Assembly: GCF_000245015.1 (NCBI RefSeq)
Contig: NZ_JH600070.1
Location: 3,616,684 to 3,680,683, forward strand
Length of the DNA stretch: 64,000 nucleotides
Reading direction: 5' to 3'
DNA from: Beggiatoa alba B18LD
GTDB lineage: Bacteria > Pseudomonadota > Gammaproteobacteria > Beggiatoales > Beggiatoaceae
Part shown: positions 1 through 64,000 of the stretch, in pieces
Layout of the letters: the number at the start of each line of letters is the position of its first letter
Position numbering within the stretch: the stretch's first letter is position 1
Program-made: the position numbers and the translations under genes
Notes under the pieces: model-generated
The model's input: only the letters and a program-made list of their open reading frames with translations
The model's database searches: none
Told to the model about the DNA's origin: nothing

Positions 1-152
1 GTAAAAGCACCGTTGTTTGTCTCAATTAATAAGGGTTCATAAGATATTGCTTGTTGGGTTTGTTTGGCAAACTCGGCATGAATAAACGGGGATTTACTGT
101 GTGCAATGGGATTGCCGACCACAAGATAATGATCTAATGAAGGAGTATTCAT
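1..152 (-). CDS. aroE: Shikimate dehydrogenase, N-terminal part (runs off the window edge)
   Basis: The first 50 codons of a gene on the minus strand, starting at the ATG whose complement lies at 150-152, are visible; the rest lies beyond position 1. The translation contains [15 protein letters not shown], the hallmark N-terminal shikimate-binding motif of AroE (family consensus FGNPIxHSxSPxIHN). AroE reduces 3-dehydroshikimate to shikimate with NADPH in the cytoplasmic aromatic amino acid pathway. The NADPH-binding half cannot be seen, so YdiB or quinate-dehydrogenase-like paralogues cannot be excluded. Confidence 0.85.
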
Positions 153-206
153 AAAAAACCTGATTGAATGGCAAGAAACAAGAGAATGGAATAAATAATC
201 TATTTA

Positions 207-233
207 GGTAGGTGTCAACGTCTCACACCTACC
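207..233 (-). terminator. Stem-loop after the membrane protein gene
   Basis: Nine-base arms GGTAGGTGT and ACACCTACC (207-215, 225-233) enclose a 9-nt loop just downstream of the stop of the minus-strand membrane protein gene. The tract after it on the minus strand is AT-rich but not a clean T run, so this is a probable rather than certain terminator. Confidence 0.45.
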
Positions 234-250
234 CCATTTGATAGGTTAGC

Positions 251-1003
251 TTATGCAGTGACAACGGATGCAGTCACGTCAGGCTCAGGCTGTTGCTGGC
301 AACGTCCTAAACGGAAAGCGCGTAAACTCACCCATAAAGATATTAATACAATTAAATATTGAAAGGCTTTTAACCACGCGCTCATGACTTTAGCAGGGTC
401 ATAACTAGATTCACTGTGTGCGCTTGCGGTGTGATGTGCCTCAGAAGCAGGAGCAACGGTATGTTCAGTTTTTTCAGCAGATTCATGCTGTTTCATCATT
501 GCTTCAGGGTTACTCGCATCGCCATGATGTTCTGCATGGGTAGCCATCATAAATGGCGTACAAATCGTTTTTAGATTTAAATTACTGTAATGTAAAAAAC
601 TCGCCATGCCGATACCAAATGCGATAAATTGGAGACTGATTAAATAATATAAACGCTTATCCGCTTTTGGATTTTTTGCTAACCAGTTCAGTGTAATCAA
701 GGTGACTACATACCAAAATAGGAGCAGAATAAACGATTCTGTATTGAGAACACTGCTAATAAATGCGCCAACAATGGTGAGTGTCAACAGAGAAATCAAA
801 AATACCTTTGGATGGTCGTATGATAAACCTTGTTTTTTAATATTAACAACTAATAACAGGGTAATTACTGCCCAAATCGTGATAAATATCACTGCCCGTA
901 ACCCCATGAGCGGTTCAAGATGATAACCACTGTAGGCAAACACAAGCATAAACGCCAAAAAATGCAAGGGCGTGCCATAATCTGCTGTTTTTTCGACTGT
1001 CAT
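251..1003 (-). CDS. Six-helix membrane protein with a His-rich loop, function unknown
   Basis: A 250-aa integral membrane protein that I do not recognise. Hydrophobic segments lie at about residues 12-30, 35-53, 67-87, 90-107, 120-138 and 212-230. Between the fifth and sixth helices is a hydrophilic loop of about 65 residues (about 147-210) unusually rich in His, Met and Glu, with clusters such as HAEHHG, MMKQHES, EAHH and SAHSE. Such loops often bind transition metals, but that is inference. The C-terminal tail contains CQQQPEPD. It stands alone between aroE and the divergent ubiX, with a stem-loop behind it. It could be a small-molecule or metal-handling membrane protein; no function is assigned. 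Confidence 0.75.
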   Translation of the reverse strand: MTVEKTADYGTPLHFLAFMLVFAYSGYHLEPLMGLRAVIFITIWAVITLLLVVNIKKQGLSYDHPKVFLISLLTLTIVGAFISSVLNTESFILLLFWYVVTLITLNWLAKNPKADKRLYYLISLQFIAFGIGMASFLHYSNLNLKTICTPFMMATHAEHHGDASNPEAMMKQHESAEKTEHTVAPASEAHHTASAHSESSYDPAKVMSAWLKAFQYLIVLISLWVSLRAFRLGRCQQQPEPDVTASVVTA

Positions 1004-1119
1004 GATGACTCCATAAAGCAGGAAAAATAGTTGTTTTTAGTCCTTTTGTCGCGTGTTGCTAGCTCGCTTTAAAACATACACACAAGCATATTTTAACCGA
1101 TTCTTATTAGATACGATTC

Positions 1120-1752
1120 ATGAGTTCTTCAAAAAAAGCCATTACCTTGGCTATGACAGGCGCGTCGGGCGCGTTGTATGGTTTGCGTTTATTAGAAATC
1201 TTAGTGCAAGCTGAACAAAACATATATTTGTTGTTATCACAACCTGCACATATTGTTTTAAAAATGGAGGTTGATTTAGCCCTTCCCAAACGAGCCAGTG
1301 ATATTGAACGGGTATTAAGTCAACGTTATCACGCACAAGCAGGACAAATTCAGGTTTTTAGCGAACAGCAATGGACAGCACCTGTTGCCAGTGGTAGTGC
1401 GTTAGGGCGGGCAATGGTGATTTGCCCCTGTACCAACGGCACGCTTGCAGGTATTGCCAATGGTTTAAGTCGTAATCTGATTGAACGGGCGGCAGATGTC
1501 ACGTTAAAAGAACAACGAAAGTTAATCCTTGTGCATCGTGAAACCCCTTTATCGATAATTCAATTAGAAAATATGTTGCGTTTAGCCCGAGCTGGGGCTT
1601 TAATTTTGCCAGCTAATCCCGCTTTTTATCACTCGCCCACTCAAATTAGTGAACTGATTGATTTCGTTGTTGCCCGCGTTTTAGACCATTTAGACATAGA
1701 ACATCATCTATCAGGACGTTGGGGAGAAACTGCTTATGTAGATGAAGCATGA
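1120..1752 (+). CDS. ubiX: Flavin prenyltransferase UbiX
   Basis: A 210-aa protein of the UbiX/Pad1 flavoprotein family. It begins with the Rossmann-like strand and glycine-rich turn ITLAMTGASGALYG (about residues 8-21), and later shows the FMN-contact region PCTNGTLAGIANGLSRNLIERAADVTLKE and the LVHRETPLS loop typical of UbiX. The enzyme attaches a dimethylallyl group to FMN, making the prenylated FMN cofactor of the UbiD decarboxylase in ubiquinone synthesis. Length is normal for the family. It is monocistronic here and divergent from the membrane protein gene; ubiD is not in the window. Confidence 0.95.
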   Translation: MSSSKKAITLAMTGASGALYGLRLLEILVQAEQNIYLLLSQPAHIVLKMEVDLALPKRASDIERVLSQRYHAQAGQIQVFSEQQWTAPVASGSALGRAMVICPCTNGTLAGIANGLSRNLIERAADVTLKEQRKLILVHRETPLSIIQLENMLRLARAGALILPANPAFYHSPTQISELIDFVVARVLDHLDIEHHLSGRWGETAYVDEA

Positions 1753-1874
1753 CACGTTAAATGCTCTTTATTAACGATGTCACTATCATGATGCAAACCT
1801 ACAATAAACTATAAACTATCCATTTTAGAACGATTTGGCATAAATCTGACAGCTTGAGAGGTTATAGCAAGGTG

Positions 1875-2465
1875 ATGAGTCCTTTAACAATTCCCTTATT
1901 TCCCCTGCACACTGTTTTATTTCCAGGGGGGGTTTTACCATTACGTATTTTTGAAGTACGTTATTTAGACATGGTTAGCCATTGTTTAAAAAGCAACTCT
2001 CCATTTGGTATCTGCCTAATTCGTGAAGGTAGCGAGGTAGGCACAGCGGCTACAACGCATGAAGTAGGCACGTTAGCGACAATTATCGATTGGGATCAAC
2101 GTCAAGATGGCTTATTAGGCATAGATGTACAAGGTGGGCAACGTTTCCGCTTACTCTCCCATCGTGTGCAGTCAAATCAATTAATTGAGGCTAATGTCGA
2201 ACCGATACTAGATGAACCTGCCATTAAAATACCAGAAGAATATCAATATTTAGCTGAGTTACTTGCACAATTTATTGAACAAGTTGGCAAACCCTACTGT
2301 AATATGCCGACACATTATGAAAGTGCAAACTGGGTCGGACAACGCCTTGCAGAATTATTGCCGATGGTTCATGCGCAAAAACAATATTTATTAGAATTAA
2401 ACGATTCTATTCAACGTTTAGACACCATCGAGCATGTGCTCAAAACACTAAACGTCCGTTCTTAA
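1875..2465 (+). CDS. LON substrate-binding-domain protein
   Basis: About 196 aa made almost entirely of the N-terminal LON domain (PF02190): PLTIPLFPLHTVLFPGG near the start followed by LPLRIFEVRYLDMV is the standard signature. It lacks the AAA+ and serine protease parts of Lon, as in the stand-alone LON-domain proteins common in proteobacteria; the precise role is unknown, with peptide or substrate binding inferred. I chose the ATG at 1875 because family members begin directly with the SPLTIPLFPL segment; an in-frame TTG at 1854 and GTG at 1872 are alternatives. The PEGA gene follows with its own promoter-like site between. Confidence 0.85.
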   Translation: MSPLTIPLFPLHTVLFPGGVLPLRIFEVRYLDMVSHCLKSNSPFGICLIREGSEVGTAATTHEVGTLATIIDWDQRQDGLLGIDVQGGQRFRLLSHRVQSNQLIEANVEPILDEPAIKIPEEYQYLAELLAQFIEQVGKPYCNMPTHYESANWVGQRLAELLPMVHAQKQYLLELNDSIQRLDTIEHVLKTLNVRS

Positions 2466-2479
2466 ACAAATTTAAAAAA

Positions 2480-2495
2480 TGGCATAGCTTTTGCG
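2480..2495 (+). promoter_or_regulatory. Sigma-54 (-24/-12) promoter candidate for the PEGA gene
   Basis: TGGCATAGCTTTTGCG matches the RpoN consensus TGGCAYR-N4-TTGCW, with exactly ten bases between the -24 GG (2481-2482) and the -12 GC (2493-2494). It lies 45 nt before the PEGA start codon, in the gap after the LON gene. No activator site was identified upstream. Confidence 0.6.
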
Positions 2496-2539
2496 GAGCT
2501 AAAAATTAACTATGACCCGTTGTTTTTGGAGTCTTAATA

Positions 2540-3553
2540 ATGCCCCGCAAATTATTGACCATCGTCGGACTTGGTTTTTTAGCTTACTTTTTTCTGTTAA
2601 ATGCTGCGACTGCTGACGAATATTACAAACTATATATAAACACGACCCCAACAGATGCAAAAATTAGCATACGTAATATATTACCCAAGTTTAAACAAGG
2701 CATTGCTTTAGTTGCTGGTCGCTATGAAATAGTGATTACACACAAAGATTATCAATCTTATAAAACATGGATTGATTTAAAAGAACAGACGACCCTTAAT
2801 ATTCAACTCTTACCCTCACAACGTCCTGATAATCACTACACGTTAAATCTCAGCGTTAATCCAAGTGATGCAGAAATTCAATTAATGGATGTAAATCAGC
2901 AATCTATTCCTTTTAGCATGGGTATGTGGCTACCCCCTAATCAATATTTACTCCGTGTTTTTAAAAAAGGTTATGCTGAACAACAACAATGGATTCGGAT
3001 TGATGACCAAGACCTACAATTAACCATCGATTTAACCAGCCCTGCCTTAGCACCAGATACCGCAGAATCCCCTATTCGTTACCCATTACATATCTATGTC
3101 CAACCCAGTCAAGCCACGATTACACTCATTAATCAAGAACGGTCTTTTCAACAGGGTATGCTTTTAAAATCTGGACGTTATTTATTACAAATTACACAGC
3201 CTGACTATACAACCCGCCAAGAATGGATAGAAATTTTTGACGAAGGTTTAACACTTAACGTCACACTTTCTAAACCTAAAATGTGCTTTGCTCATGGTGA
3301 CGAATATCTTGTATTAGAGTTTTTTGGGGATGTGGTTGAAGGAACTTACAGCACCGCGACAGGGCAATATATCCGCTTAAAAGGTGCGCAACAAACACGC
3401 TCACCTGAAATTAAAGCCCTTGCGATTTTTACCAAAGATAAAATTCAGCGAGAATCAAACGTGATGTTATTCTGGCAAACGGGCAATCTTTTATTAAAAA
3501 TGAACGGCAAACAATCCTTTTTTACAGCCATTACTTGCGCACAAAATCCTTAA
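2540..3553 (+). CDS. Exported protein with three PEGA repeats
   Basis: A 337-aa protein with an N-terminal signal or anchor (about residues 1-26, cleavage plausible after ATADE) followed by three PEGA-type beta repeats at roughly 28-92, 99-165 and 181-243. Each has the pattern of P-x-D/Q-A-x-I, then a G-Y/R-Y hinge, then the closing strand ending in L-x-I/V-x-L. The C-terminal about 90 residues (from KPKMCFAHG) form a separate unrecognised domain with two cysteines that may pair. PEGA domains are usually found in bacterial surface and periplasmic proteins, where they may bind cell-wall or sugar ligands. A sigma-54-like promoter precedes it. Confidence 0.8.
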   Translation: MPRKLLTIVGLGFLAYFFLLNAATADEYYKLYINTTPTDAKISIRNILPKFKQGIALVAGRYEIVITHKDYQSYKTWIDLKEQTTLNIQLLPSQRPDNHYTLNLSVNPSDAEIQLMDVNQQSIPFSMGMWLPPNQYLLRVFKKGYAEQQQWIRIDDQDLQLTIDLTSPALAPDTAESPIRYPLHIYVQPSQATITLINQERSFQQGMLLKSGRYLLQITQPDYTTRQEWIEIFDEGLTLNVTLSKPKMCFAHGDEYLVLEFFGDVVEGTYSTATGQYIRLKGAQQTRSPEIKALAIFTKDKIQRESNVMLFWQTGNLLLKMNGKQSFFTAITCAQNP

Positions 3554-3571
3554 AAAAATACATAATAAAAA

Positions 3572-3593
3572 AAGCTGGCTTAAAAGCCAGCTT
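3572..3593 (-). terminator. Rho-independent terminator of the TRAP operon
   Basis: Perfect 8-bp arms AAGCTGGC and GCCAGCTT around a 6-nt loop. Read on the minus strand the stem is followed by a run of seven T. It sits between the convergent PEGA gene and dctM and best serves the minus-strand TRAP operon, possibly both. Confidence 0.75.
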
Positions 3594-3607
3594 AATCACA
3601 ATTTAAA

Positions 3608-3646
3608 TTGAGGACTGGCAGTCCTCTACACTGTTTTATAGTGCAA
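3608..3646. repeat. Diverged copy of the GGACTG(C/G)CAGTCC palindromic repeat
   Basis: Contains the 17-bp palindrome GAGGACTGGCAGTCCTC (3610-3626) followed by TGTTTTATAGTGCA. Both parts are also found in the two full 77-bp copies at 19253-19329 and 46944-47020; the outer inverted ends seem lost here. Confidence 0.6.
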
Positions 3647-3670
3647 ACCACTTAACAGTAATCACTTCGT

Positions 3671-4954
3671 TTAAGCCCCGAATAATAAATTCGGTAAAAA
3701 TGTAGAAATCGCAGGAACATAAGTAACTAACATTAAGAAAGATAATAAAATCACTAACCAAGGCAAAGTAGCGTGCACAACTTGAAGAATTGTCATCTTC
3801 GTAATGCCTGCCGTTACAAATAGATTAAGCCCCACAGGTGGCGTAATCATCCCAATTTCCATATTCACGACCATGATAATGCCTAAATGAATTGGGTCTA
3901 TCCCCAAGGTTTGCGAAATGGGGAATAAAATCGGCGCGGTAATTAATAATAAACCCGTCGGTTCCATAAAATTCCCCCCAATCAACAGAATAATATTCAC
4001 AACTAACAAGAACATCCACGGCGATAAACCCCAACCGACAATCGATTCTGTAATCATTTGCGGAATACGCTCGGTAGTCAACACATGCGAGAATAACATC
4101 GCATTCATAATGATAAACATCAACATAATCGTGATTTTACCCGCATCAATTAACACATGGGGTACATCACGCATCCGCAAATCAGAATATACAAAAATCG
4201 CAATGATAAAGGCATAAACCGCAGCAACGGCAGCGGCTTCTGTCGGCGTAAATACCCCGCCATAAATCCCGCCAATAACAATCACAATCAGCAGTAAACC
4301 CCAACCCGCATCTAAGGTTGCTGAGACTAATTCTTTTAATGAAACACGTGGTAACTTAGGCAAATTATGTTTTCTTGCCATTACATACGCGCCGATAATC
4401 AGAAACAACGCTAATAACAACCCAGGAATAACCCCTGCCATAAACAAGCGTCCGACAGATACCTCAGTTACCGCTGCATAAACAATCATGACCAACGAAG
4501 GCGGAATTAAAATGCCCAATGTACCTGCCGTACAAACCATGCCCGCCGCCATCCGTTGCGGATATCCTGTAGAAACCATTGCACTGATAACAATAGAACC
4601 AATCGCCACCACTGTCGCAGGTGAAGAGCCAGACACTGCCGCGAATAAAGTACATGCCAAAATAGAAGCAATCCCTAACCCACCCCGAATAGAACCAACG
4701 CACGCAATCGCAAAACGAATTAAGCGTTTAGCAACCCCCCCCGTTGATAAAAAAGCCGATGATAAAATAAAGAAGGGAATCGCTAATAAAGAATAATGTT
4801 GCGTTGCTTCAAAAGCTTTTAAGGCTAAAGAGGCTAACGAATCGGTTGAAAAAAATAGAATGGTTAATACACTGGATAAGCCCAACGCGACCGCAATCGG
4901 CATTCCAATAATCATGAATAAAAGCAGTAAAATAAAAAGTGATGCTGTTGCCAT
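3671..4954 (-). CDS. dctM: TRAP transporter large permease subunit DctM
   Basis: A 427-aa, very hydrophobic protein with about twelve membrane segments, the usual size of DctM-type TRAP large subunits. Recognisable stretches are the early AIPFFILSSAFLSTGGVAKR region, the ASILACTLFAAVSGSSPATV motif and NMEIGMITPPVGLNLFV near the end. It forms the sodium-coupled translocation channel for organic acids (C4-dicarboxylates or related). It starts 2 nt after the dctQ stop and is the last gene of the dctP-dctQ-dctM operon, with a strong terminator behind it. Substrate cannot be decided from the sequence. Confidence 0.95.
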   Translation of the reverse strand: MATASLFILLLLFMIIGMPIAVALGLSSVLTILFFSTDSLASLALKAFEATQHYSLLAIPFFILSSAFLSTGGVAKRLIRFAIACVGSIRGGLGIASILACTLFAAVSGSSPATVVAIGSIVISAMVSTGYPQRMAAGMVCTAGTLGILIPPSLVMIVYAAVTEVSVGRLFMAGVIPGLLLALFLIIGAYVMARKHNLPKLPRVSLKELVSATLDAGWGLLLIVIVIGGIYGGVFTPTEAAAVAAVYAFIIAIFVYSDLRMRDVPHVLIDAGKITIMLMFIIMNAMLFSHVLTTERIPQMITESIVGWGLSPWMFLLVVNIILLIGGNFMEPTGLLLITAPILFPISQTLGIDPIHLGIIMVVNMEIGMITPPVGLNLFVTAGITKMTILQVVHATLPWLVILLSFLMLVTYVPAISTFLPNLLFGA

Positions 4955-4956
4955 TT

Positions 4957-5544
4957 TTAGTGCCCATCCGCTTTAGTCGTATCGGTTTCAGATTTTGTCT
5001 TAATAACTGTCTCGGCATCATCCACTTGAAACTGCTTCAACGCATCTGCTGCCTCATCCGCTAACATCTGCACCTGTGAACCAATTAAGAGCTTTACCCC
5101 TACTTGTAAAAACCGCGCGAATAGCAATAAAAAGCCTAAAGGTAAAATAAGATAGATAACCCATTGTTGTATTGGCAAATCCTCAGATTCATTGCCCAAG
5201 GTGTACATAATATCTAGGTAATTCCAAGCACCGACACCTAAAATACCGCAATAAATCAAGCAGCACAGAATGGCGAGCAGTCCGATAATACGCTGACCCA
5301 AGGGCGGAAATAATTTCACAATCGCATCAATGCCAATATGTGCATTAACCCGCACTCCGTAAGACATCCCAAACAGGACTAACCATGCAAATAAACTCGT
5401 GGTTAATTCCAACGCCCAGACAAAACCACTGTTAAAAACATAACGTGCAACCACATTTGCAAATGTAACCAATGTCATACTGGCTAATAAAAGTGCAATA
5501 AACCATTCTTCTAAACGGTTATACAATGCAGATAAAAACCACAT
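4957..5544 (-). CDS. dctQ: TRAP transporter small permease subunit DctQ
   Basis: A 195-aa protein with four membrane helices (about residues 14-34, 48-68, 86-108 and 130-150) and the DctQ-family features LASMTLVTFANVVARYVFN and the late LPLGFLLLFARFL. It pairs with DctM in the inner membrane. A good ribosome-binding sequence (AGGGGG) precedes the ATG. The C-terminal about 40 residues are charged and longer than in many DctQ proteins. The dctP gene lies 109 nt upstream. Confidence 0.93.
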   Translation of the reverse strand: MWFLSALYNRLEEWFIALLLASMTLVTFANVVARYVFNSGFVWALELTTSLFAWLVLFGMSYGVRVNAHIGIDAIVKLFPPLGQRIIGLLAILCCLIYCGILGVGAWNYLDIMYTLGNESEDLPIQQWVIYLILPLGFLLLFARFLQVGVKLLIGSQVQMLADEAADALKQFQVDDAETVIKTKSETDTTKADGH

Positions 5545-5653
5545 GATTGAACCCCCTAAAACCTAAAGCAAACAAGCCTTTAAGTGAGAAGATAAAATCT
5601 ACTACTTAAAAGCTTGTGAAATGAAAAAAGATAATATCAATCAACAGAATTGA

Positions 5654-6983
<1,330 letters not shown>

Positions 6984-7015
6984 AAAGGCGTGCAAACTGT
7001 AACTTGCACGCCTTT
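6984..7015 (-). terminator. Terminator after the sortase-system response regulator
   Basis: Perfect 12-bp arms AAAGGCGTGCAA and TTGCACGCCTTT around an 8-nt loop. On the minus strand a T-rich tract follows (TTATTAGTTTTT). It lies 29 nt past the stop codon of the response regulator. Confidence 0.8.
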
Positions 7016-7043
7016 ATATTTTCAATAAATAGAGTTAATTAAC

Positions 7044-7754
7044 TTATCGTGTGATTAGTTCATTATCAATATTCCAGCGATAGCCCATGCCATAAACGGT
7101 TTCTATCGCAACAAACTTGCTATCTACCGCCGCAAATTTTTTACGTATCCGTTTAATATGCGAGGTAATGGTACTGTCATCAACATTAACATTTGCCTCT
7201 TGCATCAGTTGTTCACGTTGGCGTACATAACCAGGAAAACGTGCGAGTGCATGGACTATCCAGAATTCAGTCAAGGTTAAATCAACAGGCACATTACGCC
7301 ACATAACCGTTAAACGATGCGGGTCTATGCGGAGTGAACCGCGTTCTATAACATTTTCAGCAGATGGCGGGGTTGCAAGGGCTTCTACACGGCGAAATAG
7401 TGCGGCAATCCGTGCTAATAAATGAGGCATACTGATATCTTTTGTCAAATAATCATCCGCCCCGAGTCGCAGACCTGACACCATGTCGAATTCGCTATCG
7501 CGTGCTGTCAGAAAAATGATAGGTAAATAATGAGACAATCCCCGTAATTCTCGACATAAATCAAAACCGCCTTCCACCTCGTCTTCTAGCATAATATCGA
7601 GCAAAACAAGTTCAGGAAGTCGCATCCGAAAAGCTTGTAATGCTTCACGTCGCGTTGAATACGTATTAACTTCATAGCCTTGTCTTCTCAAGACGGCTGC
7701 ATAATTTTCACGAATGGCTGGTTCATCTTCAACGATAGCGATACGCCGCCCCAT
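7044..7754 (-). CDS. Response regulator of the proteobacterial sortase system (PdsR-like, OmpR family)
   Basis: A 236-aa OmpR/PhoB-type regulator. The receiver domain (about 1-120) has the acidic pair E9-D10, phospho-acceptor D53 in LVLLDIML, T83 in FLTARDS and K105 in DYLTKDIS. The C-terminal winged helix (about 140-232) ends in the usual VYGMGYRWN. The receiver segments GGFDLCREL and SGLRLGADDYLTKDIS closely resemble the dedicated regulators that accompany class GN sortases (the PdsR family), and a class GN sortase is indeed next door, divergently transcribed. The partner histidine kinase (PdsS) that usually follows is absent here. GAGG precedes the ATG. Confidence 0.85.
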   Translation of the reverse strand: MGRRIAIVEDEPAIRENYAAVLRRQGYEVNTYSTRREALQAFRMRLPELVLLDIMLEDEVEGGFDLCRELRGLSHYLPIIFLTARDSEFDMVSGLRLGADDYLTKDISMPHLLARIAALFRRVEALATPPSAENVIERGSLRIDPHRLTVMWRNVPVDLTLTEFWIVHALARFPGYVRQREQLMQEANVNVDDSTITSHIKRIRKKFAAVDSKFVAIETVYGMGYRWNIDNELITR

Positions 7755-8020
7755 TATAAACCTCTTTATTTATAATCAATTGAGCTAGAAAGTTCATGAG
7801 ATATCTTAACTGAAAACTTGTTTTCTTTATAATAGCAAGCGATGCCAGCCAATAGGATGTTTCTTTCCGAATTCCATTTTTTTGCCACATTTTGCCCGTG
7901 TTTTGTCATAAGCTATCCTTAGCTTTGCCGTATTAATAGGGTTTAATACCTACAATACCGCAGACTACAGAAGCAATATCAAGGAGGGCATCTGTAGTGT
8001 ATCAATATCGACTGTATGAC
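7755..8020. other. Intergenic region between pdsR-like and sortase genes
   Basis: About 270 nt of non-coding sequence between divergent genes. It should hold the promoter of the response regulator and any activator sites for the sigma-54 promoter at 8021. I saw no clear inverted repeat suitable as an operator and no TGT-N10-ACA site. Confidence 0.5.
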
Positions 8021-8036
8021 TGGCAGGACTGTTGCT
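8021..8036 (+). promoter_or_regulatory. Sigma-54 promoter of the small membrane peptide/sortase operon
   Basis: TGGCAGGACTGTTGCT fits TGGCAYR-N4-TTGCW at nearly every key position, with GG and GC exactly ten bases apart. It is 68 nt upstream of the 46-codon reading frame that precedes the sortase. The match is as good as that of the nif promoters in this window. Confidence 0.7.
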
Positions 8037-8104
8037 TTATAGTTGTTTGACAAATCCTTTTTTTTGATTACCCCTTATTTTTAATTCATTTTTTGGAGTG
8101 TTTC

Positions 8105-8245
8105 ATGGACAGTGTAAAAACACAAAATACACAATCAGCGGCATTAAGTGATTTATTAAATTTCTTTGTAACCAGCCTATTAGCGGGTTTTGCCTCTGCA
8201 GTCGTGCTTGCGGGTATTGTCTTACTTATTTCGGCGGCAGGTTAA
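8105..8245 (+). CDS. 46-residue single-pass membrane peptide upstream of the sortase
   Basis: An unannotated short gene: ATG at 8105 with GGAG 7 nt upstream, 46 codons, stop TAA at 8243-8245. The first about 16 residues are polar (MDSVKTQNTQSAALSD) and the rest is one hydrophobic helix (about residues 18-45, ending VLLISAAG). It has no cysteine, no LPXTG-like sorting signal and no basic tail, so it is not an obvious sortase substrate. It lies between a sigma-54 promoter and the class GN sortase gene (96 nt downstream), so both are probably one transcript. It may be a membrane partner of the sortase or a regulatory peptide; function is unknown. Confidence 0.65.
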   Translation: MDSVKTQNTQSAALSDLLNFFVTSLLAGFASAVVLAGIVLLISAAG

Positions 8246-8341
8246 GTAATGAGTTGAATCAAGCGTTAATAGAATAATAAAACGTAAAAAAATACGGGCA
8301 TAAGCAAGTTATTCATGAGTTTTTAACAACACAGTGGTGCT

Positions 8342-8932
8342 ATGAGAATCTATTTAGGATGGGGTAGTACGCTTATTGGTTTGTTAGTGGGGTTTAGTGT
8401 ATGGCAGGTTAGCCAACAGTACATGACTTATCCACAGGCATGGCTCACACAGGGATTAATGCAAACCGCATGGGCGCGTACTCAAGCAAGCGGACGTTAT
8501 GTCAAACCTTGGCCATGGGCTGAAACGTGGCCATTAGCTCGTTTGTCTATTCCTCAGTTAAATTTCGAGCAAATTGTCTTAGCAAAAGCGTCCAATGATA
8601 CGTTAGCTTTAGGACATTTAAGTAGCACTGTGTTACCCGGTGAAGCAGGTAACAGCGTCATCAGTGTTTATCATCGCAATTATGCACGCTACATGCAGGC
8701 GTTAAAAAATAGCGATGAGTTAGTTTTAGAAGCCCCACAAAATGGACAATGGCGTTATCGCGTTTCTGCTATTTACGTTGTAGATAAAACCGATACCCGT
8801 TTTCTTGCGCCGAGTATGCACCGCCGTTTAACGATTATTAGTTGTTATGCATGTAGTAATGGACAAGATAATTTACGTCATGTTGTGGTTGCCGATGAAA
8901 TTGAAAAGCGCATGACCGCAAGCGCATTCTAA
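8342..8932 (+). CDS. Class GN sortase
   Basis: A 196-aa sortase with an N-terminal membrane anchor (about residues 3-22). The catalytic set is visible: His111 in SVYHRNYARYM, Cys168 in TIISCYACSN and Arg179 in DNLRHVVVADE. The region LPGEAGNSVISVYH corresponds to the GN-x-I-x-GH core of sortases. Class GN sortases are found in Gram-negative proteobacteria and usually act on a single dedicated LPXTG-bearing surface protein encoded beside them. No such target, and no OmpA-like PdsO gene, occurs next to this copy. The proline that often follows the Cys-Tyr pair is replaced by Ala. A terminator-like repeat hairpin follows. Confidence 0.88.
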   Translation: MRIYLGWGSTLIGLLVGFSVWQVSQQYMTYPQAWLTQGLMQTAWARTQASGRYVKPWPWAETWPLARLSIPQLNFEQIVLAKASNDTLALGHLSSTVLPGEAGNSVISVYHRNYARYMQALKNSDELVLEAPQNGQWRYRVSAIYVVDKTDTRFLAPSMHRRLTIISCYACSNGQDNLRHVVVADEIEKRMTASAF

Positions 8933-8944
8933 GCCTCTCAAGAC

Positions 8945-8982
8945 AAAGACCTGCGAGGTTTTCAAAGCCTAGCAGGTCTTTT
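8945..8982. repeat. AGACCTGC-type palindromic repeat, acting as bidirectional terminator
   Basis: Inverted arms AAAGACCTGCGAGG and CCTAGCAGGTCTTT (one mismatch) with a short loop, followed by seven T. Near-identical hairpins with a CTAGG or TTAGG centre lie at 43665, 51070, 51294 and 60842. Here it separates the sortase and the convergent ETF-QO gene, so it likely ends both transcripts. A degraded end sequence (ACTTACCGAATTTAG, 9002-9016) resembles the family's outer terminus. Confidence 0.75.
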
Positions 8983-9041
8983 TTTGTCTTTTTTAAGAAA
9001 AACTTACCGAATTTAGATTTTCTAATCTTTCTTTTAAAATC

Positions 9042-10673
9042 TTACATATTCGGATAGTTAGGACCACCACCGCCTTCAGGCACTGTCCAGTTAATATTTT
9101 GACTGGGGTCTTTAATATCACAGGTTTTACAGTGTACACAGTTTTGCGCATTGATTTGTAAGCGTGGCGTATTGCCTTCTGCGATGATTTCATAAACCCC
9201 CGCAGGACAATAGCGTTGCTCAGGCGCGTCATACAAGGCTAAATTGGTTTCTATTGGAACCCGTAAGTCTTTGAGCTGTAAATGACAAGGCTGATTTTCT
9301 TCATGATTGGTGTTAGAAATAAACACCGATGACAAGCGGTCAAAACTGATTTTTCCATCAGGTTTAGGATATTCAATTTTTCGACATTCCCCCGCTTTCT
9401 TTAATGCACTGTGGTCTTCATGATGATGCAATGTCCACGGCGCACGCCCCCGCAATATGTAGGTATCCAGCGCAGAATAGAACAAGCCACCCCATAAACC
9501 CCATTGAAACGACGGGCGAATATTCCGTACTGTATAAAGTTCATCCCATAGCCAGCTTTGTTCTAAACGTTGGCGATAGTCCGCGACTTCCTCGCTCGCT
9601 TTGCCCGCTTGTAAATGCGTAAAAACCGCTTCTGCCGCAATCATGCCTGACTTCATTGCCGTATGCGTGCCCTTAACTTTAGGCACATTTAAAAAGCCCG
9701 CAGTGTCGCCAATCAATAAACCGCCCTGAAACGTTAATTTGGGAATTGATTGAAAACCACCTTCACTCAAGGCACGCGCCCCATAAGCAACCCGCCGTCC
9801 GCCTTCAAACAGGGAACGAATTACAGGATGAGTTTTATAACGTTGAAACTCTTCATAGGGGCTTAGGTAAGGATTTTGATAATCCAAACCAACGACAAAA
9901 CCGACAGCAACTTGATTATTTTCCAAATGATAAAGGAAAGAACCACCATAAGTTTGGGAATCCAATGGCCAGCCAATGGTGTGCATAATCGTCCCTGCTT
10001 TATGCTTGGCGGGTTCAATTTCCCATAATTCTTTAATGCCTATCCCATAAGTTTGCGGGTCCACGCCTTGACGTAAATTAAAGCGTTCGAACAAAATTTT
10101 CGTTAAAGACCCCCGACAACCTTCAGCAAAAATCGTTTGTTGGGCATGGATTTCAGTGCCTGCGGCAAAATGGCTGGTGGGTTCTCCCTCTTTATTCACC
10201 CCCATATCGCCTGTTATCACGCCTTTCACACTGCCATCTTCATGATATAACACCTGCGCCGCCGCAAAACCAGGAATAATATCCACGCCCAAACTTTCCG
10301 CTTCTTGCGCTAACCAACGACAGAAATTTCCTAAACTAATAATATAATTTCCCTCGTTGTGCATTTGAGGTGGCGTTATTGGGAATTTAAAGGATTTCTG
10401 CTCGGTTAAAAAGATAAAACTGTCATCCGTTGCAGGCGTATTTAACGGCGCGTTTTTCTCACGCCAATCAGGGATTAACTCATTTAATGTATGTGGCTCT
10501 AACACTGCCCCCGATAAAATATGCGCTCCAACTTCTGAACCTTTCTCAATCACACAAACAGTTAACTCATGATTTTTTTCCGCGCTCAACTGCTTTAAAC
10601 GAATTGCCGCAGACAAACCAGATGCACCAGCACCGACGATAACGACATCGTACTCCATCACATCGCGTTCCAT
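9042..10673 (-). CDS. Electron transfer flavoprotein-ubiquinone oxidoreductase
   Basis: A 543-aa protein of normal ETF-QO length. It starts with the FAD-binding motif [20 protein letters not shown], contains the ubiquinone/FAD region [12 protein letters not shown] and [22 protein letters not shown], and ends with a ferredoxin-like [4Fe-4S] domain ([18 protein letters not shown], with a fourth Cys upstream in RYCPAGVYE). It is a membrane-associated enzyme that passes electrons from ETF (fatty acid or amino acid dehydrogenases) to ubiquinone. AAGGAG lies 8 nt before the chosen ATG. The etfAB genes are not in the window. It appears monocistronic. Confidence 0.96.
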
Positions 10674-10738
10674 CAGGGGGTCTCCTTGTATCGCTAAAAG
10701 AGGAAATGAATATTATAAAATAGCTTATAAATTAAGGT

Positions 10739-11491
10739 TTAATCTAAAAAACTAACCCAAGTTTTTAATTGTGCGCCATCCCAAACAATTTCCCGCCAAC
10801 CCGCCCGCGTGTGAGCAATCTGAAAATCTACAGGTTCAGGTGCTATTTGCAACATCGTTGATGGGGTTAAATAAATCTGTTTTCCTGCCTGCGTGATGAC
10901 CTTATCTGTATGATAATGCCCACAGAAAATATGCTGAATAGCCGTTTTTTGCTGTAAAACTGCCCATGTTTCTGCCTTATTCTTTAATGAATAACGATTG
11001 TCCATAAAAGTACAACCGCAAAAAATGGGCGGATGGTGCATAAATAATAAAGTTGGTTGAGTTACCGCTAACTCACGTAACCATGCTAACTGTTGCGGGG
11101 GAAGATAATAAGAGGAAGTATCTAAAAACAATAAGGGCAAGCCTTTTATAACACGGGAAAAATATAATTCTCCTGCCTGAATATCCGCTTGAATCGCAAA
11201 ATATTCTCCCATTGTCGCCACAACATCATGATTACCTGCCATCACCACATAAGGCGCGGGAAAATTCGCAAGTCTATCTCGTAACCACTGATAAGCCTCA
11301 GCCTCGCCATGGTTTAAAGCTAAATCGCCCGATAATACCAACAAATCTAAGGGCTTTTTTTCTAAAATAGTGAGCACTTGCGACAATTGCCGATAAACAT
11401 CGACCCCATGCAACAAATGCTTATCACTGCCAAGATGTAAATCGGTAATTTGGGCAATTCGCAAAACAGAAGGGGATTGAGTTGCTATCAT
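10739..11491 (-). CDS. cpdA: 3',5'-cyclic AMP phosphodiesterase CpdA-like metallophosphoesterase
   Basis: A 250-aa calcineurin-type metallophosphoesterase with the complete motif set: QITDLHLGSD (D-x-H), VLSGDLALNHGE (GD), VMAGNHD (GNHD), LFMHHPP and FCGHYHTD (GHxH). These bind two metal ions and are arranged as in CpdA (class III cAMP phosphodiesterase). It would hydrolyse cAMP to AMP in the cytoplasm; other phosphodiester substrates are possible for this family. It is downstream of ispD with a 21-nt gap, so it is probably the end of the ftsB-ispD-cpdA transcript. Confidence 0.85.
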   Translation of the reverse strand: MIATQSPSVLRIAQITDLHLGSDKHLLHGVDVYRQLSQVLTILEKKPLDLLVLSGDLALNHGEAEAYQWLRDRLANFPAPYVVMAGNHDVVATMGEYFAIQADIQAGELYFSRVIKGLPLLFLDTSSYYLPPQQLAWLRELAVTQPTLLFMHHPPIFCGCTFMDNRYSLKNKAETWAVLQQKTAIQHIFCGHYHTDKVITQAGKQIYLTPSTMLQIAPEPVDFQIAHTRAGWREIVWDGAQLKTWVSFLD

Positions 11492-11512
11492 GCGTTTTAC
11501 TCTACTGACTAA

Positions 11513-12211
11513 CTACACAGCAATTGCTTGTAAATACAAGGCGGCTAAGGCTAAATCTTGCGGACGAGTAATTTTAATATTATCCGCATGACCTTCTATA
11601 AAAATTGGGGTATGTCCTAATTTCTCAATGGCTTGTGCATCATCAGTAATCGGCTCATGGTTCAAAATCACCTTTTCTAATGCCTGATATAACAAGCCAT
11701 AACGGAACATTTGCGGGGTTAATGCGTGCCAGAGATTTTCCCGACTCACCGTATCAGTCACTAAGTTTTCCCCTGTCGTCCGTTTTAAGGTATCACGAAC
11801 AGGAATACCCAATAATCCGCCAACAGGATGCGTTGCTAACTGTTGCATCAAGCGTCGTACATCACTTTGTCGCACACAAGGGCGTGCTGCATCATGAACC
11901 AGTACCCAATCATCAGGGTGTGCTTTTCCTGTTAAGGTTAATAGCCCATTAAAAACAGAGTGATAACGCTCTTGCCCGCCATCAGCGGTAAAAATCGGTA
12001 CGGTCAAGTCTAACGCTAACTGTTGCCAATAGCGGTCATGTTTAGCCAATGCTACCACAATGCCAGCTATTTCAGGAAAATCAAAACGTTCTAACGTATG
12101 CTGTAAAATCGTTTTATCATGGACGGATAAATATTGTTTAGGGCAATCCGCTTCCATTCGTGTGCCGATACCTGCGGCGGGAATGACCACCCAATAGCGA
12201 TTATTTAACAA
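11513..12211 (-). CDS. ispD: 2-C-methyl-D-erythritol 4-phosphate cytidylyltransferase IspD
   Basis: A 232-aa enzyme with the IspD motifs VVIPAAGIGTRMEADCPKQY (CTP-binding loop), VLVHDAARPCV and the C-terminal IKITRPQDLALA. It makes CDP-methylerythritol in the non-mevalonate isoprenoid pathway. The start appears to be TTG (codon at 12209-12211): no ATG or GTG occurs before the essential VVIPAAG segment, and a strong GGGGGAGG lies about 12 nt upstream. It overlaps the end of ftsB by 11 bp, the usual ftsB-ispD arrangement of gammaproteobacteria. The partner ispF is not adjacent. Confidence 0.96.
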   Translation of the reverse strand: MLNNRYWVVIPAAGIGTRMEADCPKQYLSVHDKTILQHTLERFDFPEIAGIVVALAKHDRYWQQLALDLTVPIFTADGGQERYHSVFNGLLTLTGKAHPDDWVLVHDAARPCVRQSDVRRLMQQLATHPVGGLLGIPVRDTLKRTTGENLVTDTVSRENLWHALTPQMFRYGLLYQALEKVILNHEPITDDAQAIEKLGHTPIFIEGHADNIKITRPQDLALAALYLQAIAV

Positions 12212-12509
12212 TTTGGAAAAAAACCTCCCCCTGCTTAATCATGCCTAACTCCGCCCGTGCTCGTTCTTCGATAGCTTCAGAACCATTCTTTAAATCGTTC
12301 ACTTCAGCGGCTAAACTTTCATTGCGAATTTTTAACTGCACATTTTCTTGTTTTTGTGCGGTAATTCTTTCTTGTAACTGTGCATATTCACGATAACTGC
12401 CTTTACCAAACCATAAATGTACTTGCACCCACAGTAATAAAATAACCACAATGGCAAGTGCGATATTTAAACCATGTGCTTGTAATTGTTTTAATTGTTC
12501 ATCCCACAT
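12201..12509 (-). CDS. ftsB: Cell division protein FtsB
   Basis: A 102-aa bitopic protein with one membrane helix (about residues 15-33) and a following leucine-zipper-like coiled coil (about 40-75) containing QENVQLKIRNESLAAEVNDL, and ending with the conserved ERARAELGMIKQGEVFF. FtsB joins FtsL and FtsQ in the periplasmic part of the divisome and helps activate septal peptidoglycan synthesis. Gene order ftsB-ispD is conserved in gammaproteobacteria and supports the call. A MerR gene lies 14 nt upstream on the same strand. Confidence 0.93.
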   Translation of the reverse strand: MWDEQLKQLQAHGLNIALAIVVILLLWVQVHLWFGKGSYREYAQLQERITAQKQENVQLKIRNESLAAEVNDLKNGSEAIEERARAELGMIKQGEVFFQIVK

Positions 12510-12523
12510 AGGCTATTTTCTGC

Positions 12524-12919
12524 TCATTCTGCTGCTAAATGGGGATTATTGGCTAATGCGGTTAAACATTGCTTTTCCACCTTATCTAATTCTGATAATA
12601 AGATTTCAATATCATGCTGTTGCTGTTCTAAAATGGCTCGTCGATTGCGAATTTTCTCGACAAACGCATGTAATTGCTTGACTTCGTCTTTTTCTAAATC
12701 ATAAATTTGTAAAACTTCACGGATTTCCCGCAAACTTAAGCCTAAGCGTTTGCCACGCAAAATGAGTTTTAAACGGACACGCTCCCGATTTGTATAAACA
12801 CGTGTTTGTCCCTGACGACGCGGTAATAACAACCCTTCCGCTTCATAAAAACGAATTGTGCGCGTCGTCACATTAAATTCATTCGCTAACTGGCTGATAG
12901 AGAAATGTTGTGTACTCAT
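12524..12919 (-). CDS. MerR-family transcriptional regulator
   Basis: A 131-aa MerR-type regulator. The winged helix-turn-helix is at residues 6-75 (FSISQLANEFNVTTRTIRFYEAEGLL, then RVYTNRERVRLKLILRGKRLGLSLREI), followed by a dimerising coiled coil (about 80-120). It has no conserved metal-binding cysteines; the only Cys is near the end. The sequence resembles the LiuR-like MerR branch that controls branched-chain amino acid and fatty acid catabolism, but no such genes are adjacent. A palindrome at 12951-12964 is a plausible autoregulatory operator. It is upstream of ftsB-ispD and may be cotranscribed. Confidence 0.85.
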   Translation of the reverse strand: MSTQHFSISQLANEFNVTTRTIRFYEAEGLLLPRRQGQTRVYTNRERVRLKLILRGKRLGLSLREIREVLQIYDLEKDEVKQLHAFVEKIRNRRAILEQQQHDIEILLSELDKVEKQCLTALANNPHLAAE

Positions 12920-12950
12920 GAATGTATCTAGTCGGTAAAAAAAGAGTTTG

Positions 12951-12964
12951 CCTTTACGTAAAGG
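12951..12964. promoter_or_regulatory. Palindromic operator candidate upstream of the MerR gene
   Basis: Perfect 14-bp palindrome CCTTTACGTAAAGG, 32 nt upstream of the MerR start codon. The TTTACGTAAA core resembles operators of LiuR-type MerR regulators, which bind between the -35 and -10 elements. Binding by this particular protein is inferred. Confidence 0.5.
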
Positions 12965-13064
12965 TAATTTAAAACGGGATTACCTGCAAGTATTCAGTTA
13001 TCTAATGTTTTTAATTTGCAGTTAATGAACCATCGTTTTTTGAGTTTGTTTAAGGTTTAATTGT

Positions 13065-14546
13065 TTAATCCTTTATCTTTCCCTCACGTGCATAAAACTT
13101 GACCCAATGCGCTAATTTTTCACGGATTTCCGTGTTTAACCATTCCCACTCAAATTGCCATTGCCAATTGCCTTTGGTTACGCTCGGCGTATTCATACGG
13201 TGACTACTGTCTAGCCCTAAAATATCCTGTAGCGGAATAATTGCTGTATTAGCCACAGAAGCAAACGCCATCGTGATTAAATCCCATGGCATCTCTGCGG
13301 ATTTGTGCAAATATTGGCTTAAGAAACTCTGTTGCGTTGGTGGTAATTGTTGAAACCAGCCAACGCTTGTATCGTTATCGTGTGTGCCTGTATAAACAAC
13401 ACAATTGGCTTCGTGATAATGGGGCAAGTAAGGATTGTGTGCATCGCTATCAAATGCAAATTGTAGAATTTTCATACCAGGGAAATGAAAGGTTTCACGT
13501 AATTCTATAACGTCTGGGGTAATAACGCCTAAATCTTCGGCAATGAGTGGTAAGGGGCAAACGGGTAAGACGGTTTTAAAAAAAGTTTTTCCGCAAACGT
13601 CGCGCCATTCGCCTTTAACCGCAGTTTCTTCCGTTGCAGGAATCGCCCAACAGGCGACAAAACCACGAAAGTGGTCTATGCGTGCAATATCAAAAAAATG
13701 ATGCAAGGTTTTTAAACGAGTTAACCACCAGCTAAACCCTTCTTTTTCCATAAATGCCCAGTTATACAAGGGATTGCCCCAGCGTTGTCCTGTTTCAGAA
13801 AAATAATCAGGGGGAACGCCTGCGACAACTGTCGGTCGTCCTGTTTCGTCTAGTAGAAAGTTTTGACGTTGCGCCCACACATCCGCACTGTCTTCCGCGA
13901 CAAAAATCGGAATATCTCCAATTAAATACACACCTTTCTGATTTGCGTAGATTTTCAGTGCTTGCCATTGTTGGAAAAAGATAAATTGTTCAAAACAGTG
14001 ATAATCTATCTGTGTCGCATAGTCATGACTTGCTTTCGCTAGTGCTAAGGGGTCACGATTGCGCAGGGCGGGCAACCAGTCCCACCATGCACGGGCATGA
14101 TGCACATGGCGCAGGGTACGAAAAAGGGCAAAATCTTTTAGCCATGTTTGATTGATATGACAAAATTCTTGAAATGTTTGTTTTTCCGCAGGGGTAGCTC
14201 GTTGTTGAAAGCCTTGATGTGCCAGTTGTAAACAGTGTTCACGATAGGCTTTTGCGTGTGGAAAGTCGCTGAAAGCGGGGAGCTTGTCTAACCAACGTTG
14301 TTGTAAGGCTTGTAAATCAATTAATAAGGGATTTCCTGCATGAACTGATTGGCATTGATAGGGGGATAAATCGTCGTGTGTTACGCCTATCGGTAACATT
14401 TGCCACAGGCTCACCCCTGTTTCTGCAAGAAAATCAATAAATCGGTATGCATGTTCTCCAATATCTCCATTGCCGAGGTGAGAGGGTAGAGAGGTTGGAT
14501 GTAGTAAAATGCCTGCTCGACGTGTATTTAAGGGGGAAAATCTCAT
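13065..14546 (-). CDS. malQ: 4-alpha-glucanotransferase (amylomaltase)
   Basis: A 493-aa GH77 enzyme of normal length. Catalytic segments are RIDHFRGFVACW (nucleophile Asp), LIAEDLGVITPDV (acid/base Glu) and YTGTHDNDTSVGW (third Asp), and the N-terminus has the family's RRAGILLHPTSLPS. It transfers 1,4-alpha-glucan segments between maltodextrins or glycogen in the cytoplasm. It overlaps the upstream GH57 gene by 4 bp (ATGA), so the two are translationally coupled and likely work together on storage glucan. Confidence 0.96.
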   Translation of the reverse strand: MRFSPLNTRRAGILLHPTSLPSHLGNGDIGEHAYRFIDFLAETGVSLWQMLPIGVTHDDLSPYQCQSVHAGNPLLIDLQALQQRWLDKLPAFSDFPHAKAYREHCLQLAHQGFQQRATPAEKQTFQEFCHINQTWLKDFALFRTLRHVHHARAWWDWLPALRNRDPLALAKASHDYATQIDYHCFEQFIFFQQWQALKIYANQKGVYLIGDIPIFVAEDSADVWAQRQNFLLDETGRPTVVAGVPPDYFSETGQRWGNPLYNWAFMEKEGFSWWLTRLKTLHHFFDIARIDHFRGFVACWAIPATEETAVKGEWRDVCGKTFFKTVLPVCPLPLIAEDLGVITPDVIELRETFHFPGMKILQFAFDSDAHNPYLPHYHEANCVVYTGTHDNDTSVGWFQQLPPTQQSFLSQYLHKSAEMPWDLITMAFASVANTAIIPLQDILGLDSSHRMNTPSVTKGNWQWQFEWEWLNTEIREKLAHWVKFYAREGKIKD

Positions 14547-16225
14547 GTTTTTTGCTCCTGCGCAGGGCGCATTGTGCCACCCATCGCAGGCGCGCCACTG
14601 CCAACACTAAAGACATGTTGTAAATAGGCAGGCGGAGGAACACTTAAATAGTGATATAAATTATGGAGATGGGTTCTATAGAGTTGGTCAAAATCGCGGA
14701 CTGCATCGCTGGGGTTGTAATCGCCAAACCACCAAAACCAATCAGACCCTTCGCAAATAGCCAGTTGTTTTTCTGCAAGTGCTCGTTGTTTAACAGGAAT
14801 TTGTTTGATTCGTTGGTCAAACATTTGTTTTGCATCGCCTAACATATCCCATGCACGATTTTTATCTTTATCGCCTATCCACGTGGAAAATGTACCATAG
14901 ACCCAACTACCTGCGACTAGATGCGGTAAGCGTTCTGCGGGTGTTGAACAGGCTTCTTGAAAGGTGCTAAGACGTAAGCGTGGATGTTTTGCCAAGGTGC
15001 GGTATAACGCGGAAAGAAAGTAATAGCCATTTTCTGGGTAATATTCCCACGCATTTTCGCCGTCTAAAATAATTGCCACTGTCTGTGCTTGGGGTTGGGT
15101 ATCGGCAATGGTTTCTAGTTGATGCACAAGGTGTGCAACGGCATCGTCAGCGTGCCATTGGGAAAATTGAAAGCCAATTAAGTCGGATAAGTGGTCGTCT
15201 CGAAAAAAACAGCAGGTTTGTGTATTGGGTAATTGATAGGGCTTATACAGGCTATTTGGTTGCATACCTGCTCGATATAAGCTGTTGTGCAAGACGGTTT
15301 CCCCGCTTGCCACCCATGGCATTTTTTCTGTATCTAGCAGGCGCACGGTAGCATCACTAATGCCACCTTCGGCAACCCAGCAGCCTGTGGGTCGTTGTCC
15401 GAAATAGTGTTCTATCGTGGCTAAACCTTGTTGGATATGCCAACGCGCACGTTCTACACCATCAGGATATTGGGCTAAATTTGGCAAAGCACTATCAGGC
15501 AATGCTTCACGTGCACTATTCAGGTCTAAGAGGAGCGGTAAAATTGGGTGAGCATAAGGGGTAAAAGACAGCTCAATTTGTCCTTTTTCCAATAATGCGC
15601 GATAACGGGGGATAATCCCTGCTAAAAGTTGTTGAATAATAATCAATAAACTTAAGCAGTCCTCTAAGGTGTAATTGCATTCTTTTTCGATAAGCGCTTG
15701 TATGCCTGTATGTTGACGGCGCACAGTTTCGCCCATCCATGCAAGGTGATACCAAACGACTAAATCACGACAGAATTGTTCGTTTAAATAATCAATCGCG
15801 GGTGGATGTTGTCGCGCCCATTCTGCAATTCCAACCAGTTGTTGATAAGGGGCAAAACGTTGGATTAAGCGTTCACGATTGGCCCGTAAACATTGCTCAA
15901 CTAATTGCAAACGGGTTTCACTATTTTTCAGATGGGCTTGTGAGGCTAATGCGACTAATAAAGGGTCATGCAAGGGTGCATTTTCTTGTAAGAATGCATT
16001 GATATTAATGGCATAATCATCTAATTGTTCTAATAATGTCGGTGCGAAATTAATCACCGCTTTCGCGCTGGGATTCGCTTCTAAATGGGCAGCCATGTCC
16101 ACATAATCTTTTATCCCATGCAAATATGTCCACGGTAGTTGATATTGTTGGGTTAACTGATTGTAGTAATATGGCTGATGCAAATGCCAACAAAGAACGA
16201 TATTTAACGGTGTGTCCGACATCAT
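14543..16225 (-). CDS. Glycoside hydrolase family 57 alpha-glucan-active enzyme
   Basis: A 560-aa GH57 protein. It begins with the conserved VLCWHLHQPYY, has the nucleophile-bearing CWVAEGGISDATV segment and the acid/base region AIILDGENAWEYYPENG, and ends with the DWFWWFGDYNP motif typical of GH57 amylases. It probably hydrolyses or rearranges alpha-1,4-glucans (glycogen or starch-like reserves). Two ATGs are adjacent (16225 and 16222) and a purine-rich AGGGGGG precedes them, so the start is uncertain by one codon. It forms a two-gene operon with malQ. Confidence 0.9.
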   Translation of the reverse strand: MMSDTPLNIVLCWHLHQPYYYNQLTQQYQLPWTYLHGIKDYVDMAAHLEANPSAKAVINFAPTLLEQLDDYAININAFLQENAPLHDPLLVALASQAHLKNSETRLQLVEQCLRANRERLIQRFAPYQQLVGIAEWARQHPPAIDYLNEQFCRDLVVWYHLAWMGETVRRQHTGIQALIEKECNYTLEDCLSLLIIIQQLLAGIIPRYRALLEKGQIELSFTPYAHPILPLLLDLNSAREALPDSALPNLAQYPDGVERARWHIQQGLATIEHYFGQRPTGCWVAEGGISDATVRLLDTEKMPWVASGETVLHNSLYRAGMQPNSLYKPYQLPNTQTCCFFRDDHLSDLIGFQFSQWHADDAVAHLVHQLETIADTQPQAQTVAIILDGENAWEYYPENGYYFLSALYRTLAKHPRLRLSTFQEACSTPAERLPHLVAGSWVYGTFSTWIGDKDKNRAWDMLGDAKQMFDQRIKQIPVKQRALAEKQLAICEGSDWFWWFGDYNPSDAVRDFDQLYRTHLHNLYHYLSVPPPAYLQHVFSVGSGAPAMGGTMRPAQEQKT

Positions 16226-16242
16226 CCCCCCTGTCTCTGAGT

Positions 16243-17010
16243 TTATTTTTTTCCAATTGCGGGCACATTCTCTGTCATGTCGGCTAAGACCTCCGCGACA
16301 TGATAAGCTTGTACAGGCACATTTAAACGACTTAATCGCCCTGTCATATTGAGTAAACAGCCTAAATCACCCGCTAATAAGGTTTCTGCTTGTGTATTTT
16401 GAATATCGACAACTTTATCAGAAACCATCCGCGTTGAAATGTCAGGGTATTTAATGCAAAAAGTTCCCCCAAAACCACAGCAGACTTCACAATCTGGCAT
16501 TTCTGTCAGGGTTAAGCCTTTGACAGAGTTTAATAATGTTCTGGGTTGCTGTTTAACATTTAACTCCCGCAAGCCTGAACAAGAATCGTGATAAGTGACA
16601 GAATGCGCAAATTTCGCATTAACGTTGGTGACACCACGGACATCTACTAAAAAGCTGATTAATTCATAACATTTACTGGCAAATTGGCGAGCTTTTTCTT
16701 GCCATTCAGGGTCATTTTGGAACAACTCAAGATAATGATGACGCAACATCCCTGCGCAAGAACCTGAAGGCGCGACAACATAATCATAAGATTGACAGGC
16801 AGTAATCAGATTTTTAGCAATAGCCTCTGTATCTGCAACATCACCATTGTTATAAGCAGGTTGTCCGCAACAGGTTTGCGTAGTAGGAACATCCACTTGA
16901 CAGCCTGCTTGTGTGAGTAATTTTAATGCGGCAAAACCAACAGAAGGGCGAAATAAATCAACCAAACAGGTGATAAATAAAGCCACACGAGGAGATTGGG
17001 TTGTATTCAT
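16243..17010 (-). CDS. (Fe-S)-binding protein of the LutA/YkgE (CCG-domain) family
   Basis: A 255-aa protein with two cysteine-rich CCG domains: TCLVDLFRPSVG with TQTCCGQPAYNNG in the first half and YHDSCSGLREL with CEVCCGFGGTFCIKYP in the second. This is the architecture of LutA/YkgE, a subunit of the LutABC L-lactate dehydrogenase, and of related heterodisulfide-reductase-like subunits. The usual LutB and LutC genes are not next to it, so its partners must be elsewhere or its role differs. It lies between purU (62 nt upstream) and GH57 (18 nt downstream), all on the minus strand. Confidence 0.85.
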   Translation of the reverse strand: MNTTQSPRVALFITCLVDLFRPSVGFAALKLLTQAGCQVDVPTTQTCCGQPAYNNGDVADTEAIAKNLITACQSYDYVVAPSGSCAGMLRHHYLELFQNDPEWQEKARQFASKCYELISFLVDVRGVTNVNAKFAHSVTYHDSCSGLRELNVKQQPRTLLNSVKGLTLTEMPDCEVCCGFGGTFCIKYPDISTRMVSDKVVDIQNTQAETLLAGDLGCLLNMTGRLSRLNVPVQAYHVAEVLADMTENVPAIGKK

Positions 17011-17071
17011 AAGGTGGTTTCTTTCAATTAATTGTTCTGGTTATCATGAATAAAACGGATTATTCATTCAG

Positions 17072-17908
17072 TTAATCAAAAATAACAGTTTTATTCTGGC
17101 TAATAAAAACACGGTCTTCAAATACCAGTTTTAACGCTTTTGCTAATACTAAGGTTTCTACATCACGCCCTGCTTGTGCCATGCTTGCGGCATTATGGGT
17201 GTGGTCAACAGGAATGGTGGCTTGTGCGATAATAGGACCTTCATCTAAATTATTAGTCACAAAATGCGCGGTTGCACCAATGATTTTAACGCCCCGTTCA
17301 AATGCCTGTTTATAAGGGTTCGCGCCAATAAAAGCAGGTAAAAAAGAATGATGAATATTAATCATCTGCTCCCGAAAATGACTGACAAAATAAGGGGATA
17401 ATATCCGCATATATTTTGCCAATACTAAAAAATCGGGGTTATAACGGTTTATAAGGTCTAAAACCTGTTTTTCATGGGTATCACGCAAAATGTTTTCATG
17501 CGGTAAATAATGAAACGGAATTTTAAATTGTGTCACGAGGTCAGCTAAATTATTGTGATTGCTAATAACGGCTAGAATTTCCGCATTTAAATTATCAAAA
17601 TGATTACGTAATAATAAATCGCCTAAACAGTGATACTCCTTCGTTGCTAACACCACAATCTTTTTTTTATGCTCTTGCGTTAGCACTAATTTAACCTGTT
17701 TAGGTAACGCCGCATATAAATCTGCTAACAAATTCGTTTCGTTAATATTGCCCTCAACCTCCGTGCGCATAAAAAAATGTTGCCGTTCTAAATCAACAAA
17801 TTCATTATTAGAAACAATATTTAAATCATGTTGATAAAGAACACGGGTGATGTTGTACACCAAGCCTTTTTGGTCTGGACAATCTAACAGTAAAATATAA
17901 TGTTGCAT
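17072..17908 (-). CDS. purU: Formyltetrahydrofolate deformylase PurU
   Basis: A 278-aa enzyme with an N-terminal ACT domain (about 1-85; YILLLDCPDQKGLVYNITRVL) and a C-terminal formyl-transferase fold with the catalytic asparagine-histidine segment NIHHSFLPAFIGANPY and the GATAHFVTNNLDEGPII motif that supplies His and Asp. It hydrolyses 10-formyl-THF to formate and THF, balancing one-carbon units with purine synthesis and glycine/methionine levels sensed through the ACT domain. Length and motif spacing are standard. Confidence 0.96.
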   Translation of the reverse strand: MQHYILLLDCPDQKGLVYNITRVLYQHDLNIVSNNEFVDLERQHFFMRTEVEGNINETNLLADLYAALPKQVKLVLTQEHKKKIVVLATKEYHCLGDLLLRNHFDNLNAEILAVISNHNNLADLVTQFKIPFHYLPHENILRDTHEKQVLDLINRYNPDFLVLAKYMRILSPYFVSHFREQMINIHHSFLPAFIGANPYKQAFERGVKIIGATAHFVTNNLDEGPIIAQATIPVDHTHNAASMAQAGRDVETLVLAKALKLVFEDRVFISQNKTVIFD

Positions 17909-18014
17909 GATTTATGGATGCGTGATGACACAAGAAAAATAAAAAAACAGCCTGCTTAATCATACCCTGTTTAGTGTCACAACGCGCTTATCTCCCCTTA
18001 CATTGGAATCCATT

Positions 18015-19076
18015 ATGGCACTTGGGCATTTAATGATAGACCTTGAAGGTCTGCATTTAACAACAGAAGAACGCGAATTATTACAACATCCTTTAGTCGG
18101 CGGAGTCATTTTATTCAGTCGCAATTATGAATCTCTTGAACAAGTTAGCGCGTTAACGGCGGAAATTCATGCATTGAGAACCCCACCATTATTAATTGCA
18201 GTTGACCATGAAGGCGGGCGGGTGCAACGTTTCCGTGAAGGCTTCACTCGCTTGCCTGCTTGCGCACGTTTAGGACAGTTATACGACCAACAACCCCGTT
18301 TAGCCAAACAAGCCGCCGAACAAATGGGCTGGTTAATGGCGAGTGAATTACGCACTGTCGGGATTGATTTCAGTTTCGCCCCCGTTGTCGACTTAGGCAA
18401 AGGTGTTAGCACAGTGATTGGTGACCGTGCGTTGCATCACGACCCCGACATTATCACAACTTTAGCCCAAGCGATGATAAGCGGAATGCGTCAAGCAGGT
18501 ATGGCGGCGGTAGCAAAACATTTTCCAGGTCATGGTTCTGTTGTTGCTGATTCACACCATGAAGTACCTATCGATACACGCGATTTAACCGATATTCAAT
18601 TTACCGATTTAATTCCCTTTGCCCGATTAATTAAAAATGATTTAGCGGGCATTATGCCTGCACATGTGATTTATCCCAAAATCGATGAAATTCCCACAGG
18701 ATTTTCGCCCCGTTGGCTACAAAGAATCTTACGACAAGAATTAGGATTTCAAGGAGTTATATTTAGTGATGATGTCAGTATGGCGGGGGCTACCGTGATG
18801 GGAGATGTGGTTACACGGACACAACGCGCATTACAAGCAGGCTGTGACATGATTCTAATTTGTCAGGATAGAAAAGCCGTGATTCAAGTCTTAGAACAAT
18901 TAGCTCCTTATCATTCACCTGTTTCACAAGCTCGCCTCATTCGTATGCACGGACAAAAACCATTGACACGGCAACAATTACAACAGATGCCACAATGGGA
19001 AACAGCAAAAACAGTTTGTTTAAATTTGGAAAAACAGCTTGATATTAATGTTGATACGGGTGAGCGATTAGCATAA
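18015..19076 (+). CDS. nagZ: Beta-N-acetylhexosaminidase NagZ
   Basis: About 353 aa of the GH3 family. The NagZ signature KHFPGHGSVVADSHHEVP contains the histidine of the mobile catalytic loop, and FSDDVSMAGA carries the nucleophile Asp; the entry MIDLEGLHLTTEERELLQHP is typical. It removes GlcNAc from anhydromuropeptides in cytoplasmic peptidoglycan recycling. I chose ATG 18015 (family proteins begin right before LMIDLEG); an in-frame TTG at 18003 would add four residues. AnmK, at 60908-62011, belongs to the same recycling pathway. Repeat sequences follow immediately. Confidence 0.95.
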   Translation: MALGHLMIDLEGLHLTTEERELLQHPLVGGVILFSRNYESLEQVSALTAEIHALRTPPLLIAVDHEGGRVQRFREGFTRLPACARLGQLYDQQPRLAKQAAEQMGWLMASELRTVGIDFSFAPVVDLGKGVSTVIGDRALHHDPDIITTLAQAMISGMRQAGMAAVAKHFPGHGSVVADSHHEVPIDTRDLTDIQFTDLIPFARLIKNDLAGIMPAHVIYPKIDEIPTGFSPRWLQRILRQELGFQGVIFSDDVSMAGATVMGDVVTRTQRALQAGCDMILICQDRKAVIQVLEQLAPYHSPVSQARLIRMHGQKPLTRQQLQQMPQWETAKTVCLNLEKQLDINVDTGERLA

Positions 19077-19089
19077 ATAGGTCTTTTTT

Positions 19090-19208
19090 TGTCTGAATCA
19101 GGATTTTCAGGATTAACAGGATTAGCAGGATTAAAAAGCGTCATTCACCTTAAATTTTTGGTTTGAGGGTTTTAAATTCTGTTAATCCTGAAAATCCTGA
19201 TTCAGACA
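19090..19208. repeat. Large hairpin repeat built of CAGGATT nonamers
   Basis: Perfect 30-bp inverted arms at 19090-19119 and 19179-19208 begin and end with TGTCTGAATC / GATTCAGACA. The left arm runs into a tandem of the nine-base unit CAGGATTNN (TT, AA, AG, AA variants). Related units with CAGAATT or CAGGATT occur at 43637, 47075, 51108, 60712 and 60805. The right side continues into a CTCGCCGAACTCAGGTTA terminus ending at 19250. It is intergenic, between nagZ and the anchor-D protein. Confidence 0.8.
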
Positions 19209-19252
19209 AATGCTTGTCTTTTTTAAAAGAAACTCGCCGAACTCAGGTTAAA

Positions 19253-19329
19253 TATAGCAAACGCACTATAAAACGATGCGAAGGACTGCCAGTCCTAAAT
19301 TTAAATCACTTTGTGGTACGTTTACTATA
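19253..19329. repeat. 77-bp palindromic MITE-like repeat, copy 1
   Basis: Begins TATAGCAAACG and ends CGTTTACTATA (imperfect terminal inverted repeats), with a central AGGACTGCCAGTCCT palindrome. Its reverse complement aligns over the full 77 bp with 46944-47020. Copies in opposite orientation, equal length and shared termini point to a mobile non-coding element; no transposase for it was found here. Confidence 0.8.
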
Positions 19330-19353
19330 CAATCACAATTCAGCCGTATAAAT

Positions 19354-19379
19354 AAAAGGAGCGATATATCGCTCCTTTT
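19354..19379. terminator. Bidirectional terminator
   Basis: Perfect palindrome AAAAGGAGCGATA/TATCGCTCCTTTT with T runs available on both strands. It lies 59 nt downstream of the minus-strand anchor-D gene stop and probably ends that gene, and also anything reading through from nagZ. Confidence 0.75.
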
Positions 19380-19391
19380 TTCATTCATTCA

Positions 19392-19424
19392 AGACTAAAA
19401 CAAGGATAAATCCTGTTTTAGTCT
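19392..19424 (-). terminator. Second stem-loop behind the anchor-D gene
   Basis: Arms AGACTAAAACA (19392-19402) and TGTTTTAGTCT (19414-19424) with an additional AGGA/TCCT pairing near the loop, 14 nt past the stop codon. No T run follows on the minus strand, so it may protect the 3' end rather than terminate. Confidence 0.45.
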
Positions 19425-19437
19425 CCTGACAGGCGGG

Positions 19438-22400
19438 TTACTGAATATCCACGTGCACACTGTCCGCTGCATAAATAATTTGTCCATCACTCAAGCGATA
19501 GCCAAAGAAGATAAACAGCTCACCCGTAGCAAGGAATTCACCTTGATATAGAATGACAGACTGAATAGTTTGCAAGGTAACGCCTGTTTGTCGTGCCGTT
19601 AAGGTTGAAAAATCACTATCCCATAACAGCGGATTGTTGTTATCCATCATGTACCAATCATCGCCTAAATTTGGTAAAGGACGATAAACGCCAACAACAA
19701 TCATATCGGCTTGTTGTCCAACATGTTCAGGATTGACTTGAATACTGCCTGCAACAACAACCGCGTTGCCAACAAAACCATTCATCACCGTTGATTGTGT
19801 AAACGCGCCTTGATTGACAGAAATACCCGCCGCAAATTTCACGGAGTCAATGGTATTGCTAGCAGTTTTTTCTACAATACCAACTGTTTGTAAGATAGGT
19901 AAGGTAAAGCATCCACCATTCAATAAAATGTTTGCAAAGGCATAGCAAAACTCAGACGAGCCAGTCAGCGGGAAATTAAAGGTTGTTTTATTGGTATCGT
20001 TGGTGGTAAATGATAATGTTCCTTGATAACTGCCTGTCATCAACGCATCCATTTGAATAGTAAAGCTACTAGACAAGCCCGCATAAACAACCGCAGGGAA
20101 GTTACTCACTAAGCTAAAGCCTGTTGGTAAGGTTAAACTGCTCAGATTTAATTGTGCATAGCCTGCGCTGACGATGGTAAATGTCTTTCGTACAGGTGTC
20201 CCGACATTAGCAATGCCAAAATTAACGGCACTGGTTTGACCATCAGAAATTTCACTTGCACCATCAAATAGCTGAATTTTAGCCGCAGAGGTAGGAACTT
20301 CACCGCCACTACTCGTAACGGCAATAGGGAAACTGAAAGTTTTATTAGTGCCACCACTACGATTAAATTTAAAGCTTAATGTCCCGCTTGCGGTTTCGCT
20401 ATCTTTTTGAATAGTGAAAATATCTGCACCACCTGCTGCTAGGCTGGTCGTTGTTGCTAAGAACCGTCCGCTTAAACTAAAGCCCGTTGGTAACGTTAAG
20501 TCGCTGACATTCACCGTTGCATTGGTAATATTGCGTACGACAAAGGTTAATTTGGTATTTGTGCCAAATAATAAGGCAGTCGTTGTACCATTACTAATAG
20601 TCGTACTTCCTTGTGTGACACTAATAAATGGGTCATCTACTTGTGCCTTTAAGGTAATCCGATAATTTAAATAGTTCGGGTCATTGGTGATAAAACTGAG
20701 TGAGCCTGTTGAGCTTGCCACTGTTGTTGCGTCTAAGCGTACATTAAACGTATCAGAAAGCCCTGCCAGAATTTTGCTTGGGAAAGTCCCTACTAAACTA
20801 AATCCTGTTGGTAACGTTAAGCCACTGAGATTTAAGGGGACACTACCATTATTTTTTAAGGTAAAGGTCTTTGTAATCGTATGACCTAACTCGGTAGTGC
20901 CAAAATCTACAACGGTTGTTTCTAAAGAAGGGAGTTCTGTTTGACCCTCAAATAAGCTGACTTTTGGATAAGCAACAGGGATTGAAGGACCACCGCCTGT
21001 TGAGCTGCTAATCACGGATGCACTGACGGAGAAGGTAAAGGGATTCTCGTCACTATCATCGGTATTAAAGCTAATTGTTCCTGAATAGGTTGCAATACTA
21101 CTGGTGTTAATCTTTACACCAAATCCAGCGGAAGCACCTACAGCCACACTTGTCGGGAAGCTACCTTCTAAGGTAAATCCTGTCGGCAATACTAGGTTGC
21201 TGACATTCAATGTGGCAGTGCCTGTATTTTGAAGGGTGAAGGTTTTAACAAAAGAACTGCCCAGCGTTGAAGAGCCTAAATTAATGACTGTTGCACTTGC
21301 ATTGCTAATACTGTTAGCACCATAAAGCACTGTAATTTCTGGAGCATTAACAGGGGCAGGTACATCATTAATCGTAACTGTGACAGGGAAGTTAAATGGA
21401 TTTTCATCAACGTCATTATTTTCAAAACTAATATTGCCTGTCAGTGTTCCAACCGCAGAAGTATCAATACTGACCGTAAAGTTATTAGCTAAACCTGCAT
21501 AAATGGTTGTAGGGAAAGTTCCTTGTAAGCTAAATCCAGCTGGTAAAGTAAGGTTGCTTAAACGCATTTCTACACTACCCAAATTTTGAATAGTGAAAGT
21601 TTTGGTATAGCTACTACCGACTGTTGTTGTTCCTAAATCTACAGGTGTAGTGCTTCCATCTGCAATATTGGCTGCGCCTAATAACACATTAATTTCTGGT
21701 GTAATGCCTGTAGGTGGCGGTGTTACAGGATCAGTGGGTAATGAAGGATCGACAGTACCAGTTACATTAAAGGTGAATGGGTTTTCATCAGGATCATTAT
21801 TAGTAAAGTTTACTGCACCACTTAATGTACCACCTGTAGCAGTATTCATTTGAATGGTGAAATAATTATCTGTCCCTGCATACACAATGGAAGGTAAAGC
21901 CGTACTTGCAGTAAAACCAGTCGGCAATACTAAATTGCTTAAATTCATGTGTACAGAGCCTAAATTGCGAATAACAATAGTTTTCTTCGTCACACTATTT
22001 AGGGCAACAGTCCCAAAATTAATAGGGGTTGGACTGTTATTTGCGATATCAACGCCATCCACTAATACCGCGATTTCGGGGTAAATATTCGCAGTGGCAC
22101 GAATGGCAAAATTAAAAGGGTCTTTTGAGGGGTCGTCATTGCTCAACAATAGTTGTGTGGTAACAGTGCCCGCATTTAAAGCATCAAAACGAACAGTAAA
22201 ATTAGCCGATTGTCCAGGTAAAATGGTTAATGGATTAGTGCTACTTGGAGAAGTGCCAACTTGGCTAAATCCTTGAGGTAAGTTCAATGCCCCCACATTC
22301 AGCACAGCAGGTCCTCCATTCGTAATTTTAAAAGTCTTTTGAATGGGTGTACCTACTGTTGTCACTCCAAAATCAACGGGGATTGTTTGTCCATCTGTAA

Positions 22401-22959
22401 TTTGTGTTGCGCCATCATAAACGCTCATCGTAGGGGTTGGCGGTTTAGAATCAGGAATTTCAACCACGCCTTCAACAGGAATCACAAAACGACCGCCATA
22501 TAATGGGTCATCAACACAAAATTCTATATTACCCGATGCATTACTGGTGGTTGTAGGTGCCCAAGTAATAACAAACGCACCTTGTTGTGTGGGTGCAACA
22601 GTTAAAGGGTCTGGGGATGCAGTAAAATAAGCATGAGGTGTTTGATAAGTGCTAACAGAGACATTTGTCGGCGTAAAGGGCGCAGCAACAGCAGAGACAC
22701 TGATATTACTCACCGTAAATTGGCGCGAAATACTAACGCCTGCTTGGGGAGAATAGAACACATAAGGCGTTGTAATCGTACTCGTGCCTAAATTTAAATA
22801 TTTTCCTAAATCATCTTGAATGGTGAAATTACCAGATTTTGCCAAGTCACCACTGGTAATTTTTGAACCTACGGCACACGTTGGAGAAGCGAACACTTGT
22901 CCACTCCAAAACCAAATCAAGAACAACCAGTAATAGAGCAATCGATATTGTTTGCACAT
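19438..22959 (-). CDS. Giant secreted choice-of-anchor-D repeat protein
   Basis: A 1173-aa exported protein. A Sec signal peptide (about 1-24, ending VFASP) is followed by an N-terminal unique part and eight or so immunoglobulin-like repeats of about 95-120 residues. Each repeat carries the pattern V-x-F/L-G-T-x-x-x-G, then K-T-F-T-I-x-N, then L-P-T-G-F-S-L, F-P, A-G, F-T-I and S-F-x-N-N-D-x-D-E-N-P-F-x-F. This is the choice-of-anchor-D (HYDIN/ASPM-like) fold. The last about 150 residues, after the final repeat, are a distinct domain with two cysteines and no LPXTG, PEP-CTERM or membrane anchor. Likely an extracellular adhesive or structural protein of the sheath or biofilm. Confidence 0.85.
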   Translation of the reverse strand: MCKQYRLLYYWLFLIWFWSGQVFASPTCAVGSKITSGDLAKSGNFTIQDDLGKYLNLGTSTITTPYVFYSPQAGVSISRQFTVSNISVSAVAAPFTPTNVSVSTYQTPHAYFTASPDPLTVAPTQQGAFVITWAPTTTSNASGNIEFCVDDPLYGGRFVIPVEGVVEIPDSKPPTPTMSVYDGATQITDGQTIPVDFGVTTVGTPIQKTFKITNGGPAVLNVGALNLPQGFSQVGTSPSSTNPLTILPGQSANFTVRFDALNAGTVTTQLLLSNDDPSKDPFNFAIRATANIYPEIAVLVDGVDIANNSPTPINFGTVALNSVTKKTIVIRNLGSVHMNLSNLVLPTGFTASTALPSIVYAGTDNYFTIQMNTATGGTLSGAVNFTNNDPDENPFTFNVTGTVDPSLPTDPVTPPPTGITPEINVLLGAANIADGSTTPVDLGTTTVGSSYTKTFTIQNLGSVEMRLSNLTLPAGFSLQGTFPTTIYAGLANNFTVSIDTSAVGTLTGNISFENNDVDENPFNFPVTVTINDVPAPVNAPEITVLYGANSISNASATVINLGSSTLGSSFVKTFTLQNTGTATLNVSNLVLPTGFTLEGSFPTSVAVGASAGFGVKINTSSIATYSGTISFNTDDSDENPFTFSVSASVISSSTGGGPSIPVAYPKVSLFEGQTELPSLETTVVDFGTTELGHTITKTFTLKNNGSVPLNLSGLTLPTGFSLVGTFPSKILAGLSDTFNVRLDATTVASSTGSLSFITNDPNYLNYRITLKAQVDDPFISVTQGSTTISNGTTTALLFGTNTKLTFVVRNITNATVNVSDLTLPTGFSLSGRFLATTTSLAAGGADIFTIQKDSETASGTLSFKFNRSGGTNKTFSFPIAVTSSGGEVPTSAAKIQLFDGASEISDGQTSAVNFGIANVGTPVRKTFTIVSAGYAQLNLSSLTLPTGFSLVSNFPAVVYAGLSSSFTIQMDALMTGSYQGTLSFTTNDTNKTTFNFPLTGSSEFCYAFANILLNGGCFTLPILQTVGIVEKTASNTIDSVKFAAGISVNQGAFTQSTVMNGFVGNAVVVAGSIQVNPEHVGQQADMIVVGVYRPLPNLGDDWYMMDNNNPLLWDSDFSTLTARQTGVTLQTIQSVILYQGEFLATGELFIFFGYRLSDGQIIYAADSVHVDIQ

Positions 22960-23035
22960 AATTATTTTCTCTCAAATGAATCTATTAATTACATTGAATA
23001 ATCCGTAGTATAGATTCTCAAAAATGTAAATGCCA

Positions 23036-24271
23036 TTAGACAAATAACGGTTGTTGTGAGGATGGTCTAGGAACGGATTGCGGATATGAACCTGCTAATG
23101 TTTTATCTAATTGACTGACATAAGCAGCTAAAGCAATGACAAACAGAGTAATATAAGAATAAACTGTTGAATTTGTTAGGCTAGATAATAAAATTATTAA
23201 AAATAATATTTTATTATTAATCATTTTATAAACCAGTCCAAAGATAATAAACGGCGCGAAAATACCAAAATTAAAAAACAATCTAATATATTCATTATGA
23301 AAAATAAAAGAGTATAAAACCTCGCCACTACCCGTAAAATCTTTAATAATCCAGTGATACACAACAGGATAATCATCAGAAGTGATGAGTTCAAATCCAT
23401 CCAATAAACGCCCAATGCCAAACCCAAATAAATAATCTGCTAAGGTGAAATATGAAATGGCATAATCGATGGCTGCTTGAACAAGCTGCACGCGGTCTAA
23501 TCCCCAGAAACTCTCGCCAAAAACAGCACGCTCTCGAAACACCGTTACATACCACACAGCAATTAAGAGTACAGGAATTGCAAAAAAGAATTTAGAAAAA
23601 ATAGATAATCGTGCTTTAACGAGAAATAAACGTCTGACTTTTAAAAGCCATGCTAAACCTAATAGGGCAAACCCCATCGTACTTCCTAGTAAAAAAACAT
23701 TGATAATAATTAATATTTTCCAAAAGAAAGAGAATTCATTAAACAAAATAATAAATAAGAAAACTAGGGTATAAGATAATGAAATACTATATTCAAAAGG
23801 TCCTGTATTTCTAAACGCGCCTAATACAGGACCATAAATAATATTGATGAACAAAACCAATAAAATAAAAAACTGGCAGCTCATCACGATTATTTCTTTG
23901 CGTTGCCATGGTGTTAAAACAGAACGGTTTAATAACGCCTCAAAAAATTTGGGCAATAAAAATAGCGGTAAAAATTTTAACTCTTGTAACATAAAATAAT
24001 AATTTCTATCAAAATTAGAAATTACTTCTGTTAAAAAAGTCATTGCACCAACGAATAGGCAAGCAAAGATAAAATGACTAGAAATAACTAAGCCTTTTTT
24101 TGCCCATACAGATAAAAGACCAAATAAAACAAACAATAAGATAAAGCCACCTTGTAATAACGGACTACGATAAGTTACCAGTAAAAAACTGAAAGCTAGC
24201 AAAAAGGTATAGTAATAATGATAAAAAATAGCCGTGTTATTGCGCATCGTGTAGGACATGGATGAGTTCAC
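23036..24271 (-). CDS. O-antigen ligase/polymerase-like membrane protein (Wzy_C type)
   Basis: A 411-aa protein with about 10-11 membrane helices. In its second half it has a periplasmic loop and the segment SFIFHNEYIRLFFNFG, which matches the His-Asn motif (HNxxL-x(5)-G) of the WaaL/Wzy_C superfamily; GFGIGRLLDG precedes it. Such proteins ligate or polymerise undecaprenyl-linked glycans at the periplasmic face. It lies between the anchor-D protein and the FecR protein on the same strand, close to a glycan biosynthesis cluster on the other strand. Ligase versus polymerase cannot be settled from sequence alone. Confidence 0.75.
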   Translation of the reverse strand: MNSSMSYTMRNNTAIFYHYYYTFLLAFSFLLVTYRSPLLQGGFILLFVLFGLLSVWAKKGLVISSHFIFACLFVGAMTFLTEVISNFDRNYYFMLQELKFLPLFLLPKFFEALLNRSVLTPWQRKEIIVMSCQFFILLVLFINIIYGPVLGAFRNTGPFEYSISLSYTLVFLFIILFNEFSFFWKILIIINVFLLGSTMGFALLGLAWLLKVRRLFLVKARLSIFSKFFFAIPVLLIAVWYVTVFRERAVFGESFWGLDRVQLVQAAIDYAISYFTLADYLFGFGIGRLLDGFELITSDDYPVVYHWIIKDFTGSGEVLYSFIFHNEYIRLFFNFGIFAPFIIFGLVYKMINNKILFLIILLSSLTNSTVYSYITLFVIALAAYVSQLDKTLAGSYPQSVPRPSSQQPLFV

Positions 24272-24310
24272 TACTCATTATTTTCTAAAGAGTAGTGAAC
24301 TTGTAGAAAA

Positions 24311-25495
24311 CTATTGATTAGGACTGACAGTTTCTTCCACTCTGTCTGTTGTTATTGGTGTGAGTAAAGGCAACACCGCCGCTTTAATGGAAGCAATTAA
24401 ATTAAAGCTCTCATCTAACGTTAAGCCGTTTTCTAAGGCGAGAATGACAGATAATGCAATCGGTAACGCAACTTGAGGGAAGACTAACGTAATTTCGCGC
24501 ACAATTTGCACTGCAGATTTTGGCGCGATAATCGCCATGGCTAAGGCTAATTCATACGCCATAAATGAAGGAATAATCCGCGCAACTGCTGCTGCAACAT
24601 CATCAGCTGATTCCAAGTCATTAATAATGATGGCAATTACCGCATTAATAACATCGCGTTTAATCGCTTCACGTTCGCTATCTGTTCCACGTTTTAACAA
24701 AGCAACAACAAGGTTTTCTGCCGCAGTCACCGCATCAATGCCTGCATCAATTAACTGTTGACCAATAGCAGCAGGAGATTCTTCTCTCTCTAATGCATTC
24801 TCAATTGCTTGAGCAGGCGTTAAGCCATTGGCAATGTCTTCTGCAATCGAGCCATAAGAATACCAACCCGTTTCCGTAACAGGGGCTTGATAAGGCTCAT
24901 ATCCTGCTTCAAACACACCATTTTTTTCAGTAATAAATGTATGCGTTTTTTCATTTAAGACTAAGTTTGGTTTGTCTTTTGGGTATCCTTTATACCAAAC
25001 AACAATAGTCCCTTTAATAACAATGACATCTAAACGGCGTTTTTCAGCATTATAGCGTAATAAACACTCCGTTCCGCGAATTCCTAAAGTTGCAATTTCT
25101 GTTTCATAAGTGACTTGATTCGGTGAACGTTTTCCCATTAATCCTGTTAAAAAACGAAAACTTCCTTCCGTCAAATGCACAACACTTTTATCTTGAGTCG
25201 CTTGTGTGGCTTGATAATTGTAACCTTGAATTTTTAATTCACTTTTTTCATAAATTGCAAATTTTCCTTTATCAATCATCATTAAGCGGGCAATACCATC
25301 GTTACCTGTACGTATTGTATCCCCTGCATTAAACGTTGAACCTGCATTTAAGCTTAATTGCTTTGTATCCGAAGTGATTAAGGAGACTTGCCCGCGTAAT
25401 GCCTCTACTTTTCCAACAGTAGTGCTTGCCATCACGCTGGTTTGCAAACAATACAAACTTAGCAAAACGACGAAAAAATTTTTTATCGTAGCCAT
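24311..25495 (-). CDS. Secreted FecR-domain protein
   Basis: About 394 aa. The start at 25495 gives a clean signal peptide (MATIKNFFVVLLSLYCLQTSVMAS) with AGAGG upstream; an in-frame ATG at 25639 would add 48 unlikely residues. Residues about 25-170 form a FecR domain (GKVEALRGQVSLI, FNAGDTIRTGNDGIARLMMIDKGKFAIYEKSELKI, and TYETEIATLGIRGTECLLR). The C-terminal about 190 residues are helical and Ala-rich and not recognised. Periplasmic FecR domains without a sigma-factor partner are common in envelope polysaccharide or adhesin loci. It probably shares a transcript with the downstream ligase-like gene (39-nt gap). Confidence 0.82.
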   Translation of the reverse strand: MATIKNFFVVLLSLYCLQTSVMASTTVGKVEALRGQVSLITSDTKQLSLNAGSTFNAGDTIRTGNDGIARLMMIDKGKFAIYEKSELKIQGYNYQATQATQDKSVVHLTEGSFRFLTGLMGKRSPNQVTYETEIATLGIRGTECLLRYNAEKRRLDVIVIKGTIVVWYKGYPKDKPNLVLNEKTHTFITEKNGVFEAGYEPYQAPVTETGWYSYGSIAEDIANGLTPAQAIENALEREESPAAIGQQLIDAGIDAVTAAENLVVALLKRGTDSEREAIKRDVINAVIAIIINDLESADDVAAAVARIIPSFMAYELALAMAIIAPKSAVQIVREITLVFPQVALPIALSVILALENGLTLDESFNLIASIKAAVLPLLTPITTDRVEETVSPNQ

Positions 25496-25669
25496 ACATA
25501 ACGCCTCTAATAAAAACGGTTTTTTAACGATTAATAACCCGTTAGTGATGGAATAAAGCATGTATGATAAATAAGTTATACATGTGACTAATTTGTCTAT
25601 TTTAATATAAATATCGCATAATAATAGGTATCTTTTCACCTATTCTCTTGCCATTTACGACCCAAACTC

Positions 25670-26083
25670 ATGCGTAGCTATCGCTATTTTTGCTCAACTG
25701 TGACGCTTTGTTATCTGCTTGTACTGGTTTTTCTGAGTTTAAATCCATGGGTAAAACCAGCCGCTAACGATATTATCACAGGCTTGTCATGGGATAAGCT
25801 AGAACATGCTTTTGCTTATACATTATTTGCCTATTTACTGTTTTTAACATCAATGACCTATAATGTAGCCTTTTCAACAGGGAGCTTTTTGAGCATATTA
25901 TTTGTTGTTGCAGGCTTAGGCGGACTATTAGAAATCGCACAAAGTACATTAACACAGACACGTAGTGGCTCTTGGGATGATGCAATGGCTAATGCGTTAG
26001 GTGCATTATTAGGCTGTACACTTTACCGTATTACCCTGCCGTTTTTTCGTCGATGGCAACTGTTAAACTCATCAGTTTTATAG
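25670..26083 (+). CDS. VanZ-like membrane protein
   Basis: A 137-aa protein with four membrane helices and the VanZ-family core: the KLEHAFAYTLFAYLLF segment near residue 45 and GGLLEIAQSTLTQTRSGSWDDAMANALGALLG near residue 85, whose E and D-x-x-x-N are conserved. Members occur next to surface glycan genes; the biochemical role is unsettled. It is the first gene of the plus-strand surface-polysaccharide run, with the glycosyltransferase starting 9 nt later. Confidence 0.85.
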   Translation: MRSYRYFCSTVTLCYLLVLVFLSLNPWVKPAANDIITGLSWDKLEHAFAYTLFAYLLFLTSMTYNVAFSTGSFLSILFVVAGLGGLLEIAQSTLTQTRSGSWDDAMANALGALLGCTLYRITLPFFRRWQLLNSSVL

Positions 26084-26092
26084 GACTTTTGC

Positions 26093-27001
26093 ATGTCTGA
26101 ATCAAATGCTGTACCACTTTCTATTTTAATTCCCACCAAAAACGAAGAGCGTAATATTGTTGCCTGTATTGAAAGTGTTTCATGGGCAGATGAAATTATT
26201 GTTTTTGATTCTTATAGTGATGATAACACGCTACAACTTGCGCAATCTTTAGGCGCGAAAATTGTACAACGGCGATTTGATAATTTTTCCACCCATAAAA
26301 ATTGGGCAATGGCAAATATTCAGTTTAAACATAAATGGTTACTGATTGTAGATGCGGATGAACGAATTACAGATGAATTACGCGAAGAAATCCGCCAGCT
26401 ATTTATGCAACAACCTGATTGTAAAGGTTACTATATTGCCCGTAAAAATTATTTTTGGAATACGTGGGTCAAACATGGTGGGCGTTTTCCTGATTGGCAG
26501 TTACGGTTGCTCCAAGTAGGCTATGGACATTACGAACAACGTATTGTTCATGAACACATGTTATTAAATGGCAAAGCTGGCTTTTTAAAACATCCTTTAA
26601 TTAACTATGATTACAAAGGGATAGACCGCTATTTTGACCGTCAAAATACCTACGCCAGTATGGAAGCCGTAGAAGTCTTTAACATGCTTTACGGCACAAG
26701 CGATGCACAACAAATCAAACCCACTTTATTTGCGAAAGGACCCGCTCGTAATCGCTTCTTAAAAAATATTGCGTACCGTTACTTACCGTTTAGACCGCTC
26801 ATTAAATTCATTTGGATGTACTTTATTAAACTCGGTTTTTTAGATGGAAAAATTGGCTTCCGCTACAGTGTGTTGCAAATGTTTTATGAATATCAAGTGA
26901 GTTTAAAACTAGAAGAATTACAAGACCCTGACTCACCGATTACCAAAAAATATCAAGCTTATTTACAGCCGACAATTCAACAACCCACTAAAAAAGGTTA
27001 A
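26093..27001 (+). CDS. Family 2 glycosyltransferase (WaaE/KdtX type)
   Basis: A 302-aa GT-A glycosyltransferase. LSILIPTKNEERNIVACIESV opens the nucleotide-sugar fold; DEIIVFDSYSDDNTLQLAQSLGA and LIVDADERIT (D-x-D metal site) follow. The C-terminal half, with YFWNTWVKHGGRFPDWQLRLL and VHEHM, is characteristic of the WaaE/KdtX-like beta-1,4-glucosyltransferase group of LPS core enzymes. It acts at the cytoplasmic face of the inner membrane. A short basic hydrophobic region near 215-240 may touch the membrane. It is 4 nt upstream of the disrupted carbamoyltransferase. Confidence 0.9.
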   Translation: MSESNAVPLSILIPTKNEERNIVACIESVSWADEIIVFDSYSDDNTLQLAQSLGAKIVQRRFDNFSTHKNWAMANIQFKHKWLLIVDADERITDELREEIRQLFMQQPDCKGYYIARKNYFWNTWVKHGGRFPDWQLRLLQVGYGHYEQRIVHEHMLLNGKAGFLKHPLINYDYKGIDRYFDRQNTYASMEAVEVFNMLYGTSDAQQIKPTLFAKGPARNRFLKNIAYRYLPFRPLIKFIWMYFIKLGFLDGKIGFRYSVLQMFYEYQVSLKLEELQDPDSPITKKYQAYLQPTIQQPTKKG

Positions 27002-27005
27002 TACT

Positions 27006-27374
27006 ATGTATGTTTTAGGGATTAATGCTTATCATGGAGATGCATCTGCTTGTTTACTCCATGAAGGGCAACTCCTCGCCGCTGCTGAAGAAGAACGATT
27101 TTTACGCATCAAACACTGGGCAGGCTTTCCCGCTGAAGCAATTCGCTACTGCTTACAAGTCGCAGGTATCACCCTCGAACAAGTTGAACACATTGCTATT
27201 AATCGTGACCCGAAAGCGAATTTCTGGCGCAAAGTGCTTTACACGCTTAAAAAACGCCCAGAATTAAGCCTTATCCTTGACCGTTTAAAAAACGCCAAAC
27301 AATGGCAAAGCATTGAAAGCGATTTAAAACAAGCCTTTCCCAAACATCATATTCATGCCCCGATTCACTATATA
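27006..27374 (+). pseudogene. Carbamoyltransferase, N-terminal fragment (split by an IS)
   Basis: First 123 codons of a NodU/CmcH-type carbamoyltransferase: VLGINAYHGDASACLLHEGQLLAAAEEERFLRIKH is the ATP/carbamoyl-adenylate domain start. The frame runs into the IS at 27375 and stops at 27386 (reading IEPI-stop). Joining 27374 to 28302 restores an open frame reading HYIEHHLSHLASSF, which contains the family's conserved HHLSHA-like motif, so the break is recent and exact. The intact gene would encode about 586 aa, the normal size, and would carbamoylate a sugar or polyketide-like substrate, here most likely a surface glycan. Confidence 0.93.
27371..27374. repeat. Left target-site duplication of the IS (TATA)
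   Basis: TATA at 27371-27374 is repeated directly at 28298-28301 on the other side of the element. Because the sequence is palindromic, a 2-bp TA duplication with slightly longer inverted ends is also possible. Confidence 0.75.
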
Positions 27375-28297
27375 GAACCTATTTGAAGTCTAAGATAAAA
27401 TGTAAAAGATGAAAAAACAAAACAAAAAGAGTCCTTACACAAGTAGCCTAACAGATGCAGAATGGGCAGTGGTTGAACCCCTCTTAAATGCGTTATTGCC
27501 CAAAAAAAAGCTTACCTGTCCGCATAAATGGGGCTATCGCCTGCTATTTGATGCAATGCTTTATCAGCTCAAAAATGGCTGCCATTGGGGCGACCTTCCT
27601 AAAGACTTCCCTCCCTATTCAACGGTTTATTGGCATTATAAACAATGGCGGGCTTCGGGAGTTATCGATAAACTGATGATAGGCTTACATGAAAATGCCC
27701 GCACGCAATCAAAAAAAACGCTCAATATACAAGCCTAATCATAGTAGATTCCCAAGCGGTGAAAAATACTTGTCTGGCGAGTCGTCAAAGTAAAGGCTTC
27801 TGCTTTTACAAAGCTACCAATGGAATTAAAAGACACTTAGCCGTTGATAGTTTAGGCTTGCCCTTGTTTACACGCTGTACAAAAGCCAATATCAATGATG
27901 ACCTAGGATTGATTGAGCTGTTCAAGGAGAATATCGATTACTTCAGGAACAAACCTTTAGAGATGCCTAAAACGACAATTCTCTTGGATAATGGCTATCA
28001 TCCTGTGCGTATTCAGGAAGCGTTAGAAAAAATTTATCCTGATATTCTGAGTAAAATCCAGTTTGAGTTATCTCCCAAGCCCAATAAGCAAGAAAAGTTA
28101 GCACAAGGTAAGACAGGCTTTGTACCTGTTAAAGCAAGATGGGTAGTAGAACGTTCTAATGCTTGGGTTGAGCGATGTAAGTCCTTAGTTAAGAACTTTG
28201 AACGGACTCTTGAGAATGCTAATGCTAAACTGAAACTGTGTTTTATCAGACTCATGATTAAACGAATCGCTTCTTTTTAAACATTTCAAATCGGTTC
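27375..28297 (+). mobile_element. IS5-family insertion sequence, 923 bp (IS427-like group)
   Basis: Bounded by imperfect terminal inverted repeats GAACCTATTTGAAGT (left) and its complement-side partner GAACCGATTTGAAAT (13 of 15 identical), flanked by direct TATA repeats. It contains a two-frame transposase with a slippery A run and DDE residues. Its removal together with one TATA (927 bp, divisible by three) restores the carbamoyltransferase frame. Size, frame structure and TA-type target fit the IS427 group of IS5. No second copy is in the window. Confidence 0.92.
27409..28280 (+). CDS. IS5-family transposase, two frames joined by -1 frameshifting
   Basis: Frame A (27409-27738, 109 aa) is the DUF4096 N-terminal domain (LTDAEWAVVEPLLNALLP and LPKDFPPYSTVYWHYKQWR). 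Frame B, open through 28280, carries the catalytic DDE domain: Asp in LIIVDSQAVKNT, Asp in TILLDNGYHPV and Glu in RWVVERSNAWVERCKS. The frames overlap in the -1 direction across eight A (27711-27718), where A-AAA-AAA (27711-27717) is a classical slippery heptamer. Slippage there gives one 290-aa product. All three DDE residues are intact, so the element may still be active. Confidence 0.9.
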
Positions 28298-28301
28298 TAT
28301 A

Positions 28302-29693
28302 GAACACCATCTTTCTCATCTCGCCTCCTCCTTTTTCGTCTCAAGTTATCAAGATGCGGTCTTAGTCTCTGTTGATGGTTTCGGCGACTTTGCCAGTGCT
28401 GCGTGGGGCATTGGAGAAGGGACAAAGATAAATATTGACGGAAAAGTTTATTTTCCCCATTCACTTGGCATGTTTTACCAAGCCATGACCCAATATTTAG
28501 GTTTCCCAAACTATGGCGATGAATACAAAGTCATGGGTTTAGCCCCTTATGGTGAACCACGTTATTTAAAAGAATTAAGACAATTAGTTAAATGTCAAAC
28601 AGATGGCAGTTTTAAACTTGATTTGACATATTTTCGACATGCCACCGAAAAAGTCGAATACGAATGGCTCAACTGCTCTCCCAAAGTGGGCATACTTTAT
28701 ACCCCTGCTTTAGAAGACTTATTAGGTAAAGCCCGTCAAGCTAACGAGCCACTCACACAAGCGCATAAAGACCTTGCCCGCTCCACCCAAGCTATTTACG
28801 AAGAAGCCTTATTTCACCTACTTACAACGCTACACACTCGTTACCAACGCGATAAACTCTGTCTAGCAGGCGGATGTGCCATGAACTCTGTAGCGAATGG
28901 CAAAATTTACCAAAACACCCCTTTCAAAAAAATGTACGCCCAAGCTGCCCCTGGTGATGCGGGCGGTGCAATTGGCGCAGCTTACGTCGCATGGCATCAA
29001 CAACAGCCCGCAAATCAATCCCCAACATCTGTATTTACCATGAATCATGCCTACTGGGGACCTGAATTTACAGATAATGATTTCAAAAAATTATTGGATA
29101 CCAAACAAGTTGAACTTTCAACAGCTGATTGTCATATTCAATACTTGACCGATGAACAACAACTCTGCGAAAAAACCGCAACCGCCATTGCAGAAGGGAA
29201 AGTCATCGGCTGGTTTCAAGGGCGGATGGAATGGGGACCGCGTGCATTAGGTAATCGTTCTATTCTCGGCGACCCGCGCCGCCATGATATGAAAGACATT
29301 TTAAATCATAAAATTAAACGTCGTGAATCCTTCCGCCCCTTTGCCCCTGCCATTCTGCGAGAGTCAGTGCTCGACTGGTTCGAAACAGATGACGATGTGC
29401 CTTTTATGATGAAAGTCTTCAGCATTCGTCCACAAAAACGCGCAGAAATTCCTGCAGTTACCCATGTAGATGGTTCAGGGCGTTTACAAACGGTAGAACA
29501 ACAAACCAATCCACTTTACTATCAGCTGATTCAACAGTTTCAACAACAAACAGGCGTTCCTATTGTTTTAAATACATCTTTTAATGAAAATGAACCCGTT
29601 GTTTGTCGCCCTGAAGAGGCACTTGATTGTTTCTTAAGAACAAAAATGGATGTGCTCGTGTTAGGACACTACCTAATCACTCGCCAAGCATAA
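28302..29693 (+). pseudogene. Carbamoyltransferase, C-terminal fragment
   Basis: The remaining 463 codons of the interrupted gene, in the same frame as the N-terminal part. It begins EHHLSHLASSF directly at the right IS junction, and contains VSVDGFGDFASAAWG, the AGGCAMNSVANGKI motif of the Kae1-like ATPase fold, FQGRMEWGPRALGNRSILGDPR and the C-terminal RPFAPAILRES region. No other disabling change is visible. An ATG at 28470 could start a 407-aa protein lacking the N-terminal nucleotide-binding lobe, which would not be expected to be active alone. Confidence 0.92.
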
Positions 29694-29784
29694 ACAATTA
29701 TCATCGGTCTGAATGACACTCATCATATGAGACCTTATACCCTATAACACTTGCAAAGCGACAACAGACAGCCTAATAAAGCCC

Positions 29785-30456
29785 ATGATTCCTCGTACAC
29801 TTCGCCAACTCTATTACACACTTGCCCGCTACCCGATGAAAATAAACGGGTTAATTTATAAACACTTTCGTTGCCCCTCACACGGCTTAAAAGTCCAATT
29901 AGGGCCAGGGCGCGGAAAATATTTAGAGGGCTGGCTTAATTTAGATGCCAATCTAATCAGTGCTAAATTAGACGTATGGGCAGACTTACGCGACCCGCTC
30001 CCCTTTAAAGACAATGCGGTTGATGTCTTATTTTCTAACCATGTGATAGAACACCTACCCGACCCCCATATTCCCCAACATTTTGCCGAACTTTTTCGCG
30101 TAATTCGTGCTGGCGGTGGCATTCGTGTCGGCGTTCCTCACTTAGGTAATGCTTGTCGGAAATATGTAGAAGGCGATAGTACATGGTTTATCGATTATCC
30201 TGATAAACGGGAGAGCTTAGGCGGGCGTTTTATTAACTTTATTTTTTGTCGTAGCGAACATTTAACCGCTTTTGACGAAACCTATTTATGTGAACTCATC
30301 AAACAAGCAGGCTTTGTTGACATACAAATTTGTATGCCTACACGCACCACCAGCTTGCAAGATTTAGGGGTTGGTGAAAATGTGTTTGCTAAAGAATTCG
30401 AATCAGATTTTGTAACACCGCATACTTTGACAGTAGAAGCGCGGAAACCGCTATAA
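29785..30456 (+). CDS. SAM-dependent methyltransferase (class I)
   Basis: A 223-aa protein with a methyltransferase fold: VQLGPGRGKYLEGWLNLD (SAM-binding GxGxG-like loop), KLDVWADLRDPLPFKDNAVDVLFSNHVIEHL and the following HFAELFRVIRAGGGIRVGVPHL are typical of the Methyltransf_11-like group found in glycan loci. The acceptor cannot be told; a sugar of the surface polysaccharide is likely from context. It starts 91 nt after the carbamoyltransferase stop and 31 nt before the next glycosyltransferase gene. Confidence 0.85.
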   Translation: MIPRTLRQLYYTLARYPMKINGLIYKHFRCPSHGLKVQLGPGRGKYLEGWLNLDANLISAKLDVWADLRDPLPFKDNAVDVLFSNHVIEHLPDPHIPQHFAELFRVIRAGGGIRVGVPHLGNACRKYVEGDSTWFIDYPDKRESLGGRFINFIFCRSEHLTAFDETYLCELIKQAGFVDIQICMPTRTTSLQDLGVGENVFAKEFESDFVTPHTLTVEARKPL

Positions 30457-30487
30457 AAATAATATTTATAATTAAAAAAAGAACGCC

Positions 30488-31678
30488 ATGAAAATTCTCA
30501 TCCACGATTACGCAGGACATCCCTTTCAAGTACAACTCAGTCGCGCTCTTGCACAACGTGGCTATACCATTATCCACGCCTATTGCGCAACCGTTGAAGG
30601 CGCAAAAGGCAATTTGCAACAACAAGCCGATGACCCACAAACCTTGCGTATTGTTCCATTAAAAACCACGCAAGCCATTCAAAAATACAATTTTGTTAAA
30701 CGTTGGCAACAAGAACGAGAATATGGGCACGTATTAGCGCAATTAATCCGCAATGAACAACCAACCATCGTTTTATCTGCCAATACGCCATTAGAAGCCC
30801 TAGCTATTGCGCAACAGTGTGTTAAACAAAGCAATAGCCGTTTTATTTTCTGGGTACAAGATTTAAATGGTTTCGCAACCTACAAGATTTTAAAGCAAAA
30901 ACTGCCCGTTGTTGGTGGGTTAATTGGCAAATATTACATGTGGCTAGAAAAACGCTTACTACAGCGTAGCGATGCAGTCATTGTAATTAGTGAAGATTTT
31001 CTGCCCGCACTTGCTGACTATGCGGGACAACATCCTAATGCGCATGTTATTCCCAACTGGGCACCGCTTAACGAATTAATTCCTACGACAAAACGTAATT
31101 CGTGGTCAATCGAGCAAGCCTTAGCGGATAAAACCGTGTTTTTATACGCGGGAATGCTGGGATTTAAACACAATCCACAATTATTGCTAGCACTGGCGCA
31201 ACATTTTCAACCACATCCTGATGTTGTTATCGTTGTGATTTCTCAAGGAATTGGCGCGGATTGGCTAAAAACACATGGGGCTAGCTTAAATAATCTAAAA
31301 ATTCTCCCCTTTCAACCCTTTGAACAAATGTCGGCTGTTTTATCCAGCGCAGATGTATTAATGGCGATTTTAGAGCCTGATGCGGCTATTTATTCCGTCC
31401 CATCAAAAATTCTAAGTTATGTCTGTATCGGTAAACCACTACTTGTCGCTGTTCCTGATAATAATTTAGGCGCGAAAATTGTTAATCAGTCGCAATGTGG
31501 TAAAACCGTTCATCCAAACGATGAACAAAGTTTTATCCAACAGGCGCAAGCCCTATTAGATAATCCCATAGAACGAGAAAACATGGGCAACAATGCACGT
31601 CACTATGCACAACAGCATTTTGCAATTGATGCAATCAGCGAACAATTTTTAAAAATTTTCAAGCAATTAGGAGAGTAA
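30488..31678 (+). CDS. Family 4 glycosyltransferase (WbuB/WcaI-like)
   Basis: A 396-aa GT-B enzyme. The N-terminal half has HDYAGHPFQVQLSRALAQRGY (acceptor domain with the conserved HPF segment), and the C-terminal half has the donor site FLYAGMLGFKHNPQLLLAL, the E-x7-E-like LEPDAAIYSVPSKILSYVCIGKPLLVAVP and the terminal helix. It resembles WbuB-type enzymes that add GalNAc or fucosamine-like sugars in O-antigen synthesis. It sits in a run of surface-glycan genes and ends 4 nt before the epimerase gene. Confidence 0.87.
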   Translation: MKILIHDYAGHPFQVQLSRALAQRGYTIIHAYCATVEGAKGNLQQQADDPQTLRIVPLKTTQAIQKYNFVKRWQQEREYGHVLAQLIRNEQPTIVLSANTPLEALAIAQQCVKQSNSRFIFWVQDLNGFATYKILKQKLPVVGGLIGKYYMWLEKRLLQRSDAVIVISEDFLPALADYAGQHPNAHVIPNWAPLNELIPTTKRNSWSIEQALADKTVFLYAGMLGFKHNPQLLLALAQHFQPHPDVVIVVISQGIGADWLKTHGASLNNLKILPFQPFEQMSAVLSSADVLMAILEPDAAIYSVPSKILSYVCIGKPLLVAVPDNNLGAKIVNQSQCGKTVHPNDEQSFIQQAQALLDNPIERENMGNNARHYAQQHFAIDAISEQFLKIFKQLGE

Positions 31679-31682
31679 GAGT

Positions 31683-32657
31683 ATGCAAAAAACCGCATTA
31701 GTCTGTGGTGCTGGTGGATTTATTGGCAGTCACTTAGTCAAACGTTTAAAACGTGAGGGCTTTTGGGTACGTGGGGTTGATTTAAAATATCCCCAATTTG
31801 CACCAACAGAAGCCGATGATTTTCTAGTCGCGGATTTACGTGACCCCGTGAATTGTCGCGCAGTGGTTGATAGAGGTTTTGATGAAGTTTATCAACTCGC
31901 CGCAGATATGGGCGGAGCAGGATTTGTCTTTACAGGGGAAAATGATGCCGACATTATGCATAATTCAGCATTAATTAATTTAAATATGCTCGATGCGTGT
32001 TATAAACGTAATGTTAAACGGATTTTTTACTCTTCTTCCGCATGTATTTATCCTGAATATAATCAACTTAATCCTGATGACCCCAAGACTTCTGAAGAAT
32101 CCGCTTACCCTGCCGCACCTGATAGCGAATATGGTTGGGAAAAATTATTCAGTGAACGGCTATATCTAACTTATCAACGCAATCATGGCTTAACGGTACG
32201 GGTCGCCCGTTACCATAATATTTTTGGCCCTGAAGGTTCATGGCGTGATGGACGCGAAAAAGCCCCCGCTGCGCTGTGTCGTAAAGTGGCTGAAGTTGCC
32301 GACGGTGGAACAATAGAAATTTGGGGCGATGGCAAACAAACCCGTTCATTTTTATATGTTGATGAATGTTTAGAAGGAACTTTGCGTTTAATGCGTTCGG
32401 ATTGGACGGGACCTGTTAATATTGGTTCTGAAGAAATGGTTTCTATTAATCAGCTTGCACAGATTATTATGGAAATTGCAGGAAAACAGGTAAACTTAAA
32501 GCATATTCCAGGTCCGTTAGGTGTGCGGGGACGAAATTCTGATAATCATCTGATTATGCAGAAACTGGGCTGGAAACCAACAGAATCATTAAAAACAGGG
32601 TTAGCAAAAACTTATCCTTGGATTCAAGCACAAGTTGATGCATTGAAGAAAAAATAA
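31683..32657 (+). CDS. NAD-dependent epimerase resembling GDP-mannose 3,5-epimerase
   Basis: A 324-aa extended short-chain dehydrogenase. ALVCGAGGFIGSHLVKRLK is the NAD-binding glycine loop; the catalytic Ser region FYSSSACIYPEY and YGWEKLFSERL supply the S and YxxxK. The stretch LAADMGGAGFVFTGENDADIMHNSALINLNML and the cysteine in SSACIYP are hallmark features of GDP-mannose 3,5-epimerase, known mainly from plant ascorbate synthesis and from some bacteria making GDP-L-galactose or related sugars. It probably feeds a GDP-sugar into the neighbouring glycosyltransferases. The assignment to this subfamily is strong but substrate is inferred. Confidence 0.87.
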   Translation: MQKTALVCGAGGFIGSHLVKRLKREGFWVRGVDLKYPQFAPTEADDFLVADLRDPVNCRAVVDRGFDEVYQLAADMGGAGFVFTGENDADIMHNSALINLNMLDACYKRNVKRIFYSSSACIYPEYNQLNPDDPKTSEESAYPAAPDSEYGWEKLFSERLYLTYQRNHGLTVRVARYHNIFGPEGSWRDGREKAPAALCRKVAEVADGGTIEIWGDGKQTRSFLYVDECLEGTLRLMRSDWTGPVNIGSEEMVSINQLAQIIMEIAGKQVNLKHIPGPLGVRGRNSDNHLIMQKLGWKPTESLKTGLAKTYPWIQAQVDALKKK

Positions 32658-32697
32658 TAACGAGTTGTTACCATTGCAATAAAAAGTGAGGGATTGA

Positions 32698-33132
32698 ATG
32701 GCATTTATTAGTGTTGCAGAACCTGATGATTTATCTAGGATTCAACGACTTTTAATCGATTGCCATCTTCCCTTTGAAGATTTAACCCCCGCTCATTTAC
32801 AACGCTTTTGGGTTGTTAAACAAGGTCTAACCTGTATTGCTTCAATCGGTTTAGAAGAATGGGGTGATATTGGACTACTACGCTCGCTTGCTGTTAGATT
32901 TCCACACAGAAATAATGATTTAGCCAGCGAATTAGTCGATATGGCAGAATTATATGCGAAAGACCAAAAACTAAAAGCCTTGTATTTATTGACAACAACC
33001 GCAGTAGCTTTTTTCAGCAAACGTCATTATCAATTAATCACACGGGAAAATTTTCCTGAAGTCTTAAAACAAACCGCAGAATTTCACAGTTTATGCCCCG
33101 CAACAGCGGTTTGTATGTGGAAACCTTTGTAA
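32698..33132 (+). CDS. GNAT acetyltransferase, ArsN2-like
   Basis: A 144-aa GNAT protein. The acetyl-CoA region is GLLRSLAVRFPHRNNDLASELVDMAE, though the usual R/Q-x-x-G-x-G/A loop is degenerate here (RFPHRNNDLASE). ALYLLTTTAVAFFSKRHYQLITR and the ending ATAVCMWKP match the ArsN2 group, described from arsenic-resistance operons. No arsenic gene is nearby; its place in the glycan run may indicate a different substrate. It starts 40 nt after the epimerase gene. Confidence 0.8.
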   Translation: MAFISVAEPDDLSRIQRLLIDCHLPFEDLTPAHLQRFWVVKQGLTCIASIGLEEWGDIGLLRSLAVRFPHRNNDLASELVDMAELYAKDQKLKALYLLTTTAVAFFSKRHYQLITRENFPEVLKQTAEFHSLCPATAVCMWKPL

Positions 33133-33160
33133 TCCTCTGTTATCTTCCTATTCCCGACCT

Positions 33161-34279
33161 ATGCCCGCGTTTTTTCCAACCTACCGTTTTTTTGACCAAT
33201 ATATTCAACTTCATACGACGCATCAACCAACACTACAACTGTTTGATGCAATGTATCGACATTTTCAATGTGATGCGCCTACAGAAACACCGATAACGGT
33301 TTACCAGATTCAAGCAGAGCCAGAACTTTGTTTGATAACTGCAACAAAAACATACACGGTTAAACACAACAGTTTATTGCCTGCCATTGCGCACGGCGTG
33401 ATTCTACGCCAAACACTTGCGAAAATTCGTAGCCATATTCTCTGCCATGCGGCTGTTTTATCCTATAATAATCAAGGTTATATTATTGTTGCGGACTCAG
33501 GTTGTGGAAAAACCACGTTAAGTTTAGCCCTTGTTAAACAAGGGTTTAAATTATTATCAGATGAAATGGTTGCGATTTCGCTGGCGACGGGAGAATTAAC
33601 ACCGTACCCACGTTGTTTATGGGTACGCACAGGGACACAAAGCGTTTTCCAACAAAATCAATGGGAATATCCTCCTCATCAAATTGTTTCTAAAAGCCAA
33701 AACCGCCAAGCTATTCAACTAACTGATGATTTATTAGGCAAAAATTGTCCACCGACTTATCTGATTGTGTTGCAAACACCGCCAACGCAACAAGAACGTT
33801 TATGTCGTGTTACCCTGCTAGAATTACCCGAGCATTTATTAGCTGAATTAGAAGAGGCTAACTGCATTGTTGCGATTACCTATAAAGAATCTAGCATTTT
33901 ACCAGTGTTACATGTTCACGAAGCCCATTTACAACGCATTTACGACATTTGTGATCAGCATGAAACTTTAATTCTAAATGTTGAACAGCAAAGCGTGAGC
34001 AAACGCCAATATCAACAATTGCCTATTTTACAAAAAACTACCAAACTCACGGGATTAATGGAGTTATTACGCGCCTTTTTAGGCGGACATCGCTCGGCTG
34101 TTTTAGAATTAGAAAACGATTATTCTCATCCTATTCATTTGCTTGCGCCGTTGACGAGGCACTTAATGCAAATAGATTGTTATCAACTGCAAGTCGGACA
34201 ACTCGCACAGATGGTGAAACTGATTCATGACTTACCCAAACTACCCGAAACAAATAGCAGTCCTTTCGCAACAAATTGA
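33161..34279 (+). CDS. HprK-like kinase associated with PqqD
   Basis: A 372-aa protein related to HPr kinase. A P-loop (ADSGCGKTTLS, residues 111-121) follows a hydrophobic strand, and FKLLSDEMVAI (about 129-139) is the second conserved segment as in HprK-related kinases; CHAAVLSYNNQGYIIV precedes them. HprK-related kinases of this kind occur with a PqqD-like protein in exopolysaccharide regions (the so-called HPr-rel systems). The PqqD gene here starts inside its end (53-bp overlap), indicating translational coupling. The nucleotidyltransferase that often completes the set is absent. It likely phosphorylates a protein or peptide; target unknown. Confidence 0.8.
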   Translation: MPAFFPTYRFFDQYIQLHTTHQPTLQLFDAMYRHFQCDAPTETPITVYQIQAEPELCLITATKTYTVKHNSLLPAIAHGVILRQTLAKIRSHILCHAAVLSYNNQGYIIVADSGCGKTTLSLALVKQGFKLLSDEMVAISLATGELTPYPRCLWVRTGTQSVFQQNQWEYPPHQIVSKSQNRQAIQLTDDLLGKNCPPTYLIVLQTPPTQQERLCRVTLLELPEHLLAELEEANCIVAITYKESSILPVLHVHEAHLQRIYDICDQHETLILNVEQQSVSKRQYQQLPILQKTTKLTGLMELLRAFLGGHRSAVLELENDYSHPIHLLAPLTRHLMQIDCYQLQVGQLAQMVKLIHDLPKLPETNSSPFATN

Positions 34280-34499
34280 CCAAGAAGTTGTTTTGCATGA
34301 CCCCCGCACGGGCAAAGTGTATATGTTAAATCCAACGGCTTCGTTAATTTGGTCGCTTTGTGATGGGGCACATAGCACAATGGATATTGTCGACACACTA
34401 CAAGCACAGTTCCGTCAAACGCCTGATAGTCTTCTCATCACAGTAGAAAAAACCATTGCTGAATTAACTGAATATGGACTTATTCAATCAGCTATCTAA
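34227..34499 (+). CDS. PqqD-family peptide-binding protein
   Basis: A 90-aa protein with the PqqD fold: QEVVLHDPRTGKVYMLNPTASLIWSLCDG (residues about 19-47; the NPTA-x-x-IW core is the PqqD signature), then TMDIVDTLQAQFR and a C-terminal helix with LTEYGLIQ. PqqD proteins present precursor peptides to modifying enzymes. No radical SAM enzyme or precursor peptide is seen nearby; instead it overlaps the HprK-like kinase gene, matching the HPr-related kinase/PqqD pairs of polysaccharide loci. It closes the plus-strand surface-glycan run. Confidence 0.87.
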   Translation: MTYPNYPKQIAVLSQQIDQEVVLHDPRTGKVYMLNPTASLIWSLCDGAHSTMDIVDTLQAQFRQTPDSLLITVEKTIAELTEYGLIQSAI

Positions 34500-34584
34500 G
34501 CTTATTTTTTAATCCATCCTCCTCAATTTTAAACAACTTTAATATATAAGTTGTTATATAGTTTTTATAAAGTGAAAATTTATT

Positions 34585-36480
34585 ATGTTATTAATCAGCT
34601 TAGATAAAGTCAGCATTGCTTATGGGCATGTTGCCTTATTGGATAATGTCGAATTACGAGTCGATACAGGTGAAAAGATTTGTTTAATCGGACGGAATGG
34701 TGAAGGAAAATCGACTTTATTAAAAATTATTGGGGGGACTATCAAACCCGACCAAGGGCGCGTCGAGCGACAAAATAATTGCCGTATTGCTTATTTAACG
34801 CAAGAACCTGAATTTGATGAGCAAGATACTATTTTCCATGCAGTTGCCAAAGGATTGGGCGCAGTTGGGGAATTAATGGAGTCTTATCACACATTAACCC
34901 AAGCCTTAACTCATCAAGTATCTGATGAACTGCTCACGCAATTAGAAAAAGTTCAGCATCAATTAGAAGCACAAGATGGGTGGTCATTAGAACAAAAGGT
35001 AGAAACGGTTTTATCTCGTTTAGAATTACCCGCCGATAAAAAAATTTTTGAATTATCTGGTGGTTGGAAGCGTCGTGTTGCTTTAGCACAAATTCTTATC
35101 CAAGAGCCTGATTTACTATTACTTGATGAACCGACGAACCATTTAGACATAGAAGCGATTGATTGGTTGGAAGAGGTTTTAATCAATTTCAAGGGTGGTT
35201 TATTGTTTGTCAGCCATGACCGCCGTTTTATGCAACGGGTTGCTAATCGAATTATTGAATTAGATAGAGGTAAATTAACCAGTTATCCTGCTAGTTACGA
35301 TGCTTACTTAGAATTGAAAGAAGCGAATTTAGCGGCTGAAGCAACGCAAAATGCTAAATTTGACAAGGTATTAGCGCAAGAGGAAGTCTGGATTCGTCAA
35401 GGGATTAAAGCCCGTCGTACTCGTAATGAGGGGCGCGTGCGTGCGTTGAAAAAATTGCGCGAAGAGCGTAAGCAACGGCGGGAAAAAATGGGAACAGTTC
35501 GCCTGAATTTAGACCAAGGCGATACTTCTGGAAAGATTGTTATTGAAGCCGATAGAATTAATAAAGATTATGCGGGTAAAAGCATTATTAAAGATTTTTC
35601 AACGGTGATTTTTCGCGGTGACAGAATCGGCTTAATCGGCGCAAATGGGGCAGGAAAAACGACCTTGCTTAAAACCTTATTGGGTGAATTAACGCCTGAT
35701 AGTGGCAGTATTAAGCATGGTACTAAATTAAGCGTCTTGTATTTTGACCAACTCCGTACACAATTAAACCCTGAACAAAGTGTTTTTGATGTGGTTAGTG
35801 AAGGACAAGATTTTATTGAAATCAATGGGCAACGTAAGCATGTGATGTCTTATTTAGCCGACTTTCTCTTTCCGCCTGCTCGTGCTCGTTCACCTGTTAA
35901 ATCACTGTCTGGGGGAGAACGTAACCGTCTATTATTAGCGCGTTTATTTACGAAACCTGCGAACGTTTTAGTATTAGACGAGCCAACGAATGATTTAGAT
36001 GTGGAATCTTTAGAATTATTGGAAGAGTTATTGGCTGACTATACAGGCACATTATTATTAGTCAGCCATGATCGACGTTTTTTAGATAACGTTGTCACGT
36101 CAACATTAGTTTTTGAAGGGAATGGCAAAATTGCGGAATATGTAGGTGGTTATGAAGATTGGCTTTATCAACGCCCTGCATCTATAGAAAGTGTAAAACT
36201 CCCGAAAAAAGCAGAAAAAGTCCCAGAACCCGCTAAAACCAGTATATCAGCCCCGACTAAAGGGCGGAAACTCAGTTATAAAGAGCAACGGGAATTAGAC
36301 GAATTACCGTTAAAAGTTGAACAGTTAGAGAAAGAATTACAGGCGTTACAGTTGGTAATGAGCGATGCAGCTTTTTATCGTAAACCCAGCACGGAAATTA
36401 ATGCGACAACGGCAAAAGTTCAGCAGTTAGAAACGGAATTAGCTGCTGTTTATGCACGTTGGGAAGCTTTAGAGCAGTAG
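34585..36480 (+). CDS. uup: ABC-F ATPase Uup
   Basis: A 631-aa soluble protein with two ABC domains: Walker A GRNGEGKSTLL and GANGAGKTTLL, signatures LSGGWKRRVALAQ and LSGGERNRLLLAR, and Walker B LLLLDEPTNHLD and VLVLDEPTNDLD. A linker with many charged residues (about 240-300) follows the first domain, and a C-terminal coiled coil (about 555-630, rich in K/E/L) marks it as Uup rather than EttA or YheS. ABC-F proteins act on ribosomes or DNA recombination intermediates; Uup has been linked to both branched DNA binding and ribosome function. It has no membrane segments. Confidence 0.94.
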   Translation: MLLISLDKVSIAYGHVALLDNVELRVDTGEKICLIGRNGEGKSTLLKIIGGTIKPDQGRVERQNNCRIAYLTQEPEFDEQDTIFHAVAKGLGAVGELMESYHTLTQALTHQVSDELLTQLEKVQHQLEAQDGWSLEQKVETVLSRLELPADKKIFELSGGWKRRVALAQILIQEPDLLLLDEPTNHLDIEAIDWLEEVLINFKGGLLFVSHDRRFMQRVANRIIELDRGKLTSYPASYDAYLELKEANLAAEATQNAKFDKVLAQEEVWIRQGIKARRTRNEGRVRALKKLREERKQRREKMGTVRLNLDQGDTSGKIVIEADRINKDYAGKSIIKDFSTVIFRGDRIGLIGANGAGKTTLLKTLLGELTPDSGSIKHGTKLSVLYFDQLRTQLNPEQSVFDVVSEGQDFIEINGQRKHVMSYLADFLFPPARARSPVKSLSGGERNRLLLARLFTKPANVLVLDEPTNDLDVESLELLEELLADYTGTLLLVSHDRRFLDNVVTSTLVFEGNGKIAEYVGGYEDWLYQRPASIESVKLPKKAEKVPEPAKTSISAPTKGRKLSYKEQRELDELPLKVEQLEKELQALQLVMSDAAFYRKPSTEINATTAKVQQLETELAAVYARWEALEQ

Positions 36481-36502
36481 CGACAATTCGTCGAGGTTTA
36501 TC

Positions 36503-37141
36503 ATGCAACTTGATTTACAACAACTTATTATTCCCGCAGGGCAGCATGTCTTATTAAACAATATTGACTGGGCAAGTTTTGAAGCCATTTTGCAGGAATT
36601 AGGCGAACATCGGGCAAGCCGTCTTACTTATCATCAAGGTGTTTTAGAAATCATGACACCCCTATTGCAACATGAATCTGCCAAAGAGTTAATCGGTGAT
36701 TTTGTTAAAATTCTACTAGAGGAACAAAACTACGATTTTAATAGTGTCGGTTCAACCACGTTTAAAAGTGTGACGATGAAATATGGGATTGAGCCTGACC
36801 AATGTTTTTATATTGAACATGAACCGCAAATTCGTGGTAAAGACCGTTTAGATTTAAAAATAGACCCTCCGCCAGATTTAGCGATTGAAATTGATATTAC
36901 TAGCGAAACATGGATAAGCACGTATGAAGCCTTAGCCGTGCCTGAATTATGGCGATACGATGGGCATGAGTTGCATATTTATGTTTTACAAGAAGGACAT
37001 TATGTGCAAACTGAGCAGAGTTTACATTTTCCGCAATTTCCAGTTGTGCAAGCGATTCCTGATTATTTACAGCAAACTAAGGTTGCAGGGCGGAATAAGG
37101 TGATGCGGGCGTTTCGGGCGTGGGTGCGTGGTTTTTTATGA
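36503..37141 (+). CDS. Uma2-family putative nuclease
   Basis: A 212-aa PD-(D/E)XK-like protein of the Uma2 (DUF820) family: LTYHQGVLEIMTPLLQHE near residue 40, the GIEPDQCFYIEHEPQIRGKDRLDLKIDPPPDLAIEIDIT block with the D...E-x-D catalytic residues, and PELWRYDGHELHIYVL. Members are abundant in cyanobacteria and filamentous bacteria and sometimes form many-copy families; function is unproven. It starts 22 nt after uup. Confidence 0.85.
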   Translation: MQLDLQQLIIPAGQHVLLNNIDWASFEAILQELGEHRASRLTYHQGVLEIMTPLLQHESAKELIGDFVKILLEEQNYDFNSVGSTTFKSVTMKYGIEPDQCFYIEHEPQIRGKDRLDLKIDPPPDLAIEIDITSETWISTYEALAVPELWRYDGHELHIYVLQEGHYVQTEQSLHFPQFPVVQAIPDYLQQTKVAGRNKVMRAFRAWVRGFL

Positions 37142-37149
37142 CTCTTTGA

Positions 37150-37207
37150 TCCACGAAAAGCACGAAAAAAGATGAAAAATGTTCGTGTTTTTCGTGCCTT
37201 TCGTGGA
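37150..37207. repeat. Hairpin with 20-bp arms (CCACGAAA type) between convergent genes
   Basis: Left arm 37150-37169 and right arm 37188-37207 are complementary at 19 of 20 positions (the CACGAAA / TTTCGTG type of repeat, seen in many unrelated bacterial genomes). It fills the 70-bp gap between the Uma2 and hemerythrin genes and can terminate both. Confidence 0.75.
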
Positions 37208-37210
37208 CAA

Positions 37211-37609
37211 TTAAGCAGAATAATTCACTCTCTGCAAATGCACCGCTAACGCGCTATCCATCGTTTTCGTATGTAATGCAAACCATTCAGGCAATCTATC
37301 TTTGATATAGGCTCGCCCAAAACTAATCATGCCTTTATCAACCCGTTGTTTAAATTGTTTTAATTCGTTTATAACTCGTTGATGTTCTGCTTGATGCTCA
37401 CCAAGTGCGGGAAATTTTGTTGCTACCATCAGCTGATTTTCTTTATCAAAATGCGCTTGGGTATGCGTTAATAATTCAGTAAATAAAACTTTAAAATCCG
37501 CATTATTGGCATCGTGGGTTTTATTGACAAGCGCGACAAATTCTTGATGCGTATCATCCATTAACGGCAATCCTAATTGATAAGCGTCTGACCAATCCAT
37601 TAAAGGCAT
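37211..37609 (-). CDS. Bacteriohemerythrin
   Basis: About 132 aa with the hemerythrin pattern: WSDAYQLGLPLMDDTHQEFVALVN (H...H-x3-E), THTQAHFDKENQLM (H-x3-E), PALGEHQAEHQRVINEL (H-x3-H) and a late D/H segment. These residues hold a di-iron centre that binds O2. It is typical of microaerophiles. I chose ATG 37609 since AGGAAAG precedes it and the family starts at MxxxxWSDxYxLG; the longer in-frame ATG at 37669 would sit inside the MFS gene. The start overlaps the MFS stop by 10 bp, so the two are likely cotranscribed. Confidence 0.93.
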   Translation of the reverse strand: MPLMDWSDAYQLGLPLMDDTHQEFVALVNKTHDANNADFKVLFTELLTHTQAHFDKENQLMVATKFPALGEHQAEHQRVINELKQFKQRVDKGMISFGRAYIKDRLPEWFALHTKTMDSALAVHLQRVNYSA

Positions 37610-38817
37610 GTTCTTTCCTGTGTGGGTAAGTAGGTGAGTATAGGACGTTGAGCATAACGATTCAGCCAAACTAAAATAGGCAGAGTGCTGGCTGTCAAAA
37701 TAGCAAGGCTTGCCACTAAGGGCATCCCCAATAATTCACCCGTTGGGGAGAGATGAAGTAAGTAACCTGAGCATAAACTGCCTAACGCACTAGCAATGTG
37801 TTGAATAGTCGCATTGAGTGCAATAAATCCACTGCAACGTGTTGTTGCGCTGTGTTGAGCGAGCCAATTTGTTACGGCAATATTACGCAGGGCAAATGCA
37901 ACCATAAAACCAACAAATAACGGTAAGACAAAAGCAGTCGGTGGTGTTTTCACAAAACCTTGATATAGCACGAAACAGAGTAAAATTGTGCCTGTGATTG
38001 CAAAACTCGCAAAGCCTAAACGATTGATAAAGTAGCCACTGCCTTGCATCGCCAAAAAACTCGCAATTCCACCCACAAAATAAAGCAGACCAATTGAATC
38101 GCGAGGATAAGCTAAGTTGTATTGTAGGTAAACTGACAAATATGGAATGATAAGAAAGCCTGTAAACATGGTTAAAGCAGTAGTTAAGTACAGTAACCCT
38201 GATTTTTGGCGAAATTGATTGAATAGAAGGCTAGCATTGACATGTACCAGCGCAATATCGCGTTGTGTTGGTAAATAGCGATAGGCAAACAAGAAAATAG
38301 CAATACCTAGCCCTTGCAATAAGATAAACGGCAATCGCCAATGTCCTAACTGTGCAAGCTCTAAGCTGGCAGGTACGCCGATAATAGTGACAAGCGAAAA
38401 AGCACCCATCACAAGGCTCAAGGCACGTGGGCGTTGGTTGCTAGGAATGTGGTAAACAATCAGGGCGATTGCAAGCGCAGTAACAGGTGCGCTAAAAAAT
38501 CCCGCGAGAAAACGCCCTATTAATAAACTGGGAAAGCCTTCCGCATAGGCAGTTATCGTGATGCCAGTGAGTAAGCCTGCAAAGCTGTATAGCATGGCTT
38601 GACGGCGAGAAAATCTATCGAGGAGAAAAATGCAAAATAGCGCGGAAATTGCCGCAGCCCCTTTATGAACGCTGCCTATCATGCCCATATGCGCAGGTTT
38701 GATGCCTAAAGCATGTATTAAATCTGCACCTAATGGCATGATTATCATAAAATCCATGATATTGACAAATTGAATCGCGGTGATTGTCAAAACCATGAGT
38801 AGAAATTGCCGAGACAT
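37600..38817 (-). CDS. MFS transporter
   Basis: A 405-aa permease with twelve predicted helices. The MFS loop 2-3 signature appears as DRFSRRQAMLYSFAG (about residue 66), and the start FVNIMDFMIIMPLGADL resembles drug:H+ antiporter type arabinose/inner-membrane exporters. Substrate unknown. It is the first gene of a pair with bacteriohemerythrin. Confidence 0.85.
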   Translation of the reverse strand: MSRQFLLMVLTITAIQFVNIMDFMIIMPLGADLIHALGIKPAHMGMIGSVHKGAAAISALFCIFLLDRFSRRQAMLYSFAGLLTGITITAYAEGFPSLLIGRFLAGFFSAPVTALAIALIVYHIPSNQRPRALSLVMGAFSLVTIIGVPASLELAQLGHWRLPFILLQGLGIAIFLFAYRYLPTQRDIALVHVNASLLFNQFRQKSGLLYLTTALTMFTGFLIIPYLSVYLQYNLAYPRDSIGLLYFVGGIASFLAMQGSGYFINRLGFASFAITGTILLCFVLYQGFVKTPPTAFVLPLFVGFMVAFALRNIAVTNWLAQHSATTRCSGFIALNATIQHIASALGSLCSGYLLHLSPTGELLGMPLVASLAILTASTLPILVWLNRYAQRPILTYLPTQERTCL

Positions 38818-38862
38818 TGCTATTTTATTACAAACCTACGGTTTCTAATTCTAAAGTTGACT

Positions 38863-38891
38863 GTAGGCACAACGGCGATGATGTCCCTACA
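38863..38891 (-). terminator. Stem-loop between the unknown 83-aa gene and the MFS gene
   Basis: Arms CTGTAGG and CCTACAG separated by about 15 nt, 16 nt downstream of the stop of the minus-strand 83-aa gene. No T run follows, so only a weak terminator candidate. Confidence 0.35.
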
Positions 38892-38906
38892 GTTTGAGTA
38901 AAATAG

Positions 38907-39158
38907 TTAAGTATGAGTAGTATTTTTTTCTTGCACAATAAAATCAATAAGCTCTTGTATTGTATCAACTTCAAGCCAACCTTGTGGCTTAATTTGATAC
39001 TGTCGTAAAACCTGCCCGACAAATTCGTCCCCTGCATCATGCTCCTCGAATAAATCGCCAACAATTTGATAATGCAATTTTTTCGGGTCAAGCACTATAC
39101 CTTCAGGTTTTAACAAAAGATTTAATGTGTGCAATACATCATCTGCGGTCAAAGACAT
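38907..39158 (-). CDS. 83-aa acidic protein paired with the NifZ-like gene, unknown
   Basis: Short soluble protein (83 aa; MSLTADDVLHTL at the start, DTIQELIDFIVQEK near the end), predicted mainly helical with many Asp/Glu residues and no cysteines. I do not recognise a family. It follows the NifZ-like gene by 16 nt on the same strand, and both are divergent from iscA-nifU-nifS, so a role in nitrogenase or Fe-S maturation is a reasonable inference. The helical, acidic profile slightly recalls carrier proteins, but there is no phosphopantetheine serine motif. Confidence 0.65.
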   Translation of the reverse strand: MSLTADDVLHTLNLLLKPEGIVLDPKKLHYQIVGDLFEEHDAGDEFVGQVLRQYQIKPQGWLEVDTIQELIDFIVQEKNTTHT

Positions 39159-39174
39159 AATTCACCCCCACGCA

Positions 39175-39441
39175 TTAAGCTGTGATTTTTTCAGTTGTCA
39201 GCTCTTCGGGCAAACAGCCTGTTGGTGCACCTAATGTGGTATCTGGTAATTCAAAACGCACCAAAAAGATTTTTTGTGGAGGTTCTTCTTCTGTTTCCCC
39301 TATATTCACAATAACGCCCCGTGTCCCTGCTGAAGCAATTAATTCACCCGCTTCTAAGACAGGAATCCCGCCTTCTTCATCGTTATAAATATCAACGGCT
39401 GCATAAACAATATCACCCATTTGCACGTAATTTAAACTCAT
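39175..39441 (-). CDS. NifZ-like small protein
   Basis: An 88-aa, cysteine-poor protein. The pattern GDIVYAAVDIYNDEEGGIP...LEAGELIASAGTRGVIVNIGE...IFLVRFE...GCLPEEL follows that of the NifZ domain, a small beta-barrel (family pattern: GD-x-V, NDGT-x-P, GxxL/I-x-xG-x-x-G-x-V-x-x-x-G, and a closing RxxEL). NifZ assists P-cluster maturation of the nitrogenase MoFe protein. The match is partial, so the name is tentative. Next to it on the other side of a divergent region are nif-type iscA, nifU and nifS. It is the first gene of a pair with the 83-aa protein. Confidence 0.65.
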   Translation of the reverse strand: MSLNYVQMGDIVYAAVDIYNDEEGGIPVLEAGELIASAGTRGVIVNIGETEEEPPQKIFLVRFELPDTTLGAPTGCLPEELTTEKITA

Positions 39442-39530
39442 AACTGAGGCATCCTTTTTGAGAGTGAGAGAGGGAGAAAATACAATACCTGTGATTGATT
39501 CGATTAAAAACCATATTTTTATTAAGGGTT

Positions 39531-39546
39531 TGTGGCGTTTGCTACA
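39531..39546 (+). promoter_or_regulatory. NifA upstream activator site (TGT-N10-ACA)
   Basis: TGT at 39531-39533, ten bases, then ACA at 39544-39546: a perfect match to the NifA enhancer consensus. It lies 97 bp upstream of the -24 element of the iscA promoter, within the usual 80-150 bp, and 90 bp from the divergent NifZ-like start codon, so it could serve both directions. Confidence 0.7.
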
Positions 39547-39642
39547 AAATACCTGACAAGTACGCTTTGCTACATTGATTTAGCCTAAAATGAGCACTTT
39601 AAACTTAAGTAAAAACAATGAATAAAAACTTGTTTTTCTGAG

Positions 39643-39658
39643 TGGCACACCACTTGCT
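39643..39658 (+). promoter_or_regulatory. Sigma-54 promoter of iscA-nifU-nifS
   Basis: TGGCACACCACTTGCT fits TGGCAYR-N4-TTGCW with GG and GC exactly ten bases apart. It is 53 nt upstream of the iscA start and has a NifA enhancer upstream. Together they predict NifA/RpoN control. Confidence 0.8.
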
Positions 39659-39711
39659 AACCTAAGAACAGCAATTTTAACGCAAGCTATATGCCAAACG
39701 GAGAAAAACAC

Positions 39712-40044
39712 ATGATTACATTGACAGACAGCGCAGTCCAAGCCATTGGTCGTTTTATTAAAGGTGCTGACACCAGCGTAGCTGGATTGCGCGTGATGAT
39801 TACAGGGGGCGGTTGCTCTGGGTTTCAATATGGTTTGCGTTTAGAAGAAAATGCAGGCGCGGATGATACCGTTGTGGATTGCGGTAATGGCGTAAAAGTC
39901 TTAATTGACCCCATCAGCGTGCCTTTATTAGCGGGTGTAAAAATCGATTTCGTTGATAGCATTGAAGGTTCAGGTTTCAAATTTGAAAATCCCAATGCAA
40001 CTTCTTCTTGCGCCTGTGGTAGCTCTTTCTCAGCAGGTCACTAA
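39712..40044 (+). CDS. Nif-type IscA/HesB iron-sulfur assembly protein
   Basis: 110 aa of the HesB/IscA family: MITLTDSAVQAIGRFIKG opening, the first cysteine at residue 35 in GGGCSGFQYGLRLEE, and the pair at residues 100 and 102 in SSCACGSSF. These three cysteines bind Fe or an Fe-S cluster. The start at ATG 39712 has GGAG 8 nt upstream; an upstream ATG at 39691 would add seven residues. Position before nifU identifies it as the nif-associated (NifIscA) form that supports cluster delivery to nitrogenase. Confidence 0.93.
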   Translation: MITLTDSAVQAIGRFIKGADTSVAGLRVMITGGGCSGFQYGLRLEENAGADDTVVDCGNGVKVLIDPISVPLLAGVKIDFVDSIEGSGFKFENPNATSSCACGSSFSAGH

Positions 40045-40054
40045 GATTTTCTCA

Positions 40055-40080
40055 AGGCAGTTCACACTGCCTATTTTTAT
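40055..40080 (+). terminator. Short terminator between iscA and nifU
   Basis: Arms AGGCAGT and ACTGCCT with a 4-nt TCAC loop, followed by ATTTTTAT. It may attenuate transcription so that iscA is more expressed than nifU and nifS. Confidence 0.55.
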
Positions 40081-40225
40081 ATAAAAAACAACTCTCGACC
40101 CTTTTTAACGGTTGCAGGCGTGAGTCATATTTCAGAGATTGCCCGTTTTTCTTCCAAGCCAATGATATTAATAAAAAGATTGGTTTATTGATTAAGCACT
40201 TGATTTGATAGCAGGAGATTTATCC

Positions 40226-41119
40226 ATGTGGGACTATTCCGATACAGTCAAAGAACATTTTTTTAATCCTCGTAATGCTGGGGCAGTTCCAGAAGCGAAC
40301 GCCATTGGCGAGGTGGGTTCCATCTCCTGTGGTGATGCGTTACGTTTAAGTTTAAAAGTTGACCCTGAAACCGAAGTGATTTTAGACGCAGGTTTCCAAA
40401 CCTTTGGTTGTGGTTCTGCGATTGCCTCCTCCTCTGCTTTAACCGAAATCATCAAAGGTAAAACCTTAGATGAAGCCTTAAAAGTCAGTAACCAAGATAT
40501 TGCTGATTTCTTAGAAGGCTTACCACCCGAAAAAATGCACTGCTCCGTCATGGGACGCGAAGCCTTACAAGCCGCTGTTGCTAACTACCGTGGTATTGAA
40601 TGGAAAGATGACCACGAAGAAGGCGCGTTAGTCTGCAAATGCTTTGCCATTGATGCCGTGTTGATTGAAGAAACTGTCCGCGCCAATGGATTACGTAGTG
40701 TTGCCGACGTGACTAACTACACCAAAGCGGGTGGTGGTTGCTCCGCTTGCCATGAAAAAATTGAAGAAATCATTACCCAAGTTTGGGCTGAAAAAGGCGA
40801 ATCCATTGATTTTAATGCACGTCCTTTAGTGGCTGAACCAGCCAGCGGGAAGAAATTAACCAACGTGCAACGAATTCGTCGTATTGAAACGATTTTAGAA
40901 TCTATTCGCCCACAACTTCAACGCGACCGTGGTGATATCGAATTAGTTGATGTTGAAGGCAATACCATCTATGTCAATATGATAGGTGCTTGTGCAGGTT
41001 GCCAATTAGAAGCCCAAACGTTACAAGGTGTTCAACAGCGTTTAATGGAAGATTTAGGCGAATTTGTCAAAGTTGTACCAGCAAAAGTACGTGAACAACT
41101 CGTTCAATTAGCAAAATAA
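40226..41119 (+). CDS. nifU: NifU Fe-S cluster scaffold
   Basis: About 297 aa with the full three-part NifU architecture. The IscU-like N-terminus has Cys35, Cys62 and Cys106 (SCGD, FGCGSA, HCSVMG); the central [2Fe-2S] BFD-like domain has CKC at 137-139 and CSAC at 172-175; the C-terminal Nfu domain has CAGC at 256-259. It assembles clusters with sulfur from NifS for nitrogenase. Start ATG 40226 is preceded by CAGGAGA; the in-frame TTG at 40205 is less likely. Full NifU (rather than IscU) is confined mostly to nitrogen fixers and epsilonproteobacteria. Confidence 0.97.
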
Positions 41120-41132
41120 AGTGGGGTGGGTT

Positions 41133-42344
41133 ATGACAACGGGTATTTATTTAGATAACAATGCGACAACGATGGTCGACCCTAAAGTTGTGGAAGCCAT
41201 GTTGCCCTTCTTTACAGAACAATTCGGCAACCCTTCTTCTATGCACAGCTTTGGTAATAAAGTTGGCTTAGCCATTAAAAAAGCTCGCCAACAAGTTCAA
41301 GCCTTGCTGGGTGCAGAACACGATTCTGAAATTGTATTCACCTCTTGTGGCACAGAATCAGACTCTACCGCCATTTTATCCGCACTAAAAGTTTATCCTG
41401 AGCGGAAAGAAATCATTACAACCGTTGTTGAACACCCCGCTATTTTAAATCTGTGTGAACAACTGGCAAAAGAAGGCTACAAAGTTCATAAACTCCATGT
41501 TGACGAAAAAGGTCGCTTGGATATGGATGAATATAAAGAGTTATTAGACGAAAAAGTTGCCATTGTTTCCGTCATGTGGGCAAACAATGAAACGGGTACA
41601 TTCTTCCCCGTAGAAGAAATGGCAGCCATGGCTCACGAAAAAGGGGTATTATTTCATACCGATGCGGTGCAAGCGGTTGGTAAAATCCCCATGAATTTAA
41701 AAGACAGCAAAATTGATATGCTGTCCCTCTCAGGTCACAAACTCCATGCACCTAAAGGGGTCGGTGTGCTCTACTTGCGTCGTGGCGTGCGTTTCCGTCC
41801 TTTACTCCGTGGTGGACATCAAGAACGGGGTCGCCGCGCAGGCACAGAAAACACCGCCTCTATTGTGGCATTGGGTCAAGCCGCAGAAATGGCAATGGAA
41901 GCTATGGATTTTGAAAACAAAGAAGTCAAAGCCATGCGTGACCGTTTAGAAGCAGGCATTTTAGCCGTTGTGCCTAACTGCTTTGTCACGGGTAATCCTG
42001 ATGACCGTTTACCCAATACCGCAAATATTGCCTTTGAATATATCGAGGGTGAAGCCATCCTGATGCTATTAAACAAAGCGGGGATTGCCGCCTCTAGTGG
42101 TTCTGCATGTACATCAGGCTCATTAGAACCTTCCCACGTGATGCGTGCTATGGGCATTCCCTACACCGCTGCTCATGGCACGGTGCGCTTCTCCTTCTCC
42201 CGTTACAACACCATGGAAGAAGTAGAAAAAGTCATTGCCGCAGTACCGCCGATTGTTGCCCAATTACGTAAATTATCGCCTTATTGGTCTGGTGACGCAC
42301 CTGTCAAAGACCCAGAAAAGGCATTCGCACCAGTTTATGCTTAA
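41133..42344 (+). CDS. nifS: Cysteine desulfurase NifS
   Basis: 403 aa, class V PLP enzyme. IYLDNNATTMVDPKVVEAM opens the protein, Lys203 (LSGHKLHAPKGVG) binds PLP, and Cys326 in SSGSACTSGSLEPSHVM is the persulfide cysteine; these are the NifS-type, not SufS-type, motifs. It starts at ATG 41133, with GGGGTGG upstream; an in-frame GTG at 41121 follows the nifU stop immediately. It hands sulfur to NifU. A strong terminator follows. Confidence 0.97.
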   Translation: MTTGIYLDNNATTMVDPKVVEAMLPFFTEQFGNPSSMHSFGNKVGLAIKKARQQVQALLGAEHDSEIVFTSCGTESDSTAILSALKVYPERKEIITTVVEHPAILNLCEQLAKEGYKVHKLHVDEKGRLDMDEYKELLDEKVAIVSVMWANNETGTFFPVEEMAAMAHEKGVLFHTDAVQAVGKIPMNLKDSKIDMLSLSGHKLHAPKGVGVLYLRRGVRFRPLLRGGHQERGRRAGTENTASIVALGQAAEMAMEAMDFENKEVKAMRDRLEAGILAVVPNCFVTGNPDDRLPNTANIAFEYIEGEAILMLLNKAGIAASSGSACTSGSLEPSHVMRAMGIPYTAAHGTVRFSFSRYNTMEEVEKVIAAVPPIVAQLRKLSPYWSGDAPVKDPEKAFAPVYA

Positions 42345-42410
42345 GATAACCTACATACTTAGACAATTCTTTTACAAATAAAAGAATGTTTGTGACCAGT
42401 AACGCAAGGT

Positions 42411-42426
42411 TGTCGTAAGTCTTACA
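42411..42426 (+). promoter_or_regulatory. NifA upstream activator site for the 347-aa gene
   Basis: TGT (42411-42413), ten bases, ACA (42424-42426), a perfect TGT-N10-ACA NifA site. It is 85 bp upstream of the -24 element at 42511 and sits between the nifS stop and the nifS terminator. Confidence 0.65.
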
Positions 42427-42429
42427 ATG

Positions 42430-42468
42430 AAGGGGAGGAGAAATTGTGAATACATTTCTCTTCCCCTT
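42430..42468 (+). terminator. Terminator of the nif Fe-S operon
   Basis: Fifteen-bp stem (AAGGGGAGGAGAAAT with ATTTCTCTTCCCCTT, one G-T pair) and a 9-nt loop, followed by a T-rich tract. It separates nifS from the downstream gene, which needs its own promoter. Confidence 0.8.
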
Positions 42469-42510
42469 TGTTCTTTAAAAGTTATACAAATCCTCTGCAT
42501 TAAGGATGAC

Positions 42511-42526
42511 TGGAAGGATTATTGCA
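42511..42526 (+). promoter_or_regulatory. Sigma-54 promoter of the 347-aa unknown gene
   Basis: TGGAAGGATTATTGCA, with GG and GC exactly ten bases apart and a canonical TTGCA -12 element. It is 52 nt upstream of the start codon at 42579 and has a NifA site 85 bp upstream. Confidence 0.7.
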
Positions 42527-42578
42527 AGGGTCATATTGTCGAGTCGTTTTAACCCTTTCTGTTGCAGGTTGAAAAATC

Positions 42579-43622
42579 ATGAGTACAAAAACGGATTTAA
42601 CAGTTACATCAGTTGGTTTAGATAACACTGAACAATCAGTGTTGAATGTTGCAGTCAACCTGTTAAAAAAACATCAAATTCACGCCACTTTATTATCACC
42701 CGAAGACAACAATGGACAGATTGTCGTGGTTGATTTAGATAAACCCATCGGTAAAACCTTTTATCAACAATTCCAATCCGCAGGGAAAAGACAACTCATT
42801 TTATTGTCTGATAACATTATTAATGACAACCGTCATTTAATGCTTAAAAAACCCGTGCTTGTGCAAACGCTAAAAGATTTGCTGGTTGAAACCTCAAAAC
42901 AACCCGCTAATAAAACATTTACTAGCCCACCAAGTTCTATTGTCGCGCCCCCCTGTTTGCAATTAAGTACAAGTACAATTGCTAACCCGCCAAAACCCCA
43001 ACGAACCGTTGTAACGACAGACAGTTTATTTCAAGTTTTACGAAAAGCACGCACGGAAGGGCAAATTATCCAAGTTTTTTACTCGCCACATCCCCCGCTA
43101 TTTATTGATGGTAAACAAGGTATTATTGCAACCTCTTGTAGCCGTGAACTGCTTTATAAAATTGTTTTTAATCAATATAATTCTGTACGAACACAAGTGC
43201 TAACAGAAGCAGATTTCCAAATTTTATCCAGTGGTAAACAAATTCTTTCATTAGAACAAGTGCTTTGGTATGCAACGCTGTACGGTTCACAAACTGAGTT
43301 ACTGGGCGATATTTCCCCAACAACGCCTGTACGTCTTAAAGCATGGCCTAATCTATCTCGCTTAGAGTGTGAACCCGTACACATTCAACTTTCTGCCTTG
43401 TTAGCCAGTCAAGCACTAAGCTTAAAACAAGTGGAAGAAAAAACCTGTTTAGAATGGGGAATTATTGTCGGATTTTATAACGCGGTTGCTTTAGCAGGAC
43501 TCATTGAGGTCAACCATAAAACGCTCCATACAACTGCACGGCATAAAGCACCGCAAAAAACACGCTTATTTAACCGTATTTTGCAACGGCTTAAACTTCA
43601 ATCTAGCATTCCTGCCATATAA
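42579..43622 (+). CDS. Unknown 347-aa protein in the NifA/sigma-54 regulon
   Basis: I do not recognise this protein. Residues about 8-105 look like a degenerate receiver-like alpha/beta domain (ATLLSPEDNNGQIVVVDLDKP, then RQLILLSDN and MLKKPVLVQTLKDLL), without a clear phospho-aspartate pocket. A Pro/Ser/Thr-rich linker (about 108-145) leads to a C-terminal domain of about 195 residues with helix-turn-helix-like segments near the end (LSLKQVEEKTCLEWGIIVGFYNAVALAGLIEV), recalling a winged helix. The tail is strongly basic. It has its own NifA and RpoN sites, so it is probably expressed under nitrogen-fixing conditions; it might be a regulator or protection factor. Confidence 0.7.
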   Translation: MSTKTDLTVTSVGLDNTEQSVLNVAVNLLKKHQIHATLLSPEDNNGQIVVVDLDKPIGKTFYQQFQSAGKRQLILLSDNIINDNRHLMLKKPVLVQTLKDLLVETSKQPANKTFTSPPSSIVAPPCLQLSTSTIANPPKPQRTVVTTDSLFQVLRKARTEGQIIQVFYSPHPPLFIDGKQGIIATSCSRELLYKIVFNQYNSVRTQVLTEADFQILSSGKQILSLEQVLWYATLYGSQTELLGDISPTTPVRLKAWPNLSRLECEPVHIQLSALLASQALSLKQVEEKTCLEWGIIVGFYNAVALAGLIEVNHKTLHTTARHKAPQKTRLFNRILQRLKLQSSIPAI

Positions 43623-43637
43623 AAATGAGGGGTTTAA

Positions 43638-43733
43638 ATCCTGAAAATCCTGATTCAGACAAAAAAAGACCTGTTAGGTTTTGAAAACCTAACAGGTCTT
43701 TGCTCTATTTTAGAAAACTCGCCGAACTAAGAT
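43638..43733. repeat. Composite intergenic repeat (AATCCTGA, CTGTTAGG hairpin, CGCCGAACT end)
   Basis: Contains AATCCTGAAAATCCTGATTC, an 18-bp-armed hairpin AAAGACCTGTTAGG.../...CCTAACAGGTCTT (43665-43701), and a partial AAAACTCGCCGAACTAAG end. Order and parts are the same as at 60805-60910. The hairpin likely terminates the convergent 347-aa and soxXA genes. Confidence 0.75.
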
Positions 43734-43737
43734 TTAT

Positions 43738-44976
43738 TTAATGACGAATACCAGGCACTGATAAATTTTTACCATTGCTTAACTGCATTAAATACAGCTC
43801 AATATCGCCATACTCAGGCGCATCAGGTGGCAATTCATTCGCTCTAACGGCAACCCCACACCATTGCAAGCGTTTACGAATATCCCAAATCTCTGCACGA
43901 CTGGTTCTGTATGTTGGGAAGTGGTCTAACATTCCGTCAAACCCAGATAGATATTGCCCGCGCACCCAATGATTTGCGCCAAACACATGGCAATCATTAC
44001 AAGCAAAATTCAACTGCCCAATTTTCCGTGTCATCAACTGCTCGCCCCGTTTTAAAGCTGCTTTAGTCGCTTTATCCCCTGCATTGATTTGAATAGGCTG
44101 CCCATTTGCCAAATAACGTAAATAAATTGCCAACCCTAAATTTTCTTCTGACTGCGCTAAATAACTTTCACCAGTCGTTGCCATTGCGTGACGTGTGACA
44201 AACTCCTCAACGCCCACAACCTTCTTTAATCGGGGCTCATATTTCGGCATAGACGCTGCCCATGTTTTAAAAGCTTGCTCCGCCTGCTCATGACAACTTG
44301 CGCAAGATTTTCCTGTCGCCCCTGTTTGTTTAAACAACTTCTCGCCTAACTCAGTACCAAACATGGCAGGATTTTCAAATGCATCTAAATTCGCCCTAGT
44401 TTCCACTGGCACAGGGCGAGTTTTCGGGTTTTCTTTATCATCTGTAAATTGCGTTGCTTTATTCAACGTTTTCAAATACGCCACAATATCCATAATTTCT
44501 GCGTCACTAAAAACTTGATGCGCACCCCATGGTGGCATTACTGAAGCGGGATTATAAACACGCGGATCATAAATATAATTGAACAAATGCTCATCCGTCC
44601 GCCCCCATGTTGCCACCGTTGACAAATCAGGCGCGATATTTCCCGCTAAATTTGCGTTAGGCATTACATGACAGGCATAACAACTGCCACCACGAGAACG
44701 ATCAGCAACCAGTTTTTTGCCTTTTTCAGCGTCTCCAGCAGCTAATTTATCAATCTTCTTAATTTTTCCAACTTTAGGAGAACTATTTTTATCCAACGAA
44801 TTAAAGTTACTCCAATTATCGCTACTCCAATCCTTATACCGCTTCCAAGGCGATACATAAGCAGGCTTTTTCAATTCTAAAGGCACAGCCGACGATATTT
44901 CTGCTGCCCAGACAACAGGAATAGAACCAAGTAATACACTAACACTAACAAGATAAAATGATGTAATAAAACGCAT
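43738..44976 (-). CDS. soxXA: Fused SoxX-SoxA cytochrome c
   Basis: A 412-aa exported cytochrome with a signal peptide (about 1-24). The N-terminal part (about 75-175) is SoxX-like: heme motif CYACH (99-103), GNIAPDLS and candidate axial Met147 in SVMPPWG. The C-terminal part (about 205-412) is a diheme SoxA: CASCH (225-229) and CNDCH (326-330), then the SoxA active-site cysteine C373 in IRKRLQWCGVAVRAN and the closing AP-x-Y-x-DIELYL. SoxXA joins thiosulfate or sulfide sulfur to the SoxYZ carrier. Here the two subunits are one polypeptide. No soxYZ or soxB adjoins. GAGGAGG precedes the ATG. Confidence 0.92.
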   Translation of the reverse strand: MRFITSFYLVSVSVLLGSIPVVWAAEISSAVPLELKKPAYVSPWKRYKDWSSDNWSNFNSLDKNSSPKVGKIKKIDKLAAGDAEKGKKLVADRSRGGSCYACHVMPNANLAGNIAPDLSTVATWGRTDEHLFNYIYDPRVYNPASVMPPWGAHQVFSDAEIMDIVAYLKTLNKATQFTDDKENPKTRPVPVETRANLDAFENPAMFGTELGEKLFKQTGATGKSCASCHEQAEQAFKTWAASMPKYEPRLKKVVGVEEFVTRHAMATTGESYLAQSEENLGLAIYLRYLANGQPIQINAGDKATKAALKRGEQLMTRKIGQLNFACNDCHVFGANHWVRGQYLSGFDGMLDHFPTYRTSRAEIWDIRKRLQWCGVAVRANELPPDAPEYGDIELYLMQLSNGKNLSVPGIRH

Positions 44977-45635
44977 TTTTCCTCCTCTGAGTAGCCTTGT
45001 CGAGACGCACGATTATATAAGCGTTTCTCCCTACAGCTATAGACCAGTTTTGTCTAAGGATATAAAAAAATCTATGTAAGTAACCTCGAAATTGACTGCC
45101 ACATTCACCCAACAACAGCACAATCTACCCCACACATTTAAAACGCTCCTTCCTAACTTGCCTACAAGGATTATTACTTATTCTTAACCTATCGAACTCC
45201 TCATCGACTAACGGTTCTCACGCATCAATACAAGTTAATCAAGAAATAACCCAATTAATACCTGAATTTAAAAAAGATTCATTAAATCTCTATTTTTTAT
45301 ATAACAAAAAATTATCCTTAAAATAAATTTTTTTAACAAAATACTACTTATTTTTTAACTAACTAAAGTATCAATAAATCCAAAAAGATACTAAAGCAAC
45401 AAAACTACGTTATAATCGCCACATGTGTCTATAACACCACATTTGTATCTTATAACTAACAAGTTCTTTATAAATACTTATAAAAACCGTTAGTTAATCA
45501 TCATAATTTCAGCACACTTTAGCGGTTGAAAGACAAATTAAAAAAGATACATAGTTGGTTGAAGATACTAAATATCTTTGATGATGTAATCACTAACTAC
45601 ATTTACCTTTTACTAACGAGTAACAGAGTATTTAC
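44977..45635. other. 659-nt AT-rich divergent region between soxXA and the barrel gene
   Basis: No reading frame convinces. It must hold both divergent promoters. Toward the barrel gene, TTGAAA (45527-45532) and TACATA (45549-45554) are 16 bp apart and could form a sigma-70 promoter, and a TATAAT occurs at 45411. Toward soxXA I found no strong site. The length is unusual for this window and leaves room for a small RNA or a long leader, but nothing specific is seen. Confidence 0.4.
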
Positions 45636-46829
45636 ATGAAAACAAAAACATTCATTAAGATGACAACAGTCGCACTGCTAGTGAGCAGTTCTGTTGCCTC
45701 TGCTATAGAGCTAACGGATTACGTGACCCCTGACAGCTTTTACCAACAATCCTATTTAAGCGGTAGCTTCAACTTAAATAGCGGTAATCAAGACCAAACC
45801 AGCTACAACGGTAGCTTTTCTGGTTCTTACGACATGACCTACAGCACCCTGCCTTTTGTGTGGGATGTTGCCGTAGATGGTCGTACCGACTTTGAACGTG
45901 GCGGTGAAAGTGATGCATCCACCGATAAAAGTTACGACTTTTTTGCCAGCACGACTGCTGATAAATACTTTAACGATAATAGTTTATTATTCGGCTTTGG
46001 TTCTGCTGACTTAGGCTATCGTCGTCTATTAGGTGCAGACGAAGCAGATGACCCCTATGCTAAATTAGGTGTTGGCGTGGGTTATGGACGTATTTACAAC
46101 GCGACTCCCTTAGCAAAAGCCATCAGGGTTGTTGAAGACCTCGTTAAATACCAAGTATTAAGCAAAGAACCTTCAACCAAAGGTTACATGGAATTAGCCA
46201 GCGTCATCGACCGTGAGTCTGAATTCATCAGCAAATACAGCCTGAAAGAGTATAAAAAATACTGGGTTGAAGCGATGGAAGACATTTTACGTCGTGATGG
46301 CGTATTAAAAACTGAATCACTGGGTGCGTTAGGTGTTATCCGCATTCAAGAAATTCTGTTCGACGAACGAGTTAATAAACGTGAACATGGCTGGGTTGTT
46401 CGTGGTGGTGTGGGCTATATCGCCTCTAACTATGACGGTAGCGACTCCGACCCCTCTTTAGACGTGATTTTCGAATACGGCTTACCCATTGGGTTACAAT
46501 GGCAATTGATTGAACGTGCTGAATACTCTACCATCTTAGGGGGTGACGTTGGACACAGATTCCGCAATATTTTAAGCCTGACCTACGAAATCACTGATGC
46601 CATCGACTGGGAAAATGAGTGGGAATTAGACTATTTAAAACCCACAGATACCCCACCTGATAACATCATTTCTAATACATTGGCATCTACCCTCCGTTAC
46701 TATCTCACCAATCGTTTAAGTGCAGATTTAACACTTGAATTACGGGATATTGAAGACGATATCGACGGTAATGGTAACGATGATACAGAAAAATCCGTTT
46801 TATTCGGGATTACTTACCGTTTAAATTAA
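45636..46829 (+). CDS. Putative outer-membrane beta-barrel protein
   Basis: A 397-aa exported protein with a signal peptide (cleavage about VASA-IE, residue 23) and alternating amphipathic strands (YLSGSFNLNSGNQDQTSYNGSFSGSYDMTYS near the start; LASTLRYYLTNRLSADLTLELRDIEDD near the end). It closes with ITYRLN, an aromatic penultimate region typical of barrels. A helical insertion of about 90 residues (about 158-245) interrupts the strands. Acidic DxDxD-like segments (DDIDGNGNDDTE) may bind Ca. It resembles salt-tolerance/DUF481-type barrels but I cannot name it. A clear terminator follows. Confidence 0.72.
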   Translation: MKTKTFIKMTTVALLVSSSVASAIELTDYVTPDSFYQQSYLSGSFNLNSGNQDQTSYNGSFSGSYDMTYSTLPFVWDVAVDGRTDFERGGESDASTDKSYDFFASTTADKYFNDNSLLFGFGSADLGYRRLLGADEADDPYAKLGVGVGYGRIYNATPLAKAIRVVEDLVKYQVLSKEPSTKGYMELASVIDRESEFISKYSLKEYKKYWVEAMEDILRRDGVLKTESLGALGVIRIQEILFDERVNKREHGWVVRGGVGYIASNYDGSDSDPSLDVIFEYGLPIGLQWQLIERAEYSTILGGDVGHRFRNILSLTYEITDAIDWENEWELDYLKPTDTPPDNIISNTLASTLRYYLTNRLSADLTLELRDIEDDIDGNGNDDTEKSVLFGITYRLN

Positions 46830-46858
46830 TTTGATGTTGTTTAAGTAAGTTGTCATAG

Positions 46859-46892
46859 AAAAGCCCCGTTAATGCGTATTAACGGGGCTTTT
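46859..46892 (+). terminator. Terminator of the beta-barrel gene
   Basis: Fifteen-bp perfect stem AAAAGCCCCGTTAAT/ATTAACGGGGCTTTT with a 4-nt loop, then GTTTTTTA. Its flanks allow function on both strands. Confidence 0.9.
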
Positions 46893-46943
46893 GTTTTTTA
46901 TACATATAAACCAAGCAGAACTTGGCGAGCAGGCAACTCAGAT

Positions 46944-47020
46944 TATAGTAACCGTATTATAAAGTGATTTAAATTTAGGACTGCCAGTCCTCGGCATCGT
47001 TTTATAGTACGTTTACTATA
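46944..47020. repeat. 77-bp palindromic MITE-like repeat, copy 2
   Basis: Begins TATAGTAACCG and ends CGTTTACTATA, with central AGGACTGCCAGTCCT. It aligns over its whole length with the reverse complement of 19253-19329. It is directly followed by a TTAACCTGAG-type end and GACAAGAGCTTGTCTGAATC at 47022-47076, parts of the other repeat family, so the two families are nested side by side in both places. Confidence 0.8.
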
Positions 47021-47087
47021 ATTAACCTGAGCTTGGTGATATTCTTTTAAAAAGACAAGAGCTTGTCTGAATCAGGATTCAGGGTAA

Positions 47088-47705
47088 TTAATCATCCTCG
47101 CTCTCATCATCTTCGTCATAATCATCCTCGTCATAATCCATGTTGCTCAAAGTTTCCTTTGCTGTTTTCGCAACTAAAGGGTCTTTGTCTTCGGTTAACG
47201 TCATAATCTGCTCAGTCGTTAGACGGTCTGATGAAGCCAGTTCTTTACGAACTTCAGGGTCGCTATGGGTTAATAATTTCTCATACCATTCAATATTATC
47301 AATCGTTTCAGAACCGCAAAGTCTATGCAAGATGTTAATCAGTGCAATCAACAATGAGGTGTCATTACGCTGAATAATCTGCTTGATGTGTTCTTGCGTG
47401 AGAAATTGTTCACATAAATCATTACGCAATAAATCCTCAACTACCGATTTATTTTTATCACTTATCAAGTGGTTAAATGTCTCTTGGGTTAAGAGAGAAA
47501 AACTGGCAAGCTCTTGACGAACTTGGTAATGTGGATGGTGGGCTAATAAAGCAACAATGGGTTGCCACTCTGCACCAGCGTTATAAACAACATTGCTGAG
47601 TATTCGTTGCAATACTTCATAATCTAAACTAATTTTCTCATCATTCACCAACAAAGCAATTTCAAATACAGGTTGTTCGGCTTTTTTCTGTTTCGTGGTT
47701 TTCAT
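47088..47705 (-). CDS. HEAT-repeat-like protein with an acidic tail, unknown
   Basis: A 205-aa cytoplasmic protein made of short helical repeats. HPHYQVRQELASFSLLTQETFNHLISDKNKSVVEDLLRN and HSDPEVRKELASSDRLTTEQIMTLTEDKDPLVAKTAKE are the two clearest copies (H/S-x-x-x-VR-E-LA-x-x-x-L-T), as in leucine-rich-variant or HEAT-like scaffolds. The N-terminus is Lys-rich and the last 15 residues are nearly all Asp/Glu with two YDEDD units. It probably mediates protein binding; partner unknown. It is transcribed toward the repeat cluster. Confidence 0.7.
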   Translation of the reverse strand: MKTTKQKKAEQPVFEIALLVNDEKISLDYEVLQRILSNVVYNAGAEWQPIVALLAHHPHYQVRQELASFSLLTQETFNHLISDKNKSVVEDLLRNDLCEQFLTQEHIKQIIQRNDTSLLIALINILHRLCGSETIDNIEWYEKLLTHSDPEVRKELASSDRLTTEQIMTLTEDKDPLVAKTAKETLSNMDYDEDDYDEDDESEDD

Positions 47706-48097
47706 ATTTCACCTTTGTCAAGTTAAAGAATTTTCCTATCTATCGCTCTACCGCTAAAAACTAATTTATCATCAGCAATTGATGATAATGTATAAATTTA
47801 TATGTTATTTATAACATGTAATTATTAACGGCTACAAAAAATTATACACGATAACAAAATAAAATCTATAGAAAAATAAATATTTTTTTGATTATTAAAC
47901 AAATTTACAAAAATAAAATAATTCATTCGCTTGTAAATATAAAAACGCATCAATTAATATCATCTTTAAAATCTATTGGCGTATTAAAAACGAACAGTCG
48001 CCATTGCCCGCACGAAGACAAAAGAAATCGTATGAGTTATTAAAAAAATCCCCTACAATGAAAACTTTTCTATAAACACCCGATTGGTTGTGACGAG
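47706..48097. other. AT-rich intergenic region before ileS
   Basis: 392 nt between divergent genes, very AT-rich (47760-47960). No gene or clear stem-loop was seen. The promoters for ileS and the HEAT-like gene must lie here; TACAAT at 48054 is a possible -10 element but its -35 is poor. Confidence 0.4.
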
Positions 48098-50929
48098 ATG
48101 ACAGCGAAAGACTATAAAGACACATTGAATTTACCGAAAACCGATTTTTCCATGAAGGCAAATCTGCCAAACCGTGAACCAGAAATGCTGGTTCATTGGG
48201 AAAAAATTGATTTATATCAACTCATCCGCACAGCAAGCGCAGGTCGTCCTAAATTTGTTCTGCACGATGGACCACCCTATGCCAACGGTGATATTCATAT
48301 TGGTCATGCTGTCAATAAAATTTTAAAAGATATTATCGTCAAAGCCCGCACGCTTGATGGTTACGACGCGCCCTATATACCTGGTTGGGATTGTCACGGC
48401 TTACCGATTGAGCTACAAGTAGAAAAAAAATTCGGTAAAGCAGGGCATAAAGTTGATGCGCGTGATTTTCGCACCAAATGCCGTGAATATGCAAAACAAC
48501 AAATCGATAAACAACGTACTGATTTTAAACGCCTCGGTGTCATCGGTGACTGGGAAAATCCCTATTTAACGATGGATTATAAAACCGAAGCCAATATTAT
48601 CCGTGCTTTGGGCAAAATCCTTGAAGCAGGACACATTTATAAAGGCTTTAAACCTGTGCATTGGTGTGTCGACTGCGGTTCTGCGCTTGCAGAAGCAGAA
48701 GTCGAATATGAAGAAAAGAAATCATTGGCTATCGATGTGCGCTTTAGCGTTGTAGATGAAACGGCACTACTTTCCCGCTGTCACCATGTTCCCGAACACA
48801 ACGGCACGGGTGCAATTTCCGTCGTTATCTGGACAACAACCCCATGGACATTACCTGCTAACCAAGCCGTTGCACTGAATCCAGAGTTGGAATACGCCCT
48901 TGTTCAATGCGAAGGACAATATGGCAAAGAACGCCTGATTATTGCCGAAAAACTCCTAAGCGCGACTATGATGCGCTATAACATTGAGCAATATCACGTT
49001 GTTGCCTACTGCCAAGGTAGCGACTTAGAAGGACTTTTATTACAACATCCTTTCTATGACCGCCAAGTGCCCATTATTCTGGGCGCACATGTCACTACGG
49101 AAGCAGGCACTGGCGCAGTACATACCGCACCAGGTCATGGTCAAGATGACTATGTTGTCGGACAAAAATATCACTTATCTGTCGACAATCCTGTTGATGG
49201 TACAGGTAAATTTTTACCTGATACACCCTTATTTGCTGGCGAATCCGTCTATTCTGCTGACCCGCATGTCATTGAAATTTTAAAAGCACGCGGTAAATTA
49301 GTGCATGAACAACGGATTACTCACAGTTATCCACATTGCTGGCGACATAAAACCCCTATTATTTTTCGTGCAACCCCGCAATGGTTTATCAGCATGGATA
49401 AAAAATCTCTGCGTGACCAAACCCTTGCCGCGATTAAAACCGTTGCGTTTACTCCAGACTGGGGACAACAACGTATCGAAGGCATGATAGCCAATCGTCC
49501 CGACTGGTGTATCTCTCGACAACGCAATTGGGGCGTACCGATTACCCTGTTTATTCATAAAAAAACAGGCGAACTACACCCACAAACCCTCGAACTATTG
49601 GAAAAAGTTGCGTTATTAGTAGAAAAATCAGGAATAGATGCATGGTTTGACTTAGAACCCACTGAACTATTAGGCGCGGATGTCGCAAATTATGACAAAG
49701 TCAGCGACACGCTCGACGTATGGTTCGACTCAGGCACGACCCACTATGCCGTATTAGAAACCCGTTCCGAACTCACCATGCCCGCTGACCTCTATTTAGA
49801 AGGTTCAGACCAACATCGCGGTTGGTTTCACTCCTCAATACTTGCCTCTGTCGCCATGCGTGATGGTGCGCCCCCTTATAAAGGCGTATTGACGCACGGC
49901 TTCACCGTCGATGCGCAAGGGCGAAAAATGTCTAAATCCCTAGGCAATGTCGTCGCACCGCAAGAAGTGATGAAAAGTTTAGGCGCGGACATTCTGCGCT
50001 TATGGGTTGCTGCGACAGATTATCGGGGAGAAATTACGGTTTCTGATGAAATTTTAAAACGCATTGCCGATGCATATCGCCGTTTACGTAATACAGCACG
50101 TTTCTTACTGGCAAATTTAGACGGCTTTAATCCAGAAACCGACATTGTCAGCCCTGAAAATATGCTTGCCTTAGACCGTTGGGCGGTTGACCGTGCCTAT
50201 CAAGTACAACAAACCGTTACCCAAGCTTATACTGACTATAACTTTCATGTGATATATCAAAGTGTTCATCATTTTTGCTCTATCGACATGGGCGGTATTT
50301 ACTTAGACATTATCAAAGACCGTCAATATACGATGCAAACCGACAGTATTGGCAGACGCTCGGCACAAACCGCGCTCTATCACATTGTCGAAGCCTTAAC
50401 CCGTTGGCTTGCACCAATATTAAGTTTTACTGCGGATGAAATTTGGCGACATATTCCCGGTCAACATGGGGCTTCTGTACAATTAGAAACATGGTATAAA
50501 GGCTTATTTCCCTTAGCGATGAATAGCAAAGTTAATGCACAAGCATGGGAAAGTATTTTCACAGTTCGTGATTTTGTGAGTAAAGAACTGGAAAAATTAC
50601 GGATTGCGGGCAAAATTGGTGCGTCTTTAGAAGCGGAAGTCGATATTTATTGCGATGGTGATTTATATCAACAACTCACAGCGGTTGAAGATGAACTGCG
50701 TTTTGTCTTTATCACTTCCTATGCAACCGTGTATCCGCTCAGTGCTAAACCTGCTGATGCCGTTGCAGGTGAAGGTTTTGCCCTTGTTGCACGTCCTACG
50801 ACACATAAAAAATGCGTCCGTTGCTGGCACTACCGCGAAGATGTCGGCACTCATGCAGAACATGAGGAGTTATGCGGTCGCTGTGTGGATAATGTTGCTG
50901 GAGAAGGGGAAAAACGGGTTTATGCGTAG
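48098..50929 (+). CDS. ileS: Isoleucyl-tRNA synthetase
   Basis: A 943-aa class I synthetase of full length. The HIGH motif is in [24 protein letters not shown] in [15 protein letters not shown], the editing domain includes [17 protein letters not shown] and [16 protein letters not shown], and the C-terminal zinc finger has [24 protein letters not shown]. It charges tRNA-Ile in the cytoplasm. The usual gammaproteobacterial neighbours ribF and lspA are missing on both sides. A terminator follows. Confidence 0.97.
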
Positions 50930-50975
50930 TTTTATGATGGCATAATATTTTTTCTGCCATTCATATTTTTTATAT

Positions 50976-51012
50976 AACCCTGCTTAATATTCGTTAAGCG
51001 GGGTTATTTTTT
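50976..51012 (+). terminator. Terminator of ileS
   Basis: Twelve-bp stem AACCCTGCTTAA/TTAAGCGGGGTT (one G-T pair) with a 6-nt loop, followed by ATTTTTT. Confidence 0.9.
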
Positions 51013-51031
51013 GGCGATTGAATCTTTATAA

Positions 51032-51180
51032 TAACCTGAGTTCGGCAAATTTTATAAAATAAAACAGATACCTGCTAGGTTTTAAAAACCTAGCAGGTCT
51101 TTTTTTGTCTGAATCAGAATTCACAGAATTTTCAGAATTAGCAGAATTAAAAAGCGTGATTCGCATTAATTTCTTGGTTT
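51032..51180. repeat. Composite repeat, tandem copy A
   Basis: Starts TAACCTGAGTTCGGC at 51032, contains the ACCTGCTAGG/CCTAGCAGGT hairpin (51070-51098) and the nonamer array of CAGAATT units (51113-51148), and then runs into the next copy at 51180. It has the same parts as the element at 60667-60910, but the internal order is changed. Confidence 0.75.
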
Positions 51181-51362
51181 AACCTGAGTTCGGCGAGTTT
51201 ATTTTAAAAAGATAAAAGCTTGTCTGGTGAGTCCCGATGAAAAACAAGAGAATAATCTCTGCCAGTCCTTCAAACCTTTTCGCGTGTTCCGACAGACCTG
51301 CTAGGTTTTGAAACCCTAGCAGGTCTCTATTTTATTTTATAAAACTCGCCGAACTCAGGTTA
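51180..51362. repeat. Composite repeat, tandem copy B, with terminal inverted repeats
   Basis: Left end TAACCTGAGTTCGGCGAGTT (51180-51199) and right end AACTCGCCGAACTCAGGTTA (51343-51362) are perfect inverted repeats of 20 bp. Inside are GATAAAAGCTTGTCTG, a unique section of about 65 bp and the AGACCTGCTAGG hairpin (51294-51326). Flanking TA at each end fits a TA-targeting MITE. Confidence 0.8.
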
Positions 51363-51485
51363 GTCTAAATTCAGCAATGCAATCAATCATTAGTTTATAT
51401 TTCCCCTGAAAAGCATTCGTAAAAATTGGGCGGTTGAAAATGGTCAACAGAGAGTTGCATGGATAGCAACTCTCTATTTTTTTAA

Positions 51486-51818
51486 CTATTGGGTAGGCGT
51501 TGTTGCAAGACAGTTTTCGGGCAGTACGCTAATTTCTATTAAATTTACATATGTTCCCCATTGATGAATACCAATAGTTGTATCTGCTTTACGTGCTTTT
51601 AGCCAGACAGGTAGCCCTTCTTTTTGTAAAAGTATGGGTAAGTTTAACGGATGGATTTTTTCACCTTGTGTGCCTTCTATCCCAAAAAATCCGCCTTCTA
51701 TGGATAAACTGATTACTTTGCCTGTCAGTTCTATCACGGTATCTTCTGTTTCTGCCATCGTTAGGTTGTGGTGCATACCTAAAAAGAAAATAATAAATCC
51801 CCAAATCAATTTATGCAC
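51486..51818 (-). CDS. Small secreted protein, unknown
   Basis: 110 aa with a signal peptide (MHKLIWGFIIFFLGMHHNLTMAE). The mature part of about 88 residues appears to be all-beta (IELTGKVISLSIEGGFFGIEG, LPVWLKARKADTTIG, GTYVNLIEISVLPENC), like a small OB-fold. One cysteine near the C-terminus. No family recognised. It is isolated between the repeat cluster and the divergent sulfur-globule gene. Confidence 0.7.
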   Translation of the reverse strand: MHKLIWGFIIFFLGMHHNLTMAETEDTVIELTGKVISLSIEGGFFGIEGTQGEKIHPLNLPILLQKEGLPVWLKARKADTTIGIHQWGTYVNLIEISVLPENCLATTPTQ

Positions 51819-52024
51819 TTGCTACTCCTTTTTGTCCTTGTCATATCGTCATAATAACTTAATAAACTGCATGGCAAATAACCCATAAAAAAAATTAAAT
51901 ACCCTATAAGAAAAACTAACTATTAGTTATTGCTAATATACTTCTACGGGTGTATAGTTTGCCTCGTATATTAGATGTTTCTAATACATGATTTTTAGCA
52001 TTGAGCTATAACACGATATTATTA

Positions 52025-52054
52025 CTGACTAACAACAGAAGTGCCTACTATAAT
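52025..52054 (+). promoter_or_regulatory. Sigma-70-like promoter of the sulfur globule gene
   Basis: TATAAT at 52049-52054 with CTGACT (four of six to TTGACA) 18 bp upstream at 52025-52030. It is 80 nt upstream of the start codon at 52135. A partial palindrome TACGTA follows it at 52060. Confidence 0.45.
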
Positions 52055-52134
52055 TTCCTACGTAGTATAAGTTATAGTCATGGTTGCTTGTGTTACGTAT
52101 GAATTGAAACAGATAGAAGCTAAGGAGAAATCTA

Positions 52135-52542
52135 ATGTTAAAAATTGCCAAAGTGTTAGCGTTATCTGCTGTTTTAGGTGCTGGCGTTGCCGCAGCACCT
52201 GCACAAGCATGGTGGGGTGCTCCTGGGTGGGGTCCTGGTTCAGGTTCAGGTTGGAATGATTGGGGTCCTTTCGATGGTTCAGGTTGGGGCGATTTCAACA
52301 TGAGTATGGGCGGTGGTGGTCGTGGTTATGGTCGTCAATATAGTAACTATGGCTACTATCCTTATGGTGGTTACGGTGGTTATCCTTATGGTGGCGGTTA
52401 TGGCTATCCTTACGGCGGTTATGCACCTGCTACGCCTTATGGTTACGCGCCTGCCGCGCCTTATGGTTACGCCCCCCCTTATGGTGCTGTTCCTGCAATT
52501 CCTCCAACTGCACCAACAGCCCCCGCGCCAGATGCCAAATAA
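52135..52542 (+). CDS. Sulfur globule protein (Gly/Tyr-rich envelope protein)
   Basis: 135 aa with a signal peptide ([25 protein letters not shown]) followed by a highly repetitive Gly/Tyr/Pro-rich region. An early part [30 protein letters not shown] and repeated YPYGGY units closely resemble the sulfur-globule proteins (Sgp, CV1/CV2) of Allochromatium, which line the periplasmic sulfur inclusions of sulfur bacteria. A late Ala/Pro-rich tail contains PYGYAP repeats. AAGGAG lies 8 nt upstream. It supports stored elemental sulfur. The gene has its own promoter and terminator. Confidence 0.85.
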
Positions 52543-52586
52543 TTTAAGATAGTCTTTATCTTTGATTTAGAAGGCGTAGCGATATG

Positions 52587-52618
52587 AAAGGAGTGATATT
52601 TAAAATATCACTCCTTTT
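52587..52618. terminator. Bidirectional terminator after the sulfur globule gene
   Basis: Arms GGAGTGATATT (52590-52600) and AATATCACTCC (52604-52614) with flanking AAA and TTTT. It is between the convergent sulfur-globule and MarR genes. Confidence 0.8.
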
Positions 52619-52645
52619 ATGCTTTTAGGGTTTCTCAATTTTCCC

Positions 52646-53134
52646 TTATTTCCCCTGAATATCTAATACTTCTTGTTGTTCAAACATCGTAACTGCTTGT
52701 TGATGCAGACGGATTAATAAATCCATGAGTTGTTGCTGTTCTGAGAGAGAAACCGCTGCCAATAAGCGTTTTTGTCGCTTCATTGCTGCCTGCATCCCTT
52801 CTTGATGTACTGCTTGCCCTGCGGGGGTAAGCGTTAATTTTAAAATACGTCCATCCATTGGATTTGGTTCACGAATAATCCATTCTCGGCTTAATAAGGT
52901 ATTCACGGCTCGACTGACCCAACCTTTATCAACGCCTGTGTGTTTGCTTACTTCTTGTGCTGAAATAGGTGCATAGCGGGCTATTGTTGCAAGAACACGC
53001 CATTCTGTTAAGCCAATATTAAAGTGATGGTTGTAGTAGCGAGCGGCTCCCCGTGCGAGAATATTTGAAAGACGGGTGATTTGAAAAGAAAATAAATTTT
53101 CTAAGTCCAATCGCTGAAAATCTTGCGTACTCAT
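52646..53134 (-). CDS. MarR-family regulator
   Basis: A 162-aa winged-helix protein. The reading head is TEWRVLATIARYAPISAQEVSKHTGVDKGWVSRAVNTLLSREWI (about 43-86), followed by the wing NPMDGRILKLTLTPAGQAVH with the D-x-R typical of MarR. Helices at both ends form the dimer interface. The ligand and targets are unknown; the sulfur-globule gene converges with it, so a regulatory link is only a possibility. Confidence 0.9.
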   Translation of the reverse strand: MSTQDFQRLDLENLFSFQITRLSNILARGAARYYNHHFNIGLTEWRVLATIARYAPISAQEVSKHTGVDKGWVSRAVNTLLSREWIIREPNPMDGRILKLTLTPAGQAVHQEGMQAAMKRQKRLLAAVSLSEQQQLMDLLIRLHQQAVTMFEQQEVLDIQGK

Positions 53135-53371
53135 ATTGATACCATGCCTAGTATAGAAGTCAGATGTCTAGCTATTTATCCACAGTGTTCTGTGGCAAAA
53201 TGACATCATTTTGTTGTCATTAGAAGAATTATGCTGAAAATTACGTGGTTTTGTTATCTTAGTTAAAAAGATTAAAACGAGTTTTTTTAATCCATTAAAC
53301 AGCTTTTGAGTATTAATCAGCTATTTTTATAAGAAATTATCCGAAGGTCTAAGGGAGTGTGAAAATTTATC
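53135..53371. other. Divergent intergenic region (MarR/CAP gene)
   Basis: About 240 nt holding both promoters. ATGACATCATTTTGTTGTCAT (53200-53220) contains the palindromic ATGACATCAT-like half-sites and is a possible MarR operator. No other feature seen. Confidence 0.4.
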
Positions 53372-54163
53372 ATGCTAAAGCCTGTTTTTTATAGCGTATC
53401 ACTGTTGATAAGCCTTAGTTTATTGAGTGCTTGTAGTTCTCATGAGCGTTCATCCTCTATTCAACGCACTACCCGTCAAGCGGGCACGCCGTCATCGATA
53501 GCGGCTACAGAACCAACACGGCAAATTGATCCTGCTTTAGCCGATACCTTAAAAAATCAGACGGCAATGACCGAGGCTAATAATACGCCTGCAACAGTTC
53601 CTAGCTCAGCAACTACAACTTTGCCCGCTGTTTCTGAACCGCCTGTTATTACAACACCACCAGCAACAACCGTTGCAATAACACAACCTACCTTAGCAAC
53701 ACCTGTTTTACAATCAATGCCCATCACAGAAGATGTTAATGAACCCCCAGAATTTAAGGGGATTGTTTCCAGCCATAATCAATGGCGACAAAAGGTGAAT
53801 GTGCCTGCATTACGATGGTCAACGACGGTTGCTGCAACCGCACAAGCATGGGCAAATCAACTGCAAACTAAGGGTTGCCCCTTAGAACATAGTAGCCAGC
53901 ACCAATATGGTGAAAATATTGCCGCAGGCACAGGAATGAGTTTAACGCCTGAGGGGGTTGTTGCTTTATGGGCAAGTGAAGTCGGCAACTATGATTATGC
54001 AATGAATCGTTGTGCAACGGGGAAAGTTTGCGGACATTACACGCAAATTGTTTGGCAAAGTAGTACAGAAGTTGGGTGTGGCAAAGCCAGTTGTGGCAAT
54101 CAAGAAGTCTGGGTCTGTAATTACAATCCCGCTGGAAATTATGTGGGCAGAAAACCTTATTAA
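53372..54163 (+). CDS. CAP-domain lipoprotein
   Basis: 263 aa with a lipoprotein signal (LLSLSLLSACSSHE; Cys21 would be lipidated). A low-complexity Ala/Pro/Thr linker (about 30-125) leads to a CAP/SCP domain (about 130-263): VSSHNQWRQKVNVPALRWSTTV, CPLEHSSQHQYGENIAAG (H/E site), VCGHYTQIVWQSSTEVGCGKA and WVCNYNPAGNYVGRKPY. CAP domains are secreted proteins with lipid, metal or unknown peptide-binding roles. Here it is tethered to the envelope. Ends near dut. Confidence 0.88.
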   Translation: MLKPVFYSVSLLISLSLLSACSSHERSSSIQRTTRQAGTPSSIAATEPTRQIDPALADTLKNQTAMTEANNTPATVPSSATTTLPAVSEPPVITTPPATTVAITQPTLATPVLQSMPITEDVNEPPEFKGIVSSHNQWRQKVNVPALRWSTTVAATAQAWANQLQTKGCPLEHSSQHQYGENIAAGTGMSLTPEGVVALWASEVGNYDYAMNRCATGKVCGHYTQIVWQSSTEVGCGKASCGNQEVWVCNYNPAGNYVGRKPY

Positions 54164-54166
54164 CAT

Positions 54167-54193
54167 AATCATTACTCGTGCACTGTAATGATT
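54167..54193 (+). terminator. Weak stem-loop after the CAP gene
   Basis: Nine-bp arms AATCATTAC/GTAATGATT with a 9-nt loop, followed by GTTTACTT. The dut start codon is 28 nt downstream. Confidence 0.4.
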
Positions 54194-54220
54194 GTTTACT
54201 TCATATCTGTTTAATCTGTT

Positions 54221-54679
54221 ATGCGACAAATTGAAACAAAAATCATCAGTCCTTTACTTGGCAAACAAATTCCGCTGCCTACTTATGCAACTGAAGGCGC
54301 GGCGGGGATGGATTTACGCGCTTGTTTAGAAGAGCCTATTACTTTGCAGGCGGGGGAAACTCGCTTAATAAGTAGTGGAATTGCTATTAATATTCATGAT
54401 AAAGACCTCGCGGCTGTCTTATTACCTCGCTCAGGGTTAGGCACAAAATACGGTATTGTCTTGGCAAACTTGGTTGGTCTGTGTGATTCTGATTATCAAG
54501 GTGAAATTCAAATTGCGGTCTGGAATCGTAGTCAACAGGCTTTCACCATTCAACCAGGAGAGCGTTTGTGCCAATTGGTGTTTGTGCCCGTTGTTCAAGT
54601 TCAATTACAAATCGTTGATAATTTCAGCCAAAGTAGTCAACGGGGCGAAGGTGGCTTTGGACACACAGGCAGACATTAA
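54221..54679 (+). CDS. dut: Deoxyuridine 5'-triphosphate nucleotidohydrolase
   Basis: 152 aa with all five dUTPase motifs: AAGMDLRAC (1), [13 protein letters not shown] (2), [24 protein letters not shown] (3), [17 protein letters not shown] (4) and the C-terminal [12 protein letters not shown] (5). The homotrimer hydrolyses dUTP to dUMP. In many gammaproteobacteria dut follows coaBC (dfp), which is not present here. Confidence 0.97.
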
Positions 54680-54721
54680 TACTTTTCTTCTCCTTCATCA
54701 CCTTACAGCAGACTGTGGATT

Positions 54722-55930
54722 ATGATAGATCAATCTTCTAATCGCCCTCTCATCCTCATTATTGATGATAGCTCGCTGAATTTAAAAATTTTAGATGTAA
54801 TTCTACGCAAGCATAATTTTGAGGTCATTATTGCCCATCATGGCGATGCTGGTTTAGAAGCCGCCATTAAATACAATCCTGATTTAATCCTGCTAGATGT
54901 CATCATGCCTGGTGGATGGGATGGATATGAAACCTGCCAACGGATTAAGCGTATTCCCAGTTTAGAACAAGTCCCTGTGTTGTTTTTATCCGCATTAGAT
55001 GATACAGAAAATAAAGTTCGCGCCTTTTTAACGGGAGGGGTGGATTATGTCAGCAAACCTTTTCAAGAAGATGAGTTACTTGCCCGAGTTCGCACGCATT
55101 TAGAACTATCACATTTACGCAAGAATTTAGAACGAGAAGTTCTGTATAAAACTCAGAAAATTCAATCATTATTGGAAGTCTTACATCTTTCTTATGATAG
55201 AGCGCAACAAGCCTCTGTCATGAAATCCGAATTTTTACATAAGATTAGCCATGAATTTCGGACACCGATGAATGTGATTCTCGGCATGACAGATACCTTG
55301 ATTGAAGATACTGAACTTGATGAAGAGCAAATACATTGCGCTAAAGCCGTGCGTAAAGCAGGCAAGCAATTAATGGGTATCCTTACGGATATGTTGAACT
55401 TTTCACAACAATCTAAAGGTGATCCTAGACAAATTATTTCTGAATTTCGGTTAGATGAATTACTGCGTCATGTGTTGCAAGGAGATTTATCTGAACGTGC
55501 AGACGTTAAACAGTTAGATATTATTGTTGATATTTCGCCAAAATTACAAAGAGTTGTACGCGGTAATCACGATTATTTATTTGAGACCTTGACAAAATTA
55601 TTGGATAACTCCGTTAAATTCACCCGTCAAGGGAGTGTGCTTGTCAAAATGCAGCCCTTAGAAGAAGTCGAGGGAGGACAACGTGATTTATGGGTACATG
55701 TCGAAGTTGTTGATACGGGTATCGGCATTATGCTGGAAAAACAGCAACATGTGTTTGACCCATTCACACAAGCGGATAGTTCAACGACCCGTATTCATGA
55801 AGGAATGGGCATGGGGCTTGCCCTTGCAAAATTATTCGTTGAAAACATGGGGGGGCGCATCGGCTTAGAAAGCGTCTTAGGCGAAGGCAGCAATTTTTGG
55901 TTTGATGTGCCATTAGAATTAATAGACTAA
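54722..55930 (+). CDS. Hybrid protein: N-terminal receiver plus histidine kinase
   Basis: 402 aa without membrane segments. Residues about 8-125 are a receiver (LILIIDDSSLNLKILD; phospho-Asp in NPDLILLDVIMPGGWDG; K in DYVSKPFQ). A short coiled coil leads to HisKA (about 160-225) with the H-box SHEFRTPMNVILG, and to HATPase_c (about 255-395) with the N-box LTKLLDNSVKFT, VVDTGIGIM and MGMGLALAKLF. The order REC-HK means it is a response-regulated kinase that passes phosphate onward; the upstream sensor and final output are not in the window. It is 68 nt upstream of the 1350-aa glycosyltransferase gene. Confidence 0.9.
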   Translation: MIDQSSNRPLILIIDDSSLNLKILDVILRKHNFEVIIAHHGDAGLEAAIKYNPDLILLDVIMPGGWDGYETCQRIKRIPSLEQVPVLFLSALDDTENKVRAFLTGGVDYVSKPFQEDELLARVRTHLELSHLRKNLEREVLYKTQKIQSLLEVLHLSYDRAQQASVMKSEFLHKISHEFRTPMNVILGMTDTLIEDTELDEEQIHCAKAVRKAGKQLMGILTDMLNFSQQSKGDPRQIISEFRLDELLRHVLQGDLSERADVKQLDIIVDISPKLQRVVRGNHDYLFETLTKLLDNSVKFTRQGSVLVKMQPLEEVEGGQRDLWVHVEVVDTGIGIMLEKQQHVFDPFTQADSSTTRIHEGMGMGLALAKLFVENMGGRIGLESVLGEGSNFWFDVPLELID

Positions 55931-55998
55931 ACCCAGTTAGCCTTTTCAACTGTCATTGCTGACTACTCGTGATTCTTGTTACTGATTAAAAAAATATT

Positions 55999-58900
55999 AT
56001 GCTAAAAATCCGTCGTCGTAGAACTGCTATAACTGCTTTACGCGTTTCTATTATCATCCGTACAAAAGACCGTCCTCACTTATTAACCCGTAGCTTGCGC
56101 AGTTTAACCGAGCAAAAACGCCAACCTGATGAAGTCGTTATCGTCAACGATGGCGGAATTGCATTAGACAACGTAGTTACGCAATTCCCTGATTTAAATA
56201 TTCATTTAATCAATCATGCAAGCAGTCAAGGGCGGGCGAAAGCGGGTAATATTGGTGTATTAGCGGCACAAGGGGATGTTATTGGATTCTTAGACGACGA
56301 CGATATTTATCTGCCTGACCACTTACAACGGTTAGAACAAGTGATGTTGCAGTTCGACGCGCTTGTCGTATATTCAGGATGTCGTTTAGTACAACGTGAT
56401 TTATTAGGCGAGACGGTTTTACTACAAGAAAGTGCGTTAAAAGTCTTTAATGATGGCTTTGATGCGACTCGTTTACGTTATGAAAATTATATTCCGCTCA
56501 TTAATCTGCTCATTGAGCGGGATTTATGGCTAGAACAAAATGGCTTTGATGAGGCATTTGAGGCATTTGAAGATTGGGATTTATTGATCCGACTGTCTGC
56601 ACAAACTAAGTTTTATCATCTAAATCGGATTACCACAGAATATGCCGTATGGGGTAGTAGTCAAATTACCCGCGAAATGGATAAAACACGCTGGAAATTA
56701 GCTTATCAGCAAATTATTAATAAACATATCTTGGCATTGCCCGCAGAACAGCAACTAGCCCTATTAACAGATTATTGGATAGTTAGCCAAGAACGGCGTG
56801 CTAGTGCGCAAGATGCGCAACAGTTGACCCATACCTTGCAGTATCAATTACAAGAAAAACAGCAACAAGTGTCACAATTACAGGCACAACTGCAAAATCA
56901 ACAGTTAATGCATCAAACCCAATTATTGGAACATCGTGAACATAGTGCCGTTTTACAAACCCGTTATGAAACGGAATATACCAAGTTACAAGATTTACAC
57001 ACGGAACAAACACAACGTTTTAACCAGCAATCCACCTATTTTTATCAGCAACAAGAACAGCAACAAGCACAATTAAAACAAGCACAAGAAAAAATTACGC
57101 AGTTACAGGCAGAAGTTGAGGAGCTGGTTACAGAACAAAACCGCTTACAACAGATTGATAAACAACGTGAACATCAGATTCAGCACTTACAAAAAGCGTT
57201 ACATGAAACCAGTAAGCAAATTTCTGTCGGTATGGGGCGGAATATGCTGGAGAAAGTCCTTGCCTACGCGCCAAATGCTTATGCATTAGCCAGTTCATCA
57301 GGCAATTTATTAGAAGATTATCAACGTTTGGTCGAGTGGATACGCAATAAAGCACACACACTCAACACATGGGAAACAGAGCAACAGCAATATCTCCCCC
57401 GTATTCATGAAACCTATCAGCATTTACAAACACAACTGACGGAATTAATTCATCATTTAACGACATCGCGCTGGCATTTTGTGCGCCGTTATCGGGGATT
57501 AGCACAACAAATCGAATTACAAGCCCATCAGTTACAACAGCATCTTAAGCATTATGTAGATGGCAATCAGGTAGTTGTCACCCGTTTAGCCTTAGCGGGT
57601 GTAGAAAAACAAACCCTATCATTGCCGATTCCTGCACCACGTCCTTTATCGGCGGTCTATCCGACCTATATGTCTATTGCAGGCAATGTGGAAAAACCGC
57701 ACTTTATGGAAGGTGTTGCCGAATTAGGTAACGTGCCGTTTTTCCTGACACAAGGTAAAACCTTAGTCTTTACCACACATTGCACACTGAATGATTTTTT
57801 CCGTCTGGATGTATTATTAGCAACTTGCGTGCGTATCAATCCCAGTCGCGTCCGCGTTTTAATTCGTTTATTGGATACAGGGGAAGTCATTCGTGACCTT
57901 TTTATCGAAGCGATGGAAACCTTTGATAATCGTTACTATCCCATTTGTTTTGAGCCGATTGCTGATTCTGCGAATCAAACCTATCAGATTGAAATGGAAT
58001 CTCCTGACGCAACGGATAGCACTTGTATTGCTGTGTGGTGTCATCACAAGCAACCGCGCTTAAATCAGGGGCAACAACTACCTGATAACGTTATTGATAT
58101 TGCGCCACAAGTTTTACCTGCATGGTTACAAGAAAAATTATTAACCTTTCCTATGCCTAGCGCGTTGCAACAGCATCATGCGCCTCATATTTTTTTAATT
58201 CATGGGCTTGTGCCTAGCACGGCGTTACTTACCTTACACAGTCTGATTACCCACATCGGACAAGCCTTAAGCCACGCAAACACGCAAGGGCAAATTGTGG
58301 TATCAGGAACAGCAAATTATGAAATTCAACAATATTGTCAAACACATGCTATTCCGCTCTTAAAATCACAGACTTTTGTAGAAGAATTACAATGGGTAAC
58401 ACAGCAATGTCATGCAGAACAAATTTTATGGCGTGTTGCAGTCAGCGCATTACCCCATATCAGCCTTGTAACACAAGCACATGAGATTCTAAAACAAGAA
58501 GATATTGCACTCATCATGCCTGTGGAACAGTTGACGAATCAGACGATTCGCGCAGCGTATGCCGTTTTACTGCGAGATGGGATTGTGCATTGTGCCGCTC
58601 TTGGTGAGAACATTAATCATCCTTATCATCGTTTTGGGCGTGATATTCAAGCAGGTAATAGTGGATTAATCACGCTCCGTGTGCGCTGTTTAGCCAAGCT
58701 CGACATTGCTCAATTAAGTACATATCACACCCAACTGTACCAATTAACAGATTTAATTTGGCAACTTCAAGCGCAACATCAACGGAGTTATTATCAAGCG
58801 ACATTCAGTTATACGACTGAGCAGGCAATTGATAAACCTGATGAAAATCTATTAAACACTGATGCCACACAGTTTTATCAATGTTGGCAAAAGACATTAC

Positions 58901-60051
58901 CCACACAACATGCACCCTTTACCCACAGTTTGGATAGCTTAGTAAACCCACATGGAAAACTGACTATTCTTGTCATTGATGCAACGTTGCCCACCTTTGA
59001 TGAAGATTCAGGCTCATTACGAATGTTTTGCTGGCTGAAGATGATGGTTGCAATGGGTTATCACGTAACGTTCTTTGCTGATAATCAAGATGGTAATCCA
59101 AAATATCGCCATCCTTTAGAACAGAATGGCGTAGAAGTATTTTATGGGGGTTATACCATTGCCGATGCCCTCGCCCATCGTCATTTTGACTATGCAATTA
59201 TTTGTCGAGTGGATGTTGGACATCGTTATATTCCTTTCGTACGTTTATTAAGTCCAAAGACTTGTATTTTATACGATACTGTTGATATTCATTATGTCCG
59301 TGAATTGCGACGTGCGGAAATTGAAAACGACCCCAGTTTAGTACCTTATGCGCTGGCTTTAAAACGTAAAGAATTATCTAACTGCTTGTTAGCTGACTAC
59401 GTGATTACAGTCACAGAGGACGATGGGTTACATTTACGCCAAGAATTACCCCATCTCGCTTATTCCCTCGTGCCCAATATTCATCTACCTGCGCCCTTAG
59501 CTGAAACGAGCTATGCTGAACGTGATGGCTTAGTATTCATCGGAAACTATAACCATCAACCGAATGAAGATGCTGTTTATTTCTTTATAGAACAAGTCTT
59601 GCCTAAAGTTCGTGAACGCTTACCAGATGTTAAATTTTATATTTTAGGCAGTCATCTACGCGATAAGATGCGTACATTGGCGAATGAATACATCGATGTG
59701 ATTGGCTGGGTCGATAAAGTCGAGCCTGAATTTGCACAACGACGGGTTTTTGTTTCTTATCTGCGCTATGGGGCAGGCATGAAAGGAAAATTAGGACAAG
59801 CCTTAAGTTTAGGACTGCCTGTGGTGAGTACTAGCATCGGCGCGGAAGGTATGGGCTTAATGCATGAAGAAACAGCCTTAATTGCGGATGACCCTGAACA
59901 TTTTGCTGACGCTGTTTGTCGTTTATATACCGACTCAATATTGTGGGAAAAATTAGCCCAACAAGGTCGAGACTATATCGAAAATACTTATGGCGAAACT
60001 GCCATTAAACGTTATTTAACAACATTGTTTGATACAGTAAAGCCACTTTAA
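55999..60051 (+). CDS. Very large bifunctional glycosyltransferase (GT2 + coiled coil + GT4-like)
   Basis: 1350 aa. Residues about 14-230 form a GT2/GT-A domain (VSIIIRTKDRPHLLTRSLRSL, DEVVIVNDGG, GFLDDDDIYLPDHL, FEDWDLLIRLS). A glutamine-rich coiled coil spans about 275-400 and a helical region to about 520. A middle part (about 545-690) is unknown; another unrecognised segment (about 725-950) follows. The C-terminal about 350 residues are a GT-B/GT4 donor domain: LTILVIDATLPTFDEDSGSLRM, VIGWVDKVEPEFAQRRVFVSYLRYGAGMKGKLGQALSLGLPVVSTSIGAEGM. Such fusions occur in surface-glycan or glycoprotein synthesis. It lies next to the hybrid kinase gene. Confidence 0.88.
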   Translation: MLKIRRRRTAITALRVSIIIRTKDRPHLLTRSLRSLTEQKRQPDEVVIVNDGGIALDNVVTQFPDLNIHLINHASSQGRAKAGNIGVLAAQGDVIGFLDDDDIYLPDHLQRLEQVMLQFDALVVYSGCRLVQRDLLGETVLLQESALKVFNDGFDATRLRYENYIPLINLLIERDLWLEQNGFDEAFEAFEDWDLLIRLSAQTKFYHLNRITTEYAVWGSSQITREMDKTRWKLAYQQIINKHILALPAEQQLALLTDYWIVSQERRASAQDAQQLTHTLQYQLQEKQQQVSQLQAQLQNQQLMHQTQLLEHREHSAVLQTRYETEYTKLQDLHTEQTQRFNQQSTYFYQQQEQQQAQLKQAQEKITQLQAEVEELVTEQNRLQQIDKQREHQIQHLQKALHETSKQISVGMGRNMLEKVLAYAPNAYALASSSGNLLEDYQRLVEWIRNKAHTLNTWETEQQQYLPRIHETYQHLQTQLTELIHHLTTSRWHFVRRYRGLAQQIELQAHQLQQHLKHYVDGNQVVVTRLALAGVEKQTLSLPIPAPRPLSAVYPTYMSIAGNVEKPHFMEGVAELGNVPFFLTQGKTLVFTTHCTLNDFFRLDVLLATCVRINPSRVRVLIRLLDTGEVIRDLFIEAMETFDNRYYPICFEPIADSANQTYQIEMESPDATDSTCIAVWCHHKQPRLNQGQQLPDNVIDIAPQVLPAWLQEKLLTFPMPSALQQHHAPHIFLIHGLVPSTALLTLHSLITHIGQALSHANTQGQIVVSGTANYEIQQYCQTHAIPLLKSQTFVEELQWVTQQCHAEQILWRVAVSALPHISLVTQAHEILKQEDIALIMPVEQLTNQTIRAAYAVLLRDGIVHCAALGENINHPYHRFGRDIQAGNSGLITLRVRCLAKLDIAQLSTYHTQLYQLTDLIWQLQAQHQRSYYQATFSYTTEQAIDKPDENLLNTDATQFYQCWQKTLPTQHAPFTHSLDSLVNPHGKLTILVIDATLPTFDEDSGSLRMFCWLKMMVAMGYHVTFFADNQDGNPKYRHPLEQNGVEVFYGGYTIADALAHRHFDYAIICRVDVGHRYIPFVRLLSPKTCILYDTVDIHYVRELRRAEIENDPSLVPYALALKRKELSNCLLADYVITVTEDDGLHLRQELPHLAYSLVPNIHLPAPLAETSYAERDGLVFIGNYNHQPNEDAVYFFIEQVLPKVRERLPDVKFYILGSHLRDKMRTLANEYIDVIGWVDKVEPEFAQRRVFVSYLRYGAGMKGKLGQALSLGLPVVSTSIGAEGMGLMHEETALIADDPEHFADAVCRLYTDSILWEKLAQQGRDYIENTYGETAIKRYLTTLFDTVKPL

Positions 60052-60119
60052 TCTTGTAGTTACTGTGAAGTTATATCATACTTAAAAACTTGGATTTAAC
60101 TTAAGGTTATCAATAAGTG

Positions 60120-60614
60120 ATGAAAAGCTACTACGATATTCTTGGCGTAACCCCTGACGTAACAGAAGATGAACTGAAATTGATGCTCAGTGTTGCGTTA
60201 CAAAAATCTAGCAATGACAAGCAGAAAATGGCAGTAAAACGCATCTATCAGGTTTTAAATGCTCAGGAAAGTCGCAAAAACTATGAGAAAGCATTACGTT
60301 GTTACAATACGTTAGGCTTAGATTTCCCTGTGGAAGAAAAACAGTTGCAACAAGCTGCGAATAAGAAGCTACAAGCAACGAAAGAAGGTTCTAAACAGTT
60401 GTTGATTAACCGTGCTTTAGAAGAATTAACTAAGAACTATACTGCTTATAGTGAGTTAATGTTATCTAAAGAGGAATTTGTTGCGGTAAGTAAATTAGGT
60501 AATTTGAAAAAAGTCGCAGGTAATTCAGAAGGTAGCAGTAAAAACACGTTAATCATCATTGCGGTTGTCGTTGTGGTTGCATTAGCAGGTGCCGCTTTTT
60601 ATTTCACCCGTTAA
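60120..60614 (+). CDS. Tail-anchored degenerate J-domain protein
   Basis: About 164 aa. Residues 1-65 start like a J-domain (YYDILGVTPDVTEDELKLML) but the Hsp70-activating HPD tripeptide is absent, the region between the two main helices being ALQKSSNDKQKM. The middle is helical (about 70-135) with many Gln/Lys. The C-terminal about 22 residues (TLIIIAVVVVVALAGAAFYFTR) form one membrane anchor, so most of the protein faces the cytoplasm. Start ATG 60120; an adjacent GTG at 60117 is also possible. It follows the glycosyltransferase gene by 68 nt. Confidence 0.75.
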   Translation: MKSYYDILGVTPDVTEDELKLMLSVALQKSSNDKQKMAVKRIYQVLNAQESRKNYEKALRCYNTLGLDFPVEEKQLQQAANKKLQATKEGSKQLLINRALEELTKNYTAYSELMLSKEEFVAVSKLGNLKKVAGNSEGSSKNTLIIIAVVVVVALAGAAFYFTR

Positions 60615-60629
60615 GCATTGTAATACACT

Positions 60630-60662
60630 GAATTAACACTGATGAAATATCAGTGTTAATTC
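60630..60662 (+). terminator. Stem-loop after the J-like gene
   Basis: Perfect 14-bp stem GAATTAACACTGAT/ATCAGTGTTAATTC with a 5-nt loop, 16 nt past the stop. A T-rich tract is lacking (TATCTAA), so it is a stabiliser or weak terminator. Confidence 0.55.
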
Positions 60663-60666
60663 TATC

Positions 60667-60910
60667 TAACCTGAGTTCGGCGAGATTCTTTTAAAAAGAC
60701 AACAGCTTGTCTGAATCAGAATTTTCAGAATTAACAGAATTTAAACCCCTTACCCTCCCTTAAACCAAGAAATTAATGCGAATCACGTTTTTTAATTCTG
60801 CTAATTCTGAAAATTCTGTGAATTCTGATTCAGACAAAAAAAGACCTGCTAGGTTTTGAAAACCTAGCAGGTCTCTGTTTTGTTTTATAAAACTCACTAA
60901 ACTCAGGTTA
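60667..60910. repeat. Full composite MITE-like repeat of 244 bp
   Basis: Left end TAACCTGAGTTCGGCGAG (60667-60684) and right end CTCACTAAACTCAGGTTA (60893-60910) are imperfect inverted repeats. Inside: GACAACAGCTTGTCTG, CAGAATT nonamers, a mirrored CAGAATT array (60805-60835) and the AGACCTGCTAGG hairpin (60842-60874). Its right end overlaps the anmK stop codon. Confidence 0.8.
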
Positions 60911-62011
60911 ATAATAAACCCCACCCAAAATGCACGCACTACGTGCACCTGTAACACTGGGTAAATTCCCTGTTGCTAACATTAAGCGTTGTTTTGCTAA
61001 CCATGCAAAACACATTGCCTCAACCCAATCAGGCGCAATGCCATGTTGTTCTGTTGATTCTACAGGGCAAGTCATTTGGGCTTGTAATAATTCCATTAAA
61101 TATTGATTGTGTACCCCACCACCACAGACTAATAACCTATCAGGCTGATAATGACTAGCCGCTTGTGCAATGCTAATCGCTGTAAATTGTGTGAGCGTTG
61201 CCTGAATATCTGTAGGGTTTTGCCTCTTTTCTTGTAGATAAGTCGCTAACCACGCTAAATTAAAATAGTCTCGTCCTGTACTTTTTGGGGGAGCTTTTGC
61301 TAAATAAGCATCAGATAAAAGTGTTTGTAATAAATCAGGTAAAACCTTACCTTGTCGCCCCCATGTGCCCTGTGTATCGACAGCAATGCCACGTTGTTGA
61401 TAAGACCATGCGTCTAATAATGCGTTGCCTGCTCCTGTATCAAAGCCAATGACGGGCATATTGTGATTTGCAGGTAAAACGGTGATATTAGCAATACCGC
61501 CAATATTGACCACAATACGACATTCTGTCGGATGTTGAAAAATAGCTTGGTGAAAAGCAGGGACTAATGGCGCACCTTGTCCCCCTGCGGCAATATCACG
61601 ACGGCGAAAATCAGCAACAACAGGGATTTTAGTTTGTTCAGCAATAATATTTGGGTCGCCTAATTGGCAGGTATAAGGCGGGTTACAATGCAGTTGATGG
61701 TAAATGGTTTGCCCATGACTGCCAATTGCGGTAATACGATGGCGGGCGATTTGTTGAGTGTTGAGTAAGGTTAAAACAGCGTGCGAAAAAGTCTGTGCAA
61801 TGGCAACATCTAATTGAATTATCTCTGCTAATGGTGTGTTGGCTTGGCTGATTTGGCTCACTTGTAAAATTTGTTGTCGTAGTTGACTATCCCATGAATG
61901 ACTATGCACCGCTTGTAAGTTGGGTTGTGTCGTTGAAAAGTCGACTAAAGCAACATCAATGGCATCGACACTTGTGCCTGAGATAATGCCAATAAATAAT
62001 TGTTCACTCAT
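60908..62011 (-). CDS. anmK: Anhydro-N-acetylmuramic acid kinase AnmK
   Basis: A 367-aa ASKHA-fold kinase. GIISGTSVDAIDVALVDF opens the ATP-binding lobe; HGQTIYHQLHCNPPYTCQLGDPNIIAEQTKIPVVADFRRRDIAAGGQGAPLVPAFH and NIGGIANITVLP are AnmK hallmarks; LLVCGGGVHNQYLMELL is the second phosphate segment. It phosphorylates anhydroMurNAc in peptidoglycan recycling, together with NagZ. Only the last residues (GGVYY-stop) touch the adjacent repeat, which supplies the TAA. Confidence 0.97.
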   Translation of the reverse strand: MSEQLFIGIISGTSVDAIDVALVDFSTTQPNLQAVHSHSWDSQLRQQILQVSQISQANTPLAEIIQLDVAIAQTFSHAVLTLLNTQQIARHRITAIGSHGQTIYHQLHCNPPYTCQLGDPNIIAEQTKIPVVADFRRRDIAAGGQGAPLVPAFHQAIFQHPTECRIVVNIGGIANITVLPANHNMPVIGFDTGAGNALLDAWSYQQRGIAVDTQGTWGRQGKVLPDLLQTLLSDAYLAKAPPKSTGRDYFNLAWLATYLQEKRQNPTDIQATLTQFTAISIAQAASHYQPDRLLVCGGGVHNQYLMELLQAQMTCPVESTEQHGIAPDWVEAMCFAWLAKQRLMLATGNLPSVTGARSACILGGVYY

Positions 62012-62027
62012 AAAAAACTCTCAAAAA

Positions 62028-62060
62028 AAAGACACTGCCGTTTTAACGAACAGTGTCTTT
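62028..62060 (-). terminator. Terminator of the pilin gene
   Basis: Ten-bp arms AAAGACACTG/CAGTGTCTTT with a 13-nt loop; on the minus strand eight T follow. It is 25 nt past the pilin stop codon. Confidence 0.9.
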
Positions 62061-62084
62061 ATCTTTTGCAATGAAATTAAGTTA

Positions 62085-62549
62085 TTACCAACAATCTGCG
62101 CTTGTTGTTCCCGTCGCGCCTTTTGTTCCTGTGGCATTAAGCGTGAATGAAGTACATTTTGTATCTTTTGCTTGTACCCCTGATGTAGGGGCTTTTGCTT
62201 CAACAACAAAGTTTGTTGCGGTTGCGGTTGTTAACCGAATTTCATAGTAGCCTTCTTTAGAGCAAGCAACACCAGTTGCAACAGTACATTTACCTGTTTT
62301 AGAACCAAAGCCTTTTGTATCTTTATTAGGCATTAATAGCTCCATGGTTGTTGCATATGCATTATGGTCAGCGTAATAAGTTTCTTGCAATTGTGTCACT
62401 TCACTTAAGGATACTTTCGCATCTGACCGACGTGCTTTCTCTACATAGGATTGATAAGTAGGAACTGCAATTGCCACTAATATAGCAATAATAGCGACAA
62501 CTGACATTAATTCTAACATTGAAAACCCGTTTTCTTTTCTGCGTATCAT
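62085..62549 (-). CDS. Type IV pilin PilE-like
   Basis: A 154-aa prepilin. The leader MIRRKENG is cleaved before F9 (G-F junction) and E13 is the conserved Glu5 of the mature pilin (FSMLELMSVVAIIAILVAIAVPTYQSYVEKARR). The C-terminal domain has two pairs of cysteines (CTVATGVAC and CTSF...ADCW). The family match is PilE minor or major pilin, secreted and assembled by the type IV pilus machine. It lies after the pilY1 gene, which fits a fimT-pilVWX-pilY1-pilE cluster reaching beyond the window. Confidence 0.92.
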   Translation of the reverse strand: MIRRKENGFSMLELMSVVAIIAILVAIAVPTYQSYVEKARRSDAKVSLSEVTQLQETYYADHNAYATTMELLMPNKDTKGFGSKTGKCTVATGVACSKEGYYEIRLTTATATNFVVEAKAPTSGVQAKDTKCTSFTLNATGTKGATGTTSADCW

Positions 62550-62581
62550 CGTATTCTCCTGAATACCTTCAGTGTGTTAAT

Positions 62582-62611
62582 GGGACTCTTTAATTTAATG
62601 TAAAGAGTCCC
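62582..62611 (-). terminator. Stem-loop between pilY1 and pilE
   Basis: Arms GGGACTCTTTA (62582-62592) and TAAAGAGTCCC (62601-62611) with an 8-nt loop. It lies 22 nt beyond the pilY1 stop codon. There is no T run, so it may separate rather than stop the two messages. Confidence 0.55.
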
Positions 62612-62632
62612 TTAACAACTGATATGTCCCGA

Positions 62633-64000
62633 CTATTCTTGTCGCCAGAAAGTGGGGGTTAGGGTAATTTGATTAATTGACCCTGCATTGACAGGTTGAA
62701 CCGCTAATGGAATACCCAATGCATCATTAGCTGCTCCATTGGCACTAAAGCCTTCATTGGCAGTATCAGGGTCGTTAGAGATGAGACGAATATCACCATT
62801 GGATAAGAACATGGCTGAAATATCAGAAGTAATCCCTTCTTTAATTTCTCGAGAACGTTCATCTCCGTATGCAGAGACAGCGGTAAATAAGCTGACCGCG
62901 TACAAGAAGCTTGTACCATCACCACTGGATTCACAAATTGAATTTGGGCACGCGCCTAATGAGTCACCATGCGCTTGGTGAGCTGACCATGCAGATTCAT
63001 CAATAGAGATGGTGTGGGCATTGCTATTATTACCCGGTGGGTAGTGACAAATAATAACTTTACCTTTCTTCAGCTCTGCTTCAGGGTCAAAGGGCGGTGA
63101 GTAGGTCGTGAAATATACTTTACTATCTAACACAACAGGTGACGCTAAGGTCTTTTCACCATTGTCATAGTTAAAGTTGATGAACCACCCTCTACCATTT
63201 TGTAAGGCATCCAATTCAGATTGAATCGCGGTTTCATTATCACCTGTGTATTTTGTGCCAATCACATCTGTTGTGACATCAAACAAATTAGTTTGCGTGA
63301 TGGTGCAGAACTTTTTATCTGATGCAACCGATGCGGTGGGTGTGCTTGCACATGTTTTAAATGTCCCATCAGATTCACGGGCATCTCTGAAGCTTTCATA
63401 AGTTGTCGCGTTATCACGTAAAACATAGAATTGGTCTTGGATTGAACGCCCTAAGGGGTTAGGACGATTACCTGTGCCAATTGTAACAGCATCAAATGCG
63501 GCATCCGCAAAGCGTTCATCAGGCGTTGGTACACGAGCAACATCAGGCGCGTAAAAGAATTTACGGGCATTTTTCTCATCCGTTACATCGCTGAGTATGG
63601 CTAAGAGTCCGACAATGGGTTGTTTGATAGCGGTATCCTTAAAGCTGCTTAAATCCAACCGCCAAACTTGTCCGCCTAAATCGCCAACATATAAGCGGTC
63701 TGTCGTATTATCGCCAGTGCTATCCATGAAGGAAATTTCAGAGGGAATCCCATAAATCATCTTCGGAATATTAAGACCGCTGGCTGTTGAGTAGCCGGTA
63801 TAAGGCTTGTTAACGATTGTTGAACCCCCTTTCCAAATTAACTTGCCTGTTTTGGCATTGACGATGAAGATAGCATTACCACCTGAATTGCTTTCTCCCT
63901 CAACATCACCAGGAAAACCACCGCCAAAGATTAAGGTCACAAGGATTTTATCACCGAAATTAACCGCCGTTACTTTAGGTGCTGACCATGTATAAGCTAA
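62633..64000 (-). CDS. pilY1: PilY1 C-terminal part (runs off the window)
   Basis: At least 455 codons of a PilY1-like type IV pilus tip adhesin; the frame is open to position 64000, so the start is outside. The eight-bladed beta-propeller is recognisable: SAPKVTAVNFGD, LIFGGGFPGDVEGESN, AIFIVNAKTGKLIWKGG and DSTGDNTTDRLYVGDLGGQVWRLDL (a D-x-T-x-D-N-x-T-D calcium-type loop). The inner part contains a cysteine-containing insert (ICHYPPGNNSNAHTISIDES, 63000-63050) that is also known from other secreted proteins. It caps the pilus and is needed for attachment and motility. Confidence 0.88.
   Translation of the reverse strand, partial: LAYTWSAPKVTAVNFGDKILVTLIFGGGFPGDVEGESNSGGNAIFIVNAKTGKLIWKGGSTIVNKPYTGYSTASGLNIPKMIYGIPSEISFMDSTGDNTTDRLYVGDLGGQVWRLDLSSFKDTAIKQPIVGLLAILSDVTDEKNARKFFYAPDVARVPTPDERFADAAFDAVTIGTGNRPNPLGRSIQDQFYVLRDNATTYESFRDARESDGTFKTCASTPTASVASDKKFCTITQTNLFDVTTDVIGTKYTGDNETAIQSELDALQNGRGWFINFNYDNGEKTLASPVVLDSKVYFTTYSPPFDPEAELKKGKVIICHYPPGNNSNAHTISIDESAWSAHQAHGDSLGACPNSICESSGDGTSFLYAVSLFTAVSAYGDERSREIKEGITSDISAMFLSNGDIRLISNDPDTANEGFSANGAANDALGIPLAVQPVNAGSINQITLTPTFWRQE

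What the first reader, a model, noticed from the sequence alone, without database searches (positions are those of the whole stretch)
8021..8932. Sigma-54-driven operon of a 46-residue membrane peptide and a class GN sortase without its usual substrate
A strong -24/-12 site (8021-8036), a small well-translated gene (8105-8245) and a class GN sortase lie in order, divergent from a PdsR-type regulator. The usual locus has a target protein with a C-terminal LPXTG-like signal, PdsO and a kinase; none is here. The peptide has a polar head and one helix and may be a sortase partner, chaperone or regulator.
Basis: partly seen in the sequence, partly recalled or inferred. Interest (0 to 1): 0.72.

Follow-up and report, generated by a model that had tools for sequence, protein, structure and literature searches.

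The report
Sortase operon with peptide, no target
In a family of giant sulfur bacteria, a two-component system that elsewhere goes with a cell-surface-anchoring enzyme and its cargo appears to control one operon made of a conserved 46-residue membrane peptide and a sortase that is partly losing its catalytic residues, so an anchoring system seems to have been turned to another use.

Summary
In detail: a -24/-12 site (8021-8036), a real 46-codon gene (8105-8245; dN/dS 0.11), a GN-like sortase (8342-8932) and a divergent true PdsR. The peptide is in 20 of 42 family genomes, just upstream of the sortase in 18 of the 19 that have both; outside the family only three weak hits inside longer frames. 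(1) The kinase PdsS exists, intact, elsewhere in the genome; in the sister species it follows pdsR. (2) A 33-bp direct-repeat element (7879-7911) is a candidate PdsR operator: at the peptide/sortase locus in 14 of 17 PdsR+ and 0 of 14 PdsR- genomes, including six genomes whose pdsR lies elsewhere. (3) The sortase is changing: 9 of 31 family copies lost a catalytic residue, in others (the window's included) the histidine comes one residue late, and 25 of 27 non-redundant copies have a CxxC at the catalytic cysteine. No PDS target, PdsO or LPXTG-type protein was found by profile. One genome keeps peptide, operator and PdsRS without a detectable sortase. Best reading: a target-less, repurposed dedicated sortase system whose regulated output is peptide plus sortase. 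Function is inferred, not shown.

The parts
7044..7754 (-). pdsR, response regulator of the dedicated sortase system, divergent from the operon
   Evidence: TIGR03787 382.9 bits, over cut-off 335.7; PdsR and PdsS over cut-off in the same 17 of 42 family genomes
7879..7911 (+). candidate PdsR operator TTTTTGCCACATTTTGCCCGTGTTTTGTCATAA: TGCC/TGCC/TGTC direct repeats 10 and 11 bp apart
   Evidence: at the peptide/sortase locus in 14 of 17 PdsR+ and 0 of 14 PdsR- genomes that have sortase or peptide; binding not tested
8021..8036 (+). sigma-54-type -24/-12 element TGGCAGGACTGTTGCT
   Evidence: best site before the gene, 0 of 200 shuffles as good; comparable site in 11 of 18 peptide loci tested and 0 of 11 peptide-less sortase loci
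8105..8245 (+). 46-residue peptide: polar head with one Lys, then one long hydrophobic helix; no charged residue after residue 16
   Evidence: AlphaFold2 (two-row alignment) single helix 2-45, mean pLDDT 86.9
8342..8932 (+). GN-like sortase: N-terminal hydrophobic helix, Cys168, Arg179, displaced His111, extra Cys171 (SCYAC)
   Evidence: dN/dS 0.02 against the sister species
8947..8985 (+). terminator-like stem AGACCTGC/GCAGGTCT plus T run that would end the peptide-sortase transcript
   Evidence: read by eye from the sequence printed; not listed by the pattern scan, whose loops are limited to 3-8 bases

Best explanation
A target-less, repurposed variant of the proteobacterial dedicated sortase (PDS) system. 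PdsS (encoded elsewhere) phosphorylates PdsR; PdsR binds the direct-repeat operator at 7879-7911 and controls one operon, peptide plus sortase; a sigma-54-type promoter at 8021-8036 gives the peptide a second input. The VIT/VWA target that lies directly before the sortase in other gammaproteobacteria is gone and the peptide gene sits there. The peptide is an inner-membrane, N-in/C-out single helix that most likely packs against the sortase's anchor helix (or PdsS). The sortase domain is kept by selection in this genus, but in this family catalysis is no longer strictly required: the catalytic His is slipped or replaced in many copies and the Cys has become part of a CxxC. Shown: genes, conservation, co-distribution, operator correlation, residue changes, no target found by the profiles used. 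Inferred: PdsR binding, promoter use, topology, helix packing, loss of transpeptidation, what the complex senses or does.
For: Peptide directly before the sortase in 18 of 19 genomes that have both, the 19th (G021) split over two contig ends; peptide dN/dS 0.06-0.35 in 7 of 8 pairs, the 8th saturated; sortase dN/dS 0.02 in the window's genus. PdsR and PdsS over cut-off in the same 17 of 42 genomes. Operator with up to 3 mismatches at the locus in 14 of 17 PdsR+ against 0 of 14 PdsR- genomes, Fisher p 3.5e-6; this includes six genomes whose pdsR lies elsewhere (G006, G015, G019, G021, G022, G025), with no comparable copy around those pdsR genes. In six GN loci outside the family the gene directly before the sortase is a 690-750-aa protein with a sorting-signal-like tail; the two scanned are TIGR03788 over cut-off. 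In the own genome: no TIGR03788 over cut-off, no PdsO, no LPXTG-like tail among the 8 TIGR01167 hits. Catalytic residue lost in 9 of 31 family sortases, 0 of 6 outside; CxxC in 25 of 27 non-redundant family sortases, 0 of 6 outside.
Against: The catalytic Cys and Arg are still nearly invariant (26 of 27 each) and 21 of 27 have a His in the aligned column, so many copies may be active. The sortase model was poor (pLDDT 49), so the geometry is unknown. 11 of 30 sortase genomes lack the peptide (one, G024, is cut at a contig end), and one peptide genome lacks a detectable sortase. In G008 and G022 another genomic site matches the operator pattern better than the one at the locus. G012 has a contig-edge fragment of a PdsS-like kinase (200.8 bits) without PdsR, so the exact pairing holds for over-cut-off matches only. 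The target search by profile can miss an unusual sorting signal. Genomes are mostly drafts. No operator or promoter was tested by experiment, and rpoN was not searched for.
Confidence: 0.45

Rival explanations
1. The sortase is an active transpeptidase with an unrecognised substrate elsewhere in the genome; the peptide is a helper or chaperone in the membrane.
For: Cys168 and Arg179 kept and the gene under strong selection in the window's genus; sortases of the four g20 genomes that have one keep H, C and R; 19 of 20 peptide genomes have a sortase.
Against: No target by TIGR03788 or TIGR01167 in the own genome and none in the window by a pattern for tail signals; triad broken in 9 of 31 family copies.
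Confidence: 0.3
2. The peptide is a regulator of the kinase PdsS (feedback or signal relay), and the sortase is a passenger.
For: G019 keeps peptide, operator (3 mismatches), PdsR and PdsS but has no detectable sortase; the peptide is in the candidate PdsR regulon; small membrane regulators of kinases are known (recalled).
Against: 7 of 20 peptide genomes have neither PdsR nor PdsS over cut-off but do have the sortase.
Confidence: 0.15
3. The peptide is a reduced target or pseudosubstrate: it replaces the VIT/VWA gene and its head (K-P-x-T-Q before a helix) imitates the sorting signal.
For: Same position directly before the sortase as the target in other GN loci; a P-x-T in the head of 6 of 17 tabulated peptides.
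Against: Profile comparison found no relation (probability 0.3 percent); the P is not conserved and is absent in the window's peptide; no signal peptide, no basic tail, and the positive charge lies before the helix, which predicts the motif inside the cell.
Confidence: 0.07
4. Chance ORF next to an ordinary decaying sortase gene.
For: Short ORF; sortase looks relaxed in the g17 pair (dN/dS 1.15 on few synonymous changes; one in-frame TGA in G031).
Against: Peptide E-values 2e-11 to 1.4e-23 in 13 genera of the family and purifying selection.
Confidence: 0.03

Closest known systems
Proteobacterial dedicated sortase (PDS) system: class GN sortase TIGR03784, PdsR TIGR03787, PdsS TIGR03785, target TIGR03788, PdsO TIGR03789
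   Same: true PdsR and PdsS; sortase of the nearest lineage; in G046, outside the family, the order is pdsR, target, sortase with pdsR divergent, as here with the peptide in the target's place
   Different: the gene before the sortase is a 46-residue membrane peptide, not a VIT/VWA target; no PdsO found; kinase unlinked in this genome; sortase below the GN cut-off with CxxC and displaced His; sigma-54-type site before the peptide
Class D sortase (NF033746 / NF058671); solved relative 2ln7
   Same: sortase domain by sequence, TCYPF-like cysteine region
   Different: scores far below the class D cut-offs (54 against 165, 56 against 140); His position and partners differ
VIT/VWA proteins with PEP-CTERM-like or OmpA-like tails in other family members
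   Same: relatives of the PDS target body
   Different: 28 kb from the sortase in G003 and on other contigs in the others read; tails are not LPXTG-like by eye; none of the full type in this genome
Small inner-membrane regulators of sensor kinases (MgrB, SafA; recalled)
   Same: short single-helix protein in the candidate regulon of a two-component system
   Different: no sequence relation tested; the partner gene here is a sortase

Membership tests
Class GN sortase (TIGR03784) | score above the curated cut-off | tested here: not met
   113.2 against 158.25 bits; two family relatives 140.8 and 115.6; a GN sortase outside the family (G085) 201.8
Class GN sortase (TIGR03784) | His, Cys, Arg catalytic triad | tested here: inconclusive
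   Cys168 and Arg179 present; His111 one residue later than in the six GN sortases outside the family
Class GN sortase (TIGR03784) | cognate VIT/VWA target with C-terminal sorting signal | tested here: not met
   only VWA-region hits of 58.2 and 43.7 bits in the genome (cut-off 551.65), tails without signal
PDS system | PdsR | tested here: met
   382.9 bits, cut-off 335.7
PDS system | PdsS kinase | tested here: met
   670 bits, cut-off 612.2; 706-aa ORF, but unlinked
PDS system | PdsO | tested here: not met
   14 hits, best 81.8 bits, cut-off 152.2, best ones to the C-terminal part of the profile
Sigma-54 promoter | -24 GG / -12 GC element with fixed spacing | tested here: met
Sigma-54 promoter | use by RpoN with an enhancer-binding protein | not testable with these tools
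   needs transcript mapping; rpoN and activators were not searched for
OmpR/PhoB-type operator | direct repeats about 10-11 bp apart | tested here: met
   read from the sequence; presence follows pdsR
OmpR/PhoB-type operator | bound by the regulator | not testable with these tools
   needs a binding assay
LPXTG-type sorting substrate (the peptide) | signal peptide, motif, helix, basic tail | tested here: not met
   no basic tail, no second hydrophobic segment; no profile relation to GN target tails

The most novel reading that the evidence does not exclude
In Beggiatoaceae the sortase domain has been turned from a transpeptidase into a non-catalytic, possibly thiol-switched (CxxC) membrane subunit that works with a dedicated 46-residue peptide under a one-operon two-component system: a pseudo-sortase signalling or envelope-sensing module.
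Probability: 0.25. Interest if true: 0.8.

Novelty: new variant of a known kind. Interest (0 to 1): 0.6.

Why it matters
The role of sortases in Gram-negative bacteria is described as unknown in a paper of which I read passages (PMC10581121). A lineage that keeps the dedicated regulator pair, a candidate operator and a new membrane peptide, while dropping the target and loosening the active site, says the system may do something other than anchor a protein. It also gives a precise handle: an operator whose presence follows pdsR, a one-operon candidate regulon, and two small genes that can be deleted.

Tried and rejected
Reduced-target idea for the peptide: tested by profile comparison and charge pattern, not supported. 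LPXTG substrates by TIGR01167 in the two genus genomes: 8 hits in the own genome, one over cut-off; all 8 read: the over-cut-off one is an N-terminal helix of a ZipA-like protein, five others are inside proteins, two (L151, L156) are C-terminal helices with basic ends but no LPXTG-like motif (names by eye); the profile rings in all 14 control genomes. PdsO hits are OmpA-type matches. AlphaFold of the sortase with a four-row alignment was too poor to use, so no fold search was run. The second operator-like site in G022 (C2:24416, one mismatch) lies before an unrelated 431-aa gene; the extra G008 (2 mismatches) and G000 (3 mismatches) sites lie in coding sequence by my reading and were taken as chance. 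The peptide-profile hits outside the family (G055, G093, G400) lie in frames of 318, 140 and 872 codons and were taken as chance. Assembly error as the reason for the moved kinase: not excluded by reads, but pdsS lies away from pdsR in 7 of 17 genomes.

Rows dropped or missing before counts: one search left out four near-duplicates (G001, G027, G035b, G035a). One search tested 17 peptide-sortase loci plus G019; it left out G021 (start not found by the script) and the peptide-linked copy of G035; of the peptide-less loci, the G024 and G021 sortase contig ends were left out; L007/L008, L004/L005, L015/L016 and L018/L021 are near relatives, so the loci are not independent. In one search the G024 site (2 mismatches, at a contig end) is counted as absent from the locus; G011 and G029 have weaker copies (23 of 33 letters), and so has PdsR-less G017 (23 of 33 letters about 200 bases before its sortase), which the 3-mismatch rule counts as absent. 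The operator was found in these same loci, so 14/17 against 0/14 is not from an independent set. In one search the label test for lost residues compared only with the outside group and says nothing on the number of losses; the number is my reading of the tree. The 6 of 17 P-x-T count lacks G021, G027 and G035.

Full report
What is there. The window is part of a 4.27-Mb genome in 3 contigs. The family it belongs to has 42 held genomes in 25 genera.

The peptide is real. A profile of 17 rows finds it in 20 of 42 family genomes, in 13 genera (E 2e-11 to 1.4e-23), with only two weak hits among the 53 other genomes of the same search; a class sample of 369 genomes gives the window, one family member and one weak hit inside an 872-codon frame. 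dN/dS is 0.06-0.35 in seven of eight pairs; synonymous sites are saturated in the eighth. It has a short polar head with a Lys or Arg (17 of 17 tabulated) and then an uncharged hydrophobic stretch to the end; G027 reads on for some residues with an Arg. AlphaFold2 gives one helix. By the positive-inside rule (established knowledge) the head would be cytoplasmic.

Which genes go together. Of 42 genomes: 12 have sortase, peptide, PdsR and PdsS; 7 sortase and peptide; 4 sortase, PdsR and PdsS (one, G024, cut at a contig end); 7 sortase only; 1 peptide, PdsR and PdsS without detectable sortase (G019); 11 none of them. PdsR and PdsS over cut-off coincide exactly (17 of 42); G012 has in addition a contig-edge fragment of a PdsS-like kinase without PdsR. 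Peptide and sortase are associated (19, 1, 11, 11; p 0.0017), peptide and PdsR too (13, 7, 4, 18; p 0.004). G037 and, by near-identity, the second copy of G035 carry what looks like a decayed peptide gene before the sortase (local score 44 against a best shuffled score of 42).

The kinase is not missing. In the sister genome G001 pdsS follows pdsR directly; in the window's genome a full 706-aa pdsS lies at C2:346419-348497, 3.3 Mb away along the contig or about 1 Mb if the contig is circular. Only the gene itself, and a 106-bp stretch elsewhere, matches the sister locus. pdsS lies away from pdsR in 7 of 17 genomes.

The candidate PdsR operator. Between pdsR and the peptide lies TTTTTGCCACATTTTGCCCGTGTTTTGTCATAA (7879-7911), with TGCC, TGCC and TGTC 10 and 11 bp apart, the spacing of OmpR/PhoB-type sites (recalled). 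It is kept in genomes whose sortases share about half of their residues with the window's. A search of 42 genomes with up to 3 mismatches gave 25 sites; the reversed control pattern gave 2. Fourteen of the 25 lie at the peptide or sortase locus, one in each of 14 PdsR+ genomes; none of the 14 PdsR- genomes that have sortase or peptide has one there (p 3.5e-6). In 11 of the 14 it is the only site; G000, G008 and G022 have one more each, and in G008 and G022 the other site matches better. In six genomes whose pdsR lies elsewhere (G006, G015, G019, G021, G022, G025) the site is at the peptide or sortase and no copy with 23 or more of 33 letters lies around pdsR, which points to the operon as the controlled unit. 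In G019 it stands before the lone peptide. The element was discovered in these same loci, so the test is not independent, and binding is inferred.

The sigma-54-type site. A strong site stands before the peptide in 11 of 18 tested loci (at most 1 of 200 shuffles as good in each); three more are weak (p 0.015-0.045), four have none. None of 11 peptide-less sortases has a strong one, nor the six outside targets (best p 0.035). The spacer is unusually conserved (AAGACT in several) and the site is partly palindromic, so another regulator's operator cannot be excluded. PdsR is of the OmpR type, which is not expected to activate sigma-54 (established knowledge), so a separate activator would be needed.

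The missing target. In six GN loci outside the family (G085, G074, G083, G056, G055, G046) the gene directly before the sortase encodes a 690-750-aa protein; two were scanned and are TIGR03788 over cut-off, the other four are alike by eye. Five of the six tails read [LM][PA]xTA, the sixth (G056) is aberrant. The own genome has no TIGR03788 protein (best 58.2 bits against 551.65), no PdsO, and no LPXTG-like tail among its 8 TIGR01167 hits. Over the family 2 of 42 genomes have a TIGR03788 match over cut-off and about twenty more come near, but the tails I could read end in OmpA-like domains (L099-L107, L132, L133) or PEP-CTERM-like signals (L128-L131); these names are by eye, and L098 is cut by its contig end. 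That vault-type proteins carry different sorting tails in different bacteria, and that the dedicated Gram-negative sortase TIGR03784 goes with an LPXTG tail, is in print (PMC3237569, passages).

The sortase itself. The six outside GN sortases all have the His of HRDTHF, the Cys of TCYPF (TCFPF or TCWPF in two) and the Arg. In 31 family copies the His is replaced by R, N, S or P in six (G037 and its near-copy G035b, G022, G023, G021, G015), the Cys by Asn in one (G029) and the Arg by Cys in two (G002, G035a): 9 of 31. On the tree I read five to seven separate losses; G022, G015 and G021 sit in one weakly supported group. In many others, the window's included, the His comes one residue later than in the outside members and in the best solved relative. 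In 27 non-redundant copies the His column ranks 80th of 190 in conservation while Cys and Arg are each 26 of 27; a second Cys at +3 is present in 25 of 27 and is Phe in all six outside copies. The gene is under strong selection in the window's genus (dN/dS 0.02), but apparently not in the g17 pair that has neither peptide nor PdsRS (1.15, few synonymous changes).

Reading. The simplest account is a PDS system that lost its target in the ancestor of this family, gained the peptide in the target's place, and now uses the sortase domain with the peptide for something that tolerates loss of catalysis. Which partner the peptide touches is not settled: 19 of 20 peptide genomes have the sortase, 13 of 20 have PdsRS. 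An active sortase with an unseen substrate remains a serious rival. Literature: the listings (open-licence PMC only; one search listed 20 of 56 papers, 5 of 6, 13 of 14) showed no paper devoted to PdsR or PdsS with a sortase, to a natural family of inactive sortases, or to a sortase in Beggiatoaceae. One review (PMC12114352, passages) says that in Shewanella algae pdsS and pdsO have been tied to membrane integrity and beta-lactam resistance; the paper it cites is not held. PMC10581121 (passages) calls GN sortases poorly described.

Noticed in passing
L099-L107 (e.g. G003:C1:2953250-2955016), L132, L133: VIT/VWA proteins related to the PDS target but with an OmpA-like C-terminal domain (by eye) in place of a sorting signal, in several family genomes, not next to the sortase.
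   Followed up: partly
L128-L131 (G018, G039, G012, G010): VIT/VWA proteins with VPEP/APEP-type tails (PEP-CTERM-like, by eye), with another conserved gene just upstream on the same strand in three of the four; probably exosortase-linked.
   Followed up: no
G022:C2:24416-24445 (L190): A second near-perfect copy of the candidate PdsR operator, before an unrelated 431-aa gene.
   Followed up: partly
L109:8907-11027 against L108:12471-14591: pdsS appears to have moved as a single gene between the two species of this genus.
   Followed up: partly
window 3671-6661: TRAP transporter DctP-DctQ-DctM next to pdsR; dctQ/dctM-like genes (by eye) also lie next to the pdsRS pair of G006 (L122).
   Followed up: no
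G037:C19 and G035:C152: Near-identical sortase loci with a decayed peptide in two genomes of different genera; possible recent transfer or binning error.
   Followed up: no
G012:C62:1-480: Contig-edge fragment of a PdsS-like kinase (200.8 bits) in a genome where no PdsR or sortase was found.
   Followed up: no
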